Position numbers and translations under genes: made by a program
Assembly (NCBI RefSeq): GCF_003945765.1
Contig: NZ_CP027712.1
Location: forward strand, 2,046,001-2,110,000
Source: Pseudomonas chlororaphis subsp. chlororaphis
GTDB taxonomy: Bacteria; Pseudomonadota; Gammaproteobacteria; Pseudomonadales; Pseudomonadaceae
Reading direction: 5' to 3'
Length of the DNA stretch: 64,000 nucleotides
The notes under the pieces: model-generated
Database searches by the model: none
What the model was told of the DNA's origin: nothing
The model's input: the letters and a program-made list of their open reading frames with translations, nothing else
Shown here: piece after piece, positions 1 to 64,000 of the stretch
Layout of the letters: each line of letters opens with the position of its first letter
How positions within the stretch are numbered: position 1 is the stretch's first letter

Positions 1-618
1 ATCAAGGTCGAGTTGTTGTATGCCGGCAAACGCTCCGCCGCCCTGGACGAAGTGCGCAGCGGGCGTATGGACATGCTGGCCGACGCGCCGCTGACGGTGA
101 GTGAGTTGGAAGCGCTGGACTACATTCATCCGCCGCTGCTGGAGAACGATTTCCTGGTCTGGACCCGCAAGGGCTCGACGCTGAGCTACAGCCAGCCGTC
201 GGACCTGCATGGGCATACCGGCGCATTGTCGGAAAGGGCGCGCCTGACGCCGTCCTTCGACGCCTTCGCCAAGGAGCAATTGAGCCTGACCCGCATGCCG
301 AATCTGACCCAGGCATTCCAGAAACTGTTGCTGGGGGAGGTGGAGTACGTACTGGCCGGACGTTACGCCGGCATGGCCCTGGCCCAGTCGCTGGGCATGG
401 CCAACGATCTGCTGGCATTCCCGCAGCCTGCCGACAAACCTGGGCTGTTCCTGGCCATCTCGCACAACTCCGCCTGCAACGACCCATGGTTGCGCGGACA
501 GTTGGCGAAAAAGATGACAGAATTGCCCGCGTCCGGTCTGACGGAAGCCGTGCTGCAGCGCAATCTCGAGCGTTGGAAGGCACAGTTGCAGCAACCTGTC
601 AGCACCCCCAAACAGTAG
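1..618 (+). CDS. Periplasmic solute-binding protein, C-terminal part (5' end outside window)
   Basis: The reading frame is open from the first base to a TAG stop, so only the C-terminal 205 residues are present. The sequence resembles bacterial extracellular solute-binding proteins of family 3 (amino-acid-binding type): alternating alpha/beta segments, a 'SGRMDMLADAPLT' stretch typical of the strand after the hinge, and 'PNLTQAFQKLLLGEVEYVLAGRYAG' like the second-lobe region of such proteins (quoted in parts only). It probably binds a small polar ligand in the periplasm, but no transporter genes lie downstream, so it may be an orphan binding protein. A DUF4398 lipoprotein gene starts 9 bases after its stop, suggesting cotranscription. 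Ligand unknown. Confidence 0.6.
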   Translation: MKVELLYAGKRSAALDEVRSGRMDMLADAPLTVSELEALDYIHPPLLENDFLVWTRKGSTLSYSQPSDLHGHTGALSERARLTPSFDAFAKEQLSLTRMPNLTQAFQKLLLGEVEYVLAGRYAGMALAQSLGMANDLLAFPQPADKPGLFLAISHNSACNDPWLRGQLAKKMTELPASGLTEAVLQRNLERWKAQLQQPVSTPKQ

Positions 619-627
619 GGATTTCTA

Positions 628-984
628 GTGAGTATTCGACCTCTTTTCGCTGCCCTGGCCGTCCTGGCTCTGGCGGGTTGCGCAGCCGATCCGGCGCCGA
701 ATGAACAAATGCGCCTGACCGAACAAACCCTGGCCCAGGCCAAGGCCGTGGGAGCCACGGCAGAGGATGTGCCGGAAATGAAACTGGCCGAGGACAAATT
801 CGCCCGTGCCCAACGCAACATGCAGGAAGAGTCGTTCAAGCACGCGCGCATGCGTGCCGAGCAGGCGGAGCTGGATGCGCGCCTGGCCGAGGCGCGGGTC
901 CTGACCCTGAAAAGCCAGGAACAGCTGAACCTCGTCCAGACTCGCATCACTCGTCTGCGCAAGCAGTTGGGAGATGCCCAATGA
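628..984 (+). CDS. DUF4398 domain lipoprotein
   Basis: This 118-residue protein has a GTG start. The first 20 residues form a lipoprotein signal with lipobox LAGC, so Cys18 or its close neighbour would be lipidated and the mature protein anchored in the envelope. The rest is an alpha-helical, Ala/Glu/Arg-rich DUF4398-type segment with coiled-coil character (alternating 'AEQAELDARLAEAR' heptads). Its end overlaps the start of the next gene by four bases (ATGA), which implies translational coupling. Function is not established; the pairing with an OmpA-type lipoprotein suggests a structural envelope role. Confidence 0.75.
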   Translation: MSIRPLFAALAVLALAGCAADPAPNEQMRLTEQTLAQAKAVGATAEDVPEMKLAEDKFARAQRNMQEESFKHARMRAEQAELDARLAEARVLTLKSQEQLNLVQTRITRLRKQLGDAQ

Positions 985-1793
985 TTCGTCTGACCCAGGT
1001 ATTGAGTGGCGTGCTGCTGATCGCCTGCACCGGCCTCTACGGCTGCGCCGGGCAACGCAGTGAAGCCGCGCTGGAACAGGCCGGCGAGGACTTCCAGAAG
1101 GTCAAGGAAGATTCCAATGTGCTGCGCATCGCGCCCAAGGATGTGATCCGCGCCGGTGAGTCCCTGGCCCGGGCCGATCGCCTGTCCAGCTACTGGGGCA
1201 GCGGTTCGGATGTGGTGCACTACGCCTACCTTAGCCAGCGCTACAGCGAAATCGCCCGCGAGCACACCAACCAGGCGCTGAACCAGGAGCAGGCGGCCAA
1301 GCTCGAACTCGAACGCCAGCGCCTGCAACTGGCCCTGCGCGAGGCCAAATTGCTGAGCGTGCAGCAGCAGGGCAAGTGGCTGGAAGAGCAGATCATCAAC
1401 CTGGCCACGACCCAGACCGATCGCGGGCTGGTGATGACCCTGGGCGATGTGTTGTTCGACACCGGCGAAGCGGAGCTGAAGAGCTCGGCCAATCGTACCG
1501 TGCTCAAAGTCGTGCAGTTTCTCCAGCTGAACCCCAAGCGTGTGGTGCGGATCGAGGGCTACACGGACAACACCGGCGACAAGCAGAGCAATCTGAAACT
1601 GTCCCGCGACCGGGCGCAGGCCGTGGCCGATATCCTGGTGGACTTGGGCGTCGAGGAGAAACGGGTCCAGGTCGAAGGTTATGGCGATGAGTACCCGGTC
1701 GAGGCCAACGCCTCGGAACGTGGGCGGGCGCAGAACCGTCGGGTGGAAATCGTCTTCTCCGACGAGAAAGGCCAGTTGGGCGCCGCGCGCTAA
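981..1793 (+). CDS. OmpA family lipoprotein with N-terminal DUF4398 region
   Basis: This protein has 270 residues. Residues 1-24 are a signal peptide ending in a lipobox (LYGC). Residues ~30-140 are a helical DUF4398-like region related to the upstream gene. Residues ~150-265 are an OmpA-like peptidoglycan-binding domain, recognised by 'GYTDNTGD', the 'NLKLSRDRAQAV' helix and the C-terminal 'RGRAQNRRVEI' motif that contacts diaminopimelate in this family. It probably tethers the outer membrane to peptidoglycan. It follows the first DUF4398 gene with a 4-base overlap and is followed by an intrinsic terminator, so it closes the operon. Confidence 0.88.
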   Translation: MIRLTQVLSGVLLIACTGLYGCAGQRSEAALEQAGEDFQKVKEDSNVLRIAPKDVIRAGESLARADRLSSYWGSGSDVVHYAYLSQRYSEIAREHTNQALNQEQAAKLELERQRLQLALREAKLLSVQQQGKWLEEQIINLATTQTDRGLVMTLGDVLFDTGEAELKSSANRTVLKVVQFLQLNPKRVVRIEGYTDNTGDKQSNLKLSRDRAQAVADILVDLGVEEKRVQVEGYGDEYPVEANASERGRAQNRRVEIVFSDEKGQLGAAR

Positions 1794-1811
1794 GACGCGG
1801 CGGCTCAAGAC

Positions 1812-1844
1812 AACCCGGTTTCCCCCACGGAGCCGGGTTTTTTT
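1812..1844 (+). terminator. Intrinsic terminator after OmpA-like gene
   Basis: The arm AACCCGG (1812-1818) pairs with CCGGGTT (1833-1839) around a C-rich loop and runs into six Ts. It lies 19 bases after the OmpA-like gene stop. Confidence 0.85.
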
Positions 1845-1915
1845 GTGCCTGACGATTGGCACACAAAACAGTACAGTTTTTGCTGACACTGCCCTGTACG
1901 GTCGACTATTGTGGC

Positions 1916-1951
1916 AACTGTCCCAGTACACTTATGAACTGTTCCGGTATC
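1916..1951 (+). promoter_or_regulatory. Direct-repeat operator candidate for the MocR-type regulator
   Basis: Two 13-base direct repeats, AACTGTCCCAGTA (1916-1928) and AACTGTTCCGGTA (1937-1949), match at 11 of 13 positions and are spaced 21 bases start to start, two helical turns. They lie 45-80 bases before the start of the MocR-type gene. MocR regulators are known to bind head-to-tail repeats near their own promoters, so autoregulation is a reasonable inference. An additional inverted pair GTACAG/CTGTAC sits at 1871-1899. Confidence 0.5.
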
Positions 1952-1995
1952 GTCATCCACAAGAATAAAATGCCGGTGAAATCGAGTGCAGCGTC

Positions 1996-3434
1996 ATGAC
2001 CAATCTCTTGCTTTATCAACGTATCGCTCAGCAGCTGGCTGAAGATATCCGTCGTGGTGTGTACCAGCCTGGGGAACGCGTACCCTCGGTACGCAAGATG
2101 AGTTCCCAGCTTAACGTCAGCCATGCCACGGTGCTCCAGGCCTACGCCAATCTCGAGGACCAGGGGCTGATCCGCGCCCGTCCGCAGTCGGGCTATTACG
2201 TGCACCAGACCCCGGCGCTGACCGCGCCGACCCCGGACATCGCCCGGGTCGAGCGGCCTGGCCTGGTGACGCGCAGCAGCATCATTCATCAAGTGTTGGT
2301 GGAGTCGCGCCGTGAAGGCGTGTTTCCGCTGGGCGCCGCGGTGCCGAGCGTCGATTACCTGCCGGTGCGGGCGTTGCACCAGCAACTGGCCAAGGTCACC
2401 CGTTTCCACAGCCCGCGCGCCTTCAGCTACATGTTCAGCCCCGGCTTCGAGCCGTTGCGCCGACAGGTGGCGATTCGCATGCGCGACGCTGGCGTGGTGG
2501 TCGACCCCTCTGAAGTGGTGATCACCCACGGCTGCGTGGATGCCCTGCAGATGTCGTTGCGCGTGCTGACCCGCCCGGGCGACCTGATCGCCGCGGAGTC
2601 GCCGACTTACTACGGCCTGCTGCAACTGGCCGACCTGCTGGGGCTCAAGGTCATCGAGATTCCCAGCGACCCTTCCACCGGCATGAGCCTGGAAGCGCTG
2701 CAACTGGCGGCCAACCAGTGGTCGATCAAGGCCCTGGTGTTGACCACGCGCCTGAGCAATCCACTGGGCGGCACCTGCCGGAAGAGCGGCAGAAACAACT
2801 GCTGCGCCTGGCCTCGGATTTCGATATCCAGGTGGTCGAAGATGACATCTACGGCGAACTGATGTTCGAGGTCGGTCGTACCAAGGCGCTGAAAGCCTAT
2901 GACCGGCTGGATCGGGTGATCTATTGCTCGAGCTTTTCCAAGACCCTGTCACCTGGCGTGCGCATCGGCTGGATGATTGCCGGCAAGTTCCAGCAGGAAA
3001 TCCAGCGTTTGCAGACCTTCAGCACTCATTCGGCCTGCAGTGTCACGCAGATGGGCGTCGCGGCCTACCTGGAGAACGGCGGTTACGACCGGCATCTGCG
3101 TTTCATCCGCCAGGAGTACCGCAAGAACCTCAGTGCCTTTCAGCTGGCGGTGCAGCAGTACTTCCCGGAGGGCACGCAGATTACCCGTCCGAACGGTGGT
3201 TTCATTCTCTGGGTCAGCCTGCCGGGGCGGGTCAATACCCAGGAATTGCATGTCCGGGCATTGCAGCAGGGCATCAGTATCGCGCCGGGGCTGATCTTCA
3301 GTAATACCGAGCAGTTCAACCACTGCATTCGCCTCAACTGCGGTACCCCATGGAATCGCGAGGCCGAACGGGCACTGATGACCCTGGGCATGTTGGCCAG
3401 CCAGCTGTGCCAGGAGGCTGCGGGCGGTTTTTGA
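1996..3434 (+). pseudogene. MocR/PdxR-type GntR regulator with aminotransferase domain, disrupted by a one-base frameshift
   Basis: Two overlapping frames together give one ~479-residue protein. The first (1996-2862) has an N-terminal GntR winged helix (residues ~5-70, 'RRGVYQPGERVPSVRKMS') and the start of a fold-type I aminotransferase domain. The second (up to 3434) carries the rest, including the pyridoxal phosphate lysine in 'SSFSKTLSPG'. The switch falls at about 2775: homologues read NPLGG-T-M-PEER, whereas here the A of the expected ATG codon is missing, so frame 1 continues as 'TCRKSGRNN' and the true frame resumes with 'PEERQKQLL'. Both halves look conserved, so this is either a very recent mutation or a sequencing error. 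If intact it would be a PLP- or amino-sensing transcription factor. Confidence 0.85.
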
Positions 3435-3513
3435 AGGATCGGTTACCGCGCTTGTTTTCGCGCGGTCAACAGGCGAGCATATGGCTCTTTGCCGCCGATC
3501 CTGTTGTCTCTCT

Positions 3514-4026
3514 ATGAAAGCGATTTTTCCTGTTGCCTGGGTATTGGTCAGTGTATTGAGTGCTTTCGGCACGGCCAGCGTTCTGGCGGCTCCGGCCCAG
3601 GAAAAGGTCGCGGCAAGCGCCACCGCGAGTAAATCGCAGAAAACCGCGGCAGCCAAGAAAGCCGCGCCGGTAAAGAAGGCGGTAGCGACCAGCAAGGCCA
3701 AGCCCAAGGCCAAGGTACAGAAAAGGCGCGCGCCGATCGCTTCCAAGTCCAAGCCTGCCAGTGAGATCGTGAAGACGCGTTTGCCTTCGGCCAATGTGGA
3801 TCTGAGCCTGCCGCCGGAAATGGTCAAGCAATTGCAGCCGATCGGTTCGGTCAACCAGCCCAAGCGCACCCCGTTGCTGCCGCCGATGTTCGGCGAGAAA
3901 CCCAAGGACGACAGTCCGTTCCAACTCAACGGCCGCTTGCTGAGCAACGAAATGCAGTTGCAGCTGCGCAATGACGAACGGCGTGATGTGGAAGGCGCGG
4001 CGCTGGATTTCGAATTCAAGCAGTAA
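3514..4026 (+). CDS. Secreted Ala/Lys-rich basic protein, function unknown
   Basis: This protein has 170 residues from the ATG at 3514, chosen because it begins exactly at a good signal peptide (Lys2, a hydrophobic core, then 'VLAAPAQ'); an in-frame ATG at 3481 would add 11 residues before it and cannot be excluded. Mature residues ~25-75 are extremely rich in Ala and Lys ('KKAAPVKKAV', 'KAKPKAKVQK'), giving a low-complexity basic segment that could bind nucleic acid or anionic polymers. The C-terminal half is Pro/Leu-rich and ends acidic. Similar proteins in Pseudomonas are sometimes labelled translation initiation factor-like purely because of composition. It stands alone. Confidence 0.6.
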   Translation: MKAIFPVAWVLVSVLSAFGTASVLAAPAQEKVAASATASKSQKTAAAKKAAPVKKAVATSKAKPKAKVQKRRAPIASKSKPASEIVKTRLPSANVDLSLPPEMVKQLQPIGSVNQPKRTPLLPPMFGEKPKDDSPFQLNGRLLSNEMQLQLRNDERRDVEGAALDFEFKQ

Positions 4027-4194
4027 ACCCTCATCCTGACTGTGACCCGCAGCCCTGACGCTTTGTCGGAGACTGGTCAGTCACGCGAGCCTGAGCGTAA
4101 AAACCCGTGGGCGGCCAATTTCAAACGGCTGTTTTAGCGGTTACTCTAGTCCGCGTCATTTCAATACTTTGCCCGTCGCGAGGAGCTTGTCGTC

Positions 4195-4449
4195 ATGAAC
4201 TGCCGTGAAGGCTGTGGCGCCTGTTGCATTGCCCCTTCCATCAGTACCCCGATTCCCGGAATGCCCAATGGCAAACCGGCCGGAGAACGTTGCATCCATC
4301 TTTCTGTCGAACTGCTGTGCGGTTTGTTCGGCCAACCCGAACGGCCCGCCGTCTGTGGTGCGTTCCAGGCCGATGTCGAAGTCTGCGGCGGCAGTCGGGA
4401 AGAGGCTATCCGCTTGTTGGGCTGGTGGGAGCAAGTGACGGCGGCGTGA
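4195..4449 (+). CDS. YkgJ family cysteine cluster protein
   Basis: This 84-residue protein has 'CREGCGACC' at residues 3-11 and further cysteines at 33, 42, 55 and 65, the pattern of the YkgJ/UPF0153 family, thought to bind a metal or Fe-S cluster. It also has the family's 'MPNGKPAGERCIHL' segment. A strong GAGGAG ribosome site lies at 4180-4185. Its biochemical role is not established. The START-domain gene begins 43 bases downstream and may be cotranscribed. Confidence 0.85.
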   Translation: MNCREGCGACCIAPSISTPIPGMPNGKPAGERCIHLSVELLCGLFGQPERPAVCGAFQADVEVCGGSREEAIRLLGWWEQVTAA

Positions 4450-4492
4450 AGTGTTTTCAATGAACGGAACTTCAACAATAAGGAATAAGACA

Positions 4493-5101
4493 ATGGGTTC
4501 GCTGCATCGAATTGCTGTGCTCTGTGGGTTGACCGTTCTGCTGTCGGCAACCGCCCACGCCGAAGATTGGCAAACGGCCAAGGATGAAGACGGCATCAAG
4601 GTCTCCTTGAGTGAAGTGGCCGGCTCCAAATACAAGGCCTACCGGGGCGTGACCACCATGAAAACCAGCGTGGCCAAGCTGCGCGCGCTGCAGGACGACG
4701 TGACGGGCGCCTGCGCCTGGATTCACGAGTGCAAGTCGCAGAAACTGCTCAAGCACGAAGGTGAGCAGAGCTGGACCTACACCCAGTTCAACACCCCATG
4801 GCCAGTTACGCCGCGTGATTCGGTGCTGCACGTCACCACCAACGAAGCGGCCGATGGCAGCCTGACCCGCAAGCTCGAAGGCGTACCGACCTACCTTCCC
4901 GAGGAGAAAGGTTTCGTGCGTGTCGCCCAGGTCGAAGGCTTCTGGAAGTTCGTGCCCAAGGGCGCGGACCAGGTCGAAGTGACCTATCAGGTGCACACCG
5001 AACCGGGCGGCAGCGTGCCGTCCTGGCTGGCCAACAAGTTTGTCGTGGATGCGCCGTTCAACACCCTCAAGGCCTTGAAGGCGCGCGCCGAGAAACCGTA
5101 A
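4493..5101 (+). CDS. START domain-containing secreted protein
   Basis: This protein has 202 residues from ATG 4493, preceded by AAGGAATAA; an upstream in-frame ATG at 4451 lacks a ribosome site and would spoil the signal peptide. Residues 1-23 are a cleavable signal ending 'ATAHA'. The rest matches the START/SRPBCC lipid-binding fold: 'WQTAKDEDGIKV' near the beginning, 'KLRALQDDVTGACAWIHECK' (abbreviated), the 'PWPVTPRDSV' motif typical of START domains and 'KFVPKGADQVEVTYQVHTEPGG' in the C-terminal sheet. It probably carries a hydrophobic ligand in the periplasm. A strong terminator follows. Confidence 0.87.
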   Translation: MGSLHRIAVLCGLTVLLSATAHAEDWQTAKDEDGIKVSLSEVAGSKYKAYRGVTTMKTSVAKLRALQDDVTGACAWIHECKSQKLLKHEGEQSWTYTQFNTPWPVTPRDSVLHVTTNEAADGSLTRKLEGVPTYLPEEKGFVRVAQVEGFWKFVPKGADQVEVTYQVHTEPGGSVPSWLANKFVVDAPFNTLKALKARAEKP

Positions 5102-5117
5102 ACGTCGATCGTTGCGA

Positions 5118-5145
5118 AAAGGCTGCCCCAGGGCAGCCTTTTTTA
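5118..5145 (+). terminator. Intrinsic terminator after START gene
   Basis: AAAGGCTGCCC pairs with GGGCAGCCTTT and is followed by a T run; the stem is about 11 bp with a short loop. Confidence 0.9.
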
Positions 5146-5238
5146 ATGGCGCCGCCGGGCCTTTGGTTTGAACGATCATTGGTTCTTCAGGGTCGACATC
5201 TTGTGAGTCCATCCATGGGCTTCATCAAGGAGGCACTG

Positions 5239-5472
5239 ATGCAAAAGTGGCAAGTCACTTTCGTTGACGATCATGGTGTCCAGTCAGTCGAGCAGTTCGA
5301 CTGTGAGCAGCAGCCCAGCATGGAGGAGGCGGCACAATTGATTCGCGCAAAGCTTTTGCCGGTTCCGGCCGAGCTTGACCTCAACGACCTGGAAGGGCGC
5401 ACCGACGACCCTACGCTCAAGAGCCTGAAAGATCAGAACAGCATTCAAATCCTCAGCATTACGCCGATTTAA
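5239..5472 (+). CDS. Conserved small hypothetical protein
   Basis: This protein has 77 residues from ATG 5239, selected because a perfect AAGGAGG ribosome site sits at 5228-5234; the frame is open further upstream but without initiation signals. It starts 'MQKWQVTFVDDHGVQSV' and contains an acidic helix and 'LLPVPAELDLNDLEGR'. No signal peptide, membrane helix or recognised domain. It is flanked by the START terminator and the RraB-like gene, so it looks monocistronic. Function unknown. Confidence 0.65.
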   Translation: MQKWQVTFVDDHGVQSVEQFDCEQQPSMEEAAQLIRAKLLPVPAELDLNDLEGRTDDPTLKSLKDQNSIQILSITPI

Positions 5473-5694
5473 TCTTTAATGCGCAAAGCTCCACCGAGCT
5501 TTAACCCAGACCTTGGCAGCGCCTGCGTCTTGGCGCTACTCTGCATTCGAGATCAGCGAATGAATCGCTAAGGTCTGGTCTTGTCAGCTACATGCTTGTT
5601 TCCTGGCGGCGATCTTCTCGCCGCAAGTCTGCACCGTGCGGTGACAGGCAAGGGAGTACGGAAAGTCTATCCATCGGTTTGAGGAGGACGTTTC

Positions 5695-6036
5695 ATGAGC
5701 ACAGCCTATCAAGAAGACATCAGCAGCAGCGTGCTGCGCCGCATGAAAGAAGGCGGTTTCGACTTTTCACGATTCCATCCCATCGAGTTCTACGCCATTT
5801 TTCCGGACGAGGAGCGGGCACGCAGGGCGGCAGGGCAGTTCCGCGGTGAATCCTTGAATGCCCAGGTCAGCGTGCGCGATGACGGCGCCTGGTACCTGGA
5901 GCTGAGCAAGGTGATGTACGCCACCTACGGCGGCATCGGCGATTTCGAGCAGGACTTTGAAGCGGTGGTTGCGCCCCTGGGCGGGATCATTGAAGGTTGG
6001 GGCGTGAAGCAGGAGGTTCGAGGGCGACTCGTTTAG
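5695..6036 (+). CDS. RraB-family ribonuclease E inhibitor-like protein
   Basis: This 113-residue protein starts after a GAGGAGG ribosome site (5681-5687). The sequence fits the RraB/DUF695-like ferredoxin fold: 'RMKEGGFDFSRFHPIEFYAIF' (in parts), 'EERARRAAGQFRGE', 'DGAWYLELSKVMYATYGGI' and a final 'LGGIIEGWGVKQ'. RraB proteins of E. coli bind RNase E and alter its substrate choice; whether this shorter Pseudomonas member does so is inference. RraA is encoded at 46040-46531 in the same window. A hairpin terminator follows. Confidence 0.75.
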   Translation: MSTAYQEDISSSVLRRMKEGGFDFSRFHPIEFYAIFPDEERARRAAGQFRGESLNAQVSVRDDGAWYLELSKVMYATYGGIGDFEQDFEAVVAPLGGIIEGWGVKQEVRGRLV

Positions 6037-6063
6037 TGCATATGAATAGCGTCAAGACTCAGC

Positions 6064-6097
6064 ATCGGCTGACCTTCGGGTCGGCCGATTTCGTTTC
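6064..6097 (+). terminator. Terminator-like hairpin after RraB-like gene
   Basis: TCGGCTGACC pairs with GGTCGGCCGA around a TTCG tetraloop, followed by a T-rich stretch (ATTTCGTTTCT). Confidence 0.7.
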
Positions 6098-6128
6098 TGC
6101 CCCCGGGATCCTACAAAAAAAAGTGGGT

Positions 6129-6160
6129 AAAAAAAGGCCACCCGCTGAGGGTGGCCAAAA
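6129..6160 (-). terminator. Minus-strand intrinsic terminator
   Basis: Read on the minus strand, GGCCACCC pairs with GGGTGGCC and is followed by seven Ts. It would end transcripts coming from the cytochrome c gene or from a small RNA in the 6160-6438 gap. A 7-bp perfect inverted repeat GACCGGT/ACCGGTC (6166-6189) lies immediately before it. Confidence 0.8.
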
Positions 6161-6380
6161 GGGAAGACCGGTAGGAGAGGAAACCGGTCGGGGACATTCT
6201 GGGTCCGGCTGCCATTGGCGCCATGAAGGGAGGCATCGACTGCGCACCTTGGGGGCTGAAGTCGTTTGCGCTGTTGCAGCAAATTCTGCGCAATTTTGCC
6301 CAAGCGGTGAAATCAAGTCTGGCTATGCCGTCGATAGCCACTGCATTGCAATGGAGCGCTTGCCGGGGAGCAGGCCCGAC

Positions 6381-6408
6381 TGTAAGGAGCGAGGCTTGCC
6401 TGCGATGG
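6381..6408. repeat. Single degenerate REP sequence
   Basis: TGTAAGGAGCGAGGCTTGCC followed by TGCGATGG resembles the Pseudomonas REP class with core GGAGCGAGCTTGCTCGCGA, but no intact inverted partner is present. It lies just downstream of the cytochrome c gene. The remaining gap 6037-6438 holds two terminator hairpins and no convincing gene. Confidence 0.55.
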
Positions 6409-6438
6409 CATTCTGGACAGCATCTCCCCAAGCCAGCT

Positions 6439-7251
6439 TTATTGCCCAGGCTGCTTACGTCCCGCCATATGCTTCAGATACCCCACCAGCAACTCCAGCT
6501 CGGCATCCGGCAATACGCTGCTTGCGAAGGCCGGCATCTTCGCCTGTGGCCAGCGGCGCAGGCTCTGTGGGTCACGGATATAACGCTTGAGGAGGTCCGC
6601 ACCGAAATACTCGGTGGGGCTGTAGGGGATATTCAGGTCCGGGCCGAACTGCGAGTCGCCGGCGCCGTTGAGGCGATGGCAAGCCAGGCAGTTCTTCTGG
6701 AACAGGGCGAAGCCCTGGTTCACCGGGTCGCCGTCTGCCAGTTTGGGGTCCGGGCGCAGGGCCGGGAAACGCTCGGCCACCGGCGCCAGGCGCTTGATGC
6801 TCGCCACTTCGAACGGCCATTGCTCGGGGCTGATATGACCGGCCTGCGGGTTGGTCCACACCAGGTAGAAAGGCCCGGCGCTGTGCTTGCCTTCAGCCAG
6901 GGGCGGCCAGGGCTTGGCCGGGTCTTCGATGGCCAGCCAGGCCTGGGCGCCGTCCTGGTTGAGCAGGGGGGCGGCGGGCAACTCGGCGGCGAAACCGTCC
7001 AGGGCGACAGCCTGCAGATGGTCATCAGCCTTGATGCCGGTGAGCAGGGCCGAGATCGGCACCGCGCGGTAACTCATGTCGCGTTTGTACGACACGTCAT
7101 CCTTGACTGTGACGGTCCGGGCCTGAGGGTGCTTGAGCAGTTCTTCGGTCTGCCAGGTGCGACTGCCGGCCCCCAGTTCCAGGGTCAGCTGCGCGGCATG
7201 CACGGGTGTGGTGAGCAGCAGGGCGCTGCACAGGAGGATAAGAGATTTCAA
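6439..7251 (-). CDS. Periplasmic cytochrome c family protein
   Basis: This protein has about 270 residues. The frame extends to an ATG at 7434, but the region beyond 7251 lacks coding character; the TTG at 7251 starts exactly at a signal peptide (Lys2, 'SLILLCSALLLTTPVHA'), so I prefer it. Residues ~25-165 resemble the molybdopterin-oxidoreductase-type beta domain found fused to cytochromes, without cofactor residues I can recognise. The C-terminal ~100 residues form a monohaem cytochrome c with 'CLACH' and a distal Met in 'AKMPAF'. It would carry electrons in the periplasm; the partner is unknown. A 31-residue membrane peptide is encoded directly upstream. Confidence 0.78.
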   Translation of the reverse strand: MKSLILLCSALLLTTPVHAAQLTLELGAGSRTWQTEELLKHPQARTVTVKDDVSYKRDMSYRAVPISALLTGIKADDHLQAVALDGFAAELPAAPLLNQDGAQAWLAIEDPAKPWPPLAEGKHSAGPFYLVWTNPQAGHISPEQWPFEVASIKRLAPVAERFPALRPDPKLADGDPVNQGFALFQKNCLACHRLNGAGDSQFGPDLNIPYSPTEYFGADLLKRYIRDPQSLRRWPQAKMPAFASSVLPDAELELLVGYLKHMAGRKQPGQ

Positions 7252-7434
7252 TTGATCGCTGTTCCGTCGCTGAGGTGGAGAGCACCGCGTACGGCCTGTC
7301 TCCAGTTTTCTGATAGGTGCGACGACACCCTGATTCAGCGTGGCCGCGGCGTCAGAAAGAGTGGCATACAAGCGCCTGCCCCGGTAGCGAACCGGAGCAC
7401 AAAGATGCAATTGCGTGACGGGATGGCCACGCAT

Positions 7435-7530
7435 CTAGCCGATCACTTTGGTGAGATTCGGCAAAATCAGAAGCAAGGTGGTTGCGAACAGAATGAGCCC
7501 CGCTTGACGGACTTTCGAATGCTTGAACAT
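7435..7530 (-). CDS. 31-residue predicted single-pass membrane peptide
   Basis: An ATG at 7530 opens a 31-codon frame ending with TAG at 7435: it begins MFKHSKVRQAG, continues with a hydrophobic run of about 18 residues rich in Leu/Ile and ends NLTKVIG. AAAGG lies about 11 bases upstream. The positive N-terminus followed by one hydrophobic helix suggests an inner-membrane peptide with the N-terminus in the cytosol. It precedes the cytochrome c gene on the same strand by 183 bases. Function unknown; support rests on composition and the ribosome site. Confidence 0.5.
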   Translation of the reverse strand: MFKHSKVRQAGLILFATTLLLILPNLTKVIG

Positions 7531-7938
7531 GGCTGAATGCCTTTTGTTGTTATTCCTGAACATCAAATGCATGCCTGCCGCTTCACTCTGGTCAGGCGAT
7601 GTGTCCCTTTTCTTACACGTGCACCGGCAAGACCCGGCTGCAACGATTCACTGCCTACAGTTCCTACCTTAGGGGCCTTGTAACCCTTGGCTTAGATCCA
7701 TTTCATATCAGCTAATAGGCGGATGCTTTAAAAAACGCATGAGGCTTATTGCCATCTTCTTGCCCGGCCTTTGTCTAGACAGTTCCGTTATGCGGCGGGC
7801 GGAATCCATTAGCTCACTACCGTTCGTCTGAGCGTGACCGTCAAGGTCAGTGAGCGCATCGGTCATTGAATCCGGGGCCCTCGAGGCCAAGAGTGGGAGC
7901 CCTGTCATCATTCATCTGCACAGCGGTTCGAGGACGTC
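7531..7938. other. Divergent intergenic region
   Basis: 408 bases separate the minus-strand peptide/cytochrome genes from the plus-strand thiolase. It must hold both promoters. The clearest structure is an interrupted inverted repeat GCTCACT...AGTGAGC (7812-7818 and 7849-7855) that contains a nested TGACC-N5-GGTCA (7835-7849), 80-130 bases before the thiolase start; it could be an operator or leader hairpin. No convincing gene is seen. Confidence 0.4.
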
Positions 7939-9144
<1,206 letters not shown>

Positions 9145-9169
9145 GCCCTGACTTCAAGGAAACACTTTC

Positions 9170-11314
9170 ATGACCCAAGCCATCCGTTACGAAAAGGGCC
9201 AGGACCAGATCGTCGTTCTGACCATCGACATGCCGGGCCAGAGCGCCAACACCATGAACGCGGTGTACCGCGAGGCCATGGCCGCTTGCGTGGCCCGCCT
9301 GCAAGCCGAGCAGGAATCGATTGCCGGGGTGATCGTCACTTCGGCGAAAAAGACCTTCTTCGCCGGCGGTGACCTCAATGAATTGATCAAGGTCGGCAAG
9401 CCCGAAGCCCAGGCCTTCTATGACATGGTGCTGACTCTCAAGGGCCAGCTGCGGGCCCTGGAGACCCTGGGCAAGCCCGTGGTAGCGGCGATCAACGGCG
9501 CGGCCCTGGGCGGTGGCTGGGAGATCTGCCTGGCCTGCCATCACCGAGTGGCGCTGGACGATTCGTCGCTGCAGGTCGGCCTGCCGGAAGTGACCCTCGG
9601 CCTGCTGCCGGGCGGTGGCGGGGTGGTGCGCATGGTGCGTTTGCTGGGGCTGGAAAAAGCCCTGCCGTATCTGCTGGAGGGCAAGAAGGTCCGACCGCAG
9701 CAGGCGCTGAAAGCCGGCCTGATCGACCAACTGGCCAGCGACCGCGACGACCTGCTGGCCAAGGCCAGGGCGTGGATTGTCGCCAACCCGGCGGCCAAAC
9801 AGCGCTGGGACGTGGCTGGCTACCAGATCCCCGGGGGCACGCCGTCGCACCCGAAAGTCGCGCAGATGCTGGCCATCGCGCCGTCGATCCTGCGCAGCAA
9901 GACCCAGGGCTGCCTGCCGGCGCCGGAGAAAATTCTCTGTGCGGCAGTGGAGGGCGCCCAGGTCGATTTCGATACCGCGCAGTTGATCGAAGCCCGCTAT
10001 TTCACCGAGCTGACCACCGGCCAGGTGGCGAAAAACATGATCGGCACGTTCTGGTTCCAGCTCAATGAGATCAATGCCGGTGGCTCCCGGCCCCAAGGCT
10101 ACGCGCCCTATGTGACCAGGAAGGTCGGGGTGCTGGGTGCCGGGATGATGGGCGCCGGGATCGCCTATGTCAGTGCGGTGGCCGGCATCGAGGTGGTGCT
10201 CAAGGACATCAGCCTGGCGGCGGCCGAGAAGGGCAAGGCCCATTCGGCAGCGCTGCTGGAGAAGAAGGTCGCCCGTGGCCAATTGAGCGCCGAACAGCGT
10301 GACGCCACGCTGGCGCGGATCCGCACCACCGAGCAGGACGCCGACCTGGCCGGGTGCGACCTGATCATCGAGGCGGTGTTCGAGGATCGCGAGCTCAAGG
10401 CCAGGGTCTCGGCGGCGGCGCAGCAGGTGGTGGGGGCACAGGCGGTGATTGCGTCCAACACCTCGACCTTGCCGATCAGCGGCCTCGCCAGGGCCGTACC
10501 GGATCAAGGCAAGTTCATCGGCCTGCATTTCTTCAGCCCGGTGGAAAAAATGCCCCTGGTGGAAATCATCAAGGGCGAGCAGACCAGCGACGAAACCCTG
10601 GCGCGCGGTTTCGACTTCGTCCAGCAGATCAAGAAGACCCCGATCGTGGTCAACGACAGCCGCGGCTTTTTCACTTCGCGGGTGTTCGGTACCTTCACCA
10701 ACGAAGGCATTGCCATGCTCGGTGAGGGTGTGGCCGCGCCGATGATCGAGACCGAGGCGCGCAAGGCGGGCATGCCGATCGGCCCGCTGGCGATCTGCGA
10801 CGAGGTTTCCCTGAGCCTGCTGAGCCATATCCGCCAACAGACTGCCAAGGACCTGCAGGCCGAAGGCAAGCCGTTGCCGGAGCATCCGGCCTTCGCCGTG
10901 ATCGACCTGCTGCTCAATGAGTACAGGCGCCCAGGCAAGGCGGCGGGCGGTGGTTTCTACGATTACCCGGCCGGGGGGCAGAAGCATTTGTGGCCGCAAC
11001 TGAAAACCCGCTTCGAGAAAGCCGACGGGCAGATTTCGCCGCAGGACGTGCGCGACCGGTTGTTGTTCGTGCAGGCCATCGAAACCGTGCGTTGTGTGGA
11101 GGAGGGCGTGCTGCGCTCGACGGCCGATGCCAATATCGGTTCGATTTTCGGTATCGGCTTCGCAGCCTGGACCGGCGGGGCCTTGCAGTTCATCAACCAG
11201 TACGGCCTGAAGGACTTTATCGCCCGGGCCCAGTACCTGGCCGAGCAATATGGCGAGCGTTTCGCGCCGCCGGCGCTGCTGCTGGAGAAGGCCGCCAAGG
11301 GCCAGTTGTTCTGA
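9170..11314 (+). CDS. Bifunctional enoyl-CoA hydratase / 3-hydroxyacyl-CoA dehydrogenase (FadB/FadJ-like)
   Basis: This protein has 714 residues. Residues ~1-210 form a crotonase domain with an oxyanion-hole region 'FFAGGDLNELIK' and the acidic helix 'INGAALGGGWE'. Residues ~310-490 are an NAD-binding domain starting 'VGVLGAGMMGAGIAYV' (Rossmann GxGxxG), and the remainder are 3-hydroxyacyl-CoA dehydrogenase C-terminal domains with 'SRGFFTSRV'. It hydrates enoyl-CoA and oxidises the hydroxyacyl-CoA. It shares an operon with the upstream thiolase, 25 bases apart. Confidence 0.93.
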   Translation: MTQAIRYEKGQDQIVVLTIDMPGQSANTMNAVYREAMAACVARLQAEQESIAGVIVTSAKKTFFAGGDLNELIKVGKPEAQAFYDMVLTLKGQLRALETLGKPVVAAINGAALGGGWEICLACHHRVALDDSSLQVGLPEVTLGLLPGGGGVVRMVRLLGLEKALPYLLEGKKVRPQQALKAGLIDQLASDRDDLLAKARAWIVANPAAKQRWDVAGYQIPGGTPSHPKVAQMLAIAPSILRSKTQGCLPAPEKILCAAVEGAQVDFDTAQLIEARYFTELTTGQVAKNMIGTFWFQLNEINAGGSRPQGYAPYVTRKVGVLGAGMMGAGIAYVSAVAGIEVVLKDISLAAAEKGKAHSAALLEKKVARGQLSAEQRDATLARIRTTEQDADLAGCDLIIEAVFEDRELKARVSAAAQQVVGAQAVIASNTSTLPISGLARAVPDQGKFIGLHFFSPVEKMPLVEIIKGEQTSDETLARGFDFVQQIKKTPIVVNDSRGFFTSRVFGTFTNEGIAMLGEGVAAPMIETEARKAGMPIGPLAICDEVSLSLLSHIRQQTAKDLQAEGKPLPEHPAFAVIDLLLNEYRRPGKAAGGGFYDYPAGGQKHLWPQLKTRFEKADGQISPQDVRDRLLFVQAIETVRCVEEGVLRSTADANIGSIFGIGFAAWTGGALQFINQYGLKDFIARAQYLAEQYGERFAPPALLLEKAAKGQLF

Positions 11315-11418
11315 GGCTGAAGGGATTGAAGTGATGCATCGCGGGGCTTGCCTTGATCGGGCGTTTCAAGGCAGGCTCTGGGGTGTTCATTATTCCCATC
11401 ACGTGTCAGGTATTTTTT

Positions 11419-12147
11419 ATGTCGCTACGCATCTGCATTCTGGAAACCGACATCCTGCGTCCAGAATTGGTCGATCAATATCAGGGTTACGGGCAGATGT
11501 TTCAGCGCCTGTTTTCACAGCAGCCCATCGCTGCCGAATTTACCGTCTACAACGTGATGCAGGGCCACTACCCGAGCGACGACCAAAGCTTCGACGCTTA
11601 CCTGGTCACGGGTAGCAAGGCCGACTCCTTTGGTACCGACCCTTGGATTCAAACTCTCAAGACCTACCTGCTGGAGCGTTATAAGCGCGGCGACAAACTG
11701 CTGGGCATCTGCTTTGGCCATCAGTTGCTGGCGTTGCTGCTGGGCGGCAAGAGCGAACGTGCGACCCAGGGCTGGGGCGTGGGTACCCACAACTACAAGC
11801 TGGCGGCCAGGGCGCCGTGGATGAGCCCGGTGGTGGAAGAGCTGACGCTGTTGATCAGCCATCAGGACCAGGTGACTGCCTTGCCGGAAAACGCCACGGT
11901 CATCGCTTCCAGCGATTTCTGCCCGTTCGCGGCCTATCACATCAATGATCAGGTGCTGTGCTTCCAGGGCCACCCGGAGTTTATCCACGACTATTCGCGG
12001 GCCTTGCTGGACCTGCGCCAGCAGCACCTGGGCGAACAGATCTATCAAAAGGGCATCGCCAGCCTGGACCGGGATCATCACGGCAGCACCGTTGCCGAGT
12101 GGATGATGCGTTTTGTGGCGCACAAGCCGCAGACCGGATCGGTTTGA
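11419..12147 (+). CDS. Class I glutamine amidotransferase (GMP synthase-like)
   Basis: This protein has 242 residues from ATG 11419; the open frame upstream to 11353 has no ribosome site. It has the Rossmann-like class I amidotransferase fold with the nucleophile elbow 'LGICFGHQLL' (Cys98) and the His/Glu pair in 'CFQGHPEF'. No synthetase domain is attached, so it either hydrolyses glutamine for a separate partner or deglutamylates a small molecule, as for gamma-glutamyl-polyamine hydrolases. It lies 104 bases after the FadB-like gene and is followed by a REP remnant. Confidence 0.88.
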   Translation: MSLRICILETDILRPELVDQYQGYGQMFQRLFSQQPIAAEFTVYNVMQGHYPSDDQSFDAYLVTGSKADSFGTDPWIQTLKTYLLERYKRGDKLLGICFGHQLLALLLGGKSERATQGWGVGTHNYKLAARAPWMSPVVEELTLLISHQDQVTALPENATVIASSDFCPFAAYHINDQVLCFQGHPEFIHDYSRALLDLRQQHLGEQIYQKGIASLDRDHHGSTVAEWMMRFVAHKPQTGSV

Positions 12148-12160
12148 ATCTTTAAGCGCA

Positions 12161-12215
12161 TCGCGAGCAGCTCGCTTCTACAAAGACTTCAAAGCCCTTG
12201 TAGGCGAGCAGCTGC
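12161..12215. repeat. Degenerate REP pair
   Basis: TCGCGAGCAGCTCGCTTCTAC on one arm and TGTAGGCGAGCAGCTG on the other are degraded copies of the GGAGCGAGCTTGCTCGCGA REP class, inverted to each other, between two convergent genes. Confidence 0.6.
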
Positions 12216-12237
12216 ATTGCGTTCTGCGGAGGTGTTT

Positions 12238-13206
12238 TCAATCTTGGGGGGTGAGGTCTCGCAGACCTGCTAAAACCTCCGAGGTACTGCGCATGATCTC
12301 CCTCAGGGCCTCCACCAGGGCGGAAGCGGCCGGGGATAATCCGACGCCGGAAAGTCGAGAGACGCCAATCTGCTCCAATACCAGTGGTTCGAAAGCGGGC
12401 AGACGAACAATCTCAGTGCGGTATGCCGGATCAAATGCCACCGACTGCGGCAAAATGCCCAGAAGATCCGTCTGCCTGAGTAACCAAAGAATATTGAACA
12501 TGGACACCGTTTCGATGGTGGCATGGGGCGGATCGATATTTTCCCGATAAAAAATATTATCGAATTGCTTGCGCAAGGTTGTTTCCGTATGTGGGAGCAG
12601 CCACGCCTCGCGAGCGAGTTGTTCAAGTTTGACGTCGGGTTGCTGGGCAAATGGGTGATCCCGTCTCGCAACAATAATGGCGTTTTCGCTGAATAGAGCC
12701 TCCTGAGCCACAACCGCGCTGGTATTAACGTCGGACAGCCTTCCAATCAGGAAATCAAGTTCGCCTGATATGAGCCGAGGGGTGAGTTCAGTACTCACCC
12801 CATCGACAATTTTGATCCGGATGTCAGGACGGGATGACCTGAGTCGTGCGATCGCCGCGGGTACGAGGTAACTCGATCCTGTGAGCACACAACCTATCGC
12901 GACCCGCCCGGCATAGCCTCTGCCCAGCGCGTCGATTGCGTGCGAAACATGGTCGATCTGGGTGAGGACCATCCGGCTGCGATCGACAAAGGCTTGCCCA
13001 AGCTCCGTAGGCATCACGCCTCGGCGGCCCCGGATAAAGAGCGGGGCGCCCACCGCTTCCTCCAGATCCTGCAACAGCTTGGTAGCCGTGGGCTGCGAAA
13101 GATGAAGTGCGCGCGCCGCATGCAAGATGCTGCCGTACTCAACCAGTGCAATCGCTAAGCGGAAATGCCTTACCGTCGCCCATCGTTCAAGCCTGTCGAG
13201 TTTCAT
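12238..13206 (-). CDS. LysR family transcriptional regulator
   Basis: This protein has 322 residues from ATG 13206, chosen over ATG 13218 because TGGAAT sits about 9 bases before it. The N-terminal winged helix-turn-helix (residues ~10-65) contains 'GSILHAARALHLSQPTATKLLQDLEEAVG' (in parts), then a linker helix and a two-lobed effector domain with 'GRVAIGCVLTGSSYLVPAAI'. It is close to the galactose-binding GbpR type. It is divergent from the SnoaL-like gene, its likely target. The intervening DNA is unusually AT-rich. Confidence 0.9.
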   Translation of the reverse strand: MKLDRLERWATVRHFRLAIALVEYGSILHAARALHLSQPTATKLLQDLEEAVGAPLFIRGRRGVMPTELGQAFVDRSRMVLTQIDHVSHAIDALGRGYAGRVAIGCVLTGSSYLVPAAIARLRSSRPDIRIKIVDGVSTELTPRLISGELDFLIGRLSDVNTSAVVAQEALFSENAIIVARRDHPFAQQPDVKLEQLAREAWLLPHTETTLRKQFDNIFYRENIDPPHATIETVSMFNILWLLRQTDLLGILPQSVAFDPAYRTEIVRLPAFEPLVLEQIGVSRLSGVGLSPAASALVEALREIMRSTSEVLAGLRDLTPQD

Positions 13207-13227
13207 TTGGTATTCCATTTTCTGATA

Positions 13228-13247
13228 TCACACTAAATATAATGTGA
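13228..13247. promoter_or_regulatory. Inverted repeat between LysR and SnoaL-like genes
   Basis: TCACA (13228-13232) and TGTGA (13243-13247) form an inverted repeat with an AT-only 10-base centre. It also satisfies the T-N11-A pattern of LysR sites. It lies 22 bases upstream of the LysR gene start, so autoregulation plus divergent control is likely. Confidence 0.4.
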
Positions 13248-13420
13248 ATTTACGGATAGCAAAACCCTCCCTAGAATGAATTCGGACATGATCGTTCTGC
13301 CTTGGTCGACACTTTGATACGACGTTGTACGCGTGATTTATATATTGATCGCAAGTACTTCTCGGCACTTTGCTCAACCAGGGAATATTTAGGCTTTTAA
13401 CCGTGAGAGGAGTTTGCCCA

Positions 13421-13846
13421 GTGAGCGCCAAAAAACTGGAAGTCGTAAAAAAGTATTTTCAATATTGCGTAGATGGCAAAGATGCTGAACGAGTACTTGA
13501 GTACTTCGATGCCGATGTCATTGTGCATAGGCCCGACTGCGACGCTCCCATTCGTGGTGTTAGCAACTTCAAGCGGGCCTTGCGTGAACATGTGCTGGAA
13601 CGATATGAATCAATAACCACCACATTCAGCAAAGAGGTTGTTACTGATGATGTGGTCGTTGTTCATTTGACCCATCACGCTCGTGGGTCGAACACATGGC
13701 ACGGTTTTGATGTGCGGGGTAAGGATGTAACCTGGACGGCATTGACTTATTTCCGTTTCAACGATTCAGGCAAGATCGTTGAAGAGATAGTAGAACGAAA
13801 CGAATTGTTCATGGCCAGGCAACTTGGAATTGTTGAATACACTTAA
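13421..13846 (+). CDS. SnoaL-like / NTF2-fold protein
   Basis: This protein has 141 residues from GTG 13421, with GAGAGGAG at 13405-13412. The sequence 'VVKKYFQYCVDGKDAERVLEYFDADVIVHRP' (in parts), 'IRGVSNFKRALREHV' and 'WTALTYFRFNDSGKIVEEIVERNE' matches the small alpha+beta SnoaL-like polyketide cyclase/ester cyclase family, including the His/Asp pocket residues. Substrate unknown; family members include cyclases, isomerases and hydrolases. The gene is visibly less GC-rich than its neighbours, with codons such as GTT, GAT and AAA common, suggesting acquisition with the adjacent LysR gene. Confidence 0.75.
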   Translation: MSAKKLEVVKKYFQYCVDGKDAERVLEYFDADVIVHRPDCDAPIRGVSNFKRALREHVLERYESITTTFSKEVVTDDVVVVHLTHHARGSNTWHGFDVRGKDVTWTALTYFRFNDSGKIVEEIVERNELFMARQLGIVEYT

Positions 13847-14014
13847 GAAATGCATGCAGCCATGCAATTCAAAACTGACGGTATGGTGTTGGCTCGTCCT
13901 GCAAAAAAGATAACCCGGTTCATCTTAGCCTGATGGTGGGCGTGAGCCGAGCCGGGTTGTTGCGCCCAGCTCCAGCTTGTCGCTCTACGGTCGCTGCCCA
14001 AGGCGACTCTTGAT

Positions 14015-14986
14015 TCACAGCCACCCCGAGCGCTTGAAGCTCGCCCACAACCCCGTACAGCCCAGCACCAGAAACGCCAGCACACCGAAGTAGCCGTAGT
14101 GCATCTTCAGCTCGGGCATGTTGTCGAAGTTCATTCCGTAGATCCCCGCCACTGCGGTCGGGAACGCCAGGATCGCCGCCCAGGCGGCGAACTTGCGTTG
14201 CACCACGCTTTGTCGCGACGCCTCCAGCAGGACGCCGATCTCGATGGTCTGGCTGGCGATGTCACGCAAGGTCGCCAGGTCTTCCATCTGCCGGGTGACA
14301 TGGATCTGCACGTCGCGAAAGTACGGGCGCATGTTCTTGTCGATAAAGGGGAAGCTGAGCTTCTGCAGCTCTTCGCTGATCTCCACCATTGGCGCTACAT
14401 AGCGGCGCAGGCGCAGCACATCGCGGCGCAGGCTGTGGAGGTGCTGGATATCCCGCTCGTTGAGCGAACTGCACAGCACGCTGTGCTCCAGTTCGTCGAT
14501 CTCGGCATGGATCGCTTCGCTGACCGGCTGGTAGTTCTCGGTGACGAAATCCAGTAGCGCGTAGAGCACGAAGTCTTCGCCGTGCTCCAGCAGCAGCGGT
14601 CGTGCCTCGCAGCGCTGGCGCACGAAGCCATAGGATTTGGAGTGGCCATTGCGGGCAGTGATGATGTAGCCGTTGCCGGCAAAGATATGGGTTTCGATGA
14701 ACTCCAGCTTGCCGGCTTCGCGCACTGGGGAGTAGGTGACGATAAACAGCGCGTCGCCGAAAGTTTCGAGTTTCGGCCGGCTGTGTTTTTCCAGGGCGTC
14801 CTCGATGGCCAGTTCGTGCAGGTTGAACTGGCGTTGCAGATTGGCCAGTTCCTGGGCGTTGGGTTCTTCGAGGCCGATCCAGACGAAGTGCCCGGGTTTG
14901 GCGGCCCAGGCCGCCCCTTCGTCGAGGGTGATGTCCGTGACTCTTTTACCCGCGCTGTAGACTGCGGCGGCAACAACTCTACCCAT
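14015..14986 (-). CDS. CorA-type magnesium/cobalt transporter
   Basis: This protein has 323 residues. It has a long cytosolic alpha/beta and helical domain followed by two C-terminal membrane helices (residues ~265-285 and ~298-318). The signature 'YGMNFDNMPELKMHYGY' (abbreviated) between the helices contains the GMN selectivity loop. It forms a homopentameric inner-membrane channel for Mg2+ or related divalents. It is monocistronic, followed by the SnoaL-like gene in convergent orientation. It is distinct from the ZntB-type relative at 46557. Confidence 0.93.
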   Translation of the reverse strand: MGRVVAAAVYSAGKRVTDITLDEGAAWAAKPGHFVWIGLEEPNAQELANLQRQFNLHELAIEDALEKHSRPKLETFGDALFIVTYSPVREAGKLEFIETHIFAGNGYIITARNGHSKSYGFVRQRCEARPLLLEHGEDFVLYALLDFVTENYQPVSEAIHAEIDELEHSVLCSSLNERDIQHLHSLRRDVLRLRRYVAPMVEISEELQKLSFPFIDKNMRPYFRDVQIHVTRQMEDLATLRDIASQTIEIGVLLEASRQSVVQRKFAAWAAILAFPTAVAGIYGMNFDNMPELKMHYGYFGVLAFLVLGCTGLWASFKRSGWL

Positions 14987-15088
14987 GGTTCCTGTTCGCT
15001 TCTTCTTATCGAAATGAGGAATGAGACTTCGTGCAGCTTAGCCCCATGACTGATCAGAGTCAGCCTGTTGGGTGGAGTTCGCCGGCAA

Positions 15089-15117
15089 TAAACAAGCCCG
15101 CACGCGGCGGGCTGTTT
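15089..15117 (-). terminator. Terminator of the acyltransferase gene
   Basis: On the minus strand AGCCCGCC pairs with GCGGGCT around CGCGT and is followed by TGTTTATT, directly after the stop at 15118. Confidence 0.8.
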
Positions 15118-15840
15118 TCAGACGGCCTGTAGCTGGCGGTCCATCGACTCGATGCATTCGCGCATCTGTTCGCGACACTGCTCGATCAGCCTCGGCATGT
15201 CGTCCAGGCTCAGCCCGGCGGTGGGGATCGCCGGCAGCGAGCGGATCAGGATCCTGCCACTGCGCCAGCGGTTGAGGCGCATATGGCGGATGTAGCTGCT
15301 GGCGCACACCGGGACGATCGGCACGCCGGCGGCGATGGCCATCTGGAAGGCGCCTTTCTTGAACGGCAGCAGGTCCTCGCCGAGGTTGCGGGTGCCTTCC
15401 GGGAAGACCCAGATCGAGGTGTCCTTGTGTTGCAGGGTGTGGGTGGTGGTCAACATCGAGCGGCGCGCCTTGTGCGCGTTGCCACGGTCGATCAACACAT
15501 TGCCCGCCAGCCAGAACAACTGGCCGAACAGCGGCACCCATTTCAGGCTCTTTTTACCGATGCACACGGTGCGCCGGGGCACCACGTTGCCGAACACGAA
15601 CAGGTCGTAGTTGGACTGGTGGTTGGCGATGATCACGCAGCTCTTGGGCTTGTCCATCAGCGGCCCGACTTCGGCCTTGACCCGCAGGCGCAGAATGCAC
15701 ATGGCCGGCAAGGCATACAGGCGCGCGCACAGGCGGCTGTTATCCGGGTTGAACGGGCGGCACAGCCCCAGCACCACGCCGAGAATCCCCGCTGCAACAA
15801 AATGCAGGCCCATCAATAACATACGAAACAGATACAGCAT
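15118..15840 (-). CDS. 1-acyl-sn-glycerol-3-phosphate acyltransferase (PlsC type)
   Basis: This protein has 240 residues. An N-terminal hydrophobic segment (residues ~1-30) anchors it in the membrane. The acyltransferase motif NHQSNYD (NHxxxxD, about residue 73) and the phosphate-binding 'FPEGTRN' (about 142) are both intact, followed by 'PIVPVCASSY'. It acylates lysophosphatidic acid to phosphatidic acid in phospholipid synthesis. Pseudomonads have several paralogues, so its specific role is uncertain. It is monocistronic with its own terminator. Confidence 0.93.
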   Translation of the reverse strand: MLYLFRMLLMGLHFVAAGILGVVLGLCRPFNPDNSRLCARLYALPAMCILRLRVKAEVGPLMDKPKSCVIIANHQSNYDLFVFGNVVPRRTVCIGKKSLKWVPLFGQLFWLAGNVLIDRGNAHKARRSMLTTTHTLQHKDTSIWVFPEGTRNLGEDLLPFKKGAFQMAIAAGVPIVPVCASSYIRHMRLNRWRSGRILIRSLPAIPTAGLSLDDMPRLIEQCREQMRECIESMDRQLQAV

Positions 15841-16005
15841 CTACAGGCCCACCGGGGACAAAAGGTGGCGCAGTGTACGGATGTGCACTGTTTTCGGCAA
15901 TTACCTGTATAGAAGGAGAAGATGGCCGATGTTTAAGCGCATGTTTCCGACTCTTTGCTCAGCGGCGAACTAGAGCGTCGCACAGTCTTTCTCGTGGTGC
16001 GGGCA

Positions 16006-16033
16006 TAAAAAAGCCCGACGCGCAGGTCGGGCT
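16006..16033 (-). terminator. Terminator of the crotonase gene
   Basis: On the minus strand AGCCCGAC pairs with GTCGGGCT and is followed by TTTTTTATG, about 20 bases beyond the crotonase stop. Confidence 0.9.
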
Positions 16034-16054
16034 GGTGGGCGGCGGGCCCAGGCT

Positions 16055-16744
16055 TCAGCCCAGGTGTTCCTGATCGAGGATGATCGCGTTGTCCAGGGCT
16101 TCCAGTAGCGCCTTGCGCACTTTCAGCTTGGTGTTCTTGTGGGCGGTCATGTTGATCTTCTTCAACTGACGCGCGGCGGCCAGGGCGGCGCCTTGCAGTT
16201 CCTCGACGCTCACCACCTTATCGAGGAAGCCGGCATCCACCGCGCCTTGTGGGTCGAACATCTCGCCATTGATCACCGAGCGGTGCAGTGCGGATTTGCG
16301 CAGGCGGTCACGGGCCAGCTCGATGCCGGCGTGGTGCATGGTCATGCCGATCTGCACTTCGTTCAGGCCGATACTGAACGGGCCTTCGACGCCGATGCGG
16401 TAATCCGCGGACAGCAGCAGGAACGCGCCCTTGGCCACGGCGTGCCCAGAGCAGGCGACGATGACGGGGAAGGGGTGTGACAGCAGGCGGCGGGCCAGGG
16501 TCGATCCCGAGGTCACCAGGCTCACGGCTTCTTTAGGGCCGGCGGTCATCACTTTCAGGTCGTAGCCACCCGACAGAATGCCGGGCTGCCCGGTGATGAT
16601 CACCACCGCGCGATCGGTGACGGCCTGGTCCAGCGCGGCATTGAAGGCGGCAATCACGTCCGGGGAAATGGCATTGACCTTGCCATTGCTCAAGGTCAGG
16701 GTCGCGATACCGTCTTCGAGGTGGTAAGAAATCAACTCACTCAT
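16055..16744 (-). CDS. Crotonase/enoyl-CoA hydratase family protein
   Basis: This protein has 229 residues, at the short end of the crotonase family. The first oxyanion-hole element is 'GILSGGYDLKVM', the second 'SGHAVAKGAFLLLSADYRIG' (abbreviated), and the active-site loop 'SIGLNEVQIGMTM' carries one Glu. AAGGAA precedes the ATG. It acts on an acyl-CoA; annotation as enoyl-CoA hydratase is by family only. It stands alone between the acyltransferase gene and tRNA-Ser. Confidence 0.88.
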   Translation of the reverse strand: MSELISYHLEDGIATLTLSNGKVNAISPDVIAAFNAALDQAVTDRAVVIITGQPGILSGGYDLKVMTAGPKEAVSLVTSGSTLARRLLSHPFPVIVACSGHAVAKGAFLLLSADYRIGVEGPFSIGLNEVQIGMTMHHAGIELARDRLRKSALHRSVINGEMFDPQGAVDAGFLDKVVSVEELQGAALAAARQLKKINMTAHKNTKLKVRKALLEALDNAIILDQEHLG

Positions 16745-17062
16745 GACGCAATTCCTTGTATTGAAGTGGGGCAGACGTTACCCACGGTCACAGGTCAGGT
16801 AAAGCGCTGTGACTGACTGGTGAGTCAGCCCTTTCTGGCCTGACAAGCGTAGCCGGCCACTTGGGGCGCGGATCGACCCTCCTATATAGCTGCCAGCCAG
16901 GCCAGAGATTGGCCGGTTTGCCATGGCGCTGATGCCAGCGCAGTACCGGAATCCGAAGAAATGTCTTAAGCGCATGAAAATTCTCAAAAAAACCTTTGCC
17001 ATCAGAAAAGCTTTCGACTACATTAGCGCGCCTCGACAGACTGAATCGGTTTGACGAGACAC

Positions 17063-17152
17063 GGTTGGGTGTCCGAGTGGCTTAAGGAGCACGCCTGGAA
17101 AGTGTGTATACAGGAAACTGTATCGAGGGTTCGAATCCCTCCTCAACCGCCA
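17063..17152 (+). tRNA. tRNA-Ser (anticodon GGA)
   Basis: A 90-base gene including an encoded CCA end. The acceptor GGTTGGG pairs with CTCAACC; the anticodon loop reads CTGGAAA (anticodon GGA); a long variable arm (TGTATAC...) is followed by GAGGGTTCGAATCCCTC as T arm. The long variable arm and discriminator G confirm a serine tRNA. A strong terminator follows 14 bases later. Confidence 0.96.
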
Positions 17153-17166
17153 TATTCGATCTACGC

Positions 17167-17203
17167 AAAACCCCTGGTTTCCTCGAGAAACCAGGGGTTT
17201 TGT
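17167..17203 (+). terminator. Terminator of tRNA-Ser
   Basis: AAAACCCCTGGTTTC pairs perfectly with GAAACCAGGGGTTTT around a CTCGA loop; it can act in both directions. Confidence 0.92.
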
Positions 17204-17476
17204 GCTTTCTGGGGCTGCTTAATCGCGGCAGTGGGCGAGCGGCTTCTTTGCTGAACGCCGTTTCCCCGCGATGGTCAAAACCATTACGAGTTCGCAACAG
17301 CCAAGGTTGCTCCAGCAAGGTATCCGATCACGCTGGATACTTGAGTGGTCTTTGGCTTTGTTACCCCTGCGAAGCCTGGCGGTCAGGTCACCTTGAAGGT
17401 GAGGTTTTCCGCCGATATCAGACGGGCATCAGCGTGCGGTTTTCTGTGCCCCGTACTGGCTACGAGGAGACGCGCA

Positions 17477-17761
17477 ATGGTCATTCACTTCAAGGTCGCC
17501 GGGCATCTGGCCTGCGGCCACAAGGGTTCCAATCTCATATCCAGCACCGAGCCGGCGCGGGTCAAATGCCGCAGTTGCCGCAATACCGAGGTGTTCAAGG
17601 AAGCCCGCAAGAATCAGCGCAATGCGGCACGTCGAGCGGCGCGCAAAGCCAAGGCAGAACACGCGGCAAGCGACTGGCGTGCAGCCTGGACCCAGCGGCT
17701 GACGGCCATGGCCGGGTTGCAGCGTCTGCCTCGGGGGTTTGGCGGGCAACCTTACGTTTAG
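17477..17761 (+). CDS. Small basic hypothetical protein with Cys pairs
   Basis: This protein has 94 residues from ATG 17477 with CGAGGAGA about 10 bases upstream; the frame is open to 17345 but without a start signal. Residues 8-40 contain Cys-Gly-His and 'CRSC' ('ACGHKG' ... 'VKCRSCRNTEVF'), a likely zinc knuckle, followed by a strongly basic Arg/Ala/Lys helix 'KNQRNAARRAARKAKAEH'. The combination suggests nucleic-acid binding. No known family recognised. It lies in the 3' flank of tRNA-Ser. Confidence 0.65.
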   Translation: MVIHFKVAGHLACGHKGSNLISSTEPARVKCRSCRNTEVFKEARKNQRNAARRAARKAKAEHAASDWRAAWTQRLTAMAGLQRLPRGFGGQPYV

Positions 17762-17899
17762 CGTTTGTCGCAGGCGATCCACGCTTTCAGGTCTAGAATG
17801 GTCATGCGCATCGAGTGGGGCGATGCTGGTTGTCTGCGGGCGCGGGGTGATATTGCCGGCGTCGGCAGGCTTTGCAGCTACTCAATCGAGAACACCATC

Positions 17900-18271
17900 A
17901 TGTCCACGCACGAACAGGTCACCGAGCATAAATCCTTCTCCGAACCGGATGAGACCCGCGAGTTTTCCAATGGCAAGGCAGAGATCCTGAAGATCGGTCA
18001 GTGTGAAGTGGGACGCTTCACGTTCAAGCCGGGCTGGCGCTGGTCGAACGACATTAAACCGCTGGCGCAGACACCGAGTTGCCAGGCACCGCATTTTCAG
18101 TATCACGTGGCCGGCAGGCTGGCGATCCTGATGGATGACGGCACCGAAATCATCGCCGGGCCGGGTGATATCACCTCCCTGCCTAAGGGACATGACGCCT
18201 GGGTGGTGGGGGATGAAACCGTGGTGGTGGTCGACTGGTTCGGGGCCAGCAACTACGCTCGTAAGGTCTAG
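17900..18271 (+). CDS. Cupin domain-containing protein
   Basis: This protein has 123 residues from ATG 17900. Residues ~40-115 form a single cupin barrel: 'FTFKPGWRWSNDIKP', 'HFQYHVAGRLAILMDDG' (His and Gly of motif 1) and 'AGPGDITSLPKGHDAWVVGDE' (in parts; motif 2 with Pro-x-Gly-His). A metal site is plausible but one of the motif-1 histidines appears replaced, so catalytic activity is uncertain. Related proteins carry a cupin_2 annotation without known substrate. A strong hairpin terminator follows. Confidence 0.8.
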   Translation: MSTHEQVTEHKSFSEPDETREFSNGKAEILKIGQCEVGRFTFKPGWRWSNDIKPLAQTPSCQAPHFQYHVAGRLAILMDDGTEIIAGPGDITSLPKGHDAWVVGDETVVVVDWFGASNYARKV

Positions 18272-18286
18272 GCGAAACACAGTCGC

Positions 18287-18319
18287 AAAGGAGCTGATGC
18301 ACACCATCAGCTCCTTTTT
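18287..18319 (+). terminator. Terminator after cupin gene
   Basis: AAGGAGCTGATG pairs with CATCAGCTCCTT around CACAC, then TTTTT. Confidence 0.93.
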
Positions 18320-18496
18320 CAACGACGATCCACACCCTTGGACGAAGAACTCCAGCTTGGGCCATTCGTCGGTCTTTTCTCTTTGTGAACTACAGGTCCT
18401 TAAATGACCGTCTAGTCTGAAACGCCGTGACGGTCGATATTTTCTAGGCAGTCAGGTGCTTGCCGGTATCGACCGGTTGTTGGAGGGAGCAGGGAG

Positions 18497-18685
18497 ATGA
18501 GCGATCCTTATATCGAGGACAACGGGGATGAGTTCCCAATCAACAACCTGGTGCGCTGCGGTCAGGCAGCGTTTGACAGCGAGCCACCGGCCAAGGCGTC
18601 GGTTGGCAAGACCAGGGCCAGTGCATTACCCAGGGTGACCCAGACAAAGTTTTTCCCGAAAGCGGCGCTTCCTAAGAGAAGGTAG
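18497..18685 (+). CDS. Small hypothetical protein
   Basis: This protein has 62 residues. The ATG is preceded by GGAGGGAGCAGGGAG, an excellent ribosome site, and a terminator follows 15 bases after the stop, so it has the outline of a one-gene unit. It begins MSDPYIEDNGDEFPINNLVRC and is basic at the C-terminus ('FFPKAALPKRR'). No recognised domain, no signal peptide. Function unknown. Confidence 0.5.
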   Translation: MSDPYIEDNGDEFPINNLVRCGQAAFDSEPPAKASVGKTRASALPRVTQTKFFPKAALPKRR

Positions 18686-18700
18686 CCTTCATACCGAACG

Positions 18701-18725
18701 ACCCCGCTTCCGGGCGGGGTTTTTG
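18701..18725 (+). terminator. Terminator after small hypothetical gene
   Basis: ACCCCGC pairs with GCGGGGT and is followed by TTTTGTT. Confidence 0.85.
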
Positions 18726-18867
18726 TTACCTGAACAATGGGCCGCCGCGATTGATTTGAATGAAGTTGGACCTTTCGTCTTATCCGTTGCACAGGGGAGC
18801 GGGGTTTTCACAATTTATTCACAAACGACTGCGTAGGCTCGACTCATCCGTTAAAGCAAATCCTATT

Positions 18868-18895
18868 AGCCCGTCTCCCCAGCGGGCTTTTTTTT
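18868..18895 (+). terminator. Orphan intrinsic terminator
   Basis: AGCCCG pairs with CGGGCT around TCTCCCCAG and is followed by eight Ts. No open frame ends between the preceding terminator at 18725 and this one, so it may end a small RNA of up to ~165 bases. The rest of the 18686-19032 gap holds the promoter of the next gene. Confidence 0.75.
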
Positions 18896-18991
18896 GCCTG
18901 GATGAAAACTCTTTGCGCAAAAACGGTCCAACACTGTGACTAAAAGGATCACAGCGTTCTGCTGTCGCCGCTCAGCTTTAGTCAGACACCG

Positions 18992-18999
18992 CTATAGAA
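18992..18999 (+). promoter_or_regulatory. Candidate -10 element for glycine-zipper gene
   Basis: GCTATAGAATG contains TATAGAAT, a good sigma-70 -10 element about 35-40 bases before the start at 19033; no convincing -35 is seen, so an activator or another sigma factor may be needed. Confidence 0.4.
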
Positions 19000-19032
19000 T
19001 GACTCTCCAGCATCTTTTTCGAGGTTTACATC

Positions 19033-19440
19033 ATGCGTTTAACACTGCCTGCTCTGGTTTTGGGGCTTCTGGCTGCTCAAGGTGCGATGGCCGCCGGTGA
19101 TGGCACTGCTGCGGTCGGCGGCGGTTTGGGTGGCGCGCTGGGCAATGTGGTGGGACAACAGATTGGCGGCAGCACGGGCGCCGCGGTGGGTGCGGGCCTT
19201 GGCGGCGCTGCCGGCAGTGCAGTCGGTGCCCGTAAAGGCAGTCGGACCGAAGCGGCCATCGGTGGCGGCCTGGGTTCGGCCGGCGGTTCGGTGATCGGCA
19301 ACAAGCTGGGCGGCAAAACCGGCTCGACCATCGGCGCAGGCCTGGGTGGCGCGGCCGGCGGTGCTTTGGGCAGCAGCATGGGTGACGATGACCATCACTC
19401 CGGCGGCAGAAAGCACAAGAATAAACACAAGCACGATTGA
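19033..19440 (+). CDS. Glycine-zipper secreted protein
   Basis: This protein has 135 residues. Residues 1-20 are a signal peptide ending 'AMA'. Residues ~25-115 are almost entirely Gly/Ala/Ser in repeated units such as 'GAGLGGAAGSAVGARKG' and 'GAGLGGAAGGALGSSMG', the pattern of glycine-zipper proteins that pack as membrane helices. The C-terminus is a His/Lys-rich tail ('GRKHKNKHKHD'), perhaps metal or polyanion binding. Role unknown; glycine-zipper envelope proteins are often stress-induced. A bidirectional terminator follows. Confidence 0.8.
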   Translation: MRLTLPALVLGLLAAQGAMAAGDGTAAVGGGLGGALGNVVGQQIGGSTGAAVGAGLGGAAGSAVGARKGSRTEAAIGGGLGSAGGSVIGNKLGGKTGSTIGAGLGGAAGGALGSSMGDDDHHSGGRKHKNKHKHD

Positions 19441-19456
19441 TTCTGCAGCAGTGCGT

Positions 19457-19487
19457 AAAAAAGCCCGGCCTCGTGCCGGGCTTTTTT
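19457..19487 (+). terminator. Bidirectional terminator
   Basis: AAAAAAGCCCGGC pairs with GCCGGGCTTTTTT around a very short loop. Confidence 0.92.
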
Positions 19488-19554
19488 ATGGGAACGAATA
19501 GCGCTCCAGCCCCTCGAATTCAATGACGGACACATTGTGTCGACGAGGTTTGCC

Positions 19555-19713
19555 ATGACTCCGGAAACTGCTGGCAAGAAAGAAGACGACTCCTCGGGCG
19601 TGCCCCTGGTCAACGATCCGGGCAATGAAGACCCAGGCTCGCTGATGGATGACGCCCTGGTCCCGCTGAGCGATGACGATGAGGCAGACGAGTCGGAGGA
19701 AAAGGGCTCGTGA
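19555..19713 (+). CDS. Small acidic hypothetical protein
   Basis: This protein has 52 residues, ATG 19555 to TGA 19713, with CGAGG 7-11 bases upstream. It starts MTPETAGKKEDDSSG and ends with an Asp/Glu-rich tail 'DDDEADESEEKGS'. It is hydrophilic, probably disordered, with no known domain. It leads a run of three closely spaced small genes on the same strand. Confidence 0.55.
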   Translation: MTPETAGKKEDDSSGVPLVNDPGNEDPGSLMDDALVPLSDDDEADESEEKGS

Positions 19714-19755
19714 AGTCTGCTTCCAGCACGCCGGCATGACCGGTGTGAGGTGCCT

Positions 19756-19944
19756 ATGAAGCATGATCCGAAACCTATCGACCGGGATGACACGCCCGAA
19801 TATCCGCTGCCTTCCCCCACGGATGCGCTGACTCCCGAGCAGATCCTCCCGGATGCCAACGCCGAACAGGAGCTGTCTCGATCCGAGCCGCAGCGCAAGG
19901 CGGCCAGGGGCAAACGGCGCACCGCTCCGGGAGGCGCGTCGTGA
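19756..19944 (+). CDS. Small hydrophilic hypothetical protein
   Basis: This protein has 62 residues from ATG 19756, preceded by GTGAGGTG. It is Pro/Asp-rich at the N-terminus ('DDTPEYPLPSPTDALTPEQ') and basic at the C-terminus ('RKAARGKRRTAPGG'). Its TGA overlaps the GTG start of the next gene (GTGA), so the two are translationally coupled. No recognised family. Confidence 0.55.
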   Translation: MKHDPKPIDRDDTPEYPLPSPTDALTPEQILPDANAEQELSRSEPQRKAARGKRRTAPGGAS

Positions 19945-20327
19945 GCCGCACAAAACTGCTGAGCCTGGTGCTGGTCGCCCTGGTGTCGATTTTCTGTTTC
20001 TCCAGCCTGGCAGAATCCGCTGACGGACGGGCCCCGGCCAATCCTTCGCTGCGGTCGTTCGAGGGCGGTTCCGGCAACGGTCTCATGCTGCGACCAGGAG
20101 CCCTGGGCGGGAATGGTGTAGGTGTCACGGACAGCCGTTCACGGGCCGACAAGTCGCGCGGCTCTTCCGGTCAGGGCGGCGGCATGGGCTCCACTGGCGT
20201 CAATGGTTCCATCATGGGCGGTGGCGGTGGCGGTGGCGGTGGCGGTGGCGGTGCCGGTGGTGGAACCGGCAGCGCGGGCGGTGGCACCGGCGGTCCCGGA
20301 GGCGGCAGCGGACGGGCAGGACGCTAG
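19941..20327 (+). CDS. Secreted glycine-rich protein
   Basis: This protein has 128 residues with a GTG start overlapping the upstream stop. Residues 1-25 are a signal peptide (hydrophobic core 'LLSLVLVALVSIFCFSSLA'). The middle holds 'NGLMLRPGALGGNGVGV', and residues ~93-125 are nearly pure glycine, encoded by GGTGGC repeats at about 20219-20260. It is probably a disordered periplasmic or surface protein. The hexanucleotide repeat could vary in length by slippage without breaking the frame. Confidence 0.6.
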   Translation: MSRTKLLSLVLVALVSIFCFSSLAESADGRAPANPSLRSFEGGSGNGLMLRPGALGGNGVGVTDSRSRADKSRGSSGQGGGMGSTGVNGSIMGGGGGGGGGGGGAGGGTGSAGGGTGGPGGGSGRAGR

Positions 20328-20361
20328 CGTGCTTTGTTCACTCATGATGTCGAGACCAGCG

Positions 20362-20385
20362 AGCCCGGCCTGTCCGGGCTTTTGT
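20362..20385 (+). terminator. Terminator after glycine-rich gene
   Basis: AGCCCGG pairs with CCGGGCT around CCTGT, followed by TTTGT. Confidence 0.75.
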
Positions 20386-20517
20386 CTGCCTGCGCGCTGG
20401 CCTGAGGTTGCTCCCCGTCATCCGCCGCGGCTATGCTGCTGAACCCTTTAATCGGGCAAAAAACTGGCCGTACCTGAGCCGCTCCCCGGGATGTTTTTTG
20501 TTAACGGATCAGATGCG

Positions 20518-21213
20518 ATGAATGCACAGTTGAATGATGTGGGCCCGATCAAGGCCGTGATTTTCGATATGGACGGTTTGCTGCTGGACACCGAAGGCAT
20601 CTACACCGAGGTGACGCAGATCATCGCCGATCGTTATGGCCGCACCTTCGATTGGACGATCAAGCAGAACATCATTGGCCGTGGCGCCGCGGACCTGGCC
20701 CGCTATGTGGTGCAAGCCCTGGACCTGCCGATCACGCCCGAGGAGTTCCTGGTGATTCGCGAGCCGCTTATGCGCGAACGCTTTCCCCGGGCGCTGGCGA
20801 TGCCGGGCGCGCAGGAACTGGTGCAGCACCTCAAGGCCAATAATGTGCCGATTGCCGTGGGCACCAGTTCTTCGCGCCAGTCTTTCGCCCAGAAAACCAC
20901 CTTGCACGGCGACTGGTTCGCGCTGTTCGACACCATAGTCACCGCCGACGACCCGGAAGTGGGCGCGGCCAAGCCGGCGCCGGACATCTTCCTGACCGCC
21001 GCACGGCGCCTGGGCGTTGCCCCCGAGGATTGCCTGGTGTTCGAGGATTCGCCCTTTGGTGTCACCGCGGCGAAGGCGGCGGGGATGACCGCGATTGCCA
21101 TTCCCGATCCGGCGATGGCAGACGCCAAGTACGCCCATGCCGATGCCATTCTGCGTTCGCTGAAGGGGTTCCAGCCGGCGGCCTGTGGTTTGCCTCAGTT
21201 GGCGTGGTCCTGA
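20518..21213 (+). CDS. HAD superfamily hydrolase (subfamily IA phosphatase)
   Basis: This protein has 231 residues from ATG 20518. All HAD motifs are present: 'DMDGLLLDTE' (nucleophile and acid Asp, about residues 17-26), the motif II Thr/Ser in 'VGTSSSR', 'AAKPAPDIF' with the motif III Lys, and 'CLVFEDSPFG' with the motif IV Asp pair. The helical cap lies between motifs I and II. It is closest to the GS1/beta-phosphoglucomutase-like group (2-deoxyglucose-6-P or pseudouridine-5'-phosphatase types), so it dephosphorylates a small phosphorylated metabolite. It is monocistronic. Confidence 0.9.
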   Translation: MNAQLNDVGPIKAVIFDMDGLLLDTEGIYTEVTQIIADRYGRTFDWTIKQNIIGRGAADLARYVVQALDLPITPEEFLVIREPLMRERFPRALAMPGAQELVQHLKANNVPIAVGTSSSRQSFAQKTTLHGDWFALFDTIVTADDPEVGAAKPAPDIFLTAARRLGVAPEDCLVFEDSPFGVTAAKAAGMTAIAIPDPAMADAKYAHADAILRSLKGFQPAACGLPQLAWS

Positions 21214-21214
21214 A

Positions 21215-21316
21215 CCTGTAGCCGCTGCCGCAGGCTGCGATAAGCCCGGCAGGGCTTCAGCGCTCTCAAGTGCGGCGCCTTCTGTGGAGTCGATCGCAGC
21301 CTGCGGCAGCGGCTAC
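21215..21316. repeat. Paired REP (REPIN), CCTGTAGCCGCTGCC class
   Basis: CCTGTAGCCGCTGCCGCAGG at 21215 is repeated in inverse orientation at 21294-21316, about 50 bases apart, between two convergent genes. Confidence 0.92.
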
Positions 21317-21357
21317 AAAAACGCCGGGCCACCTGATGAGGGTGGCCCGGCGTTTTT
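21317..21357. terminator. Bidirectional terminator shared by HAD and SDR genes
   Basis: AAAACGCCGGGCCACC pairs with GGGTGGCCCGGCGTTTTT-type arm around TGATGA; A and T runs flank both sides, so it works for both convergent genes. Confidence 0.93.
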
Positions 21358-21371
21358 CATGGGCGCAGGAA

Positions 21372-22118
21372 TCAGGCGCTGAAGCCGCCGTCGATCGTCA
21401 GACTGGCGCCGGTGATGTAACCCGCTTCCGGGCCTGCCAGGTAAGCCACGAAGCTGGCGATTTCTTCCGCGTGACCATAGCGCCCGATGGCCATCAGCGG
21501 GATCAGGCTTTCGGCGAAGTCGCCGTGGGCCGGGTTCATGTCGGTGTCGACCGGGCCGGGTTGCACATTGTTGATGGTGATGCCTCGTGGGCCGAGGTCG
21601 CGGGACAGGCCTTTGGTCAGGCCGACCAGGGCTGACTTGCTCATGGCATAGGTACCGCCACCGGCAAAGGGCATGCGCTCGGCGTTGGTGCTGCCGATGT
21701 TGATGATGCGCGAGCCTTCGCCCATATGCCGGGCCGCTTCCTGGGTGGCGACGAACACGCTGCGGATGTTGATGGCCAGGGTCCGGTCGAAGTCTTCCAG
21801 CTTGAAGTCTTCCAGCGGGCCGATAGCCAGGACGCCGGCGTTGTTGACCAGGATGTCCAGGCGACCAAAGGTTTCGACCGTGCTCTCGACCGCCTGGCGG
21901 ATGGCCGCGGCATCGGCGCTGTCGGCGAGGATCGCCAGGGCCTTGCCGCCAGCGGCGGTGATGCTGTCCTGCAAGGCTTCGGCCTTGCTGGTAGAGCTGA
22001 CATAGGTGAAGGCGACGGCGGCGCCTTCGGCCGCCAGGCGTTGCACGATGGCCGCGCCGATGCCGCGGGAACCGCCTTGAACCAGGGCTACTTTGCCGCT
22101 GAGGGATTGAGTGGTCAT
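21372..22118 (-). CDS. Short-chain dehydrogenase/reductase
   Basis: This protein has 248 residues from ATG 22118, with GGAG 6 bases before it. The Rossmann motif 'QGGSRGIGAAI' lies at residues ~13-23, 'NNAG' at about 91, the active-site Ser in 'NIGSTNAE' and 'YAMSK' (Tyr-x3-Lys) at about 155. It is an NAD(P)H-dependent 3-oxoacyl-ACP-reductase-like or sugar/alcohol oxidoreductase; substrate unknown. It is divergent from a LysR gene that probably controls it. Confidence 0.92.
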   Translation of the reverse strand: MTTQSLSGKVALVQGGSRGIGAAIVQRLAAEGAAVAFTYVSSTSKAEALQDSITAAGGKALAILADSADAAAIRQAVESTVETFGRLDILVNNAGVLAIGPLEDFKLEDFDRTLAINIRSVFVATQEAARHMGEGSRIINIGSTNAERMPFAGGGTYAMSKSALVGLTKGLSRDLGPRGITINNVQPGPVDTDMNPAHGDFAESLIPLMAIGRYGHAEEIASFVAYLAGPEAGYITGASLTIDGGFSA

Positions 22119-22161
22119 GTCGTTCTCCAAAAAAGTCCAAGGCGGGCTGCCTTGTGGTTGG

Positions 22162-22176
22162 AGTCGAGTATCGACT
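22162..22176. promoter_or_regulatory. Palindrome between SDR and LysR genes
   Basis: AGTCGA-GTA-TCGACT is a perfect inverted repeat 44 bases before the SDR start and 70 bases before the LysR start. It is a candidate site for the divergent LysR protein. Confidence 0.45.
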
Positions 22177-22245
22177 TCGGATTAGGTGCTGTGTAGATAG
22201 GAATTGCTCTAGTCTGTGTAAACCAGAAGTTTATAGTGAGGCACC

Positions 22246-23169
22246 ATGGAAACCTTCAGCAGCATCGAATGCTTTGTGCGCAGCGCCGAAGTCGGCAGTT
22301 TTGCCGAAGCCGCGCGACGCTTGAGCCTGACCCCTGCCGCGGTGGGTAAAAGCGTGGCCAAGCTCGAGGCCCGGCTCGGGGTCCGGCTGTTTCAGCGCAG
22401 CACCCGCAGCCTAACCCTGACCGAGGCCGGCAAGCTGTTTCTTGGCGAGGTCAGCGCCAGCCTGTATACCATCCAGAACGCGGTGGCCAACCTGGCCAGC
22501 GCCGAAGGGCGCCCGGCGGGCACCCTGAAAGTCAGCATGGGCACGGTGTTCGGACGCCTGTACATCGTGCCCATGCTCGGCGAATTCCTGCGGCGTTTCC
22601 CAGAGATCAGCCCGGACTGGCATTTCGATAATCGCCAGGTGGACCTGATCGGCCAGGGTTTCGACGCGGCGATCGGCGGCGGCTTTGAGCTGCCCCAGGG
22701 GGTGGTGGCGCGACGGCTGACCCCGGCCCACCGCATCCTGGTGGCCTCGCCGGACTATCTGGCGCGCTGCACGGCGGTCGAGCAGCCCGAGGATTTGCAA
22801 TATTGCGAAGGCATCCTGATCCGCTCGCCACAGACCGGGCGGGTGCGCTCCTGGGCCCTGACCAGCCGCACCCGGCAGCAAAGCCCGTTGAGCCTGAAGG
22901 CGCGGATGACCATGAGCGATTCGGAAGCGGCCTGCGCCGCTGCCGCCCAGGGCCTGGGGGTGGCCCTGGTGAGCATGCCGTTCGCCGTCGGTTACTTGAA
23001 CGCCGGCACCCTGGTGCGGGTATTGCCGGACTGGTACGTCGACGACGGCAACATCTCGATCTATTACGCCGAGCACAAACTGTTGCCGGGCAAGACCCGG
23101 GCCTTCGTCGACTTCGTGATCGAGCAGTTCGCCGAGCAGGGCCTGGAGCAACGCTTCAGCGCGGTTTGA
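22246..23169 (+). CDS. LysR family transcriptional regulator
   Basis: This protein has 307 residues with GTGAGG before the ATG. The helix-turn-helix is at residues ~5-62 ('VGSFAEAARRLSLTPAAVGKSVAKLEARLG' in parts; 'LFQRSTRSLTLTEAG'), followed by the effector domain ('GTLKVSMGTVFGRLYIVPML'). It belongs to the group that controls adjacent divergent oxidoreductases. It would bind the intergenic palindrome and control the SDR gene. Confidence 0.93.
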   Translation: METFSSIECFVRSAEVGSFAEAARRLSLTPAAVGKSVAKLEARLGVRLFQRSTRSLTLTEAGKLFLGEVSASLYTIQNAVANLASAEGRPAGTLKVSMGTVFGRLYIVPMLGEFLRRFPEISPDWHFDNRQVDLIGQGFDAAIGGGFELPQGVVARRLTPAHRILVASPDYLARCTAVEQPEDLQYCEGILIRSPQTGRVRSWALTSRTRQQSPLSLKARMTMSDSEAACAAAAQGLGVALVSMPFAVGYLNAGTLVRVLPDWYVDDGNISIYYAEHKLLPGKTRAFVDFVIEQFAEQGLEQRFSAV

Positions 23170-23227
23170 AGAGGCGCGCAAACCCGCTTCCCTAATAGAG
23201 GCGGGCTTGCTCGCGACAGGCGAAGGC

Positions 23228-23956
23228 TCAGCGCCCGAAGCGCCCGGGCCAGCCGATGATGGTTTTTGGCCGTGGCGTGGCGTAGGTGCGTACCTTGGAG
23301 GTGGACAGCCCCAGGCGCACCAGGGATTCGGCGATGGTCACCGCCGCGGTCACGCCGTCCACCACCGGCACGCCGGTGCGCTGGCGTATCTGTTCGTCCA
23401 GGCCGGCCATGCCGCCACAGCCCAGGCAGATCACCTCGGCCTTGTCTTCGCTGACCGCCAGTTCGGCCTGGCGCACGATGGCTTCCACGGCACGCGTCGG
23501 GTCTTCTTCCAGCTCCAGCACCGCCAGCCCGCTGGCTCGAACCGAGGCGCAGCGGTCGTACAGGCCGGAGAGTTTCAGGCGGTCCTCGATCAGCGGTACG
23601 GTGCGATCCAGGGTCGTCACCACCGAATAGGCGTGGCCGAGGAACATCGCGGTGCTGGCGCCGGCGTCAGTGATGTCCACCACCGGCACGTTGAGCAGCT
23701 CCTGCAGGCCTTCGCGGCCGTGCTCGCCATAACCGGCCTGGATCACCGCGTCGTAGGGCTGGTCGTAGGACAACACGCGGTCCATGACGGCGATGGCGGC
23801 CAGGTAGCTTTCGAAGTTGCCTTCGATGGAGTCGGCGCCGAAGTGTGGGGTCAGGCCGATGATTTCGGTGCCGGGCGCGGCCACGGCCTGGGCCTGGCGG
23901 GCGATGGCCTGGGTGATGGAGTCGGTGGTGTTGACGTTGACCACGAGAATTCGCAT
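23228..23956 (-). CDS. Aspartate/glutamate (hydantoin-type) racemase
   Basis: This protein has 242 residues. Two catalytic cysteines of the Asp/Glu racemase superfamily are recognisable: the second in 'VICLGCGGMAG'; the first position is occupied by the 'AGYGEHGREG' region, where the canonical Cys appears to be Gly/Tyr, so activity should be checked. The start 'RILVVNVNTTDSIT' is typical of HyuE/allantoin racemases. It would racemise a 5-substituted hydantoin or allantoin. The NCS1 permease gene lies upstream on the same strand, 55 bases away, but no hydantoinase is present. Confidence 0.8.
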   Translation of the reverse strand: MRILVVNVNTTDSITQAIARQAQAVAAPGTEIIGLTPHFGADSIEGNFESYLAAIAVMDRVLSYDQPYDAVIQAGYGEHGREGLQELLNVPVVDITDAGASTAMFLGHAYSVVTTLDRTVPLIEDRLKLSGLYDRCASVRASGLAVLELEEDPTRAVEAIVRQAELAVSEDKAEVICLGCGGMAGLDEQIRQRTGVPVVDGVTAAVTIAESLVRLGLSTSKVRTYATPRPKTIIGWPGRFGR

Positions 23957-24011
23957 GGGTTGTCCTTATCGTTGAGGCATTCGGGGCCCGCCGCAGACGG
24001 GCCGTTCAAGG

Positions 24012-25559
24012 TTAGTGGCTGACGTTATCGACGGCGATGGATTCACCGCTGACATCCGCATAGTAGGGCTGGCGTTTGGCGACGATCAGGTACAGCAGGC
24101 CGGCAATGCCGGCGCCGATCAGCCAGGAGAAGGGCGAGACGCTGGCAAACCCCGGCACCAGGGCCAGGACGATGGCGATCAGCGCCGACGGAATGAACGC
24201 CGCCACCGCCCGCAGGTTGACCCCATGGCTGTAGAAATACGCGCCTTGCGGGTGCTCGCTGTACAGCTCGGGCACGTTGATCCGGCCTTTGCGCAGCAGC
24301 CAATAGTCGACCATGATCACCCCGTACAGCGGCCCCAGCAGGGCACCGAGCCCGGACAGGAAGTACACGATCACCAGCGGGCTGTTGTAGAGGTTCCACG
24401 GCAGGATCAGCACCGCGAGGGTCGCGCTGATCAGCCCGGCGCGGCGGAAGGTCAGGTATTTCGGCGCCAGGTTGCTGAGCACGAAGGCCGGGGCGACGAA
24501 GTTGGCCATGATGTTCACCGCCACGGTGACGATCAGGAATGCCAGGCAACCGAGCACCAGAAAGAAGGTGTTGGGGATCGAGGCGATGATTTCGGTCGGG
24601 CTTTCGATGATCTTGCCGTTGATCTGGAACTGTGCACCGCAGAGCAACACGGTGATGGCCGCAAACACCAGGATGTTCACCGGCAGGCCCCAGAAGTTGC
24701 CGACCTTGATGGTCCGGCGGCAGGGCGAAGAGCGGGCGAAGTCGCAGAAATTGAGGATCAGCGTGCCGTAGATCGCCAGCCACAGCGCGCCGCCGGCGAA
24801 GATCTGGCGCCACATCTCGCCACCGCTCAGCGGCTCATGGATCGACCAGGCGATGCTGGCGTTGGCTTGGGTGTACATCCAGGCGGCGAGGGCGGCAACG
24901 GTCACCAGGATCACCGGGCCGGCAAAGGCCTCATAGCGCCGGACCATCTCCATGCCGTAGGCGAGGATCGCCAGCTGCACCAGCCAGATCGCCACGAAAC
25001 ACACCCAGCCCAGGCTCGACAGGCCGAGGATCGAGTTGTGGTCGTAGTCGGCGAAGCCGGGGTGGATGGCCGTGAGCAATACCCGGAACACCACCGAGGC
25101 CAGGTAGGTCTGGATACCGAACCAGGCGATGGCGATCACCGCGCGGATCAGCGCCGGAATCTGCGCGCCATGGATGCCGAAGCTGATACGGCTGATCACC
25201 GGGAAGGGCACGCCGGTCTTCTGGCCCATGTAGCCGGACAGGTTCATGAAGAAGTACACCAGCGCCGCGCCGATACCCAGGGACAGGAGGATCTGCCAGC
25301 CGCCCAGGCCCAGGGCGTACAGGCCGATGGCGAAGGAGTAATTGGCGATGTTGTGCACGTCATTGGTCCACAGGGCAAAGATGCTGTAGCCACCCCAGCG
25401 CCGGCCTTCGACCTTGGTCGGCGCCAGGTCGCGGTTGTGCAGGCGCGGGCTGAGGTCGACCGGCGAAGCGGTGCCTTGGGCGATGCTGGGGTCGAGGTTG
25501 GCGTGGGTATGGGAGGAGGGCAAATCCAGTGCGATGTTATTGGAAGGACTGGTACGCAT
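24012..25559 (-). CDS. NCS1 family nucleobase/hydantoin:cation symporter
   Basis: This protein has 515 residues with about 12 predicted membrane helices. The N-terminal ~45 residues are cytosolic, and 'SPRLHNRDLAPT' just before helix 1 is the usual NCS1 leader. 'WGGYSIFALWTNDVHNIANYSFAIGLYALGLGGW' (in parts) matches helix 1 with its substrate/Na+ site Trp and Asn residues. The paired racemase suggests hydantoin or allantoin uptake at the inner membrane. An AGGAG ribosome site lies before the ATG. Confidence 0.9.
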   Translation of the reverse strand: MRTSPSNNIALDLPSSHTHANLDPSIAQGTASPVDLSPRLHNRDLAPTKVEGRRWGGYSIFALWTNDVHNIANYSFAIGLYALGLGGWQILLSLGIGAALVYFFMNLSGYMGQKTGVPFPVISRISFGIHGAQIPALIRAVIAIAWFGIQTYLASVVFRVLLTAIHPGFADYDHNSILGLSSLGWVCFVAIWLVQLAILAYGMEMVRRYEAFAGPVILVTVAALAAWMYTQANASIAWSIHEPLSGGEMWRQIFAGGALWLAIYGTLILNFCDFARSSPCRRTIKVGNFWGLPVNILVFAAITVLLCGAQFQINGKIIESPTEIIASIPNTFFLVLGCLAFLIVTVAVNIMANFVAPAFVLSNLAPKYLTFRRAGLISATLAVLILPWNLYNSPLVIVYFLSGLGALLGPLYGVIMVDYWLLRKGRINVPELYSEHPQGAYFYSHGVNLRAVAAFIPSALIAIVLALVPGFASVSPFSWLIGAGIAGLLYLIVAKRQPYYADVSGESIAVDNVSH

Positions 25560-25716
25560 TCCGGCAGGCTCCTGATCGCGGACCCGCGCTGACTGTGCTT
25601 GAGCGCAAGGCTCGGCAGTCTTCGGCGCAGTCCGGGAATCACTGGGTTCTGGGCATCTGCAGGCGGATTCGGGAACCCGGCTTGCGGATATAAAGTGTAT
25701 GTATTTTTTATTTAAG

Positions 25717-25726
25717 TTGTATACAA
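25717..25726. promoter_or_regulatory. TTGTATACAA palindrome upstream of NCS1 permease
   Basis: A perfect 10-base palindrome, 158 bases before the permease start, in an AT-rich promoter zone. The shape TTGTATACAA is typical of FadR-subfamily GntR sites. No GntR gene is adjacent. Confidence 0.5.
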
Positions 25727-25973
25727 GATGCGAATCGACCTAAGCCACTTCCGTGCCAGATCCCAATCTAAGCAAGCGACCGATAATTTCGGTTTGTTCT
25801 TAAGATTTTCTAAGTGACTGAAACTACGAAACTATAAATTGACCGATTGAACAGGTATTTATTTTTCGAGGGGGCAGGGTGTGAGCGCGGTGGAGAATGG
25901 CCCAGGGAGGAGGGTGTAACTTTTTGGGGCGTAGAGGCATAAAGTGCACACAAAAATGGCACCTGTGGTGACA

Positions 25974-25987
25974 CTTGTGTGTACAAG
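25974..25987. promoter_or_regulatory. CTTGTGTGTACAAG inverted repeat upstream of NCS1 permease
   Basis: CTTGT-GTGT-ACAAG shares the TTGT...ACAA arms of the 25717 palindrome and lies 248 bases further upstream. Two like sites in one 540-base gap (25560-26103) support a shared regulator. The rest of that gap is AT-rich promoter DNA and a REP pair. Confidence 0.4.
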
Positions 25988-26010
25988 ATTTTTACCGGGA
26001 GGAGGGGCTT

Positions 26011-26083
26011 CTGCAGGAGCGAAGCTTGCTCGCGAAGCGGTGTGTCAGATACACCGTCTCGCGAGCAAGCTTCGTTCCTACAG
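26011..26083. repeat. Paired REP, GGAGCGAGCTTGCTCGCGA class
   Basis: GGAGCGAAGCTTGCTCGCGA is inverted as TCGCGAGCAAGCTTCGTTCC, with ~25 bases between, directly after the cysH stop. Confidence 0.9.
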
Positions 26084-26103
26084 AAGAAAGAGGAATTGGG
26101 GCT

Positions 26104-26838
26104 TTAGCCCTTGCTGATGATATTGCCGGCGTGCAGGCCACATTCCTTCTGCGTGGCTTCTTCCCACCACCAGCGGCCTTCGCGCTCATGCTGGTTCGGC
26201 AGCACAGGGCGGGTGCAAGGCTCGCAGCCGATGCTGATGAAGCCGCGTTCGTGCAGGCTGTTGTACGGCAGCTCGAGCATGCGGATGTACCCCCAGATCT
26301 CTTCGCTGGTCATCTGCGCCAGCGGGTTGAACTTGTACAGGGTGCGTTCCGGGGTGGAGAAGGCGCTGTCGATCTCCAGTACCGCCACCTGGCTGCGGGT
26401 ACCCGGGCTCTGGTCGCGGCGCTGGCCGGTGGCCCAGGCGCTGACGGTGGACAGCTTGCGGCGCAGCGGTTCGATCTTGCGGATGCCGCAGCACTCGCCG
26501 TGGCCGTCCTTGTAGAAGCTGAACAGGCCTTTCTCCTTGACGAAGGGCTCGAGCTTGGCGTGGTCCGGCGAAACCACGTCGATGTCGATCTTGTAGTGCT
26601 CGCGTACCTGCTCGATGAAGCGGTAGGTTTCCGGGTGCAGGCGCCCGGTGTCGAGGCTGAACACCTTGACGTTCTTGTTCAGCTTCCAGGCCATGTCCAC
26701 CAGCACCACATCCTCGGCACCACTGAAAGAGATCCACAGGTCATCGCCAAACTCGGCAAAGGCCAGTTTGAGAATGTCCTGGGCGGATTTTTGGGCATAG
26801 GTCGCGGCGAGTTCAGCGACATTGAACGATGGGCTCAT
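26104..26838 (-). CDS. cysH: Adenylyl-sulfate (APS)/phosphoadenylyl-sulfate reductase
   Basis: This protein has 244 residues. The PP-loop-type motif '[14 protein letters not shown]' binds the nucleotide; '[13 protein letters not shown]' follows. The cysteine pairs 'ECCGIRK' and 'GCEPCTRP' ligate a [4Fe-4S] cluster, which marks the plant/bacterial APS reductase type; the catalytic Cys is in the C-terminal 'KECGLH'. It reduces APS to sulfite with thioredoxin in cysteine synthesis. The gene is divergent from thrH. Confidence 0.95.
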
Positions 26839-27007
26839 CAGGGCGGTTTCCTACAGGTCGGTGGCGCTGAGCGCTCTAGATACTGGCGATGGTAACAAAA
26901 TCCGCCCCCGGCTGGCGCGCTCCTCGCGTTGCGTGGGCCAGGTCGAATCGCTAGAGTTCGGCAGTCCTTTTGCTCGCTCGAATAACCAATACAAATGGGA
27001 GTGTCCT

Positions 27008-27625
27008 GTGGAAATTGCCTGTCTCGACCTGGAAGGTGTACTGGTCCCGGAAATCTGGATCGCCTTTGCCGAAAAAACCGGGATTGAATCCCTCAAGGCG
27101 ACCACCCGGGATATCCCCGATTACGACGTGCTGATGAAGCAGCGCCTGCGGATTCTCGACGAGCACGGCCTGAAGCTGTCGGACATTCAGGAGGTGATCG
27201 CCACCCTCAAGCCGCTGGACGGTGCCATCGAGTTCGTCGACTGGCTGCGCGAGCGTTTCCAGGTGGTGATTCTGTCCGACACCTTCTATGAGTTTTCCCA
27301 GCCGCTGATGCGCCAGCTGGGCTTTCCCACGCTGCTGTGCCACCGCCTGGTCACCGACGACAGCGGCCGGGTGACCGGTTACCAGCTGCGCCAGAAAGAC
27401 CCCAAGCGCCAGTCGGTGCTGGCCTTCAAGAGCCTGTATTACCGGGTGATCGCGGCGGGGGATTCGTACAACGACACCAGCATGCTCGGCGAGGCCGATG
27501 CCGGCATTCTGTTCCATGCCCCGGACAACGTGATTCGCGAGTTCCCGCAGTTCCCGGCGGTGCACAGCTTTGCCGAGCTGAAGCAGGAATTCCTCAAGGC
27601 GTCGAAGCGCGAATTGAGCTTGTAA
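27008..27625 (+). CDS. thrH: Bifunctional phosphoserine phosphatase / homoserine phosphotransferase ThrH
   Basis: This protein has 205 residues from GTG 27008 with GGGAG 8 bases upstream, exactly the length of P. aeruginosa ThrH. The HAD nucleophile is in 'CLDLEGVLVPE' (Asp7; note DLEG rather than DxDG), with motif II in 'VILSDTFYEF' and motif III/IV in 'AAGDSYNDTSM'. ThrH dephosphorylates phosphoserine and can move the phosphate to homoserine, linking serine and threonine synthesis. It lies in the conserved cysH-thrH-pabB block. Confidence 0.93.
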   Translation: MEIACLDLEGVLVPEIWIAFAEKTGIESLKATTRDIPDYDVLMKQRLRILDEHGLKLSDIQEVIATLKPLDGAIEFVDWLRERFQVVILSDTFYEFSQPLMRQLGFPTLLCHRLVTDDSGRVTGYQLRQKDPKRQSVLAFKSLYYRVIAAGDSYNDTSMLGEADAGILFHAPDNVIREFPQFPAVHSFAELKQEFLKASKRELSL

Positions 27626-27632
27626 CGCTGTA

Positions 27633-27737
27633 CCTGTAGCCGCTGCCGAAGGCTGCAATCGGCCGGTACGGCCGCGGCGTCTTCCCCAACGCTGAAGGGC
27701 CTGCGGCCCTATCGCAGCCTTCGGCAGCGGCTACAGG
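27633..27737. repeat. Paired REP, CCTGTAGCCGCTGCC class
   Basis: CCTGTAGCCGCTGCCGAAGG is inverted as CCTTCGGCAGCGGCTACAGG at the right end; an inner hairpin GGGCCTGCGGCCC lies between. It separates the convergent thrH and pabB genes. Confidence 0.92.
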
Positions 27738-27744
27738 GGCATGA

Positions 27745-29088
27745 TCAGAGGTTCTGCAAGGTCTCCAGCAGGACCTTCACCTTGGTGATGGACTCCTGGT
27801 ACTCGGCCTGCCAGTCCGAGTCCGCGACAATCCCGCCACCGCCCCAGCAGCAGATTTGCCCATCCTTGACCAGCAGGCTGCGGATGGCGATCGAGCTGTC
27901 CATCTCGCCACGCACGTCCAGGTACAGCAACGAACCGCAATACAGCCCGCGCCGGGTCGGTTCCAGCTCGTCGATGATCTGCATCGCGCGGATCTTCGGC
28001 GCGCCGGTGATCGAGCCGCCGGGGAAGCTGCCGGCGATCAGGTCCAGGGCGTCCTTGTCGTCCGCCAGTTCGCCGGTGACGCTACTCACCAGGTGGTGCA
28101 CGTTGGGGTAACTCTCCAGGCTGAACAGCTCCGGTACCCGCACCGAGCCGATGCGGCAGGTACGGCCCAGGTCGTTGCGCAGCAGGTCGACGATCATCAG
28201 GTTTTCCGCGCGGTCCTTGGGGCTGGCCAGCAGCTCGGCGGCGTTCGCCGCGTCTTCGGCGGCATCCTGGCCGCGCGGACGGGTGCCCTTGATCGGCCGG
28301 GTTTCCACCTGTCGCTCACTGATCCGCACGAAGCGCTCCGGCGACAGGCTCAGCACCGTGCCACCTTCCGGCAGGCTCTGGAACCCGGAAAAAGGCGTCG
28401 GGCAGGCCGCCCGCAGCGCGCAGTAGGCAACCCACGGATCGCCAGCGCAGGGCGCGCGAAAGCGCTGGGCGAAGTTGACCTGATAGCAGTCGCCGGCCTG
28501 GATGTACGCCTGGATGCGCTCGAACGCCTGTTGGTACTGCGCAGCGCTGAGGTCAGGCAGCATCGGCCCGCTGAGCTTGAAGCTGTCGTGGGTGCTGGCC
28601 GGCGCCTGGCCGAACAGGGCGATCAGGCGCTGGCGTTCGCTGGCGGCAAGCGCGGGGTGGAACACCAGTTGGCTGGTGCTCTGCTGATGGTCGCTGATCA
28701 GCGCCCAGTCGTAGAGGCCGAAGCGTGCATCGGGCAGTTGCAGGTCATCCAGGGCCTGGCTGGGCAGGCGTTCCAGATGGCGTCCGAAGTCGTAGCTGAG
28801 GTAGCCGATCAGTCCGCCGGCGAAAGGCAACTGGTAAGGCGCCGGGATCGCCGCCTGGCCCAATTGGTCCAGGTTGAGCCGCAGGCGTTGCAGGAAATCT
28901 TCGCCGCTTTCGTCCTTGAGGACGGCCAACTGCGTCCGTGGCCAGGCGCTGAGCAGGTCATAGCGGCCGCGCTCGGCACTGGGCCGGCCGCTGTCGAGCA
29001 GGACGGCGCCAGGGGCATGGCGGATCGCCGCGAAATACTCGGCGGGGTTGGTGCGATAGGGCAGCGGATGTACGGAACAGGTCGACAT
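27745..29088 (-). CDS. pabB: Aminodeoxychorismate synthase component I
   Basis: This protein has 447 residues from the ATG at 29088; an in-frame ATG at 29106 would add 6 residues and neither has a clear ribosome site, but the shorter form fits the family start. The chorismate-binding domain fills residues ~180-440 with 'IKGTRPRG', 'ELLASPKDRAENLMIVDLLRNDLGR' (in parts), 'FPGGSITGAPK' and 'YCGSLLYLD'. It converts chorismate and glutamine-derived ammonia to 4-amino-4-deoxychorismate for folate. The conserved TrpE-like N-terminal region is present. Confidence 0.93.
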   Translation of the reverse strand: MSTCSVHPLPYRTNPAEYFAAIRHAPGAVLLDSGRPSAERGRYDLLSAWPRTQLAVLKDESGEDFLQRLRLNLDQLGQAAIPAPYQLPFAGGLIGYLSYDFGRHLERLPSQALDDLQLPDARFGLYDWALISDHQQSTSQLVFHPALAASERQRLIALFGQAPASTHDSFKLSGPMLPDLSAAQYQQAFERIQAYIQAGDCYQVNFAQRFRAPCAGDPWVAYCALRAACPTPFSGFQSLPEGGTVLSLSPERFVRISERQVETRPIKGTRPRGQDAAEDAANAAELLASPKDRAENLMIVDLLRNDLGRTCRIGSVRVPELFSLESYPNVHHLVSSVTGELADDKDALDLIAGSFPGGSITGAPKIRAMQIIDELEPTRRGLYCGSLLYLDVRGEMDSSIAIRSLLVKDGQICCWGGGGIVADSDWQAEYQESITKVKVLLETLQNL

Positions 29089-29209
29089 GCGGGGCGGATC
29101 AGCCATCGGAGGAGCGCGGCTGGCGATTGTAGTCCCCCCAGGGATTTGCTCCTAGTGGGGATGTCGGGGATTGCCCGGTTTACGACGCATTGCCCGCCTC
29201 GCCGCATAC

Positions 29210-29313
29210 CCTGTAGCCGCTGCCGAAGGCTGCGAAAGGACCGAGGGCCCTCAGCGATGCCGAAAGCGGCGCCCGCTTCGCGGTCGGGCGCAGCCTGCGG
29301 CAGCGGCTACAGG
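29210..29313. repeat. Paired REP, CCTGTAGCCGCTGCC class
   Basis: Arms CCTGTAGCCGCTGCCGAAGG and CCTGCGGCAGCGGCTACAGG, about 55 bases apart, between pabB and the ATP-grasp gene. Confidence 0.92.
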
Positions 29314-29331
29314 GTTTTCCGTTGCTGTGGT

Positions 29332-30318
29332 TCAGCCTTCCACCGCCGGGATATGGCCGAACAGGTCCTGGGCAAACTGCACGCGCTGCTCGACGGTTTC
29401 GCTGATGCCGCGGGCTTTCAGTTCTGCCAGGTGGGCTTCGACCGCGTGGGTGCGCTGGGTCAGGCCGCAGTCGTTGGCGATCTGGATGTTCAGGCCGGGG
29501 CGGGCGTTGAGCTCGAGGATCAACGGGCCCTTTTCCTGGTCCAGCACCATGTCCACCCCGATGTAGCCCAGGCCGCACAGCTCGTAGCAGCCGGCCGCCA
29601 GCTTCATGAAACCGTCCCAGTAGGGCAGTTGCACGCCGTCCACCGCATTGGTGGTGTCCGGGTGCTTGGCGATGATGTTGTTCAGCCAGGTGCCGCGCAG
29701 GGTCAAGCCGGTAGCCAGGTCGACACCGACGCCGATGGCGCCCTGGTGCAGGTTGGCCTTGCCGCCGGACTGGCGGGTCGGCAGGCGCAGCATGGCCATC
29801 ACCGGGTAGCCCATGAGCACGATGATGCGGATGTCCGGCACGCCTTCGTAGCTGATGCTCTTGAAGATCTGGTCCGGGGTCACCCGGTATTCGATCAGCG
29901 CCCGGTCACGGTGGCCGCCCAGGGAATAGAGGCCGGTGAGGATGCTGGAGATGTGGTGCTCGATTTCTTCATGACTGATGATCTTGCCCGATACCGTGCG
30001 GTAGCGACCCTCGAAACGGTCGGCGATCACGATGATGCCGTCGCCGCCGGCGCCTTGCGCCGGCTTGATCACGAAGTCGTTGCGCCCGCCGATGATCTCG
30101 TCGAGCTTGTCGATTTCCTTCTCGGTGGAGATCACGCCGTACAGTTCCGGCACATGGATGCCGGCCTTGATCGCGCGTTCCTTGGTGATGATCTTGTCGT
30201 CGACGATCGGGTACAGGCTGCGCTTGTTGTACTTGAGCACGTAGTCCGCGTTACGCCGATTGATCCCCATGATGCCCCGGGCTTCCAGGGCCTTCCAGGT
30301 CTTCCACAGGCCGAACAT
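29332..30318 (-). CDS. ATP-grasp, alpha-L-glutamate ligase-like protein (RimK-related)
   Basis: This protein has 328 residues. ATP-grasp features are 'FVIKPAQGAGGDGI' (nucleotide-binding Lys and Gly-rich loop, residues ~80-95), 'RALIEYRVTPDQIF', and the metal-binding end 'LILELNARPGLNIQIAN' (E-x-N). Family members are annotated as alpha-L-glutamate ligase-like and RimK-related, so addition of an amino acid to a peptide or protein is expected. Its ATG shares one base with the stop of the upstream 7TM gene, showing tight coupling in the three-gene operon. No terminator is visible before the REP. Confidence 0.88.
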   Translation of the reverse strand: MFGLWKTWKALEARGIMGINRRNADYVLKYNKRSLYPIVDDKIITKERAIKAGIHVPELYGVISTEKEIDKLDEIIGGRNDFVIKPAQGAGGDGIIVIADRFEGRYRTVSGKIISHEEIEHHISSILTGLYSLGGHRDRALIEYRVTPDQIFKSISYEGVPDIRIIVLMGYPVMAMLRLPTRQSGGKANLHQGAIGVGVDLATGLTLRGTWLNNIIAKHPDTTNAVDGVQLPYWDGFMKLAAGCYELCGLGYIGVDMVLDQEKGPLILELNARPGLNIQIANDCGLTQRTHAVEAHLAELKARGISETVEQRVQFAQDLFGHIPAVEG

Positions 30319-31850
30319 TACGAATCAGCCTTGACGAAGGCTTTGAAACGGATCAGCTCGGTCAGGCGGTAGCCGCGGTAGCGACCCATCGCCAGCATGA
30401 AGCCCACCAGGATCAGCAGCATCGCCGGGAAGGTGAAGACGAAGTAGACCAGCTCCGGCACGCTCATGATCAGGTGCGCCAGGGAGGCGGCGAACAGCGT
30501 GCCGATGGCGACTTTCATCGCATGGCCGGCGCCCCGTTCTTCCCAGGTGATCGATAGGCGTTCGATGGTCATGGTCAGGATCACCATCGGGAACAGGGCC
30601 ACCGACAGGCCGCGTTCCAGGCCGAGCTTGTGGCTGAACAGGCTGATGGCGGCGATCAGCACCACGACGAAGGTCAGCACCACCGACAGCCGCGGCAGCA
30701 TCTGCAGCTTCAGGTGTTCCAGGTAGGACCTGAGCGACAGCCCGAGCGCGGTGATCACCGTGAACAGCACGATGCCGAAGCCCAGCTGGGTTTCGCGGAA
30801 GGCCAGGGCGATCAGCACCGGGGTGAAGGTACCCAGGGTCTGCAGGCCGATCAGGTTGCGCAGCACCAGGATCACCAGCACGCCGATCGGGATCATCACC
30901 ATGATCATGAAGGTCTGCTGGGTCTGCAGCGGCAGGCCGTACAGCGAGTATTCGAGGAAGTTGGCGTCGGTGTTCTCGTCGGTCAGCTTGGCCAGGCGAA
31001 TGGCGTTCATTTCGCTGTTGTTCAGGCTGAAGGTGACGGTGGCTTTCTTGCCGCCATCGACGGTGATCAGGCTGTCGTCACCGATCCACCACAACAGGCG
31101 GTCGCTGGGCAGGCCTTGTTCGCCGGTTTCCGGGTTGAAGTACAGCCAGTCGGTACCGTTGAAGCTGCGCAGCCACAGTTCCGGGGCCTGCGGCTGGTCG
31201 GCCACCAGGCGAATGGTGTGGACCTTTTCCATCGGCACGTGGGCGATGGACAGCAGCAGGTCGACGATCTTGGCTTTGTTCGCCGGCGACGGATCGCCCG
31301 CCAGGAGCATCTTGGCGTTGTCGTCGCTGCTGTTGTTGACCCGCTTGATGGCTTCGCTGATGAAGGTCTCGACGTCGGCCGAGTGCTGGCGGATCGGCGC
31401 GAGCAGGGCTTCGGCGGCGATCTTTTCCGGGCCTTCGACGGCGATGCTGTCGCGGAAGGTCGGGCCCTTGATCTTGGCTTTTTCCGCGGTGTAGCGCTTG
31501 GTCAGCACCAGGCGGTAGTAGAGGGTCTGGTTGCCCTTGGCGCGGCGGGCCGACCAAGTCACCTTGCGGTTGCCGTCGACGCGGTTCACCGCCACCCCGT
31601 AATTATTGGAGATGAAGCTCTCGTTCAGGCTGACATAGTCGCGGCTCAGCGGCGGCACGAACATCTGGATCTTGATCGGGTCCTTGGCGTTGGCGACGAA
31701 CTCGACCTTGGCGTCGATATTCCACAGGTCGTCGGTGGCGTCTTCGGTCACCGGGATGCCGAGCACGAAAATCTGATAGGCCGTGATCGAAATGCCCAGC
31801 ACCACCAGGATGGCGATCAGGATTTTCAGATGGAGGGTAAGAGAGCGCAT
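30318..31850 (-). CDS. Inactive transglutaminase-like protein fused to seven transmembrane helices
   Basis: This protein has 510 residues. Residues ~5-27 are an N-terminal membrane anchor. Residues ~30-255 are a periplasmic domain of the family defined as inactive transglutaminase ('WSARRAKGNQTLYYRLVLTKRY', in parts); I see no Cys-His-Asp triad. Residues ~265-495 hold about seven helices, for example 'MIMVMIPIGVLVILVLRNLIG' and 'VSVALFPMVILTMTIERLSITWEERG' (in parts). It likely relays a periplasmic signal to its operon partners. It starts 5 bases after the retropepsin stop. Confidence 0.9.
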   Translation of the reverse strand: MRSLTLHLKILIAILVVLGISITAYQIFVLGIPVTEDATDDLWNIDAKVEFVANAKDPIKIQMFVPPLSRDYVSLNESFISNNYGVAVNRVDGNRKVTWSARRAKGNQTLYYRLVLTKRYTAEKAKIKGPTFRDSIAVEGPEKIAAEALLAPIRQHSADVETFISEAIKRVNNSSDDNAKMLLAGDPSPANKAKIVDLLLSIAHVPMEKVHTIRLVADQPQAPELWLRSFNGTDWLYFNPETGEQGLPSDRLLWWIGDDSLITVDGGKKATVTFSLNNSEMNAIRLAKLTDENTDANFLEYSLYGLPLQTQQTFMIMVMIPIGVLVILVLRNLIGLQTLGTFTPVLIALAFRETQLGFGIVLFTVITALGLSLRSYLEHLKLQMLPRLSVVLTFVVVLIAAISLFSHKLGLERGLSVALFPMVILTMTIERLSITWEERGAGHAMKVAIGTLFAASLAHLIMSVPELVYFVFTFPAMLLILVGFMLAMGRYRGYRLTELIRFKAFVKADS

Positions 31851-31855
31851 TGGAA

Positions 31856-32398
31856 TTACTCTGCGGTATGAGCGTCGGTGGCGCAGGCAGGTTTGCCAGC
31901 AGCGTATTTAAGACTGGGGTCGACCAGTGCATCGAAGCGCTTGAGCGCTTCGGAACCGATCAAGAGCGGGTATTGGAATGCACTGCGGTCGGTCAAGTTC
32001 ACTTCTATGCTGCGCAGGGCACCGCCCATGCAGATATCCAGCTCGATGACCGGGCGCGCGGTGTACTTCTTGTTGTTTTCCTCATCGGGGTCATAGTCGC
32101 CGGCGCGGCGCTTGATCTTGCTGACGCGGGCCAGCGGACGTTCGATGGGGTGGGAATGGGCGGCGTCGATGGCCAGGTAAAAGCGTACCCAGGACTCACC
32201 ATTGCGCTTGAAGCGCTTGATATCGCGGGCGCTGAGGGAGGCGGTCTTGGCGCCGGTGTCGAGCTTGGCGGCGACTTCCAGGTCGATCCCGGACAGTCTG
32301 GCGTATTCATTCAGACCGTAAACGGTCTTGCCGGCGGCGGCACTCAGGCCCGGCAGGCCGAGCAGGCAGAACAGTATGGAGAAGGCCTTGAGTCTCAT
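31856..32398 (-). CDS. Retropepsin-like (ATP-dependent zinc protease family) periplasmic protein
   Basis: This protein has 180 residues from ATG 32398 with AGGATC upstream. Residues 1-22 are a signal peptide. The catalytic aspartate lies in 'AAKLDTGAKTASLSA' (D-T-G, as in retropepsins), followed by 'FPLLIGSEALKRF'-like flap/end motif (here 'YPLLIGSEALKRF'). The Pfam name 'zinc protease' is historical; the fold is aspartic. It is the first gene of the operon with the 7TM and ATP-grasp genes. Presumed periplasmic; the substrate is unknown. Confidence 0.9.
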   Translation of the reverse strand: MRLKAFSILFCLLGLPGLSAAAGKTVYGLNEYARLSGIDLEVAAKLDTGAKTASLSARDIKRFKRNGESWVRFYLAIDAAHSHPIERPLARVSKIKRRAGDYDPDEENNKKYTARPVIELDICMGGALRSIEVNLTDRSAFQYPLLIGSEALKRFDALVDPSLKYAAGKPACATDAHTAE

Positions 32399-32582
32399 AG
32401 ATCCTGGTGCGTTGCATGGGTTCTTCAGTTCAAGGCGACTGGCATTGCTGCGCAAGCTCCCTCGTGTGCTGCCTTATTAATGTGACAGGCAAATGCGGGC
32501 GGCATTCTAGCATGCTGGTTTTATGGCGCCAGCGGCGGGGCGGGGGCTTTTGTGCCGGTTTGGTGCAAAGGGTTATTAGACG

Positions 32583-32594
32583 ATTGTCGACAAT
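32583..32594. promoter_or_regulatory. Perfect palindrome ATTGTCGACAAT upstream of prp regulator
   Basis: A 12-base perfect palindrome 74 bases before the GntR gene start. The core TGTCGACA recurs at 32658-32665, overlapping the ribosome site of the same gene. The spacing between core centres is 73 bases, seven helical turns. Confidence 0.6.
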
Positions 32595-32657
32595 ATCTAT
32601 TTTTCCTTTGACTGTATCGGTTGTATTGGCTAGTTTTTGTCGCATTGATTTTCAAGG

Positions 32658-32665
32658 TGTCGACA
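32658..32665. promoter_or_regulatory. Second TGTCGACA site overlapping the GntR gene start
   Basis: The palindromic core TGTCGACA ends two bases before the ATG and follows AAGG, so binding here would block translation-proximal transcription. It matches the upstream 12-base palindrome and suggests autorepression by looping. Confidence 0.5.
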
Positions 32666-32667
32666 AT

Positions 32668-33363
32668 ATGTTGGATCAGCTCGATCCCCCCGCCGTGACG
32701 CAGGACGATTCGGAAACCTTGTCCGAAAACGTCTTCAGACGCATTCAGGCGGCCATCGTCAAGGGCGAGATCGCCCCGGGCAGCAAGATTTCCGAGCCGG
32801 AACTGGCGCGCACCTACGGCATCAGCCGTGGCCCCTTGCGCGAGGCGATCCACCGTCTGGAAGGCCAGCGCCTGCTGGTGCGGGTGCCCCATGTCGGGGC
32901 GCGGGTGGTATCCCTGAGCCACGCCGAGCTGATCGAGCTCTATGAAATCCGCGAATCCCTGGAAGGCATGGCCTGCCGCCTGGCCGCCGAGCGCATGACC
33001 AACGAGGAAATCGACGAGCTGCGCCGGGTCCTCGATACCCACGAGCGCGACGCGGCGTTCCAGGCCGGGGTCGGCTACTACCAGCAGGAAGGCGATTTCG
33101 ACTTCCATTACCGGATCATCCAGGGCGCGGGCAACCGCACCCTCACGCAGATGCTCTGCGGCGAGCTGTACCAACTGGTGCGCATGTACCGCATCCAGTT
33201 TTCCGCCACGCCCAATCGCCCGCACCAGGCGTTCGCCGAGCACCACCGGATTCTCGATGCCATTGCCGATCGCGACGGCGAACTGGCCGAGTTGTTGATG
33301 CGCCGTCACATCGGTGCTTCCAAACGCAACATTGCCCGTCACTTTCCAGAGTGCGCGCCCTAG
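32668..33363 (+). CDS. GntR (FadR subfamily) regulator of the 2-methylcitrate operon
   Basis: This protein has 231 residues from ATG 32668, with AAGGTG upstream; the longer frame to 32407 is noncoding. The GntR winged helix (residues ~20-85) has 'ELARTYGISRGPLREAIHRLEGQRLL' (in parts). The C-terminal helical FCD domain contains 'YEIRESLEGMACRLAAERM' and metal-ligand residues Asp/His in 'DFDFHYRII' and 'EHHRILDAI'. FCD proteins bind small carboxylates, so methylcitrate/methylisocitrate is the likely effector. It is the first gene of the prp operon, 11 bases before prpB. Confidence 0.92.
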   Translation: MLDQLDPPAVTQDDSETLSENVFRRIQAAIVKGEIAPGSKISEPELARTYGISRGPLREAIHRLEGQRLLVRVPHVGARVVSLSHAELIELYEIRESLEGMACRLAAERMTNEEIDELRRVLDTHERDAAFQAGVGYYQQEGDFDFHYRIIQGAGNRTLTQMLCGELYQLVRMYRIQFSATPNRPHQAFAEHHRILDAIADRDGELAELLMRRHIGASKRNIARHFPECAP

Positions 33364-33374
33364 AGAGGTGAGTC

Positions 33375-34271
33375 ATGAGTTCCAACAACAAGAGCACTCC
33401 AGGCCAGCGCTTTCGCGATGCGGTCGCCAGCGAACGACCGTTGCAGGTGGTCGGCGCCATCAATGCCAACCATGCGCTGCTGGCCAAGCGCGCCGGGTTC
33501 AAGGCGATCTACCTGTCCGGTGGCGGGGTGGCGGCCGGCTCCCTCGGCGTGCCGGACCTGGGCATCACCGGGCTGGACGACGTGCTGACCGACGTGCGCC
33601 GCATCACCGACGTCTGCGACCTGCCGTTGCTGGTGGACGTGGACACCGGTTTCGGTTCGTCGGCGTTCAACGTGGCGCGCACCGTCAAGTCGATGATCAA
33701 GTTCGGCGCGGCGGCGATTCACATCGAGGACCAGGTCGGCGCCAAGCGCTGCGGCCACCGTCCGAACAAGGAGATCGTTTCCCAGCAGGAAATGGTCGAC
33801 CGCATCAAGGCCGCGGTGGATGCCCGCACCGACGACAGCTTCGTGATCATGGCCCGCACCGACGCCCTGGCGGTGGAGGGGCTGGAGTCGGCCCTGGATC
33901 GCGCCGCCGCCTGCATCGAAGCCGGCGCCGACATGGTGTTCCCGGAAGCCATCACTGAGCTGGAGATGTACAAGATCTTCGCCAGCCGGGTGAAAGCGCC
34001 GATCCTGGCCAACATCACCGAGTTCGGCGCCACGCCGCTGTACACCACCGAGCAACTGAAATCCGTGGATGTTTCCCTGGTGCTGTACCCGCTGTCGGCG
34101 TTCCGCGCCATGAACAAGGCGGCGGAGAACGTCTACACCGCGATCCGTCGCGATGGCACCCAGCAGAACGTGATCGACACCATGCAGACCCGCATGGAAC
34201 TGTACGACCGCATCGACTACCACACCTTCGAGCAGAAGCTCGATGCGCTGTTCGCCCAGAAGAAGGGTTGA
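33375..34271 (+). CDS. prpB: Methylisocitrate lyase
   Basis: This protein has 298 residues. The catalytic motif KRCGH is at residues 124-128 (Cys126 as acid), after 'VDVDTGFG' (Mg2+-binding Asp) at ~88. It splits 2-methylisocitrate into pyruvate and succinate, the last step of the propionate-degrading 2-methylcitrate cycle. GAGAGGTGAG-type ribosome site precedes the ATG. A REP pair separates it from prpC. Confidence 0.96.
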
Positions 34272-34302
34272 TGCCGAGCACGGCTCGACTACTGATGCAA
34301 AA

Positions 34303-34404
34303 CCTGTAGCCGCTGCCGCAGGCTGCGATCGGCAGGCACGCCGCGGCGCTCTTCTCGACGCAGGAGGACCTTCGGTCCTGTCGCAGCCTGCGGCAGCGGC
34401 TACA
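34303..34404. repeat. Paired REP, CCTGTAGCCGCTGCC class
   Basis: Arms CCTGTAGCCGCTGCCGCAGG and CCTGCGGCAGCGGCTACA with ~55 bases between, inside the prp operon between prpB and prpC. Such elements inside operons can set 3' RNA stability. Confidence 0.92.
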
Positions 34405-34466
34405 TAAAGCAGTATTGGTTTTGACGATTTGCCGATTCCCTAACAAATTCAAGATTGGAGAGAGCA

Positions 34467-35594
34467 ATGGCCGAAGCAAAAGTATTGAGTGGCGCTGGCC
34501 TGCGTGGCCAGGTGGCCGGACAGACTGCCTTGTCGACCGTGGGCCAGGCCGGTGCCGGGCTGACCTACCGGGGTTACGACGTACGCGAACTGGCGGCCGA
34601 CGCGCAGTTCGAGGAAGTGGCCTACCTGCTGCTGTACGGCGAGCTGCCGACCCAGGCGCAACTGGACGCCTACACCCGGAAGCTGAGCAAGCTGCGCGAC
34701 CTGCCGCAGGCGCTGAAAGAAGTGCTGGAACGCATCCCGGCCGACGCCCATCCGATGGATGTGATGCGCACCGGTTGTTCGTTCCTCGGCAATATCGAGC
34801 CGGAACAGGACTTCTCCCGGCAACGTGACGTCACCGACCGCCTGCTGGCCGCGTTCCCGGCGATCATGTGTTACTGGTACCGCTTCAGCCACGACGGCAA
34901 ACGCATCGATTGCGTGACCGACGAGCCGTGCATCGGCAGCCACTTCCTGCACTTGCTGCACGGCAAGAAGCCGAGCGAGCTGCACACCAAGGTGATGAAC
35001 GTGTCGCTGATCCTCTACGCCGAGCACGAATTCAACGCCTCGACCTTCACTGCCCGGGTCTGTGCCTCGACCCTGTCGGACTTGTACTCCTGTGTCACCG
35101 CGGCCATTGGTTCCCTGCGTGGCCCGCTGCACGGCGGCGCCAACGAGGCGGCGATGGAGATGATCGAGCGCTTTGCTTCGCCGGAAGAGGCGATCAAGGG
35201 CACCCTCGGCATGCTCGAGCGTAAGGACAAGATCATGGGCTTCGGCCACGCGATCTACAAAGACAACGACCCGCGCAACGAGGTGATCAAGGGCTGGTCG
35301 AAAAAGCTCGCCATTGAGGTGGGCGACAAGGTGTTGTTCCCGGTTTCCGAAGCCATCGACAAGACCATGTGGGAGCAGAAGAAGCTGTTCCCCAACGCCG
35401 ACTTCTACCATGCCTCGGCGTACCACTTCATGGGCATCCCGACCAAGCTGTTCACCCCGATCTTCGTCTGCTCGCGCCTGACCGGCTGGGCCGCCCACGT
35501 GTTCGAACAGCGCGCCAACAACCGCATCATCCGTCCAAGCGCCGAGTACGTCGGCGTTGAACAGCGCAAGTTCGTGCCAATCGAACGTCGCTGA
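34467..35594 (+). CDS. prpC: 2-methylcitrate synthase
   Basis: This protein has 375 residues from ATG 34467, with GGAGAGAG upstream. Citrate synthase family residues: catalytic His in 'GPLHGGANEAAMEM' and 'GFGHAIYKDNDPRN' plus the Asp in 'SAYHFMGIP' context. It condenses propionyl-CoA with oxaloacetate. The start 'LRGQVAGQTALSTVGQ' is the usual one for PrpC. It is in an operon with acnD, 102 bases upstream of it. Confidence 0.96.
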   Translation: MAEAKVLSGAGLRGQVAGQTALSTVGQAGAGLTYRGYDVRELAADAQFEEVAYLLLYGELPTQAQLDAYTRKLSKLRDLPQALKEVLERIPADAHPMDVMRTGCSFLGNIEPEQDFSRQRDVTDRLLAAFPAIMCYWYRFSHDGKRIDCVTDEPCIGSHFLHLLHGKKPSELHTKVMNVSLILYAEHEFNASTFTARVCASTLSDLYSCVTAAIGSLRGPLHGGANEAAMEMIERFASPEEAIKGTLGMLERKDKIMGFGHAIYKDNDPRNEVIKGWSKKLAIEVGDKVLFPVSEAIDKTMWEQKKLFPNADFYHASAYHFMGIPTKLFTPIFVCSRLTGWAAHVFEQRANNRIIRPSAEYVGVEQRKFVPIERR

Positions 35595-35696
35595 CCGGTG
35601 GCTGCCGTCACTGGCTGAACCCGAAGCCCCGCAGGAGGGCGGTTCAGTGCCGGTGCCAGCCCCACCTTTTGCAATCACCGTGACCGAGTCCTGACG

Positions 35697-38291
35697 ATGA
35701 ACACTGAATTTCGTAAACCGTTACCCGGTACCCGACTGGACTACTTCGACACCCGCACGGCTGTCGAGGCGATCCAGCCCGGCGCCTACGACAGCCTGCC
35801 GTACACCTCGCGCGTGCTCGCGGAAAACCTGGTGCGGCGCTGCGATCCGGCGACCCTGAGCGCTTCCCTGAAGCAACTGATCGAGCGCAAGCGCGACCTC
35901 GACTTCCCGTGGTTTCCGGCCCGCGTGGTGTGCCACGACATACTTGGCCAGACCGCCCTGGTGGACCTGGCCGGCCTGCGCGATGCCATCGCCGACCAGG
36001 GCGGCGACCCGGCCCAGGTCAACCCGGTGGTGCCGACCCAGTTGATCGTCGACCACTCGCTGGCGGTGGAGTGCGGCGGCTTCGACCCGGATGCGTTCGC
36101 CAAGAACCGCGCGGTGGAAGACCGGCGCAACGAAGACCGTTTCCACTTCATCAACTGGACCAAGAAGGCCTTCAAGAACGTCGACGTGATCCCGCCGGGC
36201 AACGGCATCATGCACCAGATCAACCTGGAGAAAATGTCCCCGGTGATCCAGGCGCGCGATGGCGTGGCCTTTCCCGATACCTGCGTCGGCACCGACAGCC
36301 ACACCCCGCACGTGGATGCCCTGGGCGTGATCGCCATCGGCGTCGGCGGCCTGGAAGCCGAAAGCGTGATGCTCGGTCGGGCGTCCTGGATGCGCCTGCC
36401 GGAAATCGTCGGCGTCGAGCTGACCGGCAAGCTGCAACCGGGCATCACCGCCACCGATATGGTGCTGGCGCTGACCGAATTCCTGCGCAAGCAGAAGGTA
36501 GTGGGCGCCTACCTGGAGTTCTTCGGCGAGGGCGCCGCGGCGCTGACCCTGGGCGACCGCGCGACCATCTCCAACATGGCCCCGGAATACGGCGCCACCG
36601 CGGCGATGTTCTACATCGACCAGCAGACCATCGACTACCTCAAGCTCACTGGTCGTGAAGACGAGCAAGTACAACTGGTCGAGACCTATGCCAAACAGGC
36701 CGGCCTGTGGGCCGACAGCCTGAAGAACGCGCAGTACGAGCGCGGCTTGCAGTTCGACCTGTCCTCGGTGGTGCGCAACATGGCGGGCCCGAGCAACCCC
36801 CACGCCCGGGTGGCGACCAGCGACCTGGCGGCCAAGGGCATCGCCGGCCAGTGGGAAGAAGTGCCGGGGCAAATGCCCGATGGCGCGGTGATCATCGCGG
36901 CCATCACCAGTTGCACCAATACCAGCAACCCGCGCAACGTGATCGCCGCCGGCCTGCTGGCGCGCAACGCCAACAGGCTCGGCCTGACCCGCAAACCCTG
37001 GGTCAAGTCGTCGCTGGCGCCGGGTTCCAAGACCGTGGCCATGTACCTGGACGAAGCGGGCCTGACCAGTGAGCTGGAGCAATTGGGCTTTGGCGTCGTA
37101 GCCTTCGCCTGCACCACCTGTAACGGCATGTCCGGCGCGCTGGACCCGGTGATCCAGAAAGAGATCATCGACCGCGACCTGTATGCCACCGCGGTGCTTT
37201 CGGGCAACCGCAACTTCGACGGGCGCATCCATCCCTACGCCAAGCAGGCGTTCCTCGCATCGCCGCCGCTGGTGGTGGCCTATGCGATTGCCGGGACCAT
37301 CCGTTTCGACATCGAGAAGGACGTGCTGGGCCTGGACGCCAACGGCAAGGAAATCCGCCTCAAGGACATCTGGCCGAGCGACGAAGAGATCGATGCGGTG
37401 GTCAAGGCTTCGGTGAAACCCGAGCAGTTCCGCAAGGTGTACATCCCGATGTTCGCCATTCACGAAGACACCGGGCCCAAGGTCGAGCCGTTGTACGACT
37501 GGCGTGAGATGAGCACTTACATCCGCCGTCCGCCGTACTGGGAAGGCGCCCTGGCCGGGGCGCGCAGCCTGACCGGGATGCGCCCGCTGGCGGTGCTGCC
37601 GGACAACATCACCACCGATCACCTGTCGCCGTCCAACGCCATCATGCTCGACAGCGCGGCCGGCGAGTACCTGGCGAAAATGGGCCTGCCGGAAGAGGAC
37701 TTCAACTCTTACGCGACCCACCGGGGCGACCACCTGACCGCGCAACGCGCGACCTTCGCCAACCCGAAACTGTTCAACGAAATGGTCCAGGAAGGCGGCA
37801 AGGTCAAGCAGGGTTCGCTGGCGCGGATCGAGCCGGAAGGCCAGGTCACCCGGATGTGGGAAGCCATCGAGACCTATATGCAGCGCAAGCAGCCGCTGAT
37901 CATCATCGCCGGCGCCGACTACGGCCAGGGTTCGTCCCGTGACTGGGCGGCCAAGGGCGTGCGCCTGGCCGGGGTGGAAGCCATCGCCGCCGAAGGCTTC
38001 GAGCGCATCCACCGCACCAACCTGGTGGGCATGGGCGTGCTGCCGCTGGAGTTCAAGCCGGGCACCGACCGCAAGACCCTGGGCATCGACGGCACCGAAA
38101 CCTTCGACGTGGTGGGCGAGCGCAAGCCGCGCGCGACATTGACCCTGGTGATCCAGCGCAAGAACGGCGAGCGCATCGAGGTGCCGGTGACCTGCCGGCT
38201 CGACACCGCCGAAGAGGTGTCGATCTACGAAGCGGGCGGCGTGTTGCAGCGCTTTGCCCAGGACTTCCTCGAATCGGCTGTCGCCAGTTAA
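35697..38291 (+). CDS. acnD: Fe/S-dependent 2-methylisocitrate dehydratase
   Basis: This protein has 864 residues, the normal length for AcnD and shorter than AcnA. Aconitase signatures: 'CVGTDSHTPHVDALG', the cluster ligands 'ITSCTNTSNPRNV' and 'ACTTCNGMSG', and the C-terminal swivel domain 'YGQGSSRDWAAKG'. It dehydrates 2-methylcitrate to 2-methylaconitate, whose isomer is fixed by PrpF. It is followed by prpF after 61 bases. Confidence 0.96.
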   Translation: MNTEFRKPLPGTRLDYFDTRTAVEAIQPGAYDSLPYTSRVLAENLVRRCDPATLSASLKQLIERKRDLDFPWFPARVVCHDILGQTALVDLAGLRDAIADQGGDPAQVNPVVPTQLIVDHSLAVECGGFDPDAFAKNRAVEDRRNEDRFHFINWTKKAFKNVDVIPPGNGIMHQINLEKMSPVIQARDGVAFPDTCVGTDSHTPHVDALGVIAIGVGGLEAESVMLGRASWMRLPEIVGVELTGKLQPGITATDMVLALTEFLRKQKVVGAYLEFFGEGAAALTLGDRATISNMAPEYGATAAMFYIDQQTIDYLKLTGREDEQVQLVETYAKQAGLWADSLKNAQYERGLQFDLSSVVRNMAGPSNPHARVATSDLAAKGIAGQWEEVPGQMPDGAVIIAAITSCTNTSNPRNVIAAGLLARNANRLGLTRKPWVKSSLAPGSKTVAMYLDEAGLTSELEQLGFGVVAFACTTCNGMSGALDPVIQKEIIDRDLYATAVLSGNRNFDGRIHPYAKQAFLASPPLVVAYAIAGTIRFDIEKDVLGLDANGKEIRLKDIWPSDEEIDAVVKASVKPEQFRKVYIPMFAIHEDTGPKVEPLYDWREMSTYIRRPPYWEGALAGARSLTGMRPLAVLPDNITTDHLSPSNAIMLDSAAGEYLAKMGLPEEDFNSYATHRGDHLTAQRATFANPKLFNEMVQEGGKVKQGSLARIEPEGQVTRMWEAIETYMQRKQPLIIIAGADYGQGSSRDWAAKGVRLAGVEAIAAEGFERIHRTNLVGMGVLPLEFKPGTDRKTLGIDGTETFDVVGERKPRATLTLVIQRKNGERIEVPVTCRLDTAEEVSIYEAGGVLQRFAQDFLESAVAS

Positions 38292-38352
38292 GTGACGTAC
38301 CGGGGGCGGGCCGCAAGGCGCCGCCCTCGGTCTTTATCAGGACCGAGAACTC

Positions 38353-39543
38353 ATGGCTTTCGTAGCGCAAATCAAGATTCCCGCCACCTACATGCGGGGT
38401 GGCACCAGCAAGGGTGTGTTCTTCAGCCTGCAGGACCTGCCCGAGGCGGCGCAGCTGCCGGGCGCGGCCCGCGATGCGTTGCTGTTGCGGGTGATCGGCA
38501 GCCCCGACCCGTACGACAAGCAGATCGACGGCATGGGCGGCGCCACGTCCAGCACCAGCAAGACGGTGATCCTGTCGAAAAGCATCAAGCCCGGCCACGA
38601 CGTGGATTACCTGTTCGGCCAGGTGTCCATCGACAAACCTTTCGTCGACTGGAGCGGCAACTGCGGCAACCTGTCGGCGGCGGTCGGTTCCTTCGCCATC
38701 AGCAGCGGCCTGGTGGATGCCGAGCGCATTGCGCAGAACGGCGTGGCCGTGGTGCGCATCTGGCAGGCCAATATCGGCAAGACCATCATCGCCCATGTGC
38801 CGATGACCAACGGCGCGGTCCAGGAAACCGGCGATTTCGAGCTGGACGGGGTGACTTTCCCGGCGGCCGAAGTGCAGTTGGAGTTCCTTGACCCGGCGGC
38901 CGAGGAAGAGGGCGCCGGCGGTTCGATGTTCCCCACCGGCAACCTGGTGGACGACCTGGAGGTGCCGGGTGTCGGGACTTTCCAGGCCACCATGATCAAT
39001 GCCGGGATCCCGACGATTTTCATCAACGCCCGCGACATCGGCTACAGCGGTACCGAGCTGCAGGGCGATATCAACGGCGATCCCAAGGCGCTGGCGATGT
39101 TCGAGACCATCCGCGCCCACGGCGCGCTGCGCATGGGGCTGATCCAGAATCTGGATGAAGCGGCCAAGCGTCAGCACACGCCCAAGGTCGCCTTTGTCGC
39201 GCCGCCCGCGGGCTACCAGGCTTCCAGTGGCAAGGCGGTGCAGGCCGCGGATGTCGATCTGCTGGTACGCGCGCTGTCCATGGGCAAGCTGCACCACGCG
39301 ATGATGGGCACCGCCGCGGTGGCGATTGGCACGGCGGCGGCGATCCCCGGGACCCTGGTCAACCTGGCGGCCGGCGGCGGAGAGCGCAGCGCGGTGCGCT
39401 TCGGCCACCCGTCGGGAACCCTGCGCGTCGGTGCCGAAGCCGTGCAGGACAACGGCGAATGGAGCGTGACCAAGGCCATCATGAGTCGTAGCGCGCGGGT
39501 CTTGATGGAAGGCTGGGTACGTGTGCCCGGCGACGCGTTCTAA
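38353..39543 (+). CDS. prpF: 2-methylaconitate cis-trans isomerase
   Basis: This protein has 396 residues. The DAP-epimerase-like fold is recognised from 'YMRGGTSKGVFF', 'GNCGNLSAAVG' (residues ~103-113, active-site region) and 'INAGIPTIFI'. It converts the AcnD product into the form used in the next hydration. Having acnD and prpF together indicates the AcnD/PrpF variant of the cycle. A REP pair follows before prpD. Confidence 0.95.
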   Translation: MAFVAQIKIPATYMRGGTSKGVFFSLQDLPEAAQLPGAARDALLLRVIGSPDPYDKQIDGMGGATSSTSKTVILSKSIKPGHDVDYLFGQVSIDKPFVDWSGNCGNLSAAVGSFAISSGLVDAERIAQNGVAVVRIWQANIGKTIIAHVPMTNGAVQETGDFELDGVTFPAAEVQLEFLDPAAEEEGAGGSMFPTGNLVDDLEVPGVGTFQATMINAGIPTIFINARDIGYSGTELQGDINGDPKALAMFETIRAHGALRMGLIQNLDEAAKRQHTPKVAFVAPPAGYQASSGKAVQAADVDLLVRALSMGKLHHAMMGTAAVAIGTAAAIPGTLVNLAAGGGERSAVRFGHPSGTLRVGAEAVQDNGEWSVTKAIMSRSARVLMEGWVRVPGDAF

Positions 39544-39556
39544 ATCATAAACGGCC

Positions 39557-39648
39557 CCTGTAGGAGCGAGCTTGCTCGCGATAGCGATACCACGGTCGAC
39601 ATCGATGCCGACAGTCCATCCGTCATCGCGAGCAAGCTCGCTCCTACA
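39557..39648. repeat. Paired REP, TGTAGGAGCGAGCTTGCTCGCGA class
   Basis: Canonical TGTAGGAGCGAGCTTGCTCG at left and its inverse CGAGCAAGCTCGCTCCTACA at right, ~45 bases apart, between prpF and prpD. Confidence 0.95.
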
Positions 39649-39724
39649 ATGGGGTGAATAAAAAAATAACCCGATCAGCCTGACCTTGAGGATGCAACCC
39701 AACCCTTGATGGAGTGAACTGCCC

Positions 39725-41209
39725 ATGAGCGCCAACGTTGATCTGAACGAACGCCCCGATTACGACCAGGTCCTGCAGGACATCGCCGACTACGTTCTGA
39801 ACTATCGGATCGAGTCCCGCGAGGCTCTGGATACCGCCCGCAACTGCCTGATGGACACCCTCGGCTGTGGCTTGCTGGCCCTGCGCTTTCCCGAGTGCAC
39901 CAAGCACCTGGGGCCGATAGTGGAGGGCACGGTCGTGCCGTTTGGCGCGCGGGTGCCGGGCACCCGCTTGCGCCTGGACCCGGTCAAGGCGGCCTGGGAT
40001 ATCGGCTGCATTGTCCGTTGGCTGGATTACAACGACACCTGGCTCGCCGCCGAGTGGGGCCATCCTTCCGACAACCTCGGTGGCATCCTCGCCGTGGCCG
40101 ATCACCTGTCGCAAAAGCGTGTGGCCAATGGCGAAGCGCCGCTGACCATGCGCGCGGTGCTCGAGGCCGTGATCATGGCCCATGAGATCCAGGGGGTGAT
40201 TGCCCTGGAAAACTCCTTCAACCGGGTCGGCCTCGACCATGTGCTGCTGGTGAAAGTCGCCTCGACCGCGGTCACCGCCAAGTTGATGGGGGCCAACCGC
40301 GAGCAGTTGCTGGCGGCGCTGTCCCATGCCTTTGTCGATGGCCAGGCGCTGCGTACCTATCGCCATGCGCCGAACGCCGGTTCGCGCAAATCCTGGGCGG
40401 CGGGGGATGCCACCAGCCGTGGCGTGCGCCTGGCGGATATCGCCCTGCGTGGCGAGATGGGCATCCCGGGAGTGCTGAGCGCGCCGCAGTGGGGCTTCTA
40501 CGACGTGCTGTTCAGCCACACCAACAAGGACCTGGCGCTCAAGCCCGAAGACCAGCGCCGTTTCAGCCTGTCGCAGCAGTACGGCAGCTATGTGATGGAA
40601 AACGTTCTGTTCAAGATCAGCTTCCCGGCCGAGTTCCATGCGCAGACCGCCTGCGAGGCGGCGGTGACCCTGCACCCGCTGGTGCGCAATCGCCTGCACG
40701 AGATCGACAGGATCGTCATCACCACCCACGAATCGGCGATCCGCATCATTTCCAAGGTGGGCCCACTGGCCAACGCCGCCGACCGCGACCACTGCATCCA
40801 GTACATGACCGCCGTGCCGCTGGCGTTCGGCAACCTGGTGGCCGAGCACTATGAAGACAGCTTCCATGCCGCCCACCCGATCATCGATCAGTTGCGCGAG
40901 AAGATGCAGATAGTCGAAGAACCGCGCTACACCCGCGAGTACCTGGAGGCCGACAAGCGCTCCATCGCCAATGCGCTACAAGTGTTTTTCAAGGATGGCT
41001 CGAGCACCGAGCAGGTGGTAGTGGAATACCCGATTGGCCATCGCCGGCGTCGCGCCGAAGGCATTGCGCTGCTGGAAGACAAGTTCAAGGCCAACCTGGC
41101 CACCCGCTTCACCGCCCAGCGTTCGGCGCAGATCTTTGCCCTGTGCAAGGACCAGGCACAGCTGGAAGCCACGGCGGTGCACCGGTTCGTGGACCTGTTG
41201 GTGATTTGA
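39725..41209 (+). CDS. prpD: 2-methylcitrate dehydratase
   Basis: This protein has 494 residues, standard for PrpD. It starts '[23 protein letters not shown]' (first 20: [20 protein letters not shown]) and holds '[19 protein letters not shown]', '[21 protein letters not shown]' (in parts; active-site Asp and His) and '[14 protein letters not shown]'. It is a cofactor-free dehydratase. Organisms with acnD/prpF often still carry prpD, as here; it is the last gene of the operon, followed by a REP. Confidence 0.95.
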
Positions 41210-41233
41210 GAGCAGGGCGGACCGTTGGTCCGA

Positions 41234-41308
41234 TCGCGAGCAAGCTCGCTCCTACAAGATCTTGTAAGCCATGTAGGAGCGGCCGGTCGACGCTCGATTG
41301 CTCGCGAT
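41234..41308. repeat. REP pair, GGAGCGAGCTTGCTCGCGA class
   Basis: TCGCGAGCAAGCTCGCTCCTAC and TGTAGGAGCGGCC...GATTGCTCGCGA form an inverted pair, the second arm interrupted, between convergent prpD and ppsR. Confidence 0.85.
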
Positions 41309-41331
41309 AGCCTTCTATTGGTCAGATAACG

Positions 41332-42150
41332 CTACTTGAAGCGCCGCTCGACGCCTTTTTCCACGAGGATCTTCGCCGAGATCTCTTCCACCGAGAAATG
41401 GGTGGAATTGATGTGCGGAATGTTCTCGCGGCGGAACAGGTTTTCCACCTCGCGCACTTCGAACTCGCACTGGGCGTAGCTCGAATAACGGCTGTTGGGC
41501 TTGCGCTCGTTGCGGATGGCGGTAAGCCGGTCGGGGTCGATGGTCAGGCCGAACAGCTTGTGCTGGTGCGCGCGCAGGGCCGTCGGCAGCTGCAGGCGTT
41601 CCATGTCGTCTTCGGTCAGCGGGTAGTTGGCGGCGCGGATCCCGAACTGCATGGCCATGTACAGGCAGGTCGGGGTCTTGCCGCAGCGCGACACGCCGAC
41701 CAGGATCAGGTCGGCCTTGTCGTAGTAGTGGGTGCGGGCGCCGTCGTCGTTGTCGAGGGCGAAGTTCACCGCCTCGATCCGCTCCATATAGTTGGAGTTG
41801 CCGCCAATGGAGTGGGACTTGCCGACCGAATACGACGAGTGCTCGCTCAACTCCAGCTCCAGGGGGGCGAGGAAGGTCGAGAAGATGTCGATCATGAAAC
41901 CATTGGACGTCGCGAGGATCTCACGGATGTCCTGATTGACGATGGTGTCGAAGATAATCGGGCGAAATCCGTCCTTTTCGGCGGCGATGTTGATTTGTTG
42001 TACCATGGCCCGCGCTTTATCTACGCTGTCGATATACGGCCGCGTGATTTTGCTGAAGGTAATGTTTTCGAACTGCGCCAGGAGGCTCTGGCCGAGGGTT
42101 TCAGCGGTGATGCCGGTACCGTCGGAGATAAAGAAAGCAGATCGTTTCAT
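41332..42150 (-). CDS. ppsR: PEP synthase regulatory protein (bifunctional kinase/pyrophosphorylase)
   Basis: This protein has 272 residues from ATG 42150, preceded by AAGGTG; the frame upstream to 42216 lacks support. The nucleotide-binding loop 'GVSRCGKTP' is at residues 152-160, and the DUF299 start '[15 protein letters not shown]' is present. It inactivates PEP synthase by ADP-dependent phosphorylation and reactivates it with phosphate. It is divergent from its target ppsA. Confidence 0.95.
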
Positions 42151-42324
42151 TTGCACCTTGGGCCTTAAGCTAGTGACGAATCTTGGATATGATAGGCGCG
42201 ATTTGCCGGCCTCCAATGGCCCGCATTCTCACTTATTTTCCAGGTCCAGGCCATACAGCTGGCAAGCGCTCCCCCGAGCAGCCGGCTTCTGAGCTTTTCC
42301 AACACAGTTAGTGGAGAGATCACC

Positions 42325-44700
<2,376 letters not shown>

Positions 44701-44708
44701 GCGGAATG

Positions 44709-44743
44709 AAGCCCCGGCCAGCCTTCGGGTTGGCCGGGGCTTT
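44709..44743 (+). terminator. First terminator after ppsA
   Basis: AAGCCCCGGCCA pairs with TGGCCGGGGCTT with a CTTCGG-containing loop; short T run. Confidence 0.85.
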
Positions 44744-44755
44744 GAGATTCAAGTA

Positions 44756-44787
44756 GGGCGGGCTCCATCTGGAAGCCGCCCTTTTTT
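44756..44787 (+). terminator. Second terminator after ppsA
   Basis: GGGCGG pairs with CCGCCC and is followed by six Ts, giving a tandem stop before the next gene. Confidence 0.8.
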
Positions 44788-44800
44788 GTGCAAGAGTATT

Positions 44801-45790
44801 ATGCAAAGCAGCAGCAACCTGTTTCCCGTCGCCTTGATCAGTGCCGAACGTCGAGGCGACCTGAGTGAAGACGTCTACCGCCTGAAGCCCGGCAACAGCC
44901 CGGACGCCACGGTCGAACTGGCTGTCACCCGCCTGGGGATGGCGGACGAGCCCGAATCCCGCGGTGTCCCGGTGATCCTGCTGCACGGCAGCTTCTCCAA
45001 TCGGCGTTTCTGGTATTCGCCCAAGGGCATCGGCCTGGGCGCGTATCTGGCGCGCATGGGCTTCGATGTATGGATCCCCGAGATGCGCGGTCACGGCCTG
45101 TCGCGACGCAATGCCGACTACCGCAAGAATCGCGTCGCCGACTATGCGCAATACGATCTGCCCGCCATCGGCGCCTTCGTGCGGGAACAAAGCGGCCAGG
45201 TTCCGCACTGGATTGGGCATTCCCTGGGCGGCATTACCCTGGCGGCGGCCCTGGGCGGCCAGTACCTGGGAGAGCCGGCAGTGGCGTCGGCGGCGCTGTT
45301 CGGCTGTCAGGTCAGTCGCACCTATTGGCCATTGAAAATCCCGGCGGTGGAGTGGGGCGGTCGATTCATTCTCAAGCGTTTTGCCCAGTTGTCCGGCTCG
45401 CGACTCAAGCGCGGTCCCGAGGACGAGCCCATTGGCCTGGCCCTGGAAGGCATGCGCTGGTACGGGCTGTTCGGGCGTTTCGGCGATGGGCAGAAGGACT
45501 GGTGGGCCGGCTTGTCCGACGTTTCGCTGCCGGTATTGGCGGTGAGCGCGGCCGGGGATCATCAGGATCCGACCTGGGCTTGTCGCAAGCTGTTTGACCA
45601 GTTGAGTTCCGAGCATAAGCAGTTTGTCTGCCTGGGGCGCGAACAAGGGTTCAGCGGCAATTTCGGCCATGTGGAGATGCTGGTGAGCAAAGCGGCCCAG
45701 GCTGAAGTCTGGCCTTTGGTCGCGCGTTGGTTGAAGGATCAGCAGAGCCCGTTGTTGGCGTCGGGCACCGAACTGGCTGCCGCCAGCTGA
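44801..45790 (+). CDS. Alpha/beta hydrolase
   Basis: This protein has 329 residues from ATG 44801, which lies just after the ppsA tandem terminator. The fold shows 'ILLHGSFSNRRFW' (oxyanion region), nucleophile 'WIGHSLGGITLAAALGG' (Ser in GHSLG), and a late His in 'GHVEMLVS'. It resembles esterases/lipases of the RraA-neighbour group found in the same place in P. aeruginosa. Substrate unknown. Confidence 0.9.
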   Translation: MQSSSNLFPVALISAERRGDLSEDVYRLKPGNSPDATVELAVTRLGMADEPESRGVPVILLHGSFSNRRFWYSPKGIGLGAYLARMGFDVWIPEMRGHGLSRRNADYRKNRVADYAQYDLPAIGAFVREQSGQVPHWIGHSLGGITLAAALGGQYLGEPAVASAALFGCQVSRTYWPLKIPAVEWGGRFILKRFAQLSGSRLKRGPEDEPIGLALEGMRWYGLFGRFGDGQKDWWAGLSDVSLPVLAVSAAGDHQDPTWACRKLFDQLSSEHKQFVCLGREQGFSGNFGHVEMLVSKAAQAEVWPLVARWLKDQQSPLLASGTELAAAS

Positions 45791-46039
45791 GTTCAGAAGG
45801 CTCTGGCAAGAGCATTTCGTTTCGATGCGCTTGCGGCTAAGATATGACGCGTTGAGCGGTTCCGGTCACATTCGGTCGCCGGTCAAGCATTCTGTTCGTG
45901 CCGCCGAGCCTGCTGAAATTGGCGTATGGTGAGGGCTAGCTGAAATGTTAAACATTCTCCGTCTGCCCTCGTATCACTCAGCATGAACCCTGCGAATTCC
46001 GACACCGCGACGTGTTCTTTCCATTACAGGAGTTTCTCG

Positions 46040-46531
46040 ATGAATCATTACCTCACTCCCGACCTGTGCGACGCCTACCCGGATCTGGTACAGGTGGTTG
46101 AACCGATGTTCAGCAATTTCGGTGGCCGCGACTCCTTTGGCGGCGAAATCGTGACCATCAAATGCTTCGAAGACAACTCGCTGGTCAAGGAACAGGTCGA
46201 GCTCAAGGGCCACGGCAAGGTGCTGGTGGTCGACGGTGGCGGCTCCCTGCGCCGTGCGCTGCTGGGCGATATGCTGGCCGAGAAGGCGGCGAAGAACGGT
46301 TGGGAAGGGCTGGTGATCTACGGTTGCATCCGTGATGTCGATGTCATCGCGCAAACCGACCTGGGCGTTCAGGCGCTGGCCAGTCACCCGATGAAAACCG
46401 ACAAGCGCGGCATTGGCGATCTCAACGTGGTGGTGACTTTTGCCGGGGTGACTTTCCGTCCGGGCGAATATGTCTATGCCGACAACAATGGCGTGATCGT
46501 TTCGCCAAGCCCGCTGAAAATGCCCGAATAA
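46040..46531 (+). CDS. rraA: Ribonuclease E activity regulator RraA
   Basis: This protein has 163 residues from ATG 46040, preceded by ACAGGAG. The RraA fold is recognised from '[18 protein letters not shown]', '[25 protein letters not shown]' (in parts), '[14 protein letters not shown]' and '[15 protein letters not shown]'. It binds RNase E as a trimer and lowers its activity in E. coli. The 250-base gap before it holds only promoter DNA. The zntB-like gene follows after 25 bases. Confidence 0.95.
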
Positions 46532-46556
46532 GCAGTCGACCAGGCAAGGGATGAGG

Positions 46557-47552
46557 ATGTTCGAGGAAGACAACGCGCAATGGGGGCTGGTTCATGCCCT
46601 GGTGCTGGACGGTAAAGGTGGTGCGCGTGCGATTGCCCGAACTGAACTGGACGACTTGCAGCTGCAAGCCCATGAGAGCCTCTGGCTGCATTGGGATCGC
46701 AGCCATCCGCAAACCCAGACCTGGCTGCGTAAATCCAGCGGTCTGAGTGAGTTCAGCTGTGACCTTTTACTCGAAGAAAATACCCGGCCGCGCCTGTTGG
46801 CGCTGCCGGATTCCGAGTTCTTGCTGTTTTTACGCGGCATCAACCTCAACCCCGGCGCCGAGCCGGAGGACATGGTTTCGGTACGCATCTTCGGTTCGGC
46901 CCAGCGAGTGATCTCCCTGCGCCTGCGGCCATTGCGCGCGACCGATGAGCTGCTGGTGCAGCTGGGCGAAGGCAAGGGACCGAAAACCGCCTCCGAACTC
47001 ATCCTTTATATGGCTGAGTACCTGACCCATAAAGTGCAGGACCTGGTCAGCGACCTGTCGGAAGTGGTCGATGCTGAGGAGGAAAAACTGGATGCCGACG
47101 AACGGTATACCCCCGAGCACAGCAACATTCTGCAGATTCGTCGACGGGCTGCCGGACTCAAGCGTTTCCTCGCTCCGCAGCGGGATATTTTCGGTCAGCT
47201 CAGCCGCATCAGGCTGCCTTGGTTCGCCGATGACGATGGCGATTACTGGAACGAATTGAACAACAGCCTGACCCGCTACCTGGAAGAGCTCGAATTGACC
47301 CGAGAGCGCGTGGGGCTTGTGCTGGAGGCCGAAGACCGGCGCCTGAGCGTGCGCATGAACCGCATCATGTTTCGTTTCGGGATCATCACCGGGATCTTTC
47401 TGCCGATGAGTTTTCTGGCCGGCTTGCTGGGGATCAACGTCGGAGGCATTCCGCTTTCCAACAGCCCCTATGGGTTTCTGGTGGCCTGCCTGTTGATGGC
47501 GCTGGTCGCGCTGGGACAGTGGTGGCTATTCCGACGTTTGCGCTGGGTCTGA
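46557..47552 (+). CDS. zntB: Zinc transporter ZntB-like CorA family protein
   Basis: This protein has 331 residues from ATG 46557 with AAGGGATGAGG upstream; an ATG 6 bases earlier touches the ribosome site and is less likely. Cytosolic helical domain, then two membrane helices near the C-terminus (~270-290, ~305-325). The loop reads 'GINVGGIP' instead of GMN, the signature of ZntB-type CorA relatives that export or import Zn2+. It lies in the conserved rraA-zntB-crfX string. Confidence 0.88.
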   Translation: MFEEDNAQWGLVHALVLDGKGGARAIARTELDDLQLQAHESLWLHWDRSHPQTQTWLRKSSGLSEFSCDLLLEENTRPRLLALPDSEFLLFLRGINLNPGAEPEDMVSVRIFGSAQRVISLRLRPLRATDELLVQLGEGKGPKTASELILYMAEYLTHKVQDLVSDLSEVVDAEEEKLDADERYTPEHSNILQIRRRAAGLKRFLAPQRDIFGQLSRIRLPWFADDDGDYWNELNNSLTRYLEELELTRERVGLVLEAEDRRLSVRMNRIMFRFGIITGIFLPMSFLAGLLGINVGGIPLSNSPYGFLVACLLMALVALGQWWLFRRLRWV

Positions 47553-47556
47553 TCAT

Positions 47557-47582
47557 GAACTATGTGACCCAGGGAATTTTGA
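47557..47582 (+). promoter_or_regulatory. Candidate ECF promoter of crfX-cmpX-sigX
   Basis: GAACTA (47557-47562) and TTTGA (47578-47582) separated by 15 bases resemble the GAACTT-N16-TCTGA pattern of AlgU/SigX-type sigma factors. It lies about 35 bases upstream of the crfX start and fits literature that ECF sigma factors drive this operon; the match is imperfect. Confidence 0.35.
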
Positions 47583-47615
47583 TCGCGTCTTTCACTGACA
47601 TATCGAGAGGTGCGT

Positions 47616-47861
47616 ATGCACGATCCGTTTGAACAGTCGTTGCGTGACATGCTCAAGGCCACACCGTCCACCCGGGACGACGATGCGTGCCTGGGCCGCG
47701 TACTGAAAACCGCCAACCGGCAGGTGGGGGCGGGCGATCTGTTCAGCCTGCTCGGCCGCTGGTTGCCGGCGCTGATGATTGCTTTGAATAACGGATCGGC
47801 CCATATCTCGCCGGTTTCCCGTCGTAAACCTACTGCTCGCACTGCTGATAAGGCTGATTGA
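47616..47861 (+). CDS. crfX: CrfX (conserved small protein of the sigX operon)
   Basis: This protein has 81 residues from ATG 47616, preceded by GAGAGGTG. It starts MHDPFEQSLRDMLKATPS, with a likely amphipathic helix and 'LGRWLPALMIALNN'. Position directly before cmpX-sigX-oprF defines it; homologues in P. fluorescens and P. aeruginosa carry the same name. Molecular role not known. Its stop TGA lies two bases before the cmpX ATG. Confidence 0.88.
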   Translation: MHDPFEQSLRDMLKATPSTRDDDACLGRVLKTANRQVGAGDLFSLLGRWLPALMIALNNGSAHISPVSRRKPTARTADKAD

Positions 47862-47863
47862 AT

Positions 47864-48688
47864 ATGGAACTTGATCTCTGGACTCAGAGCCTCGTCACTG
47901 CGATGACTGCGTTGTGGACCAAGGTAGCGAACTTCATTCCCAATCTGTTTGGCGCGCTGGTCGTGCTGCTGCTGGGTTTTGTGGTTGCCAAACTGCTTGA
48001 TACCCTGCTTTCCAAATTGCTCGCCAAACTGGGCCTGGACCGTTTGATGGGCGGTACCGGTTTGACCAAACTGCTGTCCCGCGCGGGCTTGCAGGTACCG
48101 ATTTCTACCTTGATCGGTAAAATCGTGTATTGGTTCGTATTACTGATTTTTCTGGTTTCTGCTGCAGAATCCCTTGGCCTGGAGCGGGTTTCGGCTACGC
48201 TCGACATGCTGGCGTTGTATTTACCGAAGGTTTTCGGGGCCGCGCTGGTGCTGTTGGTGGGGGTATTGCTGGCGCAATTGGCCAATGGGCTGGTGCGCGG
48301 AGCGGCCGAAGGGGTCGGTCTGGATTACGCCAGTGGCCTGGGACGAATCGCCCAGGGCCTGGTGATCATCATCAGTATTTCCGTTGCGATCAGTCAGTTG
48401 GAGGTCAAAACCGACCTGCTCAACCATGTGATCGTGATCGTTTTGATTACCGTTGGTCTGGCTGTTGCCTTGGCCATGGGGTTGGGAAGCCGGGATATTG
48501 CCGGTCAGATTCTTGCGGGAATCTATGTGCGTGAGTTGTATCAGGTTGGGCAACAAGTGCGAGTTGGCGAGGTCGAAGGGCAGATCGAGGAGATCGGCAC
48601 GGTTAAGACTACACTGCTGACCGATGAGGGCGAGCTGGTCTCGCTCTCCAATCGGATCCTGCTGGAGCAGCATGTAAGTAGCCGCTAA
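47864..48688 (+). CDS. cmpX: CmpX, mechanosensitive channel-type membrane protein
   Basis: This protein has 274 residues from ATG 47864. Helices: ~20-45, ~80-105, ~120-150, ~165-185 and ~190-210, the last followed by a small MscS-like beta domain 'REVYQVGQQVRVGEVEGQIEEIGTVKTTLL' (here 'RELYQVGQQVRVGE'). It is a conserved cytoplasmic membrane protein thought to respond to membrane stress, cotranscribed with the ECF sigma factor sigX. It starts 2 bases after crfX. Confidence 0.92.
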   Translation: MELDLWTQSLVTAMTALWTKVANFIPNLFGALVVLLLGFVVAKLLDTLLSKLLAKLGLDRLMGGTGLTKLLSRAGLQVPISTLIGKIVYWFVLLIFLVSAAESLGLERVSATLDMLALYLPKVFGAALVLLVGVLLAQLANGLVRGAAEGVGLDYASGLGRIAQGLVIIISISVAISQLEVKTDLLNHVIVIVLITVGLAVALAMGLGSRDIAGQILAGIYVRELYQVGQQVRVGEVEGQIEEIGTVKTTLLTDEGELVSLSNRILLEQHVSSR

Positions 48689-48776
48689 CCCGGCAAACCC
48701 TGCTAATGTATGCCGCCGCAAAATGCCCGTGTCTGGGCTGCGGTGGACATTGACCTGACTGTCGGCCCGACTCGTT

Positions 48777-49367
48777 TTGAATAAAGCCCAATCGCTATCC
48801 ACGCGCTATGACCCCCGTGAGCTCTCTGACGAGGAGCTGGTTGCGCGCTCGCACACGGAGCTGTTTCACGTAACGCGTGCGTATGAAGAGTTGATGCGAC
48901 GCTATCAGCGAACCCTCTTCAACGTTTGTGCTCGTTATTTAGGGAACGATCGTGATGCTGACGATGTCTGTCAGGAGGTGATGTTGAAGGTGCTGTATGG
49001 CCTCAAGAACTTCGAGGGGAAATCGAAGTTCAAGACATGGCTCTATAGCATCACGTACAACGAATGCATCACGCAGTATCGGAAAGAACGGCGGAAACGT
49101 CGCTTGATGGATGCGTTAAGTCTTGATCCCCTCGAGGAAGCGTCTGAAGATAAGGCGCCGAAACCTGAGGAAAAGGGCGGACTTGACCGCTGGTTGGTGC
49201 ATGTGAACCCGATCGATCGGGAGATTCTGGTGCTACGATTCGTCGCAGAACTGGAGTTCCAGGAGATTGCAGACATCATGCACATGGGGTTGAGTGCTAC
49301 GAAAATGCGGTACAAGCGTGCGCTTGATAAATTGCGTGAGAAATTTGCAGGCATTGCTGAAACTTAG
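48777..49367 (+). CDS. sigX: ECF RNA polymerase sigma factor SigX
   Basis: This protein has 196 residues from TTG 48777, matching the P. aeruginosa SigX start and length. Region 2 (residues ~20-95) includes 'DADDVCQEVMLKVLYGLKNFEGKSKFKTWLYSI' (in parts), and region 4 (~135-190) has 'LRFVAELEFQEIADIMHMGLSATKMRYKRALDKL' (in parts). It directs transcription of oprF and of fatty acid/membrane genes. No anti-sigma gene is adjacent; CmpX may link membrane state to SigX. The codon and start choice (TTG) fit. Confidence 0.95.
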   Translation: MNKAQSLSTRYDPRELSDEELVARSHTELFHVTRAYEELMRRYQRTLFNVCARYLGNDRDADDVCQEVMLKVLYGLKNFEGKSKFKTWLYSITYNECITQYRKERRKRRLMDALSLDPLEEASEDKAPKPEEKGGLDRWLVHVNPIDREILVLRFVAELEFQEIADIMHMGLSATKMRYKRALDKLREKFAGIAET

Positions 49368-49385
49368 TTCGGCGCAAATATCTCT
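49359..49385 (+). promoter_or_regulatory. Candidate SigX-type promoter of oprF
   Basis: GAAACTT (49359-49365) and TCTCT (49381-49385) with 15 bases between resemble ECF -35/-10 elements. It overlaps the sigX stop codon and is about 100 bases before oprF. SigX control of oprF is established in Pseudomonas; the exact elements are my reading. Confidence 0.4.
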
Positions 49386-49393
49386 TACGTCTA

Positions 49394-49415
49394 GGTAAGT
49401 TCTGATAGACTTACC
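49394..49415 (+). other. Hairpin in the oprF leader
   Basis: GGTAAGT pairs perfectly with ACTTACC around an 8-base loop. It lacks a following T run, so it is more likely a leader structure or a site for mRNA stabilisation than a terminator. Confidence 0.5.
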
Positions 49416-49474
49416 GCCGAGTTGTCCCCCGGTATGTGGGACTGCTTTACAATCACCAGATGGGGATTTAACGG

Positions 49475-50461
49475 ATGAAACTGAAAAACACCTTGGGCAT
49501 TGCCATTGGTTCTATTGTTGCCGTGACTTCGTTCGGCGTTCTGGCGCAAGGCCAAGGCGCGGTCGAGGGTGAACTGTTTTACAAAAAACAGTACAACGAC
49601 AGCGTTAAGCACATCGAAGACGGCTTCAACCCAGGCGCTCGTATCGGCTACTTCCTGACCGATGACCTGTCGTTGGACCTGAACTACGACAAAACCAACC
49701 ACACCCGTTCGAACGACGGCACTGGCAACCAGAAGATCAAAGGTGACACCGGCAGCCTGCTGGCTACCTACCACTTCGGTCAAGCTGGCGTGGACTCCCT
49801 GCGTCCATACGTTTCCGGTGGTTTCGGTCACCAGAGCCGTACCAACGTCCTGGCTGACGGCCACAGCGGTCGCGACCAGTCGACCCTGGCTATCATCGGT
49901 ACCGGTGTTAAGTACTACTTCACCGACAACCTGTTCGCTCGTGCCGGCGTTGAAGCCGACTACGCAATGGACAACGGCAAGTGGGACTACTCCGCTCTGG
50001 TTGGTCTGGGTGTGAACTTCGGCGGCAACGCTGGCAAGGTTGCTCCAGCTCCTGCTCCAGTTCCAGAGCCAACTCCAGAACCAGAAGCTCCGGTTGCTGA
50101 AGTTGTTCGTGTTGAGCTGGACGTGAAGTTCGACTTCGACAAGTCGGTCGTTAAGCCTAACAGCTACGCTGACATCAAGAACCTCGCTGACTTCATGAAG
50201 CAGTACCCACAAACCACCACCGTTGTTGAAGGTCACACTGACTCCGTCGGTCCTGACGCTTACAACCAGAAACTGTCTGAGCGTCGTGCAAACGCCGTTA
50301 AGCAAGTTCTGACCAGCCAGTACGGTGTTGAGTCGAGCCGCGTTCAATCCGTTGGTTACGGTGAGTCCCGCCCAGTTGCTGACAACGCAACTGAAGCTGG
50401 CCGCGCTGTAAACCGTCGCGTAGAAGCGCAGGTTGAAGCACAAGCTCAACAAGCTCAGTAA
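49475..50461 (+). CDS. oprF: Major outer membrane porin OprF
   Basis: This protein has 328 residues. Residues 1-24 are the signal peptide. Residues ~25-185 form the beta-barrel domain ('GELFYKKQYNDSVKHIEDGFNPGARIGYFL', in parts). A Pro/Ala/Glu-rich linker (~188-210: 'PAPAPVPEPTPEPEAPVAEV') contains none of the cysteines found in P. aeruginosa OprF. Residues ~215-325 are the OmpA-like peptidoglycan-binding domain with 'GHTDSVGPDAYNQKLSERRA' (20 shown). Its codons favour GTT, GCT, CGT and AAC, as expected for a very highly expressed gene. A bidirectional terminator follows. Confidence 0.97.
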   Translation: MKLKNTLGIAIGSIVAVTSFGVLAQGQGAVEGELFYKKQYNDSVKHIEDGFNPGARIGYFLTDDLSLDLNYDKTNHTRSNDGTGNQKIKGDTGSLLATYHFGQAGVDSLRPYVSGGFGHQSRTNVLADGHSGRDQSTLAIIGTGVKYYFTDNLFARAGVEADYAMDNGKWDYSALVGLGVNFGGNAGKVAPAPAPVPEPTPEPEAPVAEVVRVELDVKFDFDKSVVKPNSYADIKNLADFMKQYPQTTTVVEGHTDSVGPDAYNQKLSERRANAVKQVLTSQYGVESSRVQSVGYGESRPVADNATEAGRAVNRRVEAQVEAQAQQAQ

Positions 50462-50480
50462 TCTGTAGCTTGCAGCTTTG

Positions 50481-50509
50481 AAAAACCCGGCCTAGGCCGG
50501 GTTTTTCTT
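50481..50509. terminator. Bidirectional terminator between oprF and cobA
   Basis: AAAAACCCGGCC pairs with GGCCGGGTTTTT, so it ends oprF on one strand and cobA on the other. Confidence 0.95.
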
Positions 50510-50538
50510 TGTCCGCGATTTGATGAAAGCGCCTGGAG

Positions 50539-51300
50539 TCAGGCCGAGAATGCCGCCGCCAGGGCCGCTTCGGAAAGGGCGGGCAGTTGTGCACCGCAAG
50601 CGGCCACTTCGCCGACGACCAGGATGGCCGGGCTTTTCAGCTGGAAGGCATGGGCATCGTCCGGCATGGCGTGCAGATCGCTCCGACACAGCCGTTGCTC
50701 GGGTAGGGATGCGTTTTCAATCATGGCCACCGGGGTATGCGGTGCCAGGCCGCCAGCGATCAGCTGTTCACGGATCTCGCCCAGTTTTGCCACCCCCATA
50801 TAGATCACCAGCGTCGTACCGCTTTGCGCCAGGGCTTGCCAGTTCAGGCTGCTGTCGTCCTGGGTATGGGCCGTCAGCAGGGTGACGCCACGGGCGACAC
50901 CGCGCAGGGTCAGCGGGATACCGCACTGGGTAGCGCCCGCCAGGCCGGCCGTGATGCCGTTCACCAGTTCCACCTCGACGCCACGTTCCTGCAGCCACTG
51001 CGCTTCTTCACCGCCACGGCCGAAGATGCACGGATCGCCGCCCTTGAGGCGTACCACGCACTTGCCATGCCGGGCGTAGCGCAGCATCAGCCGATGAATG
51101 AACGCCTGGGGCGTCGAACGACAGCCTCCGCGTTTACCCACGGCAATAACCCGTGCCCGGGGGCAGTGCTCCAGCACCGCCGGATTCACCAGATCGTCGA
51201 TCAGCACCACATCCGCCTCGCCCAGGGCACGCGCGGCCTTGAGGGTCAGCAGTTCAGGATCGCCAGGGCCCGCACCCACCAGCCAGACTTTTGCGCTCAT
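50539..51300 (-). CDS. cobA: Uroporphyrinogen-III C-methyltransferase
   Basis: This protein has 253 residues. SAM-binding 'VGAGPGDPELLTLKA' at residues ~8-22, 'RLKGGDPCIFGRGGEE' (~85-100) and 'VNGITAGLAGATQCGIPLT' (SUMT signature region) are all present. It makes precorrin-2 from uroporphyrinogen III, the first step to siroheme, the cofactor of NirB. Its place at the end of the nitrate assimilation operon gives a clear job: supplying siroheme when nitrite reductase is made. The gene starts 11 bases before the nitrate reductase stop region. Confidence 0.95.
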   Translation of the reverse strand: MSAKVWLVGAGPGDPELLTLKAARALGEADVVLIDDLVNPAVLEHCPRARVIAVGKRGGCRSTPQAFIHRLMLRYARHGKCVVRLKGGDPCIFGRGGEEAQWLQERGVEVELVNGITAGLAGATQCGIPLTLRGVARGVTLLTAHTQDDSSLNWQALAQSGTTLVIYMGVAKLGEIREQLIAGGLAPHTPVAMIENASLPEQRLCRSDLHAMPDDAHAFQLKSPAILVVGEVAACGAQLPALSEAALAAAFSA

Positions 51301-51310
51301 GTTTGTTTCC

Positions 51311-54028
51311 TCACAGGGGGATTGCGACGGGCTGTGCCGAGCTGGCCAGCAGACGTTTGATTTCGGGGACGCAGGAGCCGCATTGAGTGCCGCAGCCCAG
51401 CTCCTGTTTCAGGCCATCGAGGTCCAGGCCGCGGGAGATCCCGGCACAGACTGCGCTTTGGCTGACGTTCTTGCAGTTGCACAAGGTCTTGCCGTTCGAC
51501 GTAATCAACCCGGCAGCCCCTGGCGGTGCGCTCATCGGCGCCAGCAGCCAGCGGCGCAGTTGCTCATCGGCCTTGCCTTCCAGCCACAGGTTCTGCAGCC
51601 AGTGCCGGGCCAGGGTTTCACCGGCCAGGCGAATGGCGGTGATCCGCCCCTGTTCGATGCGTACCCGCTTGCCGATGGAGCGCCGAGGATCGTCATAGGC
51701 CAGCACCGGGCCTTCGTTGAGCCCCAGCAACTGGTCGATGTCCTTGAGCAGTTGCGGCGCCGGCGCCTCGGCGTTGGCCACCCGCAGCAACAGGGCCGGG
51801 CGTTCGCGGCCGGCCAGGCTCAGGCTGACGTAGGCGAAACTTTCACAGAGCGGGCGCAGGGCTTCGAAATGCCGCTGCACGTCGCCTTCGATCAGGGCGA
51901 ACAATTGCCACGGCAGTTGGACCGGCTCCAGGCGTACACCGCTGTGCTTGAGTTCCGGCTGTTTGGACAGTGGATCGAACGCCGGTTGAGTCACGGCGTT
52001 GACGCCGCCCTTGAGAAACCGATCGCCCCAGTGCATCGGCAGGAAAGCCTGGCCCGGGCGCACGCTGTCGTCATCCGCTACTGCGACTGTCACGCTGCCG
52101 CGACGGCTTTTCAGCGAGACCAGGTCACCCGCTTGCAGGTTCTGCCGGCGTAGTTCGTCCGGGTGCAGGCTGAGGACGGCCTCGCTGACGTGCCCGAACA
52201 GCTGGGCCGCGGTGCCGGTGCGGCTCATGCCGTGCCATTGATCCCGCAGGCGGCCGGTGATCAGGGTCAGGGGGAAGCGCGCATCCCGCTGTTCCTTGGC
52301 CGCGCGATACGGGTCGCTGACGAAGTGCGCCCGCCCGCTGGCGGTGGGGAAGCGGCCGTCGACGTACAGCCGCGGCGTCCCCTGTTCGGCGCCAGCGGGG
52401 AAGGGCCATTGCTGCGGGCCGATACGGTCGATCAGCGCGTGACTGATGCCGGAAAGGTCCAGGTCGCGGCCGCGGGTCAGCAGTTTGTACTCATCGAACA
52501 GCTGGGCAGGCGTATCCAGGGCGAACAGGCTGGGCTGTTGCGGACGCAGGCGCTGTTCCAGGCGCCGGGCGAAGTCCAGAGTGATGGCCCAATCCGGGCG
52601 TGCTTCGCCCGGCGCGGCCACGGCGCGGCGCACATGGGAGATGCGCCGTTCCGAGTTGGTCACGCTGCCTTCCTTCTCGCCCCAGCTGGCGGCGGGCAGC
52701 AGCAGGTCGGCAAAGGCCGCGGTCTCGGTGGTGCGAAAGGCTTCCTGCAGGACCACGAACGGGCAGGCCAGCAAGGCTTCTCGCACCGCGTTCTGGTCGG
52801 GCAGCGATTGCGCCGGGTTGGTGCAGGCGATCCACAGCGCCTTGATCTTGCCGCCGCGCAGCTGTTCGAACAGCTCGATCGCGGTCAGGCCGGGGTTGGC
52901 CGGCAATTGCTCGACGCCCCAGTAGGCCGCGACTTCAGCCCGGTGCTCCGGGTTGGCGGCGTCCCGGTGCCCCGGCAGCAGGTTCGACAGGCTGCCGGTT
53001 TCCCGGCCGCCCATGGCATTCGGCTGGCCGGTGAGGGAGAAAGGGCCGGCCCCGGGGCGCCCGATCTGCCCGGTGGCCAGGTGCAGGTTGATCAGTGCGC
53101 TGTTTTTCGCGCTGCCGGCAGTGGACTGGTTCAGCCCCATGCACCACAGCGACAGAAAGCTCGGCGAGGTGCCGACCCATTCGGCGCACTGGCGCAGTTG
53201 CTCGACGCTGATGCCGCACAGCTGCGCGACCATATGCGGGGTGTAGTCGTGGACCAGGTTCTTCAGCTCGGCCAGGCCTTCGGTATGCGCCTGGATGAAG
53301 TCGCGATCGATCCAGTCCTGCCACAGCAGCAGGTGCAGGATGCCGTGGAACAGCGCGACATCGGTGCCGGGCAGGATCGCCAGGTGCAAATCGGCCAGGT
53401 CGCAGGTGTCGGTGCGTCGCGGGTCGATGACGATCACTTTCATCTGCGGCCGCAGGCGCTTGGCCTGCTCCAGGCGGCGGAACAGCACCGGATGGGCGTA
53501 GGCCATGTTGCTGCCGACGATCATCACGCAATCGCTCAGTTCGAGGTCTTCGTAGCTGCAGGGCGGGGCGTCGGCGCCCAGGCTGCGTTTGTAGCCGACC
53601 ACCGCCGAGGACATGCACAGCCGCGAATTGCTGTCGATGTTGTTGGTGCCCACCAGGGCCCGGGCCAGCTTGTTGAAGGCGTAGTAATCCTCGGTAAGCA
53701 ATTGCCCGGAGATATAGAAGGCCACGCTGTCCGGGCCGTGTTCGGCGATGGTTTCGGCAAACAGGTTGGCCGCGTGTTCCAGTGCGCTGTCCCAGTCGGT
53801 GCGGCTGCGCGCCAGGGCCTTGCCCAGGCGCAATTCCGGATACAGGGCGCGGGCCGCGAGGTCGCCGGTCAGGTGCAGGGTGGAGCCTTTGCTGCACAGT
53901 TTGCCGTGGTTGGCCGGGTGGCTCGGGTCGCCACTGACGCCGAGGATGCGTTCGCCGTCGTGCTCGATCAGCACGCCACAGCCAACGCCGCAGTAACAGC
54001 AGGTCGAGGCGGTCGTCTGGCGGTTCAT
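51311..54028 (-). CDS. nasC: Assimilatory nitrate reductase catalytic subunit
   Basis: This protein has 905 residues from ATG 54028, sharing one base with the nirD stop. N-terminus: [4Fe-4S] site 'CCYCGVGCG'. Central molybdopterin domains (residues ~60-680: 'GSNMAYAHPVLFRR', 'WCMGLNQS', 'GRETGSLSNLLPGHRD'), then a dinucleotide-binding region. C-terminal ~60 residues: BFD-like [2Fe-2S] domain 'CNCKNVS...CGTQCGSCVPE'. It reduces nitrate to nitrite in the cytosol. P. aeruginosa names it nasC (nasA in others). It lies between nirD and cobA. Confidence 0.94.
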   Translation of the reverse strand: MNRQTTASTCCYCGVGCGVLIEHDGERILGVSGDPSHPANHGKLCSKGSTLHLTGDLAARALYPELRLGKALARSRTDWDSALEHAANLFAETIAEHGPDSVAFYISGQLLTEDYYAFNKLARALVGTNNIDSNSRLCMSSAVVGYKRSLGADAPPCSYEDLELSDCVMIVGSNMAYAHPVLFRRLEQAKRLRPQMKVIVIDPRRTDTCDLADLHLAILPGTDVALFHGILHLLLWQDWIDRDFIQAHTEGLAELKNLVHDYTPHMVAQLCGISVEQLRQCAEWVGTSPSFLSLWCMGLNQSTAGSAKNSALINLHLATGQIGRPGAGPFSLTGQPNAMGGRETGSLSNLLPGHRDAANPEHRAEVAAYWGVEQLPANPGLTAIELFEQLRGGKIKALWIACTNPAQSLPDQNAVREALLACPFVVLQEAFRTTETAAFADLLLPAASWGEKEGSVTNSERRISHVRRAVAAPGEARPDWAITLDFARRLEQRLRPQQPSLFALDTPAQLFDEYKLLTRGRDLDLSGISHALIDRIGPQQWPFPAGAEQGTPRLYVDGRFPTASGRAHFVSDPYRAAKEQRDARFPLTLITGRLRDQWHGMSRTGTAAQLFGHVSEAVLSLHPDELRRQNLQAGDLVSLKSRRGSVTVAVADDDSVRPGQAFLPMHWGDRFLKGGVNAVTQPAFDPLSKQPELKHSGVRLEPVQLPWQLFALIEGDVQRHFEALRPLCESFAYVSLSLAGRERPALLLRVANAEAPAPQLLKDIDQLLGLNEGPVLAYDDPRRSIGKRVRIEQGRITAIRLAGETLARHWLQNLWLEGKADEQLRRWLLAPMSAPPGAAGLITSNGKTLCNCKNVSQSAVCAGISRGLDLDGLKQELGCGTQCGSCVPEIKRLLASSAQPVAIPL

Positions 54029-54345
54029 CAGCCGGCATCCCGCAGGGCCAGCAGCACGCGGCCGTTTTCCACCCGCGCCAGATGGTGATGGGCGCAGCCG
54101 ATATCCGGTGCCTGTGCTTCGCCGGACTCCAGGTCGATCTGCCAGTTGTGCAACGGGCAGGCGACCGTCTTGCCGTAGATCAGCCCCTGGGACAGCGGCC
54201 CGCCCTTGTGCGGGCAACGGTCGTCGAGGGCGAAGACTTCGTCGTCGCTGGTGCGAAAGATCGCGATATCGCCCTTGGGGCCGTTGACGATGCGCGAGCC
54301 CAGGGCGTTGATCTCGTCCAGGGCGCAGATATCCAGCCAGTTCAT
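54028..54345 (-). CDS. nirD: Nitrite reductase small subunit (Rieske-type)
   Basis: This protein has 105 residues from ATG 54345 with GGAGGTG upstream; the start overlaps the nirB stop by 4 bases. A Rieske fold is expected, with 'CPHKGGPLSQG' and 'CPLHNWQIDLE' giving a CxH...CxxH-type ligand set (CPH, CPLH), so unlike many NirD proteins it appears able to bind a [2Fe-2S] cluster. It pairs with NirB. Confidence 0.93.
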   Translation of the reverse strand: MNWLDICALDEINALGSRIVNGPKGDIAIFRTSDDEVFALDDRCPHKGGPLSQGLIYGKTVACPLHNWQIDLESGEAQAPDIGCAHHHLARVENGRVLLALRDAG

Positions 54346-56795
54346 GGCAGCACCTCCAGTTGCTTGACGCGGATCGGCTCGAACTCTTTTTTCAGCTGCG
54401 GTTGTTCCAGGCGTTCCTTCCACGGGTCCTGTTCGAAGGACAGGGAGAATTGCAGGCGCTCGTTGAGGGCCTTGCGCCGTTGCGGGTCTTCGATGATGGC
54501 CTGCTTGATGTGCGCCATGCCGACCCGCTGCAGGTAGTGCACGGTGCGCTCCAGGTAGAAGGCTTCCTCGCGGTACAGCTGCAGGAAAGCGCCGTTGTAT
54601 TCGCGCACTTCGTCGGCGGTTTTCAGCTTGACGAAGAACTCCGCGACCTCGGTCTTGATCCCGCCGTTACCACCGATATACATCTCCCAGCCCGAGTCGA
54701 CGCCGATGATGCCGACGTCCTTGATCCCGGCCTCGGCGCAGTTGCGTGGGCAGCCGGAGACCGCCAGCTTGACCTTGTGCGGCGACCACATGTTGAACAG
54801 GTCATGCTCCAGCTCGATGCCCAGCTGGGTGGAGTTCTGCGTGCCGAAGCGGCAGAACTCGCTGCCGACGCAGGTTTTCACGGTGCGGATGGACTTGCCG
54901 TAGGCGTGGCCGGAGGGCATGTCCAGGTCTTTCCAGACCCCGGGCAAATCCTGCTTCTTGATACCCAAAAGGTCGATGCGCTGGCCGCCGGTGACCTTGA
55001 CCATCGGCACCTGGTATTTGTCCGCCACGTCGGCGATACGCCGCAGTTCGGAGGGGGTGGTGACGCCGCCCCACATCCGCGGCACCACCGAATAGGTGCC
55101 GTCTTTCTGGATATTGGCGTGGGCCCGTTCGTTGATCAGGCGCGATTGCGGGTCGTCCCTGGCCTCGCCCGGCCAGGTGGCAATCAGGTAGTAGTTCAGC
55201 GCCGGGCGGCAGGTGGCGCAGCCATTGGGCGTACGCCAGTTCAGGTAGCTCATGGTGCCGGCGATGGTCAGCAGGTGCTGTTCGCGGATCGCCTGGCGGA
55301 TCTGTCCGTGGTTGAGGTCGCTGCAGCCGCAAATGGCTTTCTCGCTTTTCGGCTTGACGTCGGCCGCGCCGCCCACGGTGTTGATCAGGATCTGTTCCAC
55401 CAGGCCGGCACAGGAGCCGCAGGAGCTGGCGGCCTTGGTGTGCTTCTTGACCTCGTCGACGCTGAACAGGCCGTGCTCCTGGATCGCCTTGACGATGGTG
55501 CCCTTGCACACGCCGTTGCAGCCGCAGACTTCGGCGCTGTCGGCCATGCTCATGGCCTTGTCCTGGCCCTGGTGGCCGACGTCGCCCAAAGCGTTCTCGC
55601 CGAACATCAGGTGGTCGCGGATCTCGCCGATGGCGTGGTTCTCGCGGATCTGCCGGAAGTACCAGCCGCCGTCGGCGGTGTCGCCATACAGGCAGGCGCC
55701 GACCAGGATGTCGTCCTTGATCACCAGCTTCTTGTACACGCCGCCGATGGGGTCGGAGAGGGTGATGGTCTCGGTGCCTTCGCCGCCCATGAAGTCGCCG
55801 GCGGAGAACAGGTCGATGCCGGTGACTTTCAGCTTGGTCGAGGTCACCGAGCCCTTGTAAGTGGCGAAGCCCAGTTGAGCGAGGTGGTTGGCGCAGACCT
55901 TGGCCTGTTCGAACAGCGGCGCCACCAGGCCGTAGGCGATGCCGCGATGGCTGGCGCATTCGCCGATGGCGTAGATGCGTGGGTCGTAGGTCTGCAGGGT
56001 GTCGTTGACCAGGATCCCGCGGCTGCACGGCAGCCCGGCTTTTTCCGCCAGCTCGGTATTGGGCCGGATGCCGGCGGCCATCACCACCAGGTCGGCGGGG
56101 ATGATGTCGCCGTTCTTGAACTGCACCGAGCCGACCCGGCCATTGCCCGCGTCGTGCAGGGCCTGGGTCTGTTCGCTCAGGCGGAATTTCAGGCCGCGGC
56201 TTTCCAGGGCGCTTTGCAGCAGTTGGCCGCTGGTCTTGTCCAGCTGGCGCTCCAGCAGCCATTCGCCGATGTGCACCACGGTCACGTCCATGCCGCGCAG
56301 CATCAGGCCGTTGGCGGCTTCCAGGCCGAGCAGGCCGCCGCCGATGACCACTGCGTGCTTGTGGGTCTTGGCGGTGTCGATCATCGCCTGGGTGTCGGCG
56401 ATGTCGCGGTAGCCGATCACACCCTGCAGGTCGTTGCCGGGAATCGGCAGGATGAACGGGGTCGAGCCGGTGGCGATCAGCAGGCGGTCGTACTCGGCTT
56501 CGCTGCCGTCTTCGGCGATCACCCGGCGCTTGACCCGGTCGATCTGCACCACCTTGCGGTTGAGCAGCAGCTTGATGTGGTTGTCCAGGTACCAGCTCAG
56601 GTCGTTGAGCACGATCTCTTCGAAGGTCTGTTCGCCGGCCAGTACCGGGGAGAGCAGGATGCGGTTGTAGTTGGTGTGGGGTTCCGCGCCGAAGACCGTG
56701 ATGTCGTAGAGCTCATTGCTCAGCTTGAGCAGCTCTTCCAGGGTGCGTACCCCGGCCATGCCGTTGCCGATCATCACCAGCTTGAGTTTGTTCAT
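54342..56795 (-). CDS. nirB: Assimilatory nitrite reductase large subunit (NADH, siroheme, FAD)
   Basis: This protein has 817 residues from ATG 56795, preceded by GGAGAG. N-terminal FAD/NAD domains: 'MIGNGMAGVRTLEELL' and 'HAVVIGGGLLGLEAANGLM'. Middle: BFD-like [2Fe-2S] cysteines ('CGCNGVCKGT', 'SSCGSCAG'). C-terminal siroheme/[4Fe-4S] domain: 'CVGSEFCRFGTQ' and 'SGCPRNCAEAGI'. It reduces nitrite to ammonium with NADH. It heads the nirB-nirD-reductase-cobA operon behind a NasT-type leader. Confidence 0.96.
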   Translation of the reverse strand: MNKLKLVMIGNGMAGVRTLEELLKLSNELYDITVFGAEPHTNYNRILLSPVLAGEQTFEEIVLNDLSWYLDNHIKLLLNRKVVQIDRVKRRVIAEDGSEAEYDRLLIATGSTPFILPIPGNDLQGVIGYRDIADTQAMIDTAKTHKHAVVIGGGLLGLEAANGLMLRGMDVTVVHIGEWLLERQLDKTSGQLLQSALESRGLKFRLSEQTQALHDAGNGRVGSVQFKNGDIIPADLVVMAAGIRPNTELAEKAGLPCSRGILVNDTLQTYDPRIYAIGECASHRGIAYGLVAPLFEQAKVCANHLAQLGFATYKGSVTSTKLKVTGIDLFSAGDFMGGEGTETITLSDPIGGVYKKLVIKDDILVGACLYGDTADGGWYFRQIRENHAIGEIRDHLMFGENALGDVGHQGQDKAMSMADSAEVCGCNGVCKGTIVKAIQEHGLFSVDEVKKHTKAASSCGSCAGLVEQILINTVGGAADVKPKSEKAICGCSDLNHGQIRQAIREQHLLTIAGTMSYLNWRTPNGCATCRPALNYYLIATWPGEARDDPQSRLINERAHANIQKDGTYSVVPRMWGGVTTPSELRRIADVADKYQVPMVKVTGGQRIDLLGIKKQDLPGVWKDLDMPSGHAYGKSIRTVKTCVGSEFCRFGTQNSTQLGIELEHDLFNMWSPHKVKLAVSGCPRNCAEAGIKDVGIIGVDSGWEMYIGGNGGIKTEVAEFFVKLKTADEVREYNGAFLQLYREEAFYLERTVHYLQRVGMAHIKQAIIEDPQRRKALNERLQFSLSFEQDPWKERLEQPQLKKEFEPIRVKQLEVLP

Positions 56796-56858
56796 TTCGC
56801 TCTCCGCGTAGACAGGCCGTCGGGCGTGCCGGGCCTGGCTCGATAAACGTTGCGCAAA

Positions 56859-56919
56859 CAAAAAAGGCGCCCCGCCAGTTGCCTGGCAGGACGCCTTTGT
56901 CCGGTCCCGTTCTCTCGGG
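56859..56919 (-). promoter_or_regulatory. ANTAR-type antitermination leader of the nirB operon
   Basis: On the minus strand hairpin P1 (56906-56919) is CCCG-AGAGAA-CGGG and P2 (56889-56902) is GGAC-AAAGGC-GTCC. Both six-base loops have A at position 1 and G at 4, as in ANTAR protein targets. P2 shares its 3' half with the 5' arm of a long terminator (56860-56897, AAGGCGTCCTGCCAG pairing with CTGGCGGGGCGCCTT, GCAA loop, then six Ts). NasT binding to P1/P2 would prevent the terminator. Confidence 0.85.
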
Positions 56920-56975
56920 AAAACCCATCCTTCGTCGTTGAAGGCCGGGTCGTATGTGCTGTTGGGAGAATTAAT

Positions 56976-56990
56976 GCAGCGGTTGTGCCA
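56976..56990 (-). promoter_or_regulatory. Sigma-54 promoter of nirB operon
   Basis: TGGCACAACCGCTGC on the minus strand fits TGGCACN5TTGC, with GG and GC at the correct 10-base spacing. It lies 57 bases before P1 of the leader, so transcripts begin just ahead of the antiterminator site. Confidence 0.75.
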
Positions 56991-57103
56991 AGTCCCGCCA
57001 ATGGCGGTTTCAGTAGGCCTGGAAACCTGTCTCAGGCCGGTAAGGTGGGTTTTCTGCACCGATTCAAAGCGTCTTGCCCACTTCTGGCGCACGCTGCGCG
57101 ATC

Positions 57104-57239
57104 CCTGTAGCCGCTGCCGCAGGCTGCGATCGACGGCGTAGCCGGCGTAAGGCGGCATTCCCTACCTGCGGGTAAAACCGCGTCGTCAGGTTCTGCGGCC
57201 CCTGCGGTGCCGGTCGCAGCCTGCGGCAGCGGCTACAGG
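57104..57239. repeat. Paired REP, CCTGTAGCCGCTGCC class, widely spaced
   Basis: Arms CCTGTAGCCGCTGCCGCAGG and CCTGCGGCAGCGGCTACAGG are ~95 bases apart, the longest spacing in this window, just after the kinase gene and before the nirB promoter. Confidence 0.9.
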
Positions 57240-57251
57240 AAAACAGTGAGG

Positions 57252-58922
57252 TCAGTGATGCAGGAACAGGTACAGCAACAGCAGGTTGAGCAACAGCGAG
57301 ACCAGCGCCAGGGTGCGCCAGACTTTCAAGGGCTCGCGTTCCAGCAGCGGTCTGGGGCGCACGCTGAGGCTGCGGCGCTCGCCCTGTTCCAGCACCAGCA
57401 ACCACTCTTCGGCGGTTTCATAGCGCTGGGCCGGATCGGCCTGTACCGCGCGTTCCAGGCTCTGTTCGAGCCAGTCCGGCAGGTCCGGCCGATAGCGGCT
57501 GGCGCTGACCGGGGTGGTGAAGCGCGGGCGCTGGAAGGCTTCGATTTCGCCGTAGGGAAAATGCCCGGTCAGCAAGTGGTAGAGGGTCACGCCTACCGCG
57601 TACAGGTCCTGCCGCGGTGTCGGCGCCACGCCGTTGAAAGCTTCGGGGGCGATATAGCTCGGAGTGCCGGGCAGCAGGTGCGCCTGGTCCTCGGACAGGC
57701 CGGGGCAATAGGCCAGGCCGAAATCCAGCAGGCGCAGTTCGCCGTCGTCCCCGAGCAGCAGGTTTTCCGGCTTGATGTCGCGGTGCAGGATCTGCCGGCG
57801 GTGCAGCAGGCCCACGGCCCGCAGCAGGCGCTCGGCCAGGTCCTGCCACTGTGCCAGCGGCAAGGGGCCATGTTGTTGCAGATGCTCGGCCAGGGTCTGC
57901 CCCGGGTATTCGCGCATCACGTAATACAGATGCTGGCGGCTGGTCGCGGCATGCACTTCGGGAAAGTGCCGGCCGGCCACCCGGCGCAGGAACCACTCCT
58001 CTGACAGCAGCGATTGCCCGGCCTGATGATCGTCGTGCAGATGACCGGGCAGGGTTTTCAGCAGCCAGGGTTGTTGTTGCGCATCGAGCACGCGGTACAG
58101 CAGCGATTGCTGGCTGTGCCCGAGCACCTCGACGACCTGCCAGCCTTCGAAGTGCTGGTCCGGTTTGAGAGGCGGCGGCAGTGGCCATTGCTGCAAGTGA
58201 ATCAGGGCGTCGCCGATGGAGCTTTCGCCCAGGGCTTCGACCCGCACCAGCAGGGCGCTGGCATTGTCCTGGCTACCGGCCAGGTGCGCGGCGCTGACCA
58301 GGGTCTGCACCGCGCTGTCGAGGTCGGGCTGGTCGCGCAGGATCGCGGCGATGGCGGTGTCGCCCAGGGTCGCCCAGACGCCATCGCTGAGCATCAGGAA
58401 ACTTTCGTTTTCCCGCAGCTCGCCGTCGAGGAAGTCCACCACCAGGTGCTGGTCCAGGCCCAGGGCACGCTTGAGCACATGCTGCATGCCGGGTTGGTCC
58501 CAGACATGATCGTCGCTGATGCGTTGCAACTGATCGGCATGCCAGCGATAGACCCGGCAATCGCCGACATGGGCCAGGGTAAAGCGCCGGCCGCGCAGCA
58601 CCAGGGCGCTGACGGTGGTCAGCAGCGGCTGGCCGCCGCCGTTGGCCTGCAACCAGCGATTCTGCGCCAGCAGCAGGCGTTCCAGGGCCTGGGCCACGGC
58701 CCAGGTTTCCGGGGTGGCGTAGTAGTCCAGCGCCAGCGCCTGCAAGGTCGAGCGCGCGGCCAGGCCGCCGTCGGCGCATTGGCTGACACCGTCGGCGATG
58801 GCGAACAGCAGGCCCTTGCTGGCGGCCAGGGTCGGCGCCGGGGTGACCAGGCGCAAGGCGTCCTGGTTCTCCGCGCGCGGACCGATGGCGCTGGCCTGGG
58901 CGTGGCTCAGTCGCAGGCTCAT
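57252..58922 (-). CDS. Fused PP2C phosphatase and serine/threonine protein kinase, membrane-anchored
   Basis: This protein has 556 residues. Residues ~10-240: PP2C-type phosphatase with 'ENQDAL', 'AIADGVSQCADGG' and 'LMLSDGVWATLGD', 'GSQDNASAL' (metal Asp residues present). Residues ~265-520: protein kinase with 'HRDIKPENLLL' (catalytic Asp), 'LLDFGLAY' (DFG) and 'GTPSYIAPEAF'; the ATP-binding Lys is in 'WLLKTLPG', but the Gly-rich loop is reduced ('LGHSQQSLL'). One C-terminal membrane helix (~535-553). It follows the nitrate transporter by 7 bases, so it probably senses or tunes nitrate uptake. PP2C-kinase fusions are unusual. Confidence 0.93.
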   Translation of the reverse strand: MSLRLSHAQASAIGPRAENQDALRLVTPAPTLAASKGLLFAIADGVSQCADGGLAARSTLQALALDYYATPETWAVAQALERLLLAQNRWLQANGGGQPLLTTVSALVLRGRRFTLAHVGDCRVYRWHADQLQRISDDHVWDQPGMQHVLKRALGLDQHLVVDFLDGELRENESFLMLSDGVWATLGDTAIAAILRDQPDLDSAVQTLVSAAHLAGSQDNASALLVRVEALGESSIGDALIHLQQWPLPPPLKPDQHFEGWQVVEVLGHSQQSLLYRVLDAQQQPWLLKTLPGHLHDDHQAGQSLLSEEWFLRRVAGRHFPEVHAATSRQHLYYVMREYPGQTLAEHLQQHGPLPLAQWQDLAERLLRAVGLLHRRQILHRDIKPENLLLGDDGELRLLDFGLAYCPGLSEDQAHLLPGTPSYIAPEAFNGVAPTPRQDLYAVGVTLYHLLTGHFPYGEIEAFQRPRFTTPVSASRYRPDLPDWLEQSLERAVQADPAQRYETAEEWLLVLEQGERRSLSVRPRPLLEREPLKVWRTLALVSLLLNLLLLYLFLHH

Positions 58923-58929
58923 GGACGGC

Positions 58930-60141
58930 TCAGACCCGCGCCGCCGTGACGGCGGCGGAGCCCCAGGTGGTCCGCCAGCGGCGTTTCACCCCGTGCAGGC
59001 CGAACCAGGCCAGCACACCCAGGCTGGCGAACAGCCACAGGGCCAGTTGATAGCTGCCGGTGCTTTGCTTGATCGCGCCCATGCCCGCGGCCAGGGCGAA
59101 ACCGCCGATGCCGCCGGCCATGCCGATCAGCCCGGTCATCACCCCGATCTCGCGGCGGAAACGTTGTGGCACCAACTGGAAGACCGCGCCGTTACCCGCA
59201 CCCAGGCCGAGCATGGTGCACACGAACAGGGCCAGGGCCGCGTAGGAGCTGGGCAGGTTGAAACCGACCGCGGCGATGCACACCGCCGCGAAGCTGTACA
59301 TCACCAGCAGGGTGCGAATGCCGCCGAAACGATCGGCCAGCGCGCCGCCCAGCGGGCGCATCAGGCTGCCGCCGAACACGCAGGCGGCGGTATAGTAGCC
59401 GGCGGTGACCGGGCTCAGGCCGTACTGGTCGTTGAAGTAGCCGGGCAGGGCGCTGGCCAGGCCGATGAAGCCGCCGAAGGTCACGCTGTAGAAGAACATG
59501 AACCACCAGCTGTCGCGGTCGCCGAGGGCCTTGAAGTAGTCGGCCATGGATTTGGCCTTGGGCCGTTCCGGAGCGTTCCTGGCCAGCCAGGCGAACAGCA
59601 CCAGGGTCAGGATCAGAGGGATCAGGGCGAAGCCGAACACGTTGCTCCAGCCGAAGGCACCGGCCAGCAACGGCGCGAACAGCGCCGCGAATACCGTGCC
59701 GGAGTTGCCGGCCCCGGCGATGCCCATCGCCTTGCCCTGGTGCTGTGGTGGATACCATTGCGAGGCCAGCGGCAGGGCCACGGCGAACGAAGCGCCGGCC
59801 ATGCCCAGGAACAGCCCCAGCAGCAGGGCCTGTTCATAGCTGTGGATGCCCAGCTTCCAGGCGCAGAACAGCGCGCCGATGACAATCACCTGGCCGATCA
59901 GCCCGGCGGTCTTGGGGGACAGGCGATCGGCCAGCAGGCCCATGGCGAACCGCAGCACGGCGCCGGCCAGGATCGGCGTGGCCACCATCAGCCCGCGCTG
60001 CTGGGTGGTCAGTTGCAGGTCGGCGGCGATCTGCACGGCCAGCGGGCCGAGCAGATACCAGACCATGAAGCTCAGGTCGAAGTAGAGGAAGGCCGCGAAC
60101 AATGTCGGGGTGTGGCCGGATTTCCAGAAGCTTGAATTCAT
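58930..60141 (-). CDS. nasA: Nitrate/nitrite MFS transporter (NarK/NasA type)
   Basis: This protein has 403 residues with 12 predicted helices. Signatures of the nitrate/nitrite porter family: 'FDLSFMVWYLLGPLA' in helix 1, 'RFAMGLLADRLSPKTAG' after helix 2 and 'GMAGGIGGFALAAGMG' late. GAGGTG precedes the ATG. It imports nitrate for assimilation; P. aeruginosa uses the name nasA for this gene. It has its own sigma-54 promoter and antitermination leader and is cotranscribed with the kinase fusion. Confidence 0.93.
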   Translation of the reverse strand: MNSSFWKSGHTPTLFAAFLYFDLSFMVWYLLGPLAVQIAADLQLTTQQRGLMVATPILAGAVLRFAMGLLADRLSPKTAGLIGQVIVIGALFCAWKLGIHSYEQALLLGLFLGMAGASFAVALPLASQWYPPQHQGKAMGIAGAGNSGTVFAALFAPLLAGAFGWSNVFGFALIPLILTLVLFAWLARNAPERPKAKSMADYFKALGDRDSWWFMFFYSVTFGGFIGLASALPGYFNDQYGLSPVTAGYYTAACVFGGSLMRPLGGALADRFGGIRTLLVMYSFAAVCIAAVGFNLPSSYAALALFVCTMLGLGAGNGAVFQLVPQRFRREIGVMTGLIGMAGGIGGFALAAGMGAIKQSTGSYQLALWLFASLGVLAWFGLHGVKRRWRTTWGSAAVTAARV

Positions 60142-60241
60142 CGCGCACCTCAGCTGTTAAGAGTCTCGAAAGGAGTCATGAGCTTTTGCGTGGGGCGCCA
60201 TTACGGCCGCTCCACCGGCCCCGGGCTGTGGGGCCAAAACG

Positions 60242-60322
60242 AAAAAACGCCGCAACCCGTTTCGCCTGGGGCGAGAAGGGTGTGCGACGTCTTTGTCGTA
60301 GGTGGGGCAACCGCCGTTGGTT
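60242..60322 (-). promoter_or_regulatory. ANTAR-type antitermination leader of the nitrate transporter gene
   Basis: P1 (60309-60322) is AACC-AACGGC-GGTT and P2 (60285-60298) is CGAC-AAAGAC-GTCG on the minus strand; both loops have A1 and G4. The 3' part of P2 begins the terminator ACGTCGCA...TGCGGCGTTTTTT (60242-60290), which contains an inner CGCC/GGCG hairpin. Same architecture as at nirB and nasS. Confidence 0.85.
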
Positions 60323-60340
60323 ACCTGTATCGATTACATA

Positions 60341-60355
60341 GCCAGATTTGTGCCA
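60341..60355 (-). promoter_or_regulatory. Sigma-54 promoter of the nitrate transporter gene
   Basis: TGGCACAAATCTGGC on the minus strand fits the -24/-12 pattern with GG and GC 10 bases apart, about 20 bases before the leader hairpins. Confidence 0.75.
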
Positions 60356-60380
60356 AGAGTTGCAGTCCTGGTGTTCCGGA

Positions 60381-60447
60381 TCGCGGGCAAGCCTCGCGCC
60401 TACAGAAACTCACGGTTTTCTCCGTAGGAGCGAGGCTTGCCCGCGAT
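60381..60447. repeat. Paired REP, GGAGCGAGGCTTGCCCGCGA class
   Basis: TCGCGGGCAAGCCTCGCGCCTAC and GTAGGAGCGAGGCTTGCCCGCGA are inverted, ~20 bases apart, between nasT and the transporter promoter. Confidence 0.9.
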
Positions 60448-60473
60448 GGGGCCCGCACCGGTACCGCAAGCTT

Positions 60474-61049
60474 TCAGCCCAGCAACTCGCTCATGGCGAT
60501 GATCTGCTCGGCCACCTGGATTAGCTTCTGCTGGCGGCTCATGGCCTGGCGGCGCATCAGGGTGTAGGCCTGTTCTTCGTTGCAGTCTTTCATCTTCATC
60601 AACAGGCCCTTGGCCAGCTCGATGCGCTTGCGCTCGGCCAGTTGCTGGTCGCGGGCCTGCAGCTGCGCACGCAAGGCCTGGTCGCTCTCGAAGCGGGCCA
60701 TGGCCACGTCGAGAATGGGCTGCAGGCGCTGGGCCTGGATGCCTTCGACTATGTAGGCACTGACCCCGGACTTGATGGCGTGGCGCATCACGTCGGGGTC
60801 GTGCTCGTCGGTGAACATCACGATCGGCCGTGGCTGGTCGCGGCTGACCAGCACCACTTGCTCCATCACATCGCGGCTCGGTGATTCGGTATCGATCAGG
60901 ATCACGTCCGGACGCACCGTTTCGACGCGCGTCGGCAGGTCGATGGTCAGGCCCGACTCGTCGATCACCTCGAAACCGGCTTCCATCAGGGCCGCCTTGA
61001 GCCGACCGACCTTCTTGGCGGTGTCGTTGATCAGCAGGATACGCAACAT
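60474..61049 (-). CDS. nasT: NasT, ANTAR-domain antiterminator
   Basis: This protein has 191 residues. Residues 1-120 are a response regulator receiver-like domain with Asp53 in 'ILIDTESPSRD', but the usual Lys near the end is Val ('SAYIVEG'), so phosphorylation control is doubtful. Residues ~125-190 form an ANTAR domain: 'RKRIELAKGLLMKMKDCNEEQAYTLMRRQAM' (in parts). It binds two-hairpin RNA leaders and blocks termination; NasS holds it inactive until nitrate/nitrite binds NasS. Downstream of nasS by 15 bases. Confidence 0.96.
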   Translation of the reverse strand: MLRILLINDTAKKVGRLKAALMEAGFEVIDESGLTIDLPTRVETVRPDVILIDTESPSRDVMEQVVLVSRDQPRPIVMFTDEHDPDVMRHAIKSGVSAYIVEGIQAQRLQPILDVAMARFESDQALRAQLQARDQQLAERKRIELAKGLLMKMKDCNEEQAYTLMRRQAMSRQQKLIQVAEQIIAMSELLG

Positions 61050-61064
61050 GGTCTCGGGCTCCTG

Positions 61065-62276
61065 TCAGCGGCTGGCGAGAAGAGGGGAGCTGTCGCTCAT
61101 GGCGTGCAGCTGGAAGCTGCGGGCATAGGCGGCCGGGTCCGAACCGTCCCATAGCTTGCCGTCGATCAACTGGCTGCTGCGCATGTCCTGGCCCCAGGAC
61201 GCGACGCCGACGGCGGTGGCGGCTTCACGATAGAGCTCGAGTTGCTGCACCTGGCGCGCGATGCCCAGGTAATCCGGGTCTTCGCGCAGCAGGCCCCAGC
61301 GGCGGAACTGGGTCATGAACCACATGCCGTCGGACAGATACGGCAGGTTGACCGCGCCTTCATTATGAAAGCGTAGCGCGTGCAGGTCCTGCCAGCGGTG
61401 GCCGAGGCCGTCGGCATATTCGCCGAGCAGGCGCGGCTCGATGCAGTCCAGCGGCGCATCGAGGTACTCGCGGGCGCTCAGCAGTTGCGCGGTGCTCTGG
61501 CGGTTCTCGCGGCTCTGCTCGATGAAGCGGCTGGCCTCGAGGATCGCCATGACCAGGGCCCGCGCGGTGTTCGGGTACTGCTCGACGAAGGCGCGGGTAC
61601 AGCCGAGGACTTTTTCCGGGTGGTCGGGCCAGATCGCCTGGCTGGTGGCCAGGGTGAAGCCCAGGTTCTGGCTCACCGCGCTGGCGCTCCAGGGTTCGCC
61701 TACACAGAAACCGTCGATGCGCCCGGCCTGCAGGTGCGCGACCATTTGCGGCGGCGGCACCACCACGCTATCGACGTCCTGCAACGGGTGGATGCCCTGG
61801 GCGGCCAGCCAGTAATACAGCCACATGGCGTGGGTGCCGGTGGGGAAGGTCTGGGCGAAGGTCAGCCTTGCCCGGCTTTGGTGCACGTGCCGGTGAAGCG
61901 CTTCAGGAGTGGTCACGTTCAGGGCTTGCAGCTCTCGCGAGAGGTTGATGCTCTGGCCGTTCTGGTTCAGGCCCATCAGCACCGCCATGTCGCTGGCGTT
62001 GACCCCGCCGATGCCCAGGTGCACGGCGTAGATCAGGCCGTACAGGCTGTGGGCGGCATCCAGCTCGCCGCTCACCAGTTTGTCCCGCAGGTTGGCCCAG
62101 GATGCCTGGCGCTTGAGGTTCAGGGTCAGGCCGTAAGGCTGGGCGAAGCCCTGGGTGGCGGCGACCACCACCGAGGCGCAGTCGCTCAAGGCCATGAAGC
62201 CGAGGTTGATCGCGGTCTTTTCCGGGGCATCGCTGCCGTTGACCCAGGCCAGCGGGCTGACGGGGAGTTCGTTCAT
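61065..62276 (-). CDS. nasS: NasS, nitrate/nitrite sensor of antitermination
   Basis: This protein has 403 residues from ATG 62276 with GGAGGG 9 bases upstream. It resembles NrtA-type periplasmic nitrate-binding proteins ('INLGFMALSDCASVVVA', 'NLRDKLVSGELDAAHSL', 'FCVGEPWSASA'), but has no signal peptide, so it is cytosolic. It binds nitrate/nitrite and releases NasT. It is first in the nasST unit, which itself has a leader of the NasT-target type. It is divergent from pyrD. Confidence 0.95.
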   Translation of the reverse strand: MNELPVSPLAWVNGSDAPEKTAINLGFMALSDCASVVVAATQGFAQPYGLTLNLKRQASWANLRDKLVSGELDAAHSLYGLIYAVHLGIGGVNASDMAVLMGLNQNGQSINLSRELQALNVTTPEALHRHVHQSRARLTFAQTFPTGTHAMWLYYWLAAQGIHPLQDVDSVVVPPPQMVAHLQAGRIDGFCVGEPWSASAVSQNLGFTLATSQAIWPDHPEKVLGCTRAFVEQYPNTARALVMAILEASRFIEQSRENRQSTAQLLSAREYLDAPLDCIEPRLLGEYADGLGHRWQDLHALRFHNEGAVNLPYLSDGMWFMTQFRRWGLLREDPDYLGIARQVQQLELYREAATAVGVASWGQDMRSSQLIDGKLWDGSDPAAYARSFQLHAMSDSSPLLASR

Positions 62277-62307
62277 GGGGTGGAGCCCTCCATAAAAAAG
62301 CGTCCAT

Positions 62308-62392
62308 AAAAAAACGTCGCACCCGCGCGCCAGGCAGAGCCGGCGGGGTAACGACGCCTTTGTCTTTCGACCCACGCCGCCATTGGCCTGGG
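62308..62392 (-). promoter_or_regulatory. ANTAR-type antitermination leader of nasST
   Basis: On the minus strand P1 (62371-62392) has loop AATGGC on a GCC/GGC plus CCCA/TGGG stem, and P2 (62350-62367) has loop AAAGGC on a GAC/GTC stem; both loops have A1 and G4. The terminator (62308-62358) has the arms GCGTCG and CGACGT, inner stem ACCC...GGGT, then TTTTTTT. So NasS and NasT appear to control their own expression. Confidence 0.8.
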
Positions 62393-62411
62393 TGCTGATG
62401 CAGGTTGTGGT

Positions 62412-62426
62412 GCAAGGCATATGCCA
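62412..62426 (-). promoter_or_regulatory. Sigma-54 promoter of nasST
   Basis: TGGCATATGCCTTGC on the minus strand matches TGGC-N8-TTGC with the right spacing, about 20 bases upstream of the leader hairpins. Confidence 0.75.
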
Positions 62427-62475
62427 TTCACCGCTGATTTCGCCGCGTGCCTCGCCTGCGGCCCCCATGCCCGGC

Positions 62476-62481
62476 TATAAT
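62476..62481 (+). promoter_or_regulatory. -10 element of pyrD
   Basis: A perfect TATAAT lies 39 bases before the pyrD ATG; a convincing -35 is not obvious. Confidence 0.5.
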
Positions 62482-62519
62482 CGCCGCCTCATTTCGCCGC
62501 CACCGAGTCAAGCCCGCCC

Positions 62520-63539
62520 ATGTATACCCTGGCCCGCCAGCTGTTGTTCAAACTCTCCCCGGAAACCTCCCACGATCTGTCCCTGGACCTGATCGGCGCG
62601 GGCGGGCGTTTGGGCCTCAATGGCTTGCTGTGCAAGGCGCCGGCGCAGATGCCGGTGAAGGTCATGGGCCTGGACTTCCCGAACCCGGTCGGCCTCGCGG
62701 CCGGCCTGGACAAGAACGGCGCGGCCATCGACGGCTTCGCCCAATTGGGTTTCGGCTTCGTCGAAATCGGCACCATCACTCCGCGTCCGCAGCCGGGCAA
62801 CCCCAAGCCGCGGATCTTCCGCCTGCCGGAAGCCGAAGCGATCATCAACCGCATGGGCTTCAACAACCTGGGCGTCGATTACCTGCTGGCCCGGGTGGCA
62901 GCGGCCAAGTACAAGGGCGTGCTGGGGATCAACATTGGCAAGAACTTCGATACTCCGGTCGAGCGCGCGGTGGATGACTACCTGATCTGCCTGGACAAGG
63001 TGTATGCCCACGCCAGCTACGTGACGGTCAACGTCAGTTCGCCCAACACCCCGGGCCTGCGCAGCCTGCAGTTCGGCGAGTCGCTCAAGCAGCTGCTCGG
63101 CGCCCTCAGCCAGCGTCAGCAGGAGTTGGCGGTGCAGCATGGCAAGCGGGTACCGCTGGCGATCAAGATCGCCCCGGACATGACCGACGAAGAAACCGCC
63201 GAAGTGGCGCAAGCGCTGATCGAGACCGGGATGGACGCGGTCATCGCCACCAACACCACCCTGAGCCGCGTCGGCGTCGAAGGCATGGAGCATGGCGACG
63301 AGGCGGGCGGCCTGTCCGGTGCGCCGGTGCGCGACAAGAGCACCCACACCGTGAAGGTGCTGGCGGGCGAGCTGGCCGGGCGTTTGCCGATCATTGCGGT
63401 GGGCGGTATCACCGAAGGCAAGCATGCGGCGGAAAAGATCGCTGCCGGCGCCAGCCTGGTGCAGTTGTATTCGGGCTTCATCTACAAGGGCCCGGCGCTG
63501 ATTCGCGAGTCGGTGGACGCGATCGCCGCGTTGCGCTGA
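62520..63539 (+). CDS. pyrD: Dihydroorotate dehydrogenase (quinone)
   Basis: This protein has 339 residues. Class 2 features: an N-terminal hydrophobic helix for membrane/quinone contact ('[19 protein letters not shown]'), FMN motifs '[14 protein letters not shown]', 'NMGFNNLG'-type ('[10 protein letters not shown]'), catalytic Ser in '[11 protein letters not shown]', 'IATNTT' and the final 'AVGGI'. It oxidises dihydroorotate to orotate in pyrimidine synthesis. The pyrD-rmf pairing with rmf on the opposite strand is a normal Pseudomonas arrangement. Confidence 0.97.
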
Positions 63540-63563
63540 GGACAGCGGCTTTTGCGCGGCCAA

Positions 63564-63588
63564 TAAAAAGGGCTCCTTAAAGGAGCCC
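63564..63588 (-). terminator. Terminator of rmf
   Basis: On the minus strand GGGCTCCTT pairs with AAGGAGCCC and is followed by TTTTTATTG; it also sits 25 bases after the pyrD stop on the other strand. Confidence 0.85.
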
Positions 63589-63674
63589 CTGGGCCGCAGC
63601 CCGCCGTCCGGATGGGACGTGCGTGGTTAAGTCGTTACGTATTCAGATTTTGGTGTCGGAATGTGTGCCCTGTT

Positions 63675-63890
63675 TTAGCCGACGGCGTGAAGTTCGTTGA
63701 GTCTGTGGATTCCCGCAGTGCCGGTCATACCGTCCCAGTTGTCGCCGCGTCCTTCGCGCCAGCCATTGATCCAGGCTTGGCGTACCGACGGTAGAGTAAA
63801 GGGGCAAAGCTCACGGGACTTGCCATGAACGCCATACTGATATCCGCGCAAAAATGCTCTTTCCAACGGATCACGCTTAAGTCTTCTCAT
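63675..63890 (-). CDS. rmf: Ribosome modulation factor
   Basis: This protein has 71 residues, with GAGGGAAA upstream. It is basic at the N-terminus ('RRLKRDPLERAFLRGYQYGVHGKSRE', in parts) and has the RMF signature 'SVRQAWINGWREGRGDNWDG' (20). RMF binds the 30S subunit in stationary phase and promotes 100S dimers (hibernation). It lies on the strand opposite pyrD, as elsewhere in the genus. Confidence 0.96.
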   Translation of the reverse strand: MRRLKRDPLERAFLRGYQYGVHGKSRELCPFTLPSVRQAWINGWREGRGDNWDGMTGTAGIHRLNELHAVG

Positions 63891-63920
63891 AGGGTGTTTC
63901 CCTCACTTGTTGACTGTCTT

Positions 63921-64000
63921 ATGTCCCGTCGGCCTCGTTTGAGGCCGGGCAGAATGCTTCTGCCGTTGGTGCTCGCTGCCGGCGTCGCGAGCGTGGCGTT
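63921..64000 (+). CDS. Partial CDS at the right edge (hydrophobic N-terminus)
   Basis: An ATG at 63921 (or at 63954, with GAGG upstream) opens a frame that runs to the window end: MSRRPRLRPGRMLLPLVLAAGV. The basic start and Leu/Ala/Val run suggest a signal peptide or anchor. Only 26 codons are visible, so identity and even reality are unsure. Confidence 0.3.
   Translation, partial: MSRRPRLRPGRMLLPLVLAAGVASVA

Follow-up and report, generated by a model that had tools for sequence, protein, structure and literature searches.

The closest described relatives of the leaders reported here are the ANTAR dual-hexaloop antiterminators eutP/EutV, nasF/NasR and amiE/AmiR, which, in the accessible parts of the papers on them (PMC3369931, PMC3369936, PMC8934654, PMC7496416), likewise combine two tandem hairpins whose six-base loops carry A1 and G4, a P2 hairpin and a terminator that exclude each other, and a place before nitrogen genes. 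The present locus differs from these systems in that a −24/−12 box precedes all three leaders, nasST itself lies behind such a leader, and the nirB leader holds a third A1/G4 hairpin. In P. aeruginosa, NasT antitermination was reportedly described by Romeo et al. in 2012 within nirBD-PA1779-cobA, which is the same operon as the nirB operon here and presumably has the same regulator. NasS–NasT sensing with antitermination is described for Paracoccus and Bradyrhizobium in the available portions of two further papers (PMC3795266, PMC6759348).

The window, by which we mean the whole stretch of 64,000 nucleotides that was analysed, belongs to a Pseudomonas-like genome and carries the following genes.

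61065..62276, minus strand: nasS, an NMT1-like substrate-binding protein and presumed nitrate sensor (Pfam PF13379, 321.5 bits)
60474..61049, minus strand: nasT, the ANTAR gene (PF03861, 60.8 bits; cut-off 27.3)
58930..60141, minus strand: narK, a NarK-type nitrate/nitrite MFS transporter (TIGR00886, 310.3 bits, just below the cut-off of 311.7)
54342..56795, minus strand: nirB
to 54028, minus strand: nirD, following nirB, start assumed
to 51311, minus strand: a nitrate-reductase-like molybdoprotein, following nirD, start assumed
51300-50539, minus strand: cobA, following the molybdoprotein

The name nasS is one that we presume from the gene's position beside nasT and from the literature. Profile matches (TIGR02374, TIGR02378, PF00384 and TIGR01469) run across nirB–nirD–molybdoprotein–cobA. 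A single ANTAR gene, nasT, was found genome-wide; a putative receiver-like domain of its product scores 29.8 bits against PF00072, just below the cut-off of 30.2, and the protein matches Rv1626 and EutV over its full length. The EutV residues that coordinate G4 according to the accessible part of the structure paper (R142, K149 and E160; PMC8934654) align with identical residues in NasT (R140, K147 and E158, the numbering offset being read off the alignment), and four of the ten named EutV RNA-contact residues differ in NasT (K147L, N173S, R175Q and R177K).

Upstream of nasS, narK and nirB lie the following leader elements.

62411..62426, minus strand: nasS −24/−12 box, GG-N10-GC, TGGCATATGCCTTGCA, by sequence pattern
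62370..62393, minus strand: nasS P1, loop AATGGC at 62384-62379, with covariation among 48 sequences
62353..62364, minus strand: nasS P2, loop AAAGGC at 62361-62356
62310..62361, minus strand: nasS terminator overlapping P2 (−29.2 kcal/mol, z −1.69, 10/200 shuffles as good)
60340..60355, minus strand: narK −24/−12 box, GG-N10-GC, TGGCACAAATCTGGCT, inside the RF03032 model except for its first base
60306..60325, minus strand: narK P1, loop AACGGC at 60318-60313, from the fold and annotated as a hairpin in RF03032
60285..60298, minus strand: narK P2, loop AAAGAC at 60294-60289, from the fold
60239..60299, minus strand: narK terminator overlapping P2 (−33.6 kcal/mol, z −6.56, 0/200 shuffles as good)
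60284..60354, minus strand: match to Rfam RF03032, narK RNA (78 bits, gathering 43.2)
56975..56990, minus strand: nirB −24/−12 box, GG-N10-GC, TGGCACAACCGCTGCA, which the RF00625 model of Rfam depicts as a hairpin
56921..56951, minus strand: nirB P0, CCUUC[AACGAC]GAAGG, loop at 56939-56934; two-sided change at 6/11 pairs in 47 sequences
56905..56920, minus strand: nirB middle hairpin M, loop AGAGAA at 56915-56910, from the fold and relatives
56889..56902, minus strand: nirB P2, loop AAAGGC at 56898-56893
56863..56898, minus strand: nirB terminator overlapping P2 (−31.7 kcal/mol, z −5.60, 0/200 shuffles as good)
56866..57002, minus strand: match to Rfam RF00625, 'P11 sRNA', from promoter through terminator (117.5 bits, gathering 70)

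An earlier note on this DNA had placed a −24/−12 box, hairpins and a P2-overlapping terminator before each of nasS, narK and nirB, and all of these lie on the minus strand where it put them; the six loops it listed (AATGGC and AAAGGC for nasS, AACGGC and AAAGAC for narK, AGAGAA and AAAGGC for nirB) are indeed hexaloops with A1 and G4. All three predicted sigma-54 boxes of the window leaders have a TGGCA-type −24 and a GC −12 element. A loose −24/−12 match lies upstream of P2 in 85/85 nirB-leader sites of the same family, and among relatives the box patterns did not match in 3/80 narK and 1/64 nirB leaders. Every terminator includes the P2 loop and the P2 3′ strand, and a P2-plus-terminator pattern, itself derived from these same three sites, occurs three times in the 6.8 Mb genome, each time in this cluster, and 0 times in the reversed control.

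The loop letters hold up when they are not asked for. Taking simply the strongest hairpin with a 6-nt loop, A1 and G4 were both present in 77/77 narK, 66/81 nasS (15/81 failing), 63/63 nirB P0 and 61/63 nirB M leaders, and in 5–8% of shuffled leaders under the same test; across the 85 same-family nirB sites the corresponding counts were 70/85 for P0, 60/85 for the middle zone and 76/85 for the whole zone. Tandem hairpins with stems of at least 3 bp are found in the leaders. Of these hairpins, nasS P1 is not the minimum-energy fold in the window: the 58-nt P1–P2 stretch folds otherwise (z −0.37, 72/200 shuffles as good).

For nasS P1, support comes instead from its relatives. Both sides change in 6/9 pairs in an alignment of 48 of the 58 distinct anchored cores (rows with inserted linkers, odd lengths and one mis-anchored row excluded), and the covariation score was reached by 0/500 shuffles; two other measures fell within the shuffle range (two-sided-change pairs 36/500, further pair types 78/500), and 23/48 sequences leave 8-21 unpaired and 26/48 leave 9-20 unpaired. 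Among 69 anchored nasS leaders the P1 loop reads AATGGC in 21, AACGGC in 20, AATGAC in 13, AACGAC in 12 and otherwise in 3, and P2 loops of relatives read AATGGC, AAAGGC, AACGGC and AATGAC, tallies for which the anchor patterns partly demand the A1/G4 letters; the anchors missed 12/81 nasS and 1/77 narK leaders. The P1–P2 loop spacing is 23 in nasS and 24 in narK. The two leaders are by their sequence of one kind, the known two-hairpin ANTAR target form.

This kinship bears on the suggestion that the cluster holds three near-copies of one element, which stands for nasS and narK and fails for nirB, a three-hairpin variant. A covariance model, R1, was trained on the cores of the nasS and narK leaders, with promoter and terminator excluded. 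In the covariance check that had been proposed for the leaders, R1 recovered those two at 54.8 and 49.6 bits genome-wide, the next match being at 20.6, and it gave no two-hairpin match in the nirB leader, where it saw the P2 half only (14.1 bits). The Rfam models RF00625 and RF03032 match the nirB and narK leaders, respectively; both take in the −24/−12 box, upstream of the presumed transcript start, and RF03032 leaves P2 unpaired, whereas the narK leader here is predicted to form a P2 hairpin. The nasS leader scores 34.3 bits against RF03032, below the gathering threshold of 43.2, and no ANTAR-labelled model is present among the Rfam matches of the window leaders. Matches to MIR918, MIR834 and two ctRNA families fell below gathering and were rejected, those to MIR918 and MIR834 lying on an inverted repeat.

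The nirB leader carries three A1/G4 hexaloops, of which P0, upstream of M, had been overlooked. The earlier note took the AGAGAA hairpin as P1; on this pairing, NasT would bind M and P2, and P0 would be only a 5′ stabilising hairpin. This pairing can point to the retention of A1 in 46/53 and G4 in 51/53 M loops of the family, to an M–P2 gap of just 2–3 nt and to four inner M pairs that are invariant in 47 close relatives, among which the stems of P2 and M are nearly invariant. Against it, the M closing pair is reversed, being G-C in 52/53 family sites and C-G in 1 with the letters left free, whereas the P1, P2 and P0 hairpins of the window are all closed by C-G, the pair preferred in NasR SELEX according to the available part of PMC7496416. 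The P0 closing pair is C-G in 83/83 anchored family sites, for which the anchor demands a pyrimidine in front of the loop and a purine behind it. P0 loops also share AANG with narK and nasS P1 (the family anchor demands AANG, and our A1/G4 tally for P0 is that of the letter-free test). Moreover, the M hexaloop is missing in 32/85 family sites and P0 can be anchored in 83/85, one of these (G266, AAGGCC) doubtfully. Loop spacings in the window are 41 for P0–P2, 17 for M–P2 and 24 for P0–M, and in nine nirB leaders without M, all from one genus, the P0–P2 spacing is 25–26, near the 24 of narK. Because of its C-G closing pair and this narK-like spacing in M-less leaders, P0 is likely the counterpart of narK and nasS P1, and M is in all likelihood an additional hairpin in the middle; we regard binding through M and P2 as unlikely.

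If P0 is the true P1, M could be a passive spacer that keeps P0 and P2 at working distance, its A1/G4 loop reflecting history or chance. The reversed closing pair would fit such a role, as would the tetraloops, larger loops or nothing found at M in several genomes, but a spacer leaves unexplained why A1 and G4, together with A5 (53/53 family M loops, a count that demands four pairs and hence does not test the pairing itself), are mostly kept across genera as positions 2, 3 and 6 vary. A1 or G4 is lost in 7/53 family M loops, and G4 in 2/63 close relatives. We consider a purely passive M a serious possibility, albeit on balance improbable, and favour an M that probably acts as a third contact or as a bridge over the longer P0–P2 distance. 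M would be needed to keep that distance, because the nirB loops lie 41 nt apart and a 20-nt linker extension abolished EutV antitermination in vitro, as given in the accessible part of PMC8934654. As far as our limited literature searches go, from which most subscription journals were beyond reach, the three-loop nirB leader is a new variant: the matches listed held no phrase for a third hairpin in ANTAR or NasR leaders, and no paper naming a 'narK RNA' was found.

The elements also keep company with ANTAR genes. At E values up to 1, RF03032 gave nine matches in the genome of the window and also matched 6/14 control genomes, none above cut-off, and the surveys were therefore made at E 0.001 only; for those of more than 40 genomes stricter filters drop weak matches, so that absences are upper bounds. 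Among 119 genomes of the same family, RF00625 is found in 83 (70 above gathering), all 83 with an ANTAR gene, which corresponds to 83/89 genomes with and 0/30 without ANTAR when ancestry is ignored; six ANTAR genomes lack it. Across 229 genomes of the class, 73 of them with ANTAR, RF00625 occurs in 11 (2 above gathering), with ANTAR in 11/11, and RF03032 in 11 (3 above gathering), 10 with ANTAR, the one without being G101 at 31.4 bits. At 26.8 bits or more, a cut set after viewing the match list, R1 gave nine held-out class matches in eight genomes, each on an ANTAR-bearing contig; the 18 weaker ones, one of them close to an ANTAR gene, are taken as chance. One same-family genome without ANTAR, G278, which is 70% complete, has an R1 match of 27.8 bits. 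The proposal that the cluster is a NasT regulon is well supported at the sequence level by the single ANTAR gene, the three P2-terminator sites all lying here and the co-occurrence of element and ANTAR.

The same distribution bears on P11. That it is a trans-acting small RNA regulating the nirB operon, with its role as a leader secondary, would agree with the typing of RF00625 as a gene in Rfam and with the available part of a worm paper that calls P11 an operon regulator (PMC12080996); yet the match sits between the −24/−12 box and nirB and ends at the P2-overlapping terminator, and RF00625 is confined to ANTAR genomes in both the class and the family sample. We think a primarily trans-acting P11 very unlikely. 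P11 is discussed, in the parts of two papers open to us, as a small RNA read by worms (PMC12080996, PMC10977744), and the PA14 P11 of these papers would, judging from name and operon, be the nirB-leader RNA.

Taken together, the anatomy, the conservation, the covariation of nasS P1 and nirB P0 and the co-occurrence with ANTAR, all computed here, make it highly likely that NasT antitermination governs the nasS, narK and nirB leaders, the last through P0 and P2 with an extra M. We suggest that each operon would start at its sigma-54-type promoter, presumably under NtrC control and hence when ammonium is short, and that transcription would by default halt at the leader terminator unless NasT is free. 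Nitrate or nitrite would release NasT from NasS, as reported for other species; free NasT would then bind the leader, as it is being transcribed, at its A1/G4 hexaloops and hold P2. The terminator uses the P2 3′ strand within its own 5′ arm, and polymerase could therefore read through. The NasT binding site would be the known P1–P2 pair in narK and nasS, and P0 plus P2 in nirB, where A1 and G4 are mostly retained in the extra M loop as well; nasST, behind its own leader, would be autoregulated. Without nitrate, the nirB leader would stop at its terminator and yield the RNA that Rfam names P11, the level of which should then report 'ammonium short, nitrate absent', and two Rfam families, RF00625 (P11) and RF03032 (narK RNA), would be recast as ANTAR leaders.

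A further, more speculative reading is that NasT is handed from P0 to M to P2 as the hairpins emerge from the polymerase, M being a stepping stone in a form tied to NasT, such that leader architecture may follow regulator type; we hold this to be rather doubtful. Whether an ANTAR dimer bridges its two loops or moves from the first to the second is unsettled, and the structure paper, in its accessible part, favours successive binding (PMC8934654). A natural three-loop leader with M-less natural relatives would allow a loop-swap test of the dimer mode. Of the nine M-less nirB leaders from one genus, eight have a NasR-type gene as their neighbour. An A1/G4 M loop is found in 0/11 NasR-associated leaders (8 from one genus, few lineages) and in 47/72 others, a comparison that ignores phylogeny and counts ANTAR genes without a NIT match as NasT-like without individual inspection. 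The remaining 25/72 leaders of the non-NasR set lack an A1/G4 M hexaloop, and M therefore appears dispensable with NasT.

The -24/-12 boxes, six loops and terminators that the earlier note had read in the nasS, narK and nirB leaders were all recovered where it had placed them, and the nirB leader holds a third A1/G4 hexaloop that it overlooked: CCUUC[AACGAC]GAAGG (P0), upstream of the middle AGAGAA hairpin (M). Both P0 and M are contained in the minimum-energy fold of this leader (z -3.10). Known ANTAR sites depend on the presence of both hairpins, on A1 and G4 in the loops and on a limited distance between the hairpins (PMC3369931, PMC3369936), and NasR prefers a C:G closing pair (PMC7496416). 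By these two-hairpin, loop-letter, spacing and closing-pair rules, the canonical pair of nirB is more likely P0 with P2, and M more probably an atypical third loop that would serve as either bridge or spacer. The EutV structure paper (PMC8934654) suggests that the dimer takes P1 first and P2 second, and reports that lengthening the linker by 20 nt abolished antitermination; aligned to the contacts named there, NasT retains all three G4-coordinating residues and 6 of 10 RNA contacts in total. In P. putida, nasT deletion prevents growth on nitrate (PMC7261876), a phenotype that agrees with, without proving, NasT control of all three operons.

The nearest named relatives by NasT are Pseudomonas, by name mostly of the fluorescens group, with 95-99% NasT identity (best 80 of 533 loci). 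Among these 80 relatives plus the window, leaders sought by the box pattern before the gene start were recovered for nasS in 81/81 sequences, for narK in 77/80 and for nirB in 63/64 (17 loci do not include nirB). When the strongest hairpin with a 6-nt loop was chosen regardless of loop letters and then scored, A1 and G4 were present in 77/77 narK leaders, 66/81 nasS leaders, 63/63 for nirB P0 and 61/63 for nirB M, against 5-8% of shuffled controls. Two-sided changes occur in 6/9 pairs of nasS P1 (48 sequences), whose covariation score was equalled by 0/500 shuffles (the number of two-sided pairs by 36/500 and the pair types by 78/500), and in 6/11 pairs of nirB P0 (47 sequences; score 0/500, pair number 1/500), with the caveat that related sequences may exceed such shuffles without any structure. 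Shifting the partners by 1-3 columns lowers every measure in both alignments. Since P2 and the inner M pairs are invariant and narK nearly so in these sets, covariation supports nasS P1 and nirB P0 only. In six relatives (L040, L045, L057, L076, L079 and L087) P1 and P2 of the nasS leader are separated by roughly 15 additional bases, a lengthening that could put the known spacing rule under strain.

The three leaders had been read as near-copies of one element, and this holds for nasS and narK but not for nirB. R1, a covariance model built on a selection of 29 cores of nasS and narK leaders, promoter and terminator excluded, scores 54.8 bits on nasS and 49.6 on narK genome-wide, with the next match only at 20.6, and recognises P2 alone in the nirB leader (14.1 bits). 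Modelled on the three leaders, a P2-plus-terminator pattern matches these sites and nothing else in the genome. In Rfam, the nirB leader matches RF00625 (P11) at 117.5 bits and the narK leader RF03032 (narK RNA) at 78 bits; the nasS leader, at 34.3 bits, falls below the RF03032 gathering score of 43.2. Both models take in the -24/-12 box as though it were RNA, and P2 is unpaired in that of RF03032.

Both Rfam families co-occur with ANTAR genes. In a survey of 229 genomes of the class (ANTAR in 73 at E 1e-4; Rfam matches at E 0.001), RF00625 was found in 11 genomes (2 over gathering), each of which also has ANTAR (Fisher 2e-6; 10/10 and 6e-6 minus our own genome), and RF03032 in 11 (3 over gathering), 10 of them ANTAR-positive (6e-5; 9/10 and 2e-4 minus our own), kinship being ignored throughout; in G026 and G127 the matches of the two families coincide. 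R1 at E 0.01 has matches in 25 of these genomes. Requiring at least 26.8 bits, a threshold chosen after the list was seen, leaves 9 matches in 8 genomes besides our own, all ANTAR-positive and all sharing a contig with the ANTAR gene (8e-5, kinship ignored); 1/18 weaker matches is close to one. Of 119 family genomes surveyed, 83 carry RF00625 (70 over gathering) and 89 carry ANTAR (both in 83, RF00625 only in 0, ANTAR only in 6, neither in 30; kinship ignored), the best RF00625 site having an ANTAR gene on its contig in 73/83 and within 15 kb in 67/83. R1 matches in 66/119 (kinship ignored), with one positive genome lacking ANTAR (G278, 27.8 bits, 70% complete).

For the nirB variant, our set comprised 85 RF00625 sites of the family, the window's own not counted and three faint matches on the strand opposite strong ones left out; weak second sites in G242 and G329 were dropped for having no P2. 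P0 was anchored in 83/85 (not in G273 or G332, and doubtfully in G266; the pattern asks for AANG), always with a C-G closing pair (83/83), and the letter-free test of its zone gave A1 and G4 in 70/85. A hexaloop M with four pairs is present in 53/85, with A1 in 46, G4 in 51 and A5 in 53 and positions 2, 3 and 6 free; its closing pair is G-C in 52/53, its second pair C-G in 45 and U-A in 8. Spacing is 22-24 from P0 to M in 51/52 sites and 17-18 from M to P2 in 50/53. Nine genomes of one genus, g201, have no M and a P0-P2 spacing of 25-26; in three others of the genus (G318, G326, G340) M is a hexaloop or enlarged. Each of these three has two RF00625 leaders, therefore perhaps two such operons. 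In distant genomes, loci L104, L106 and L111 (G036, G223, G125) have -24/-12 boxes, and additional hairpins break up their P1-P2 leaders; L111 has three A1/G4 hexaloops.

The presence of M may follow the type of regulator. Taking as NasR-type a NIT match at most 1.5 kb from ANTAR, 8/9 M-less g201 leaders have such a gene at a distance of 3.3-3.7 kb (the exception is G294), and G273, G332 and G266, the three sites with no P0 or a doubtful one, have ANTAR of NasR type only. An A1/G4 M loop occurs in 0/11 NasR-associated leaders, 8 of them from one genus, versus 47/72 others including our own (Fisher 4e-5, kinship ignored); 25/72 of these others are without it.

For P. aeruginosa, Romeo reportedly described in 2012 that NasT acts by antitermination within the nirBD operon. 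Ramesh 2012 gives matches before nitrate transporters and nitrite reductase, so that this class of leader was already known. The literature searched yielded neither the three-loop form, nor the association it may have with NasT instead of NasR, nor P11 and narK RNA read as one kind of ANTAR leader.

The host genome is a single contig of 6.81 Mb (window G000:C1:2046001-2110000), and the minus-strand order is nasS, nasT, NarK-type transporter, PP2C-kinase fusion, nirB, nirD, a nitrate-reductase-like molybdoprotein and cobA. Four further features were observed:

57102-57241, long inverted repeat of the GTAGCCGCTGCCGCAGGCTGCGA type, flanked by the kinase fusion gene and the nirB promoter
57252-58922, minus strand, PP2C phosphatase-protein kinase fusion, between narK and nirB
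60379-60447, second inverted repeat of the ATCGCGGGCAAGCCTCGC type, flanked by nasT and the narK promoter
63909-64000, minus strand, rmf RNA (RF01755, 73.3 bits), at the edge of the window

The first repeat, which we take to resemble a Pseudomonas REP pair, is where sub-gathering Rfam microRNA matches fall.
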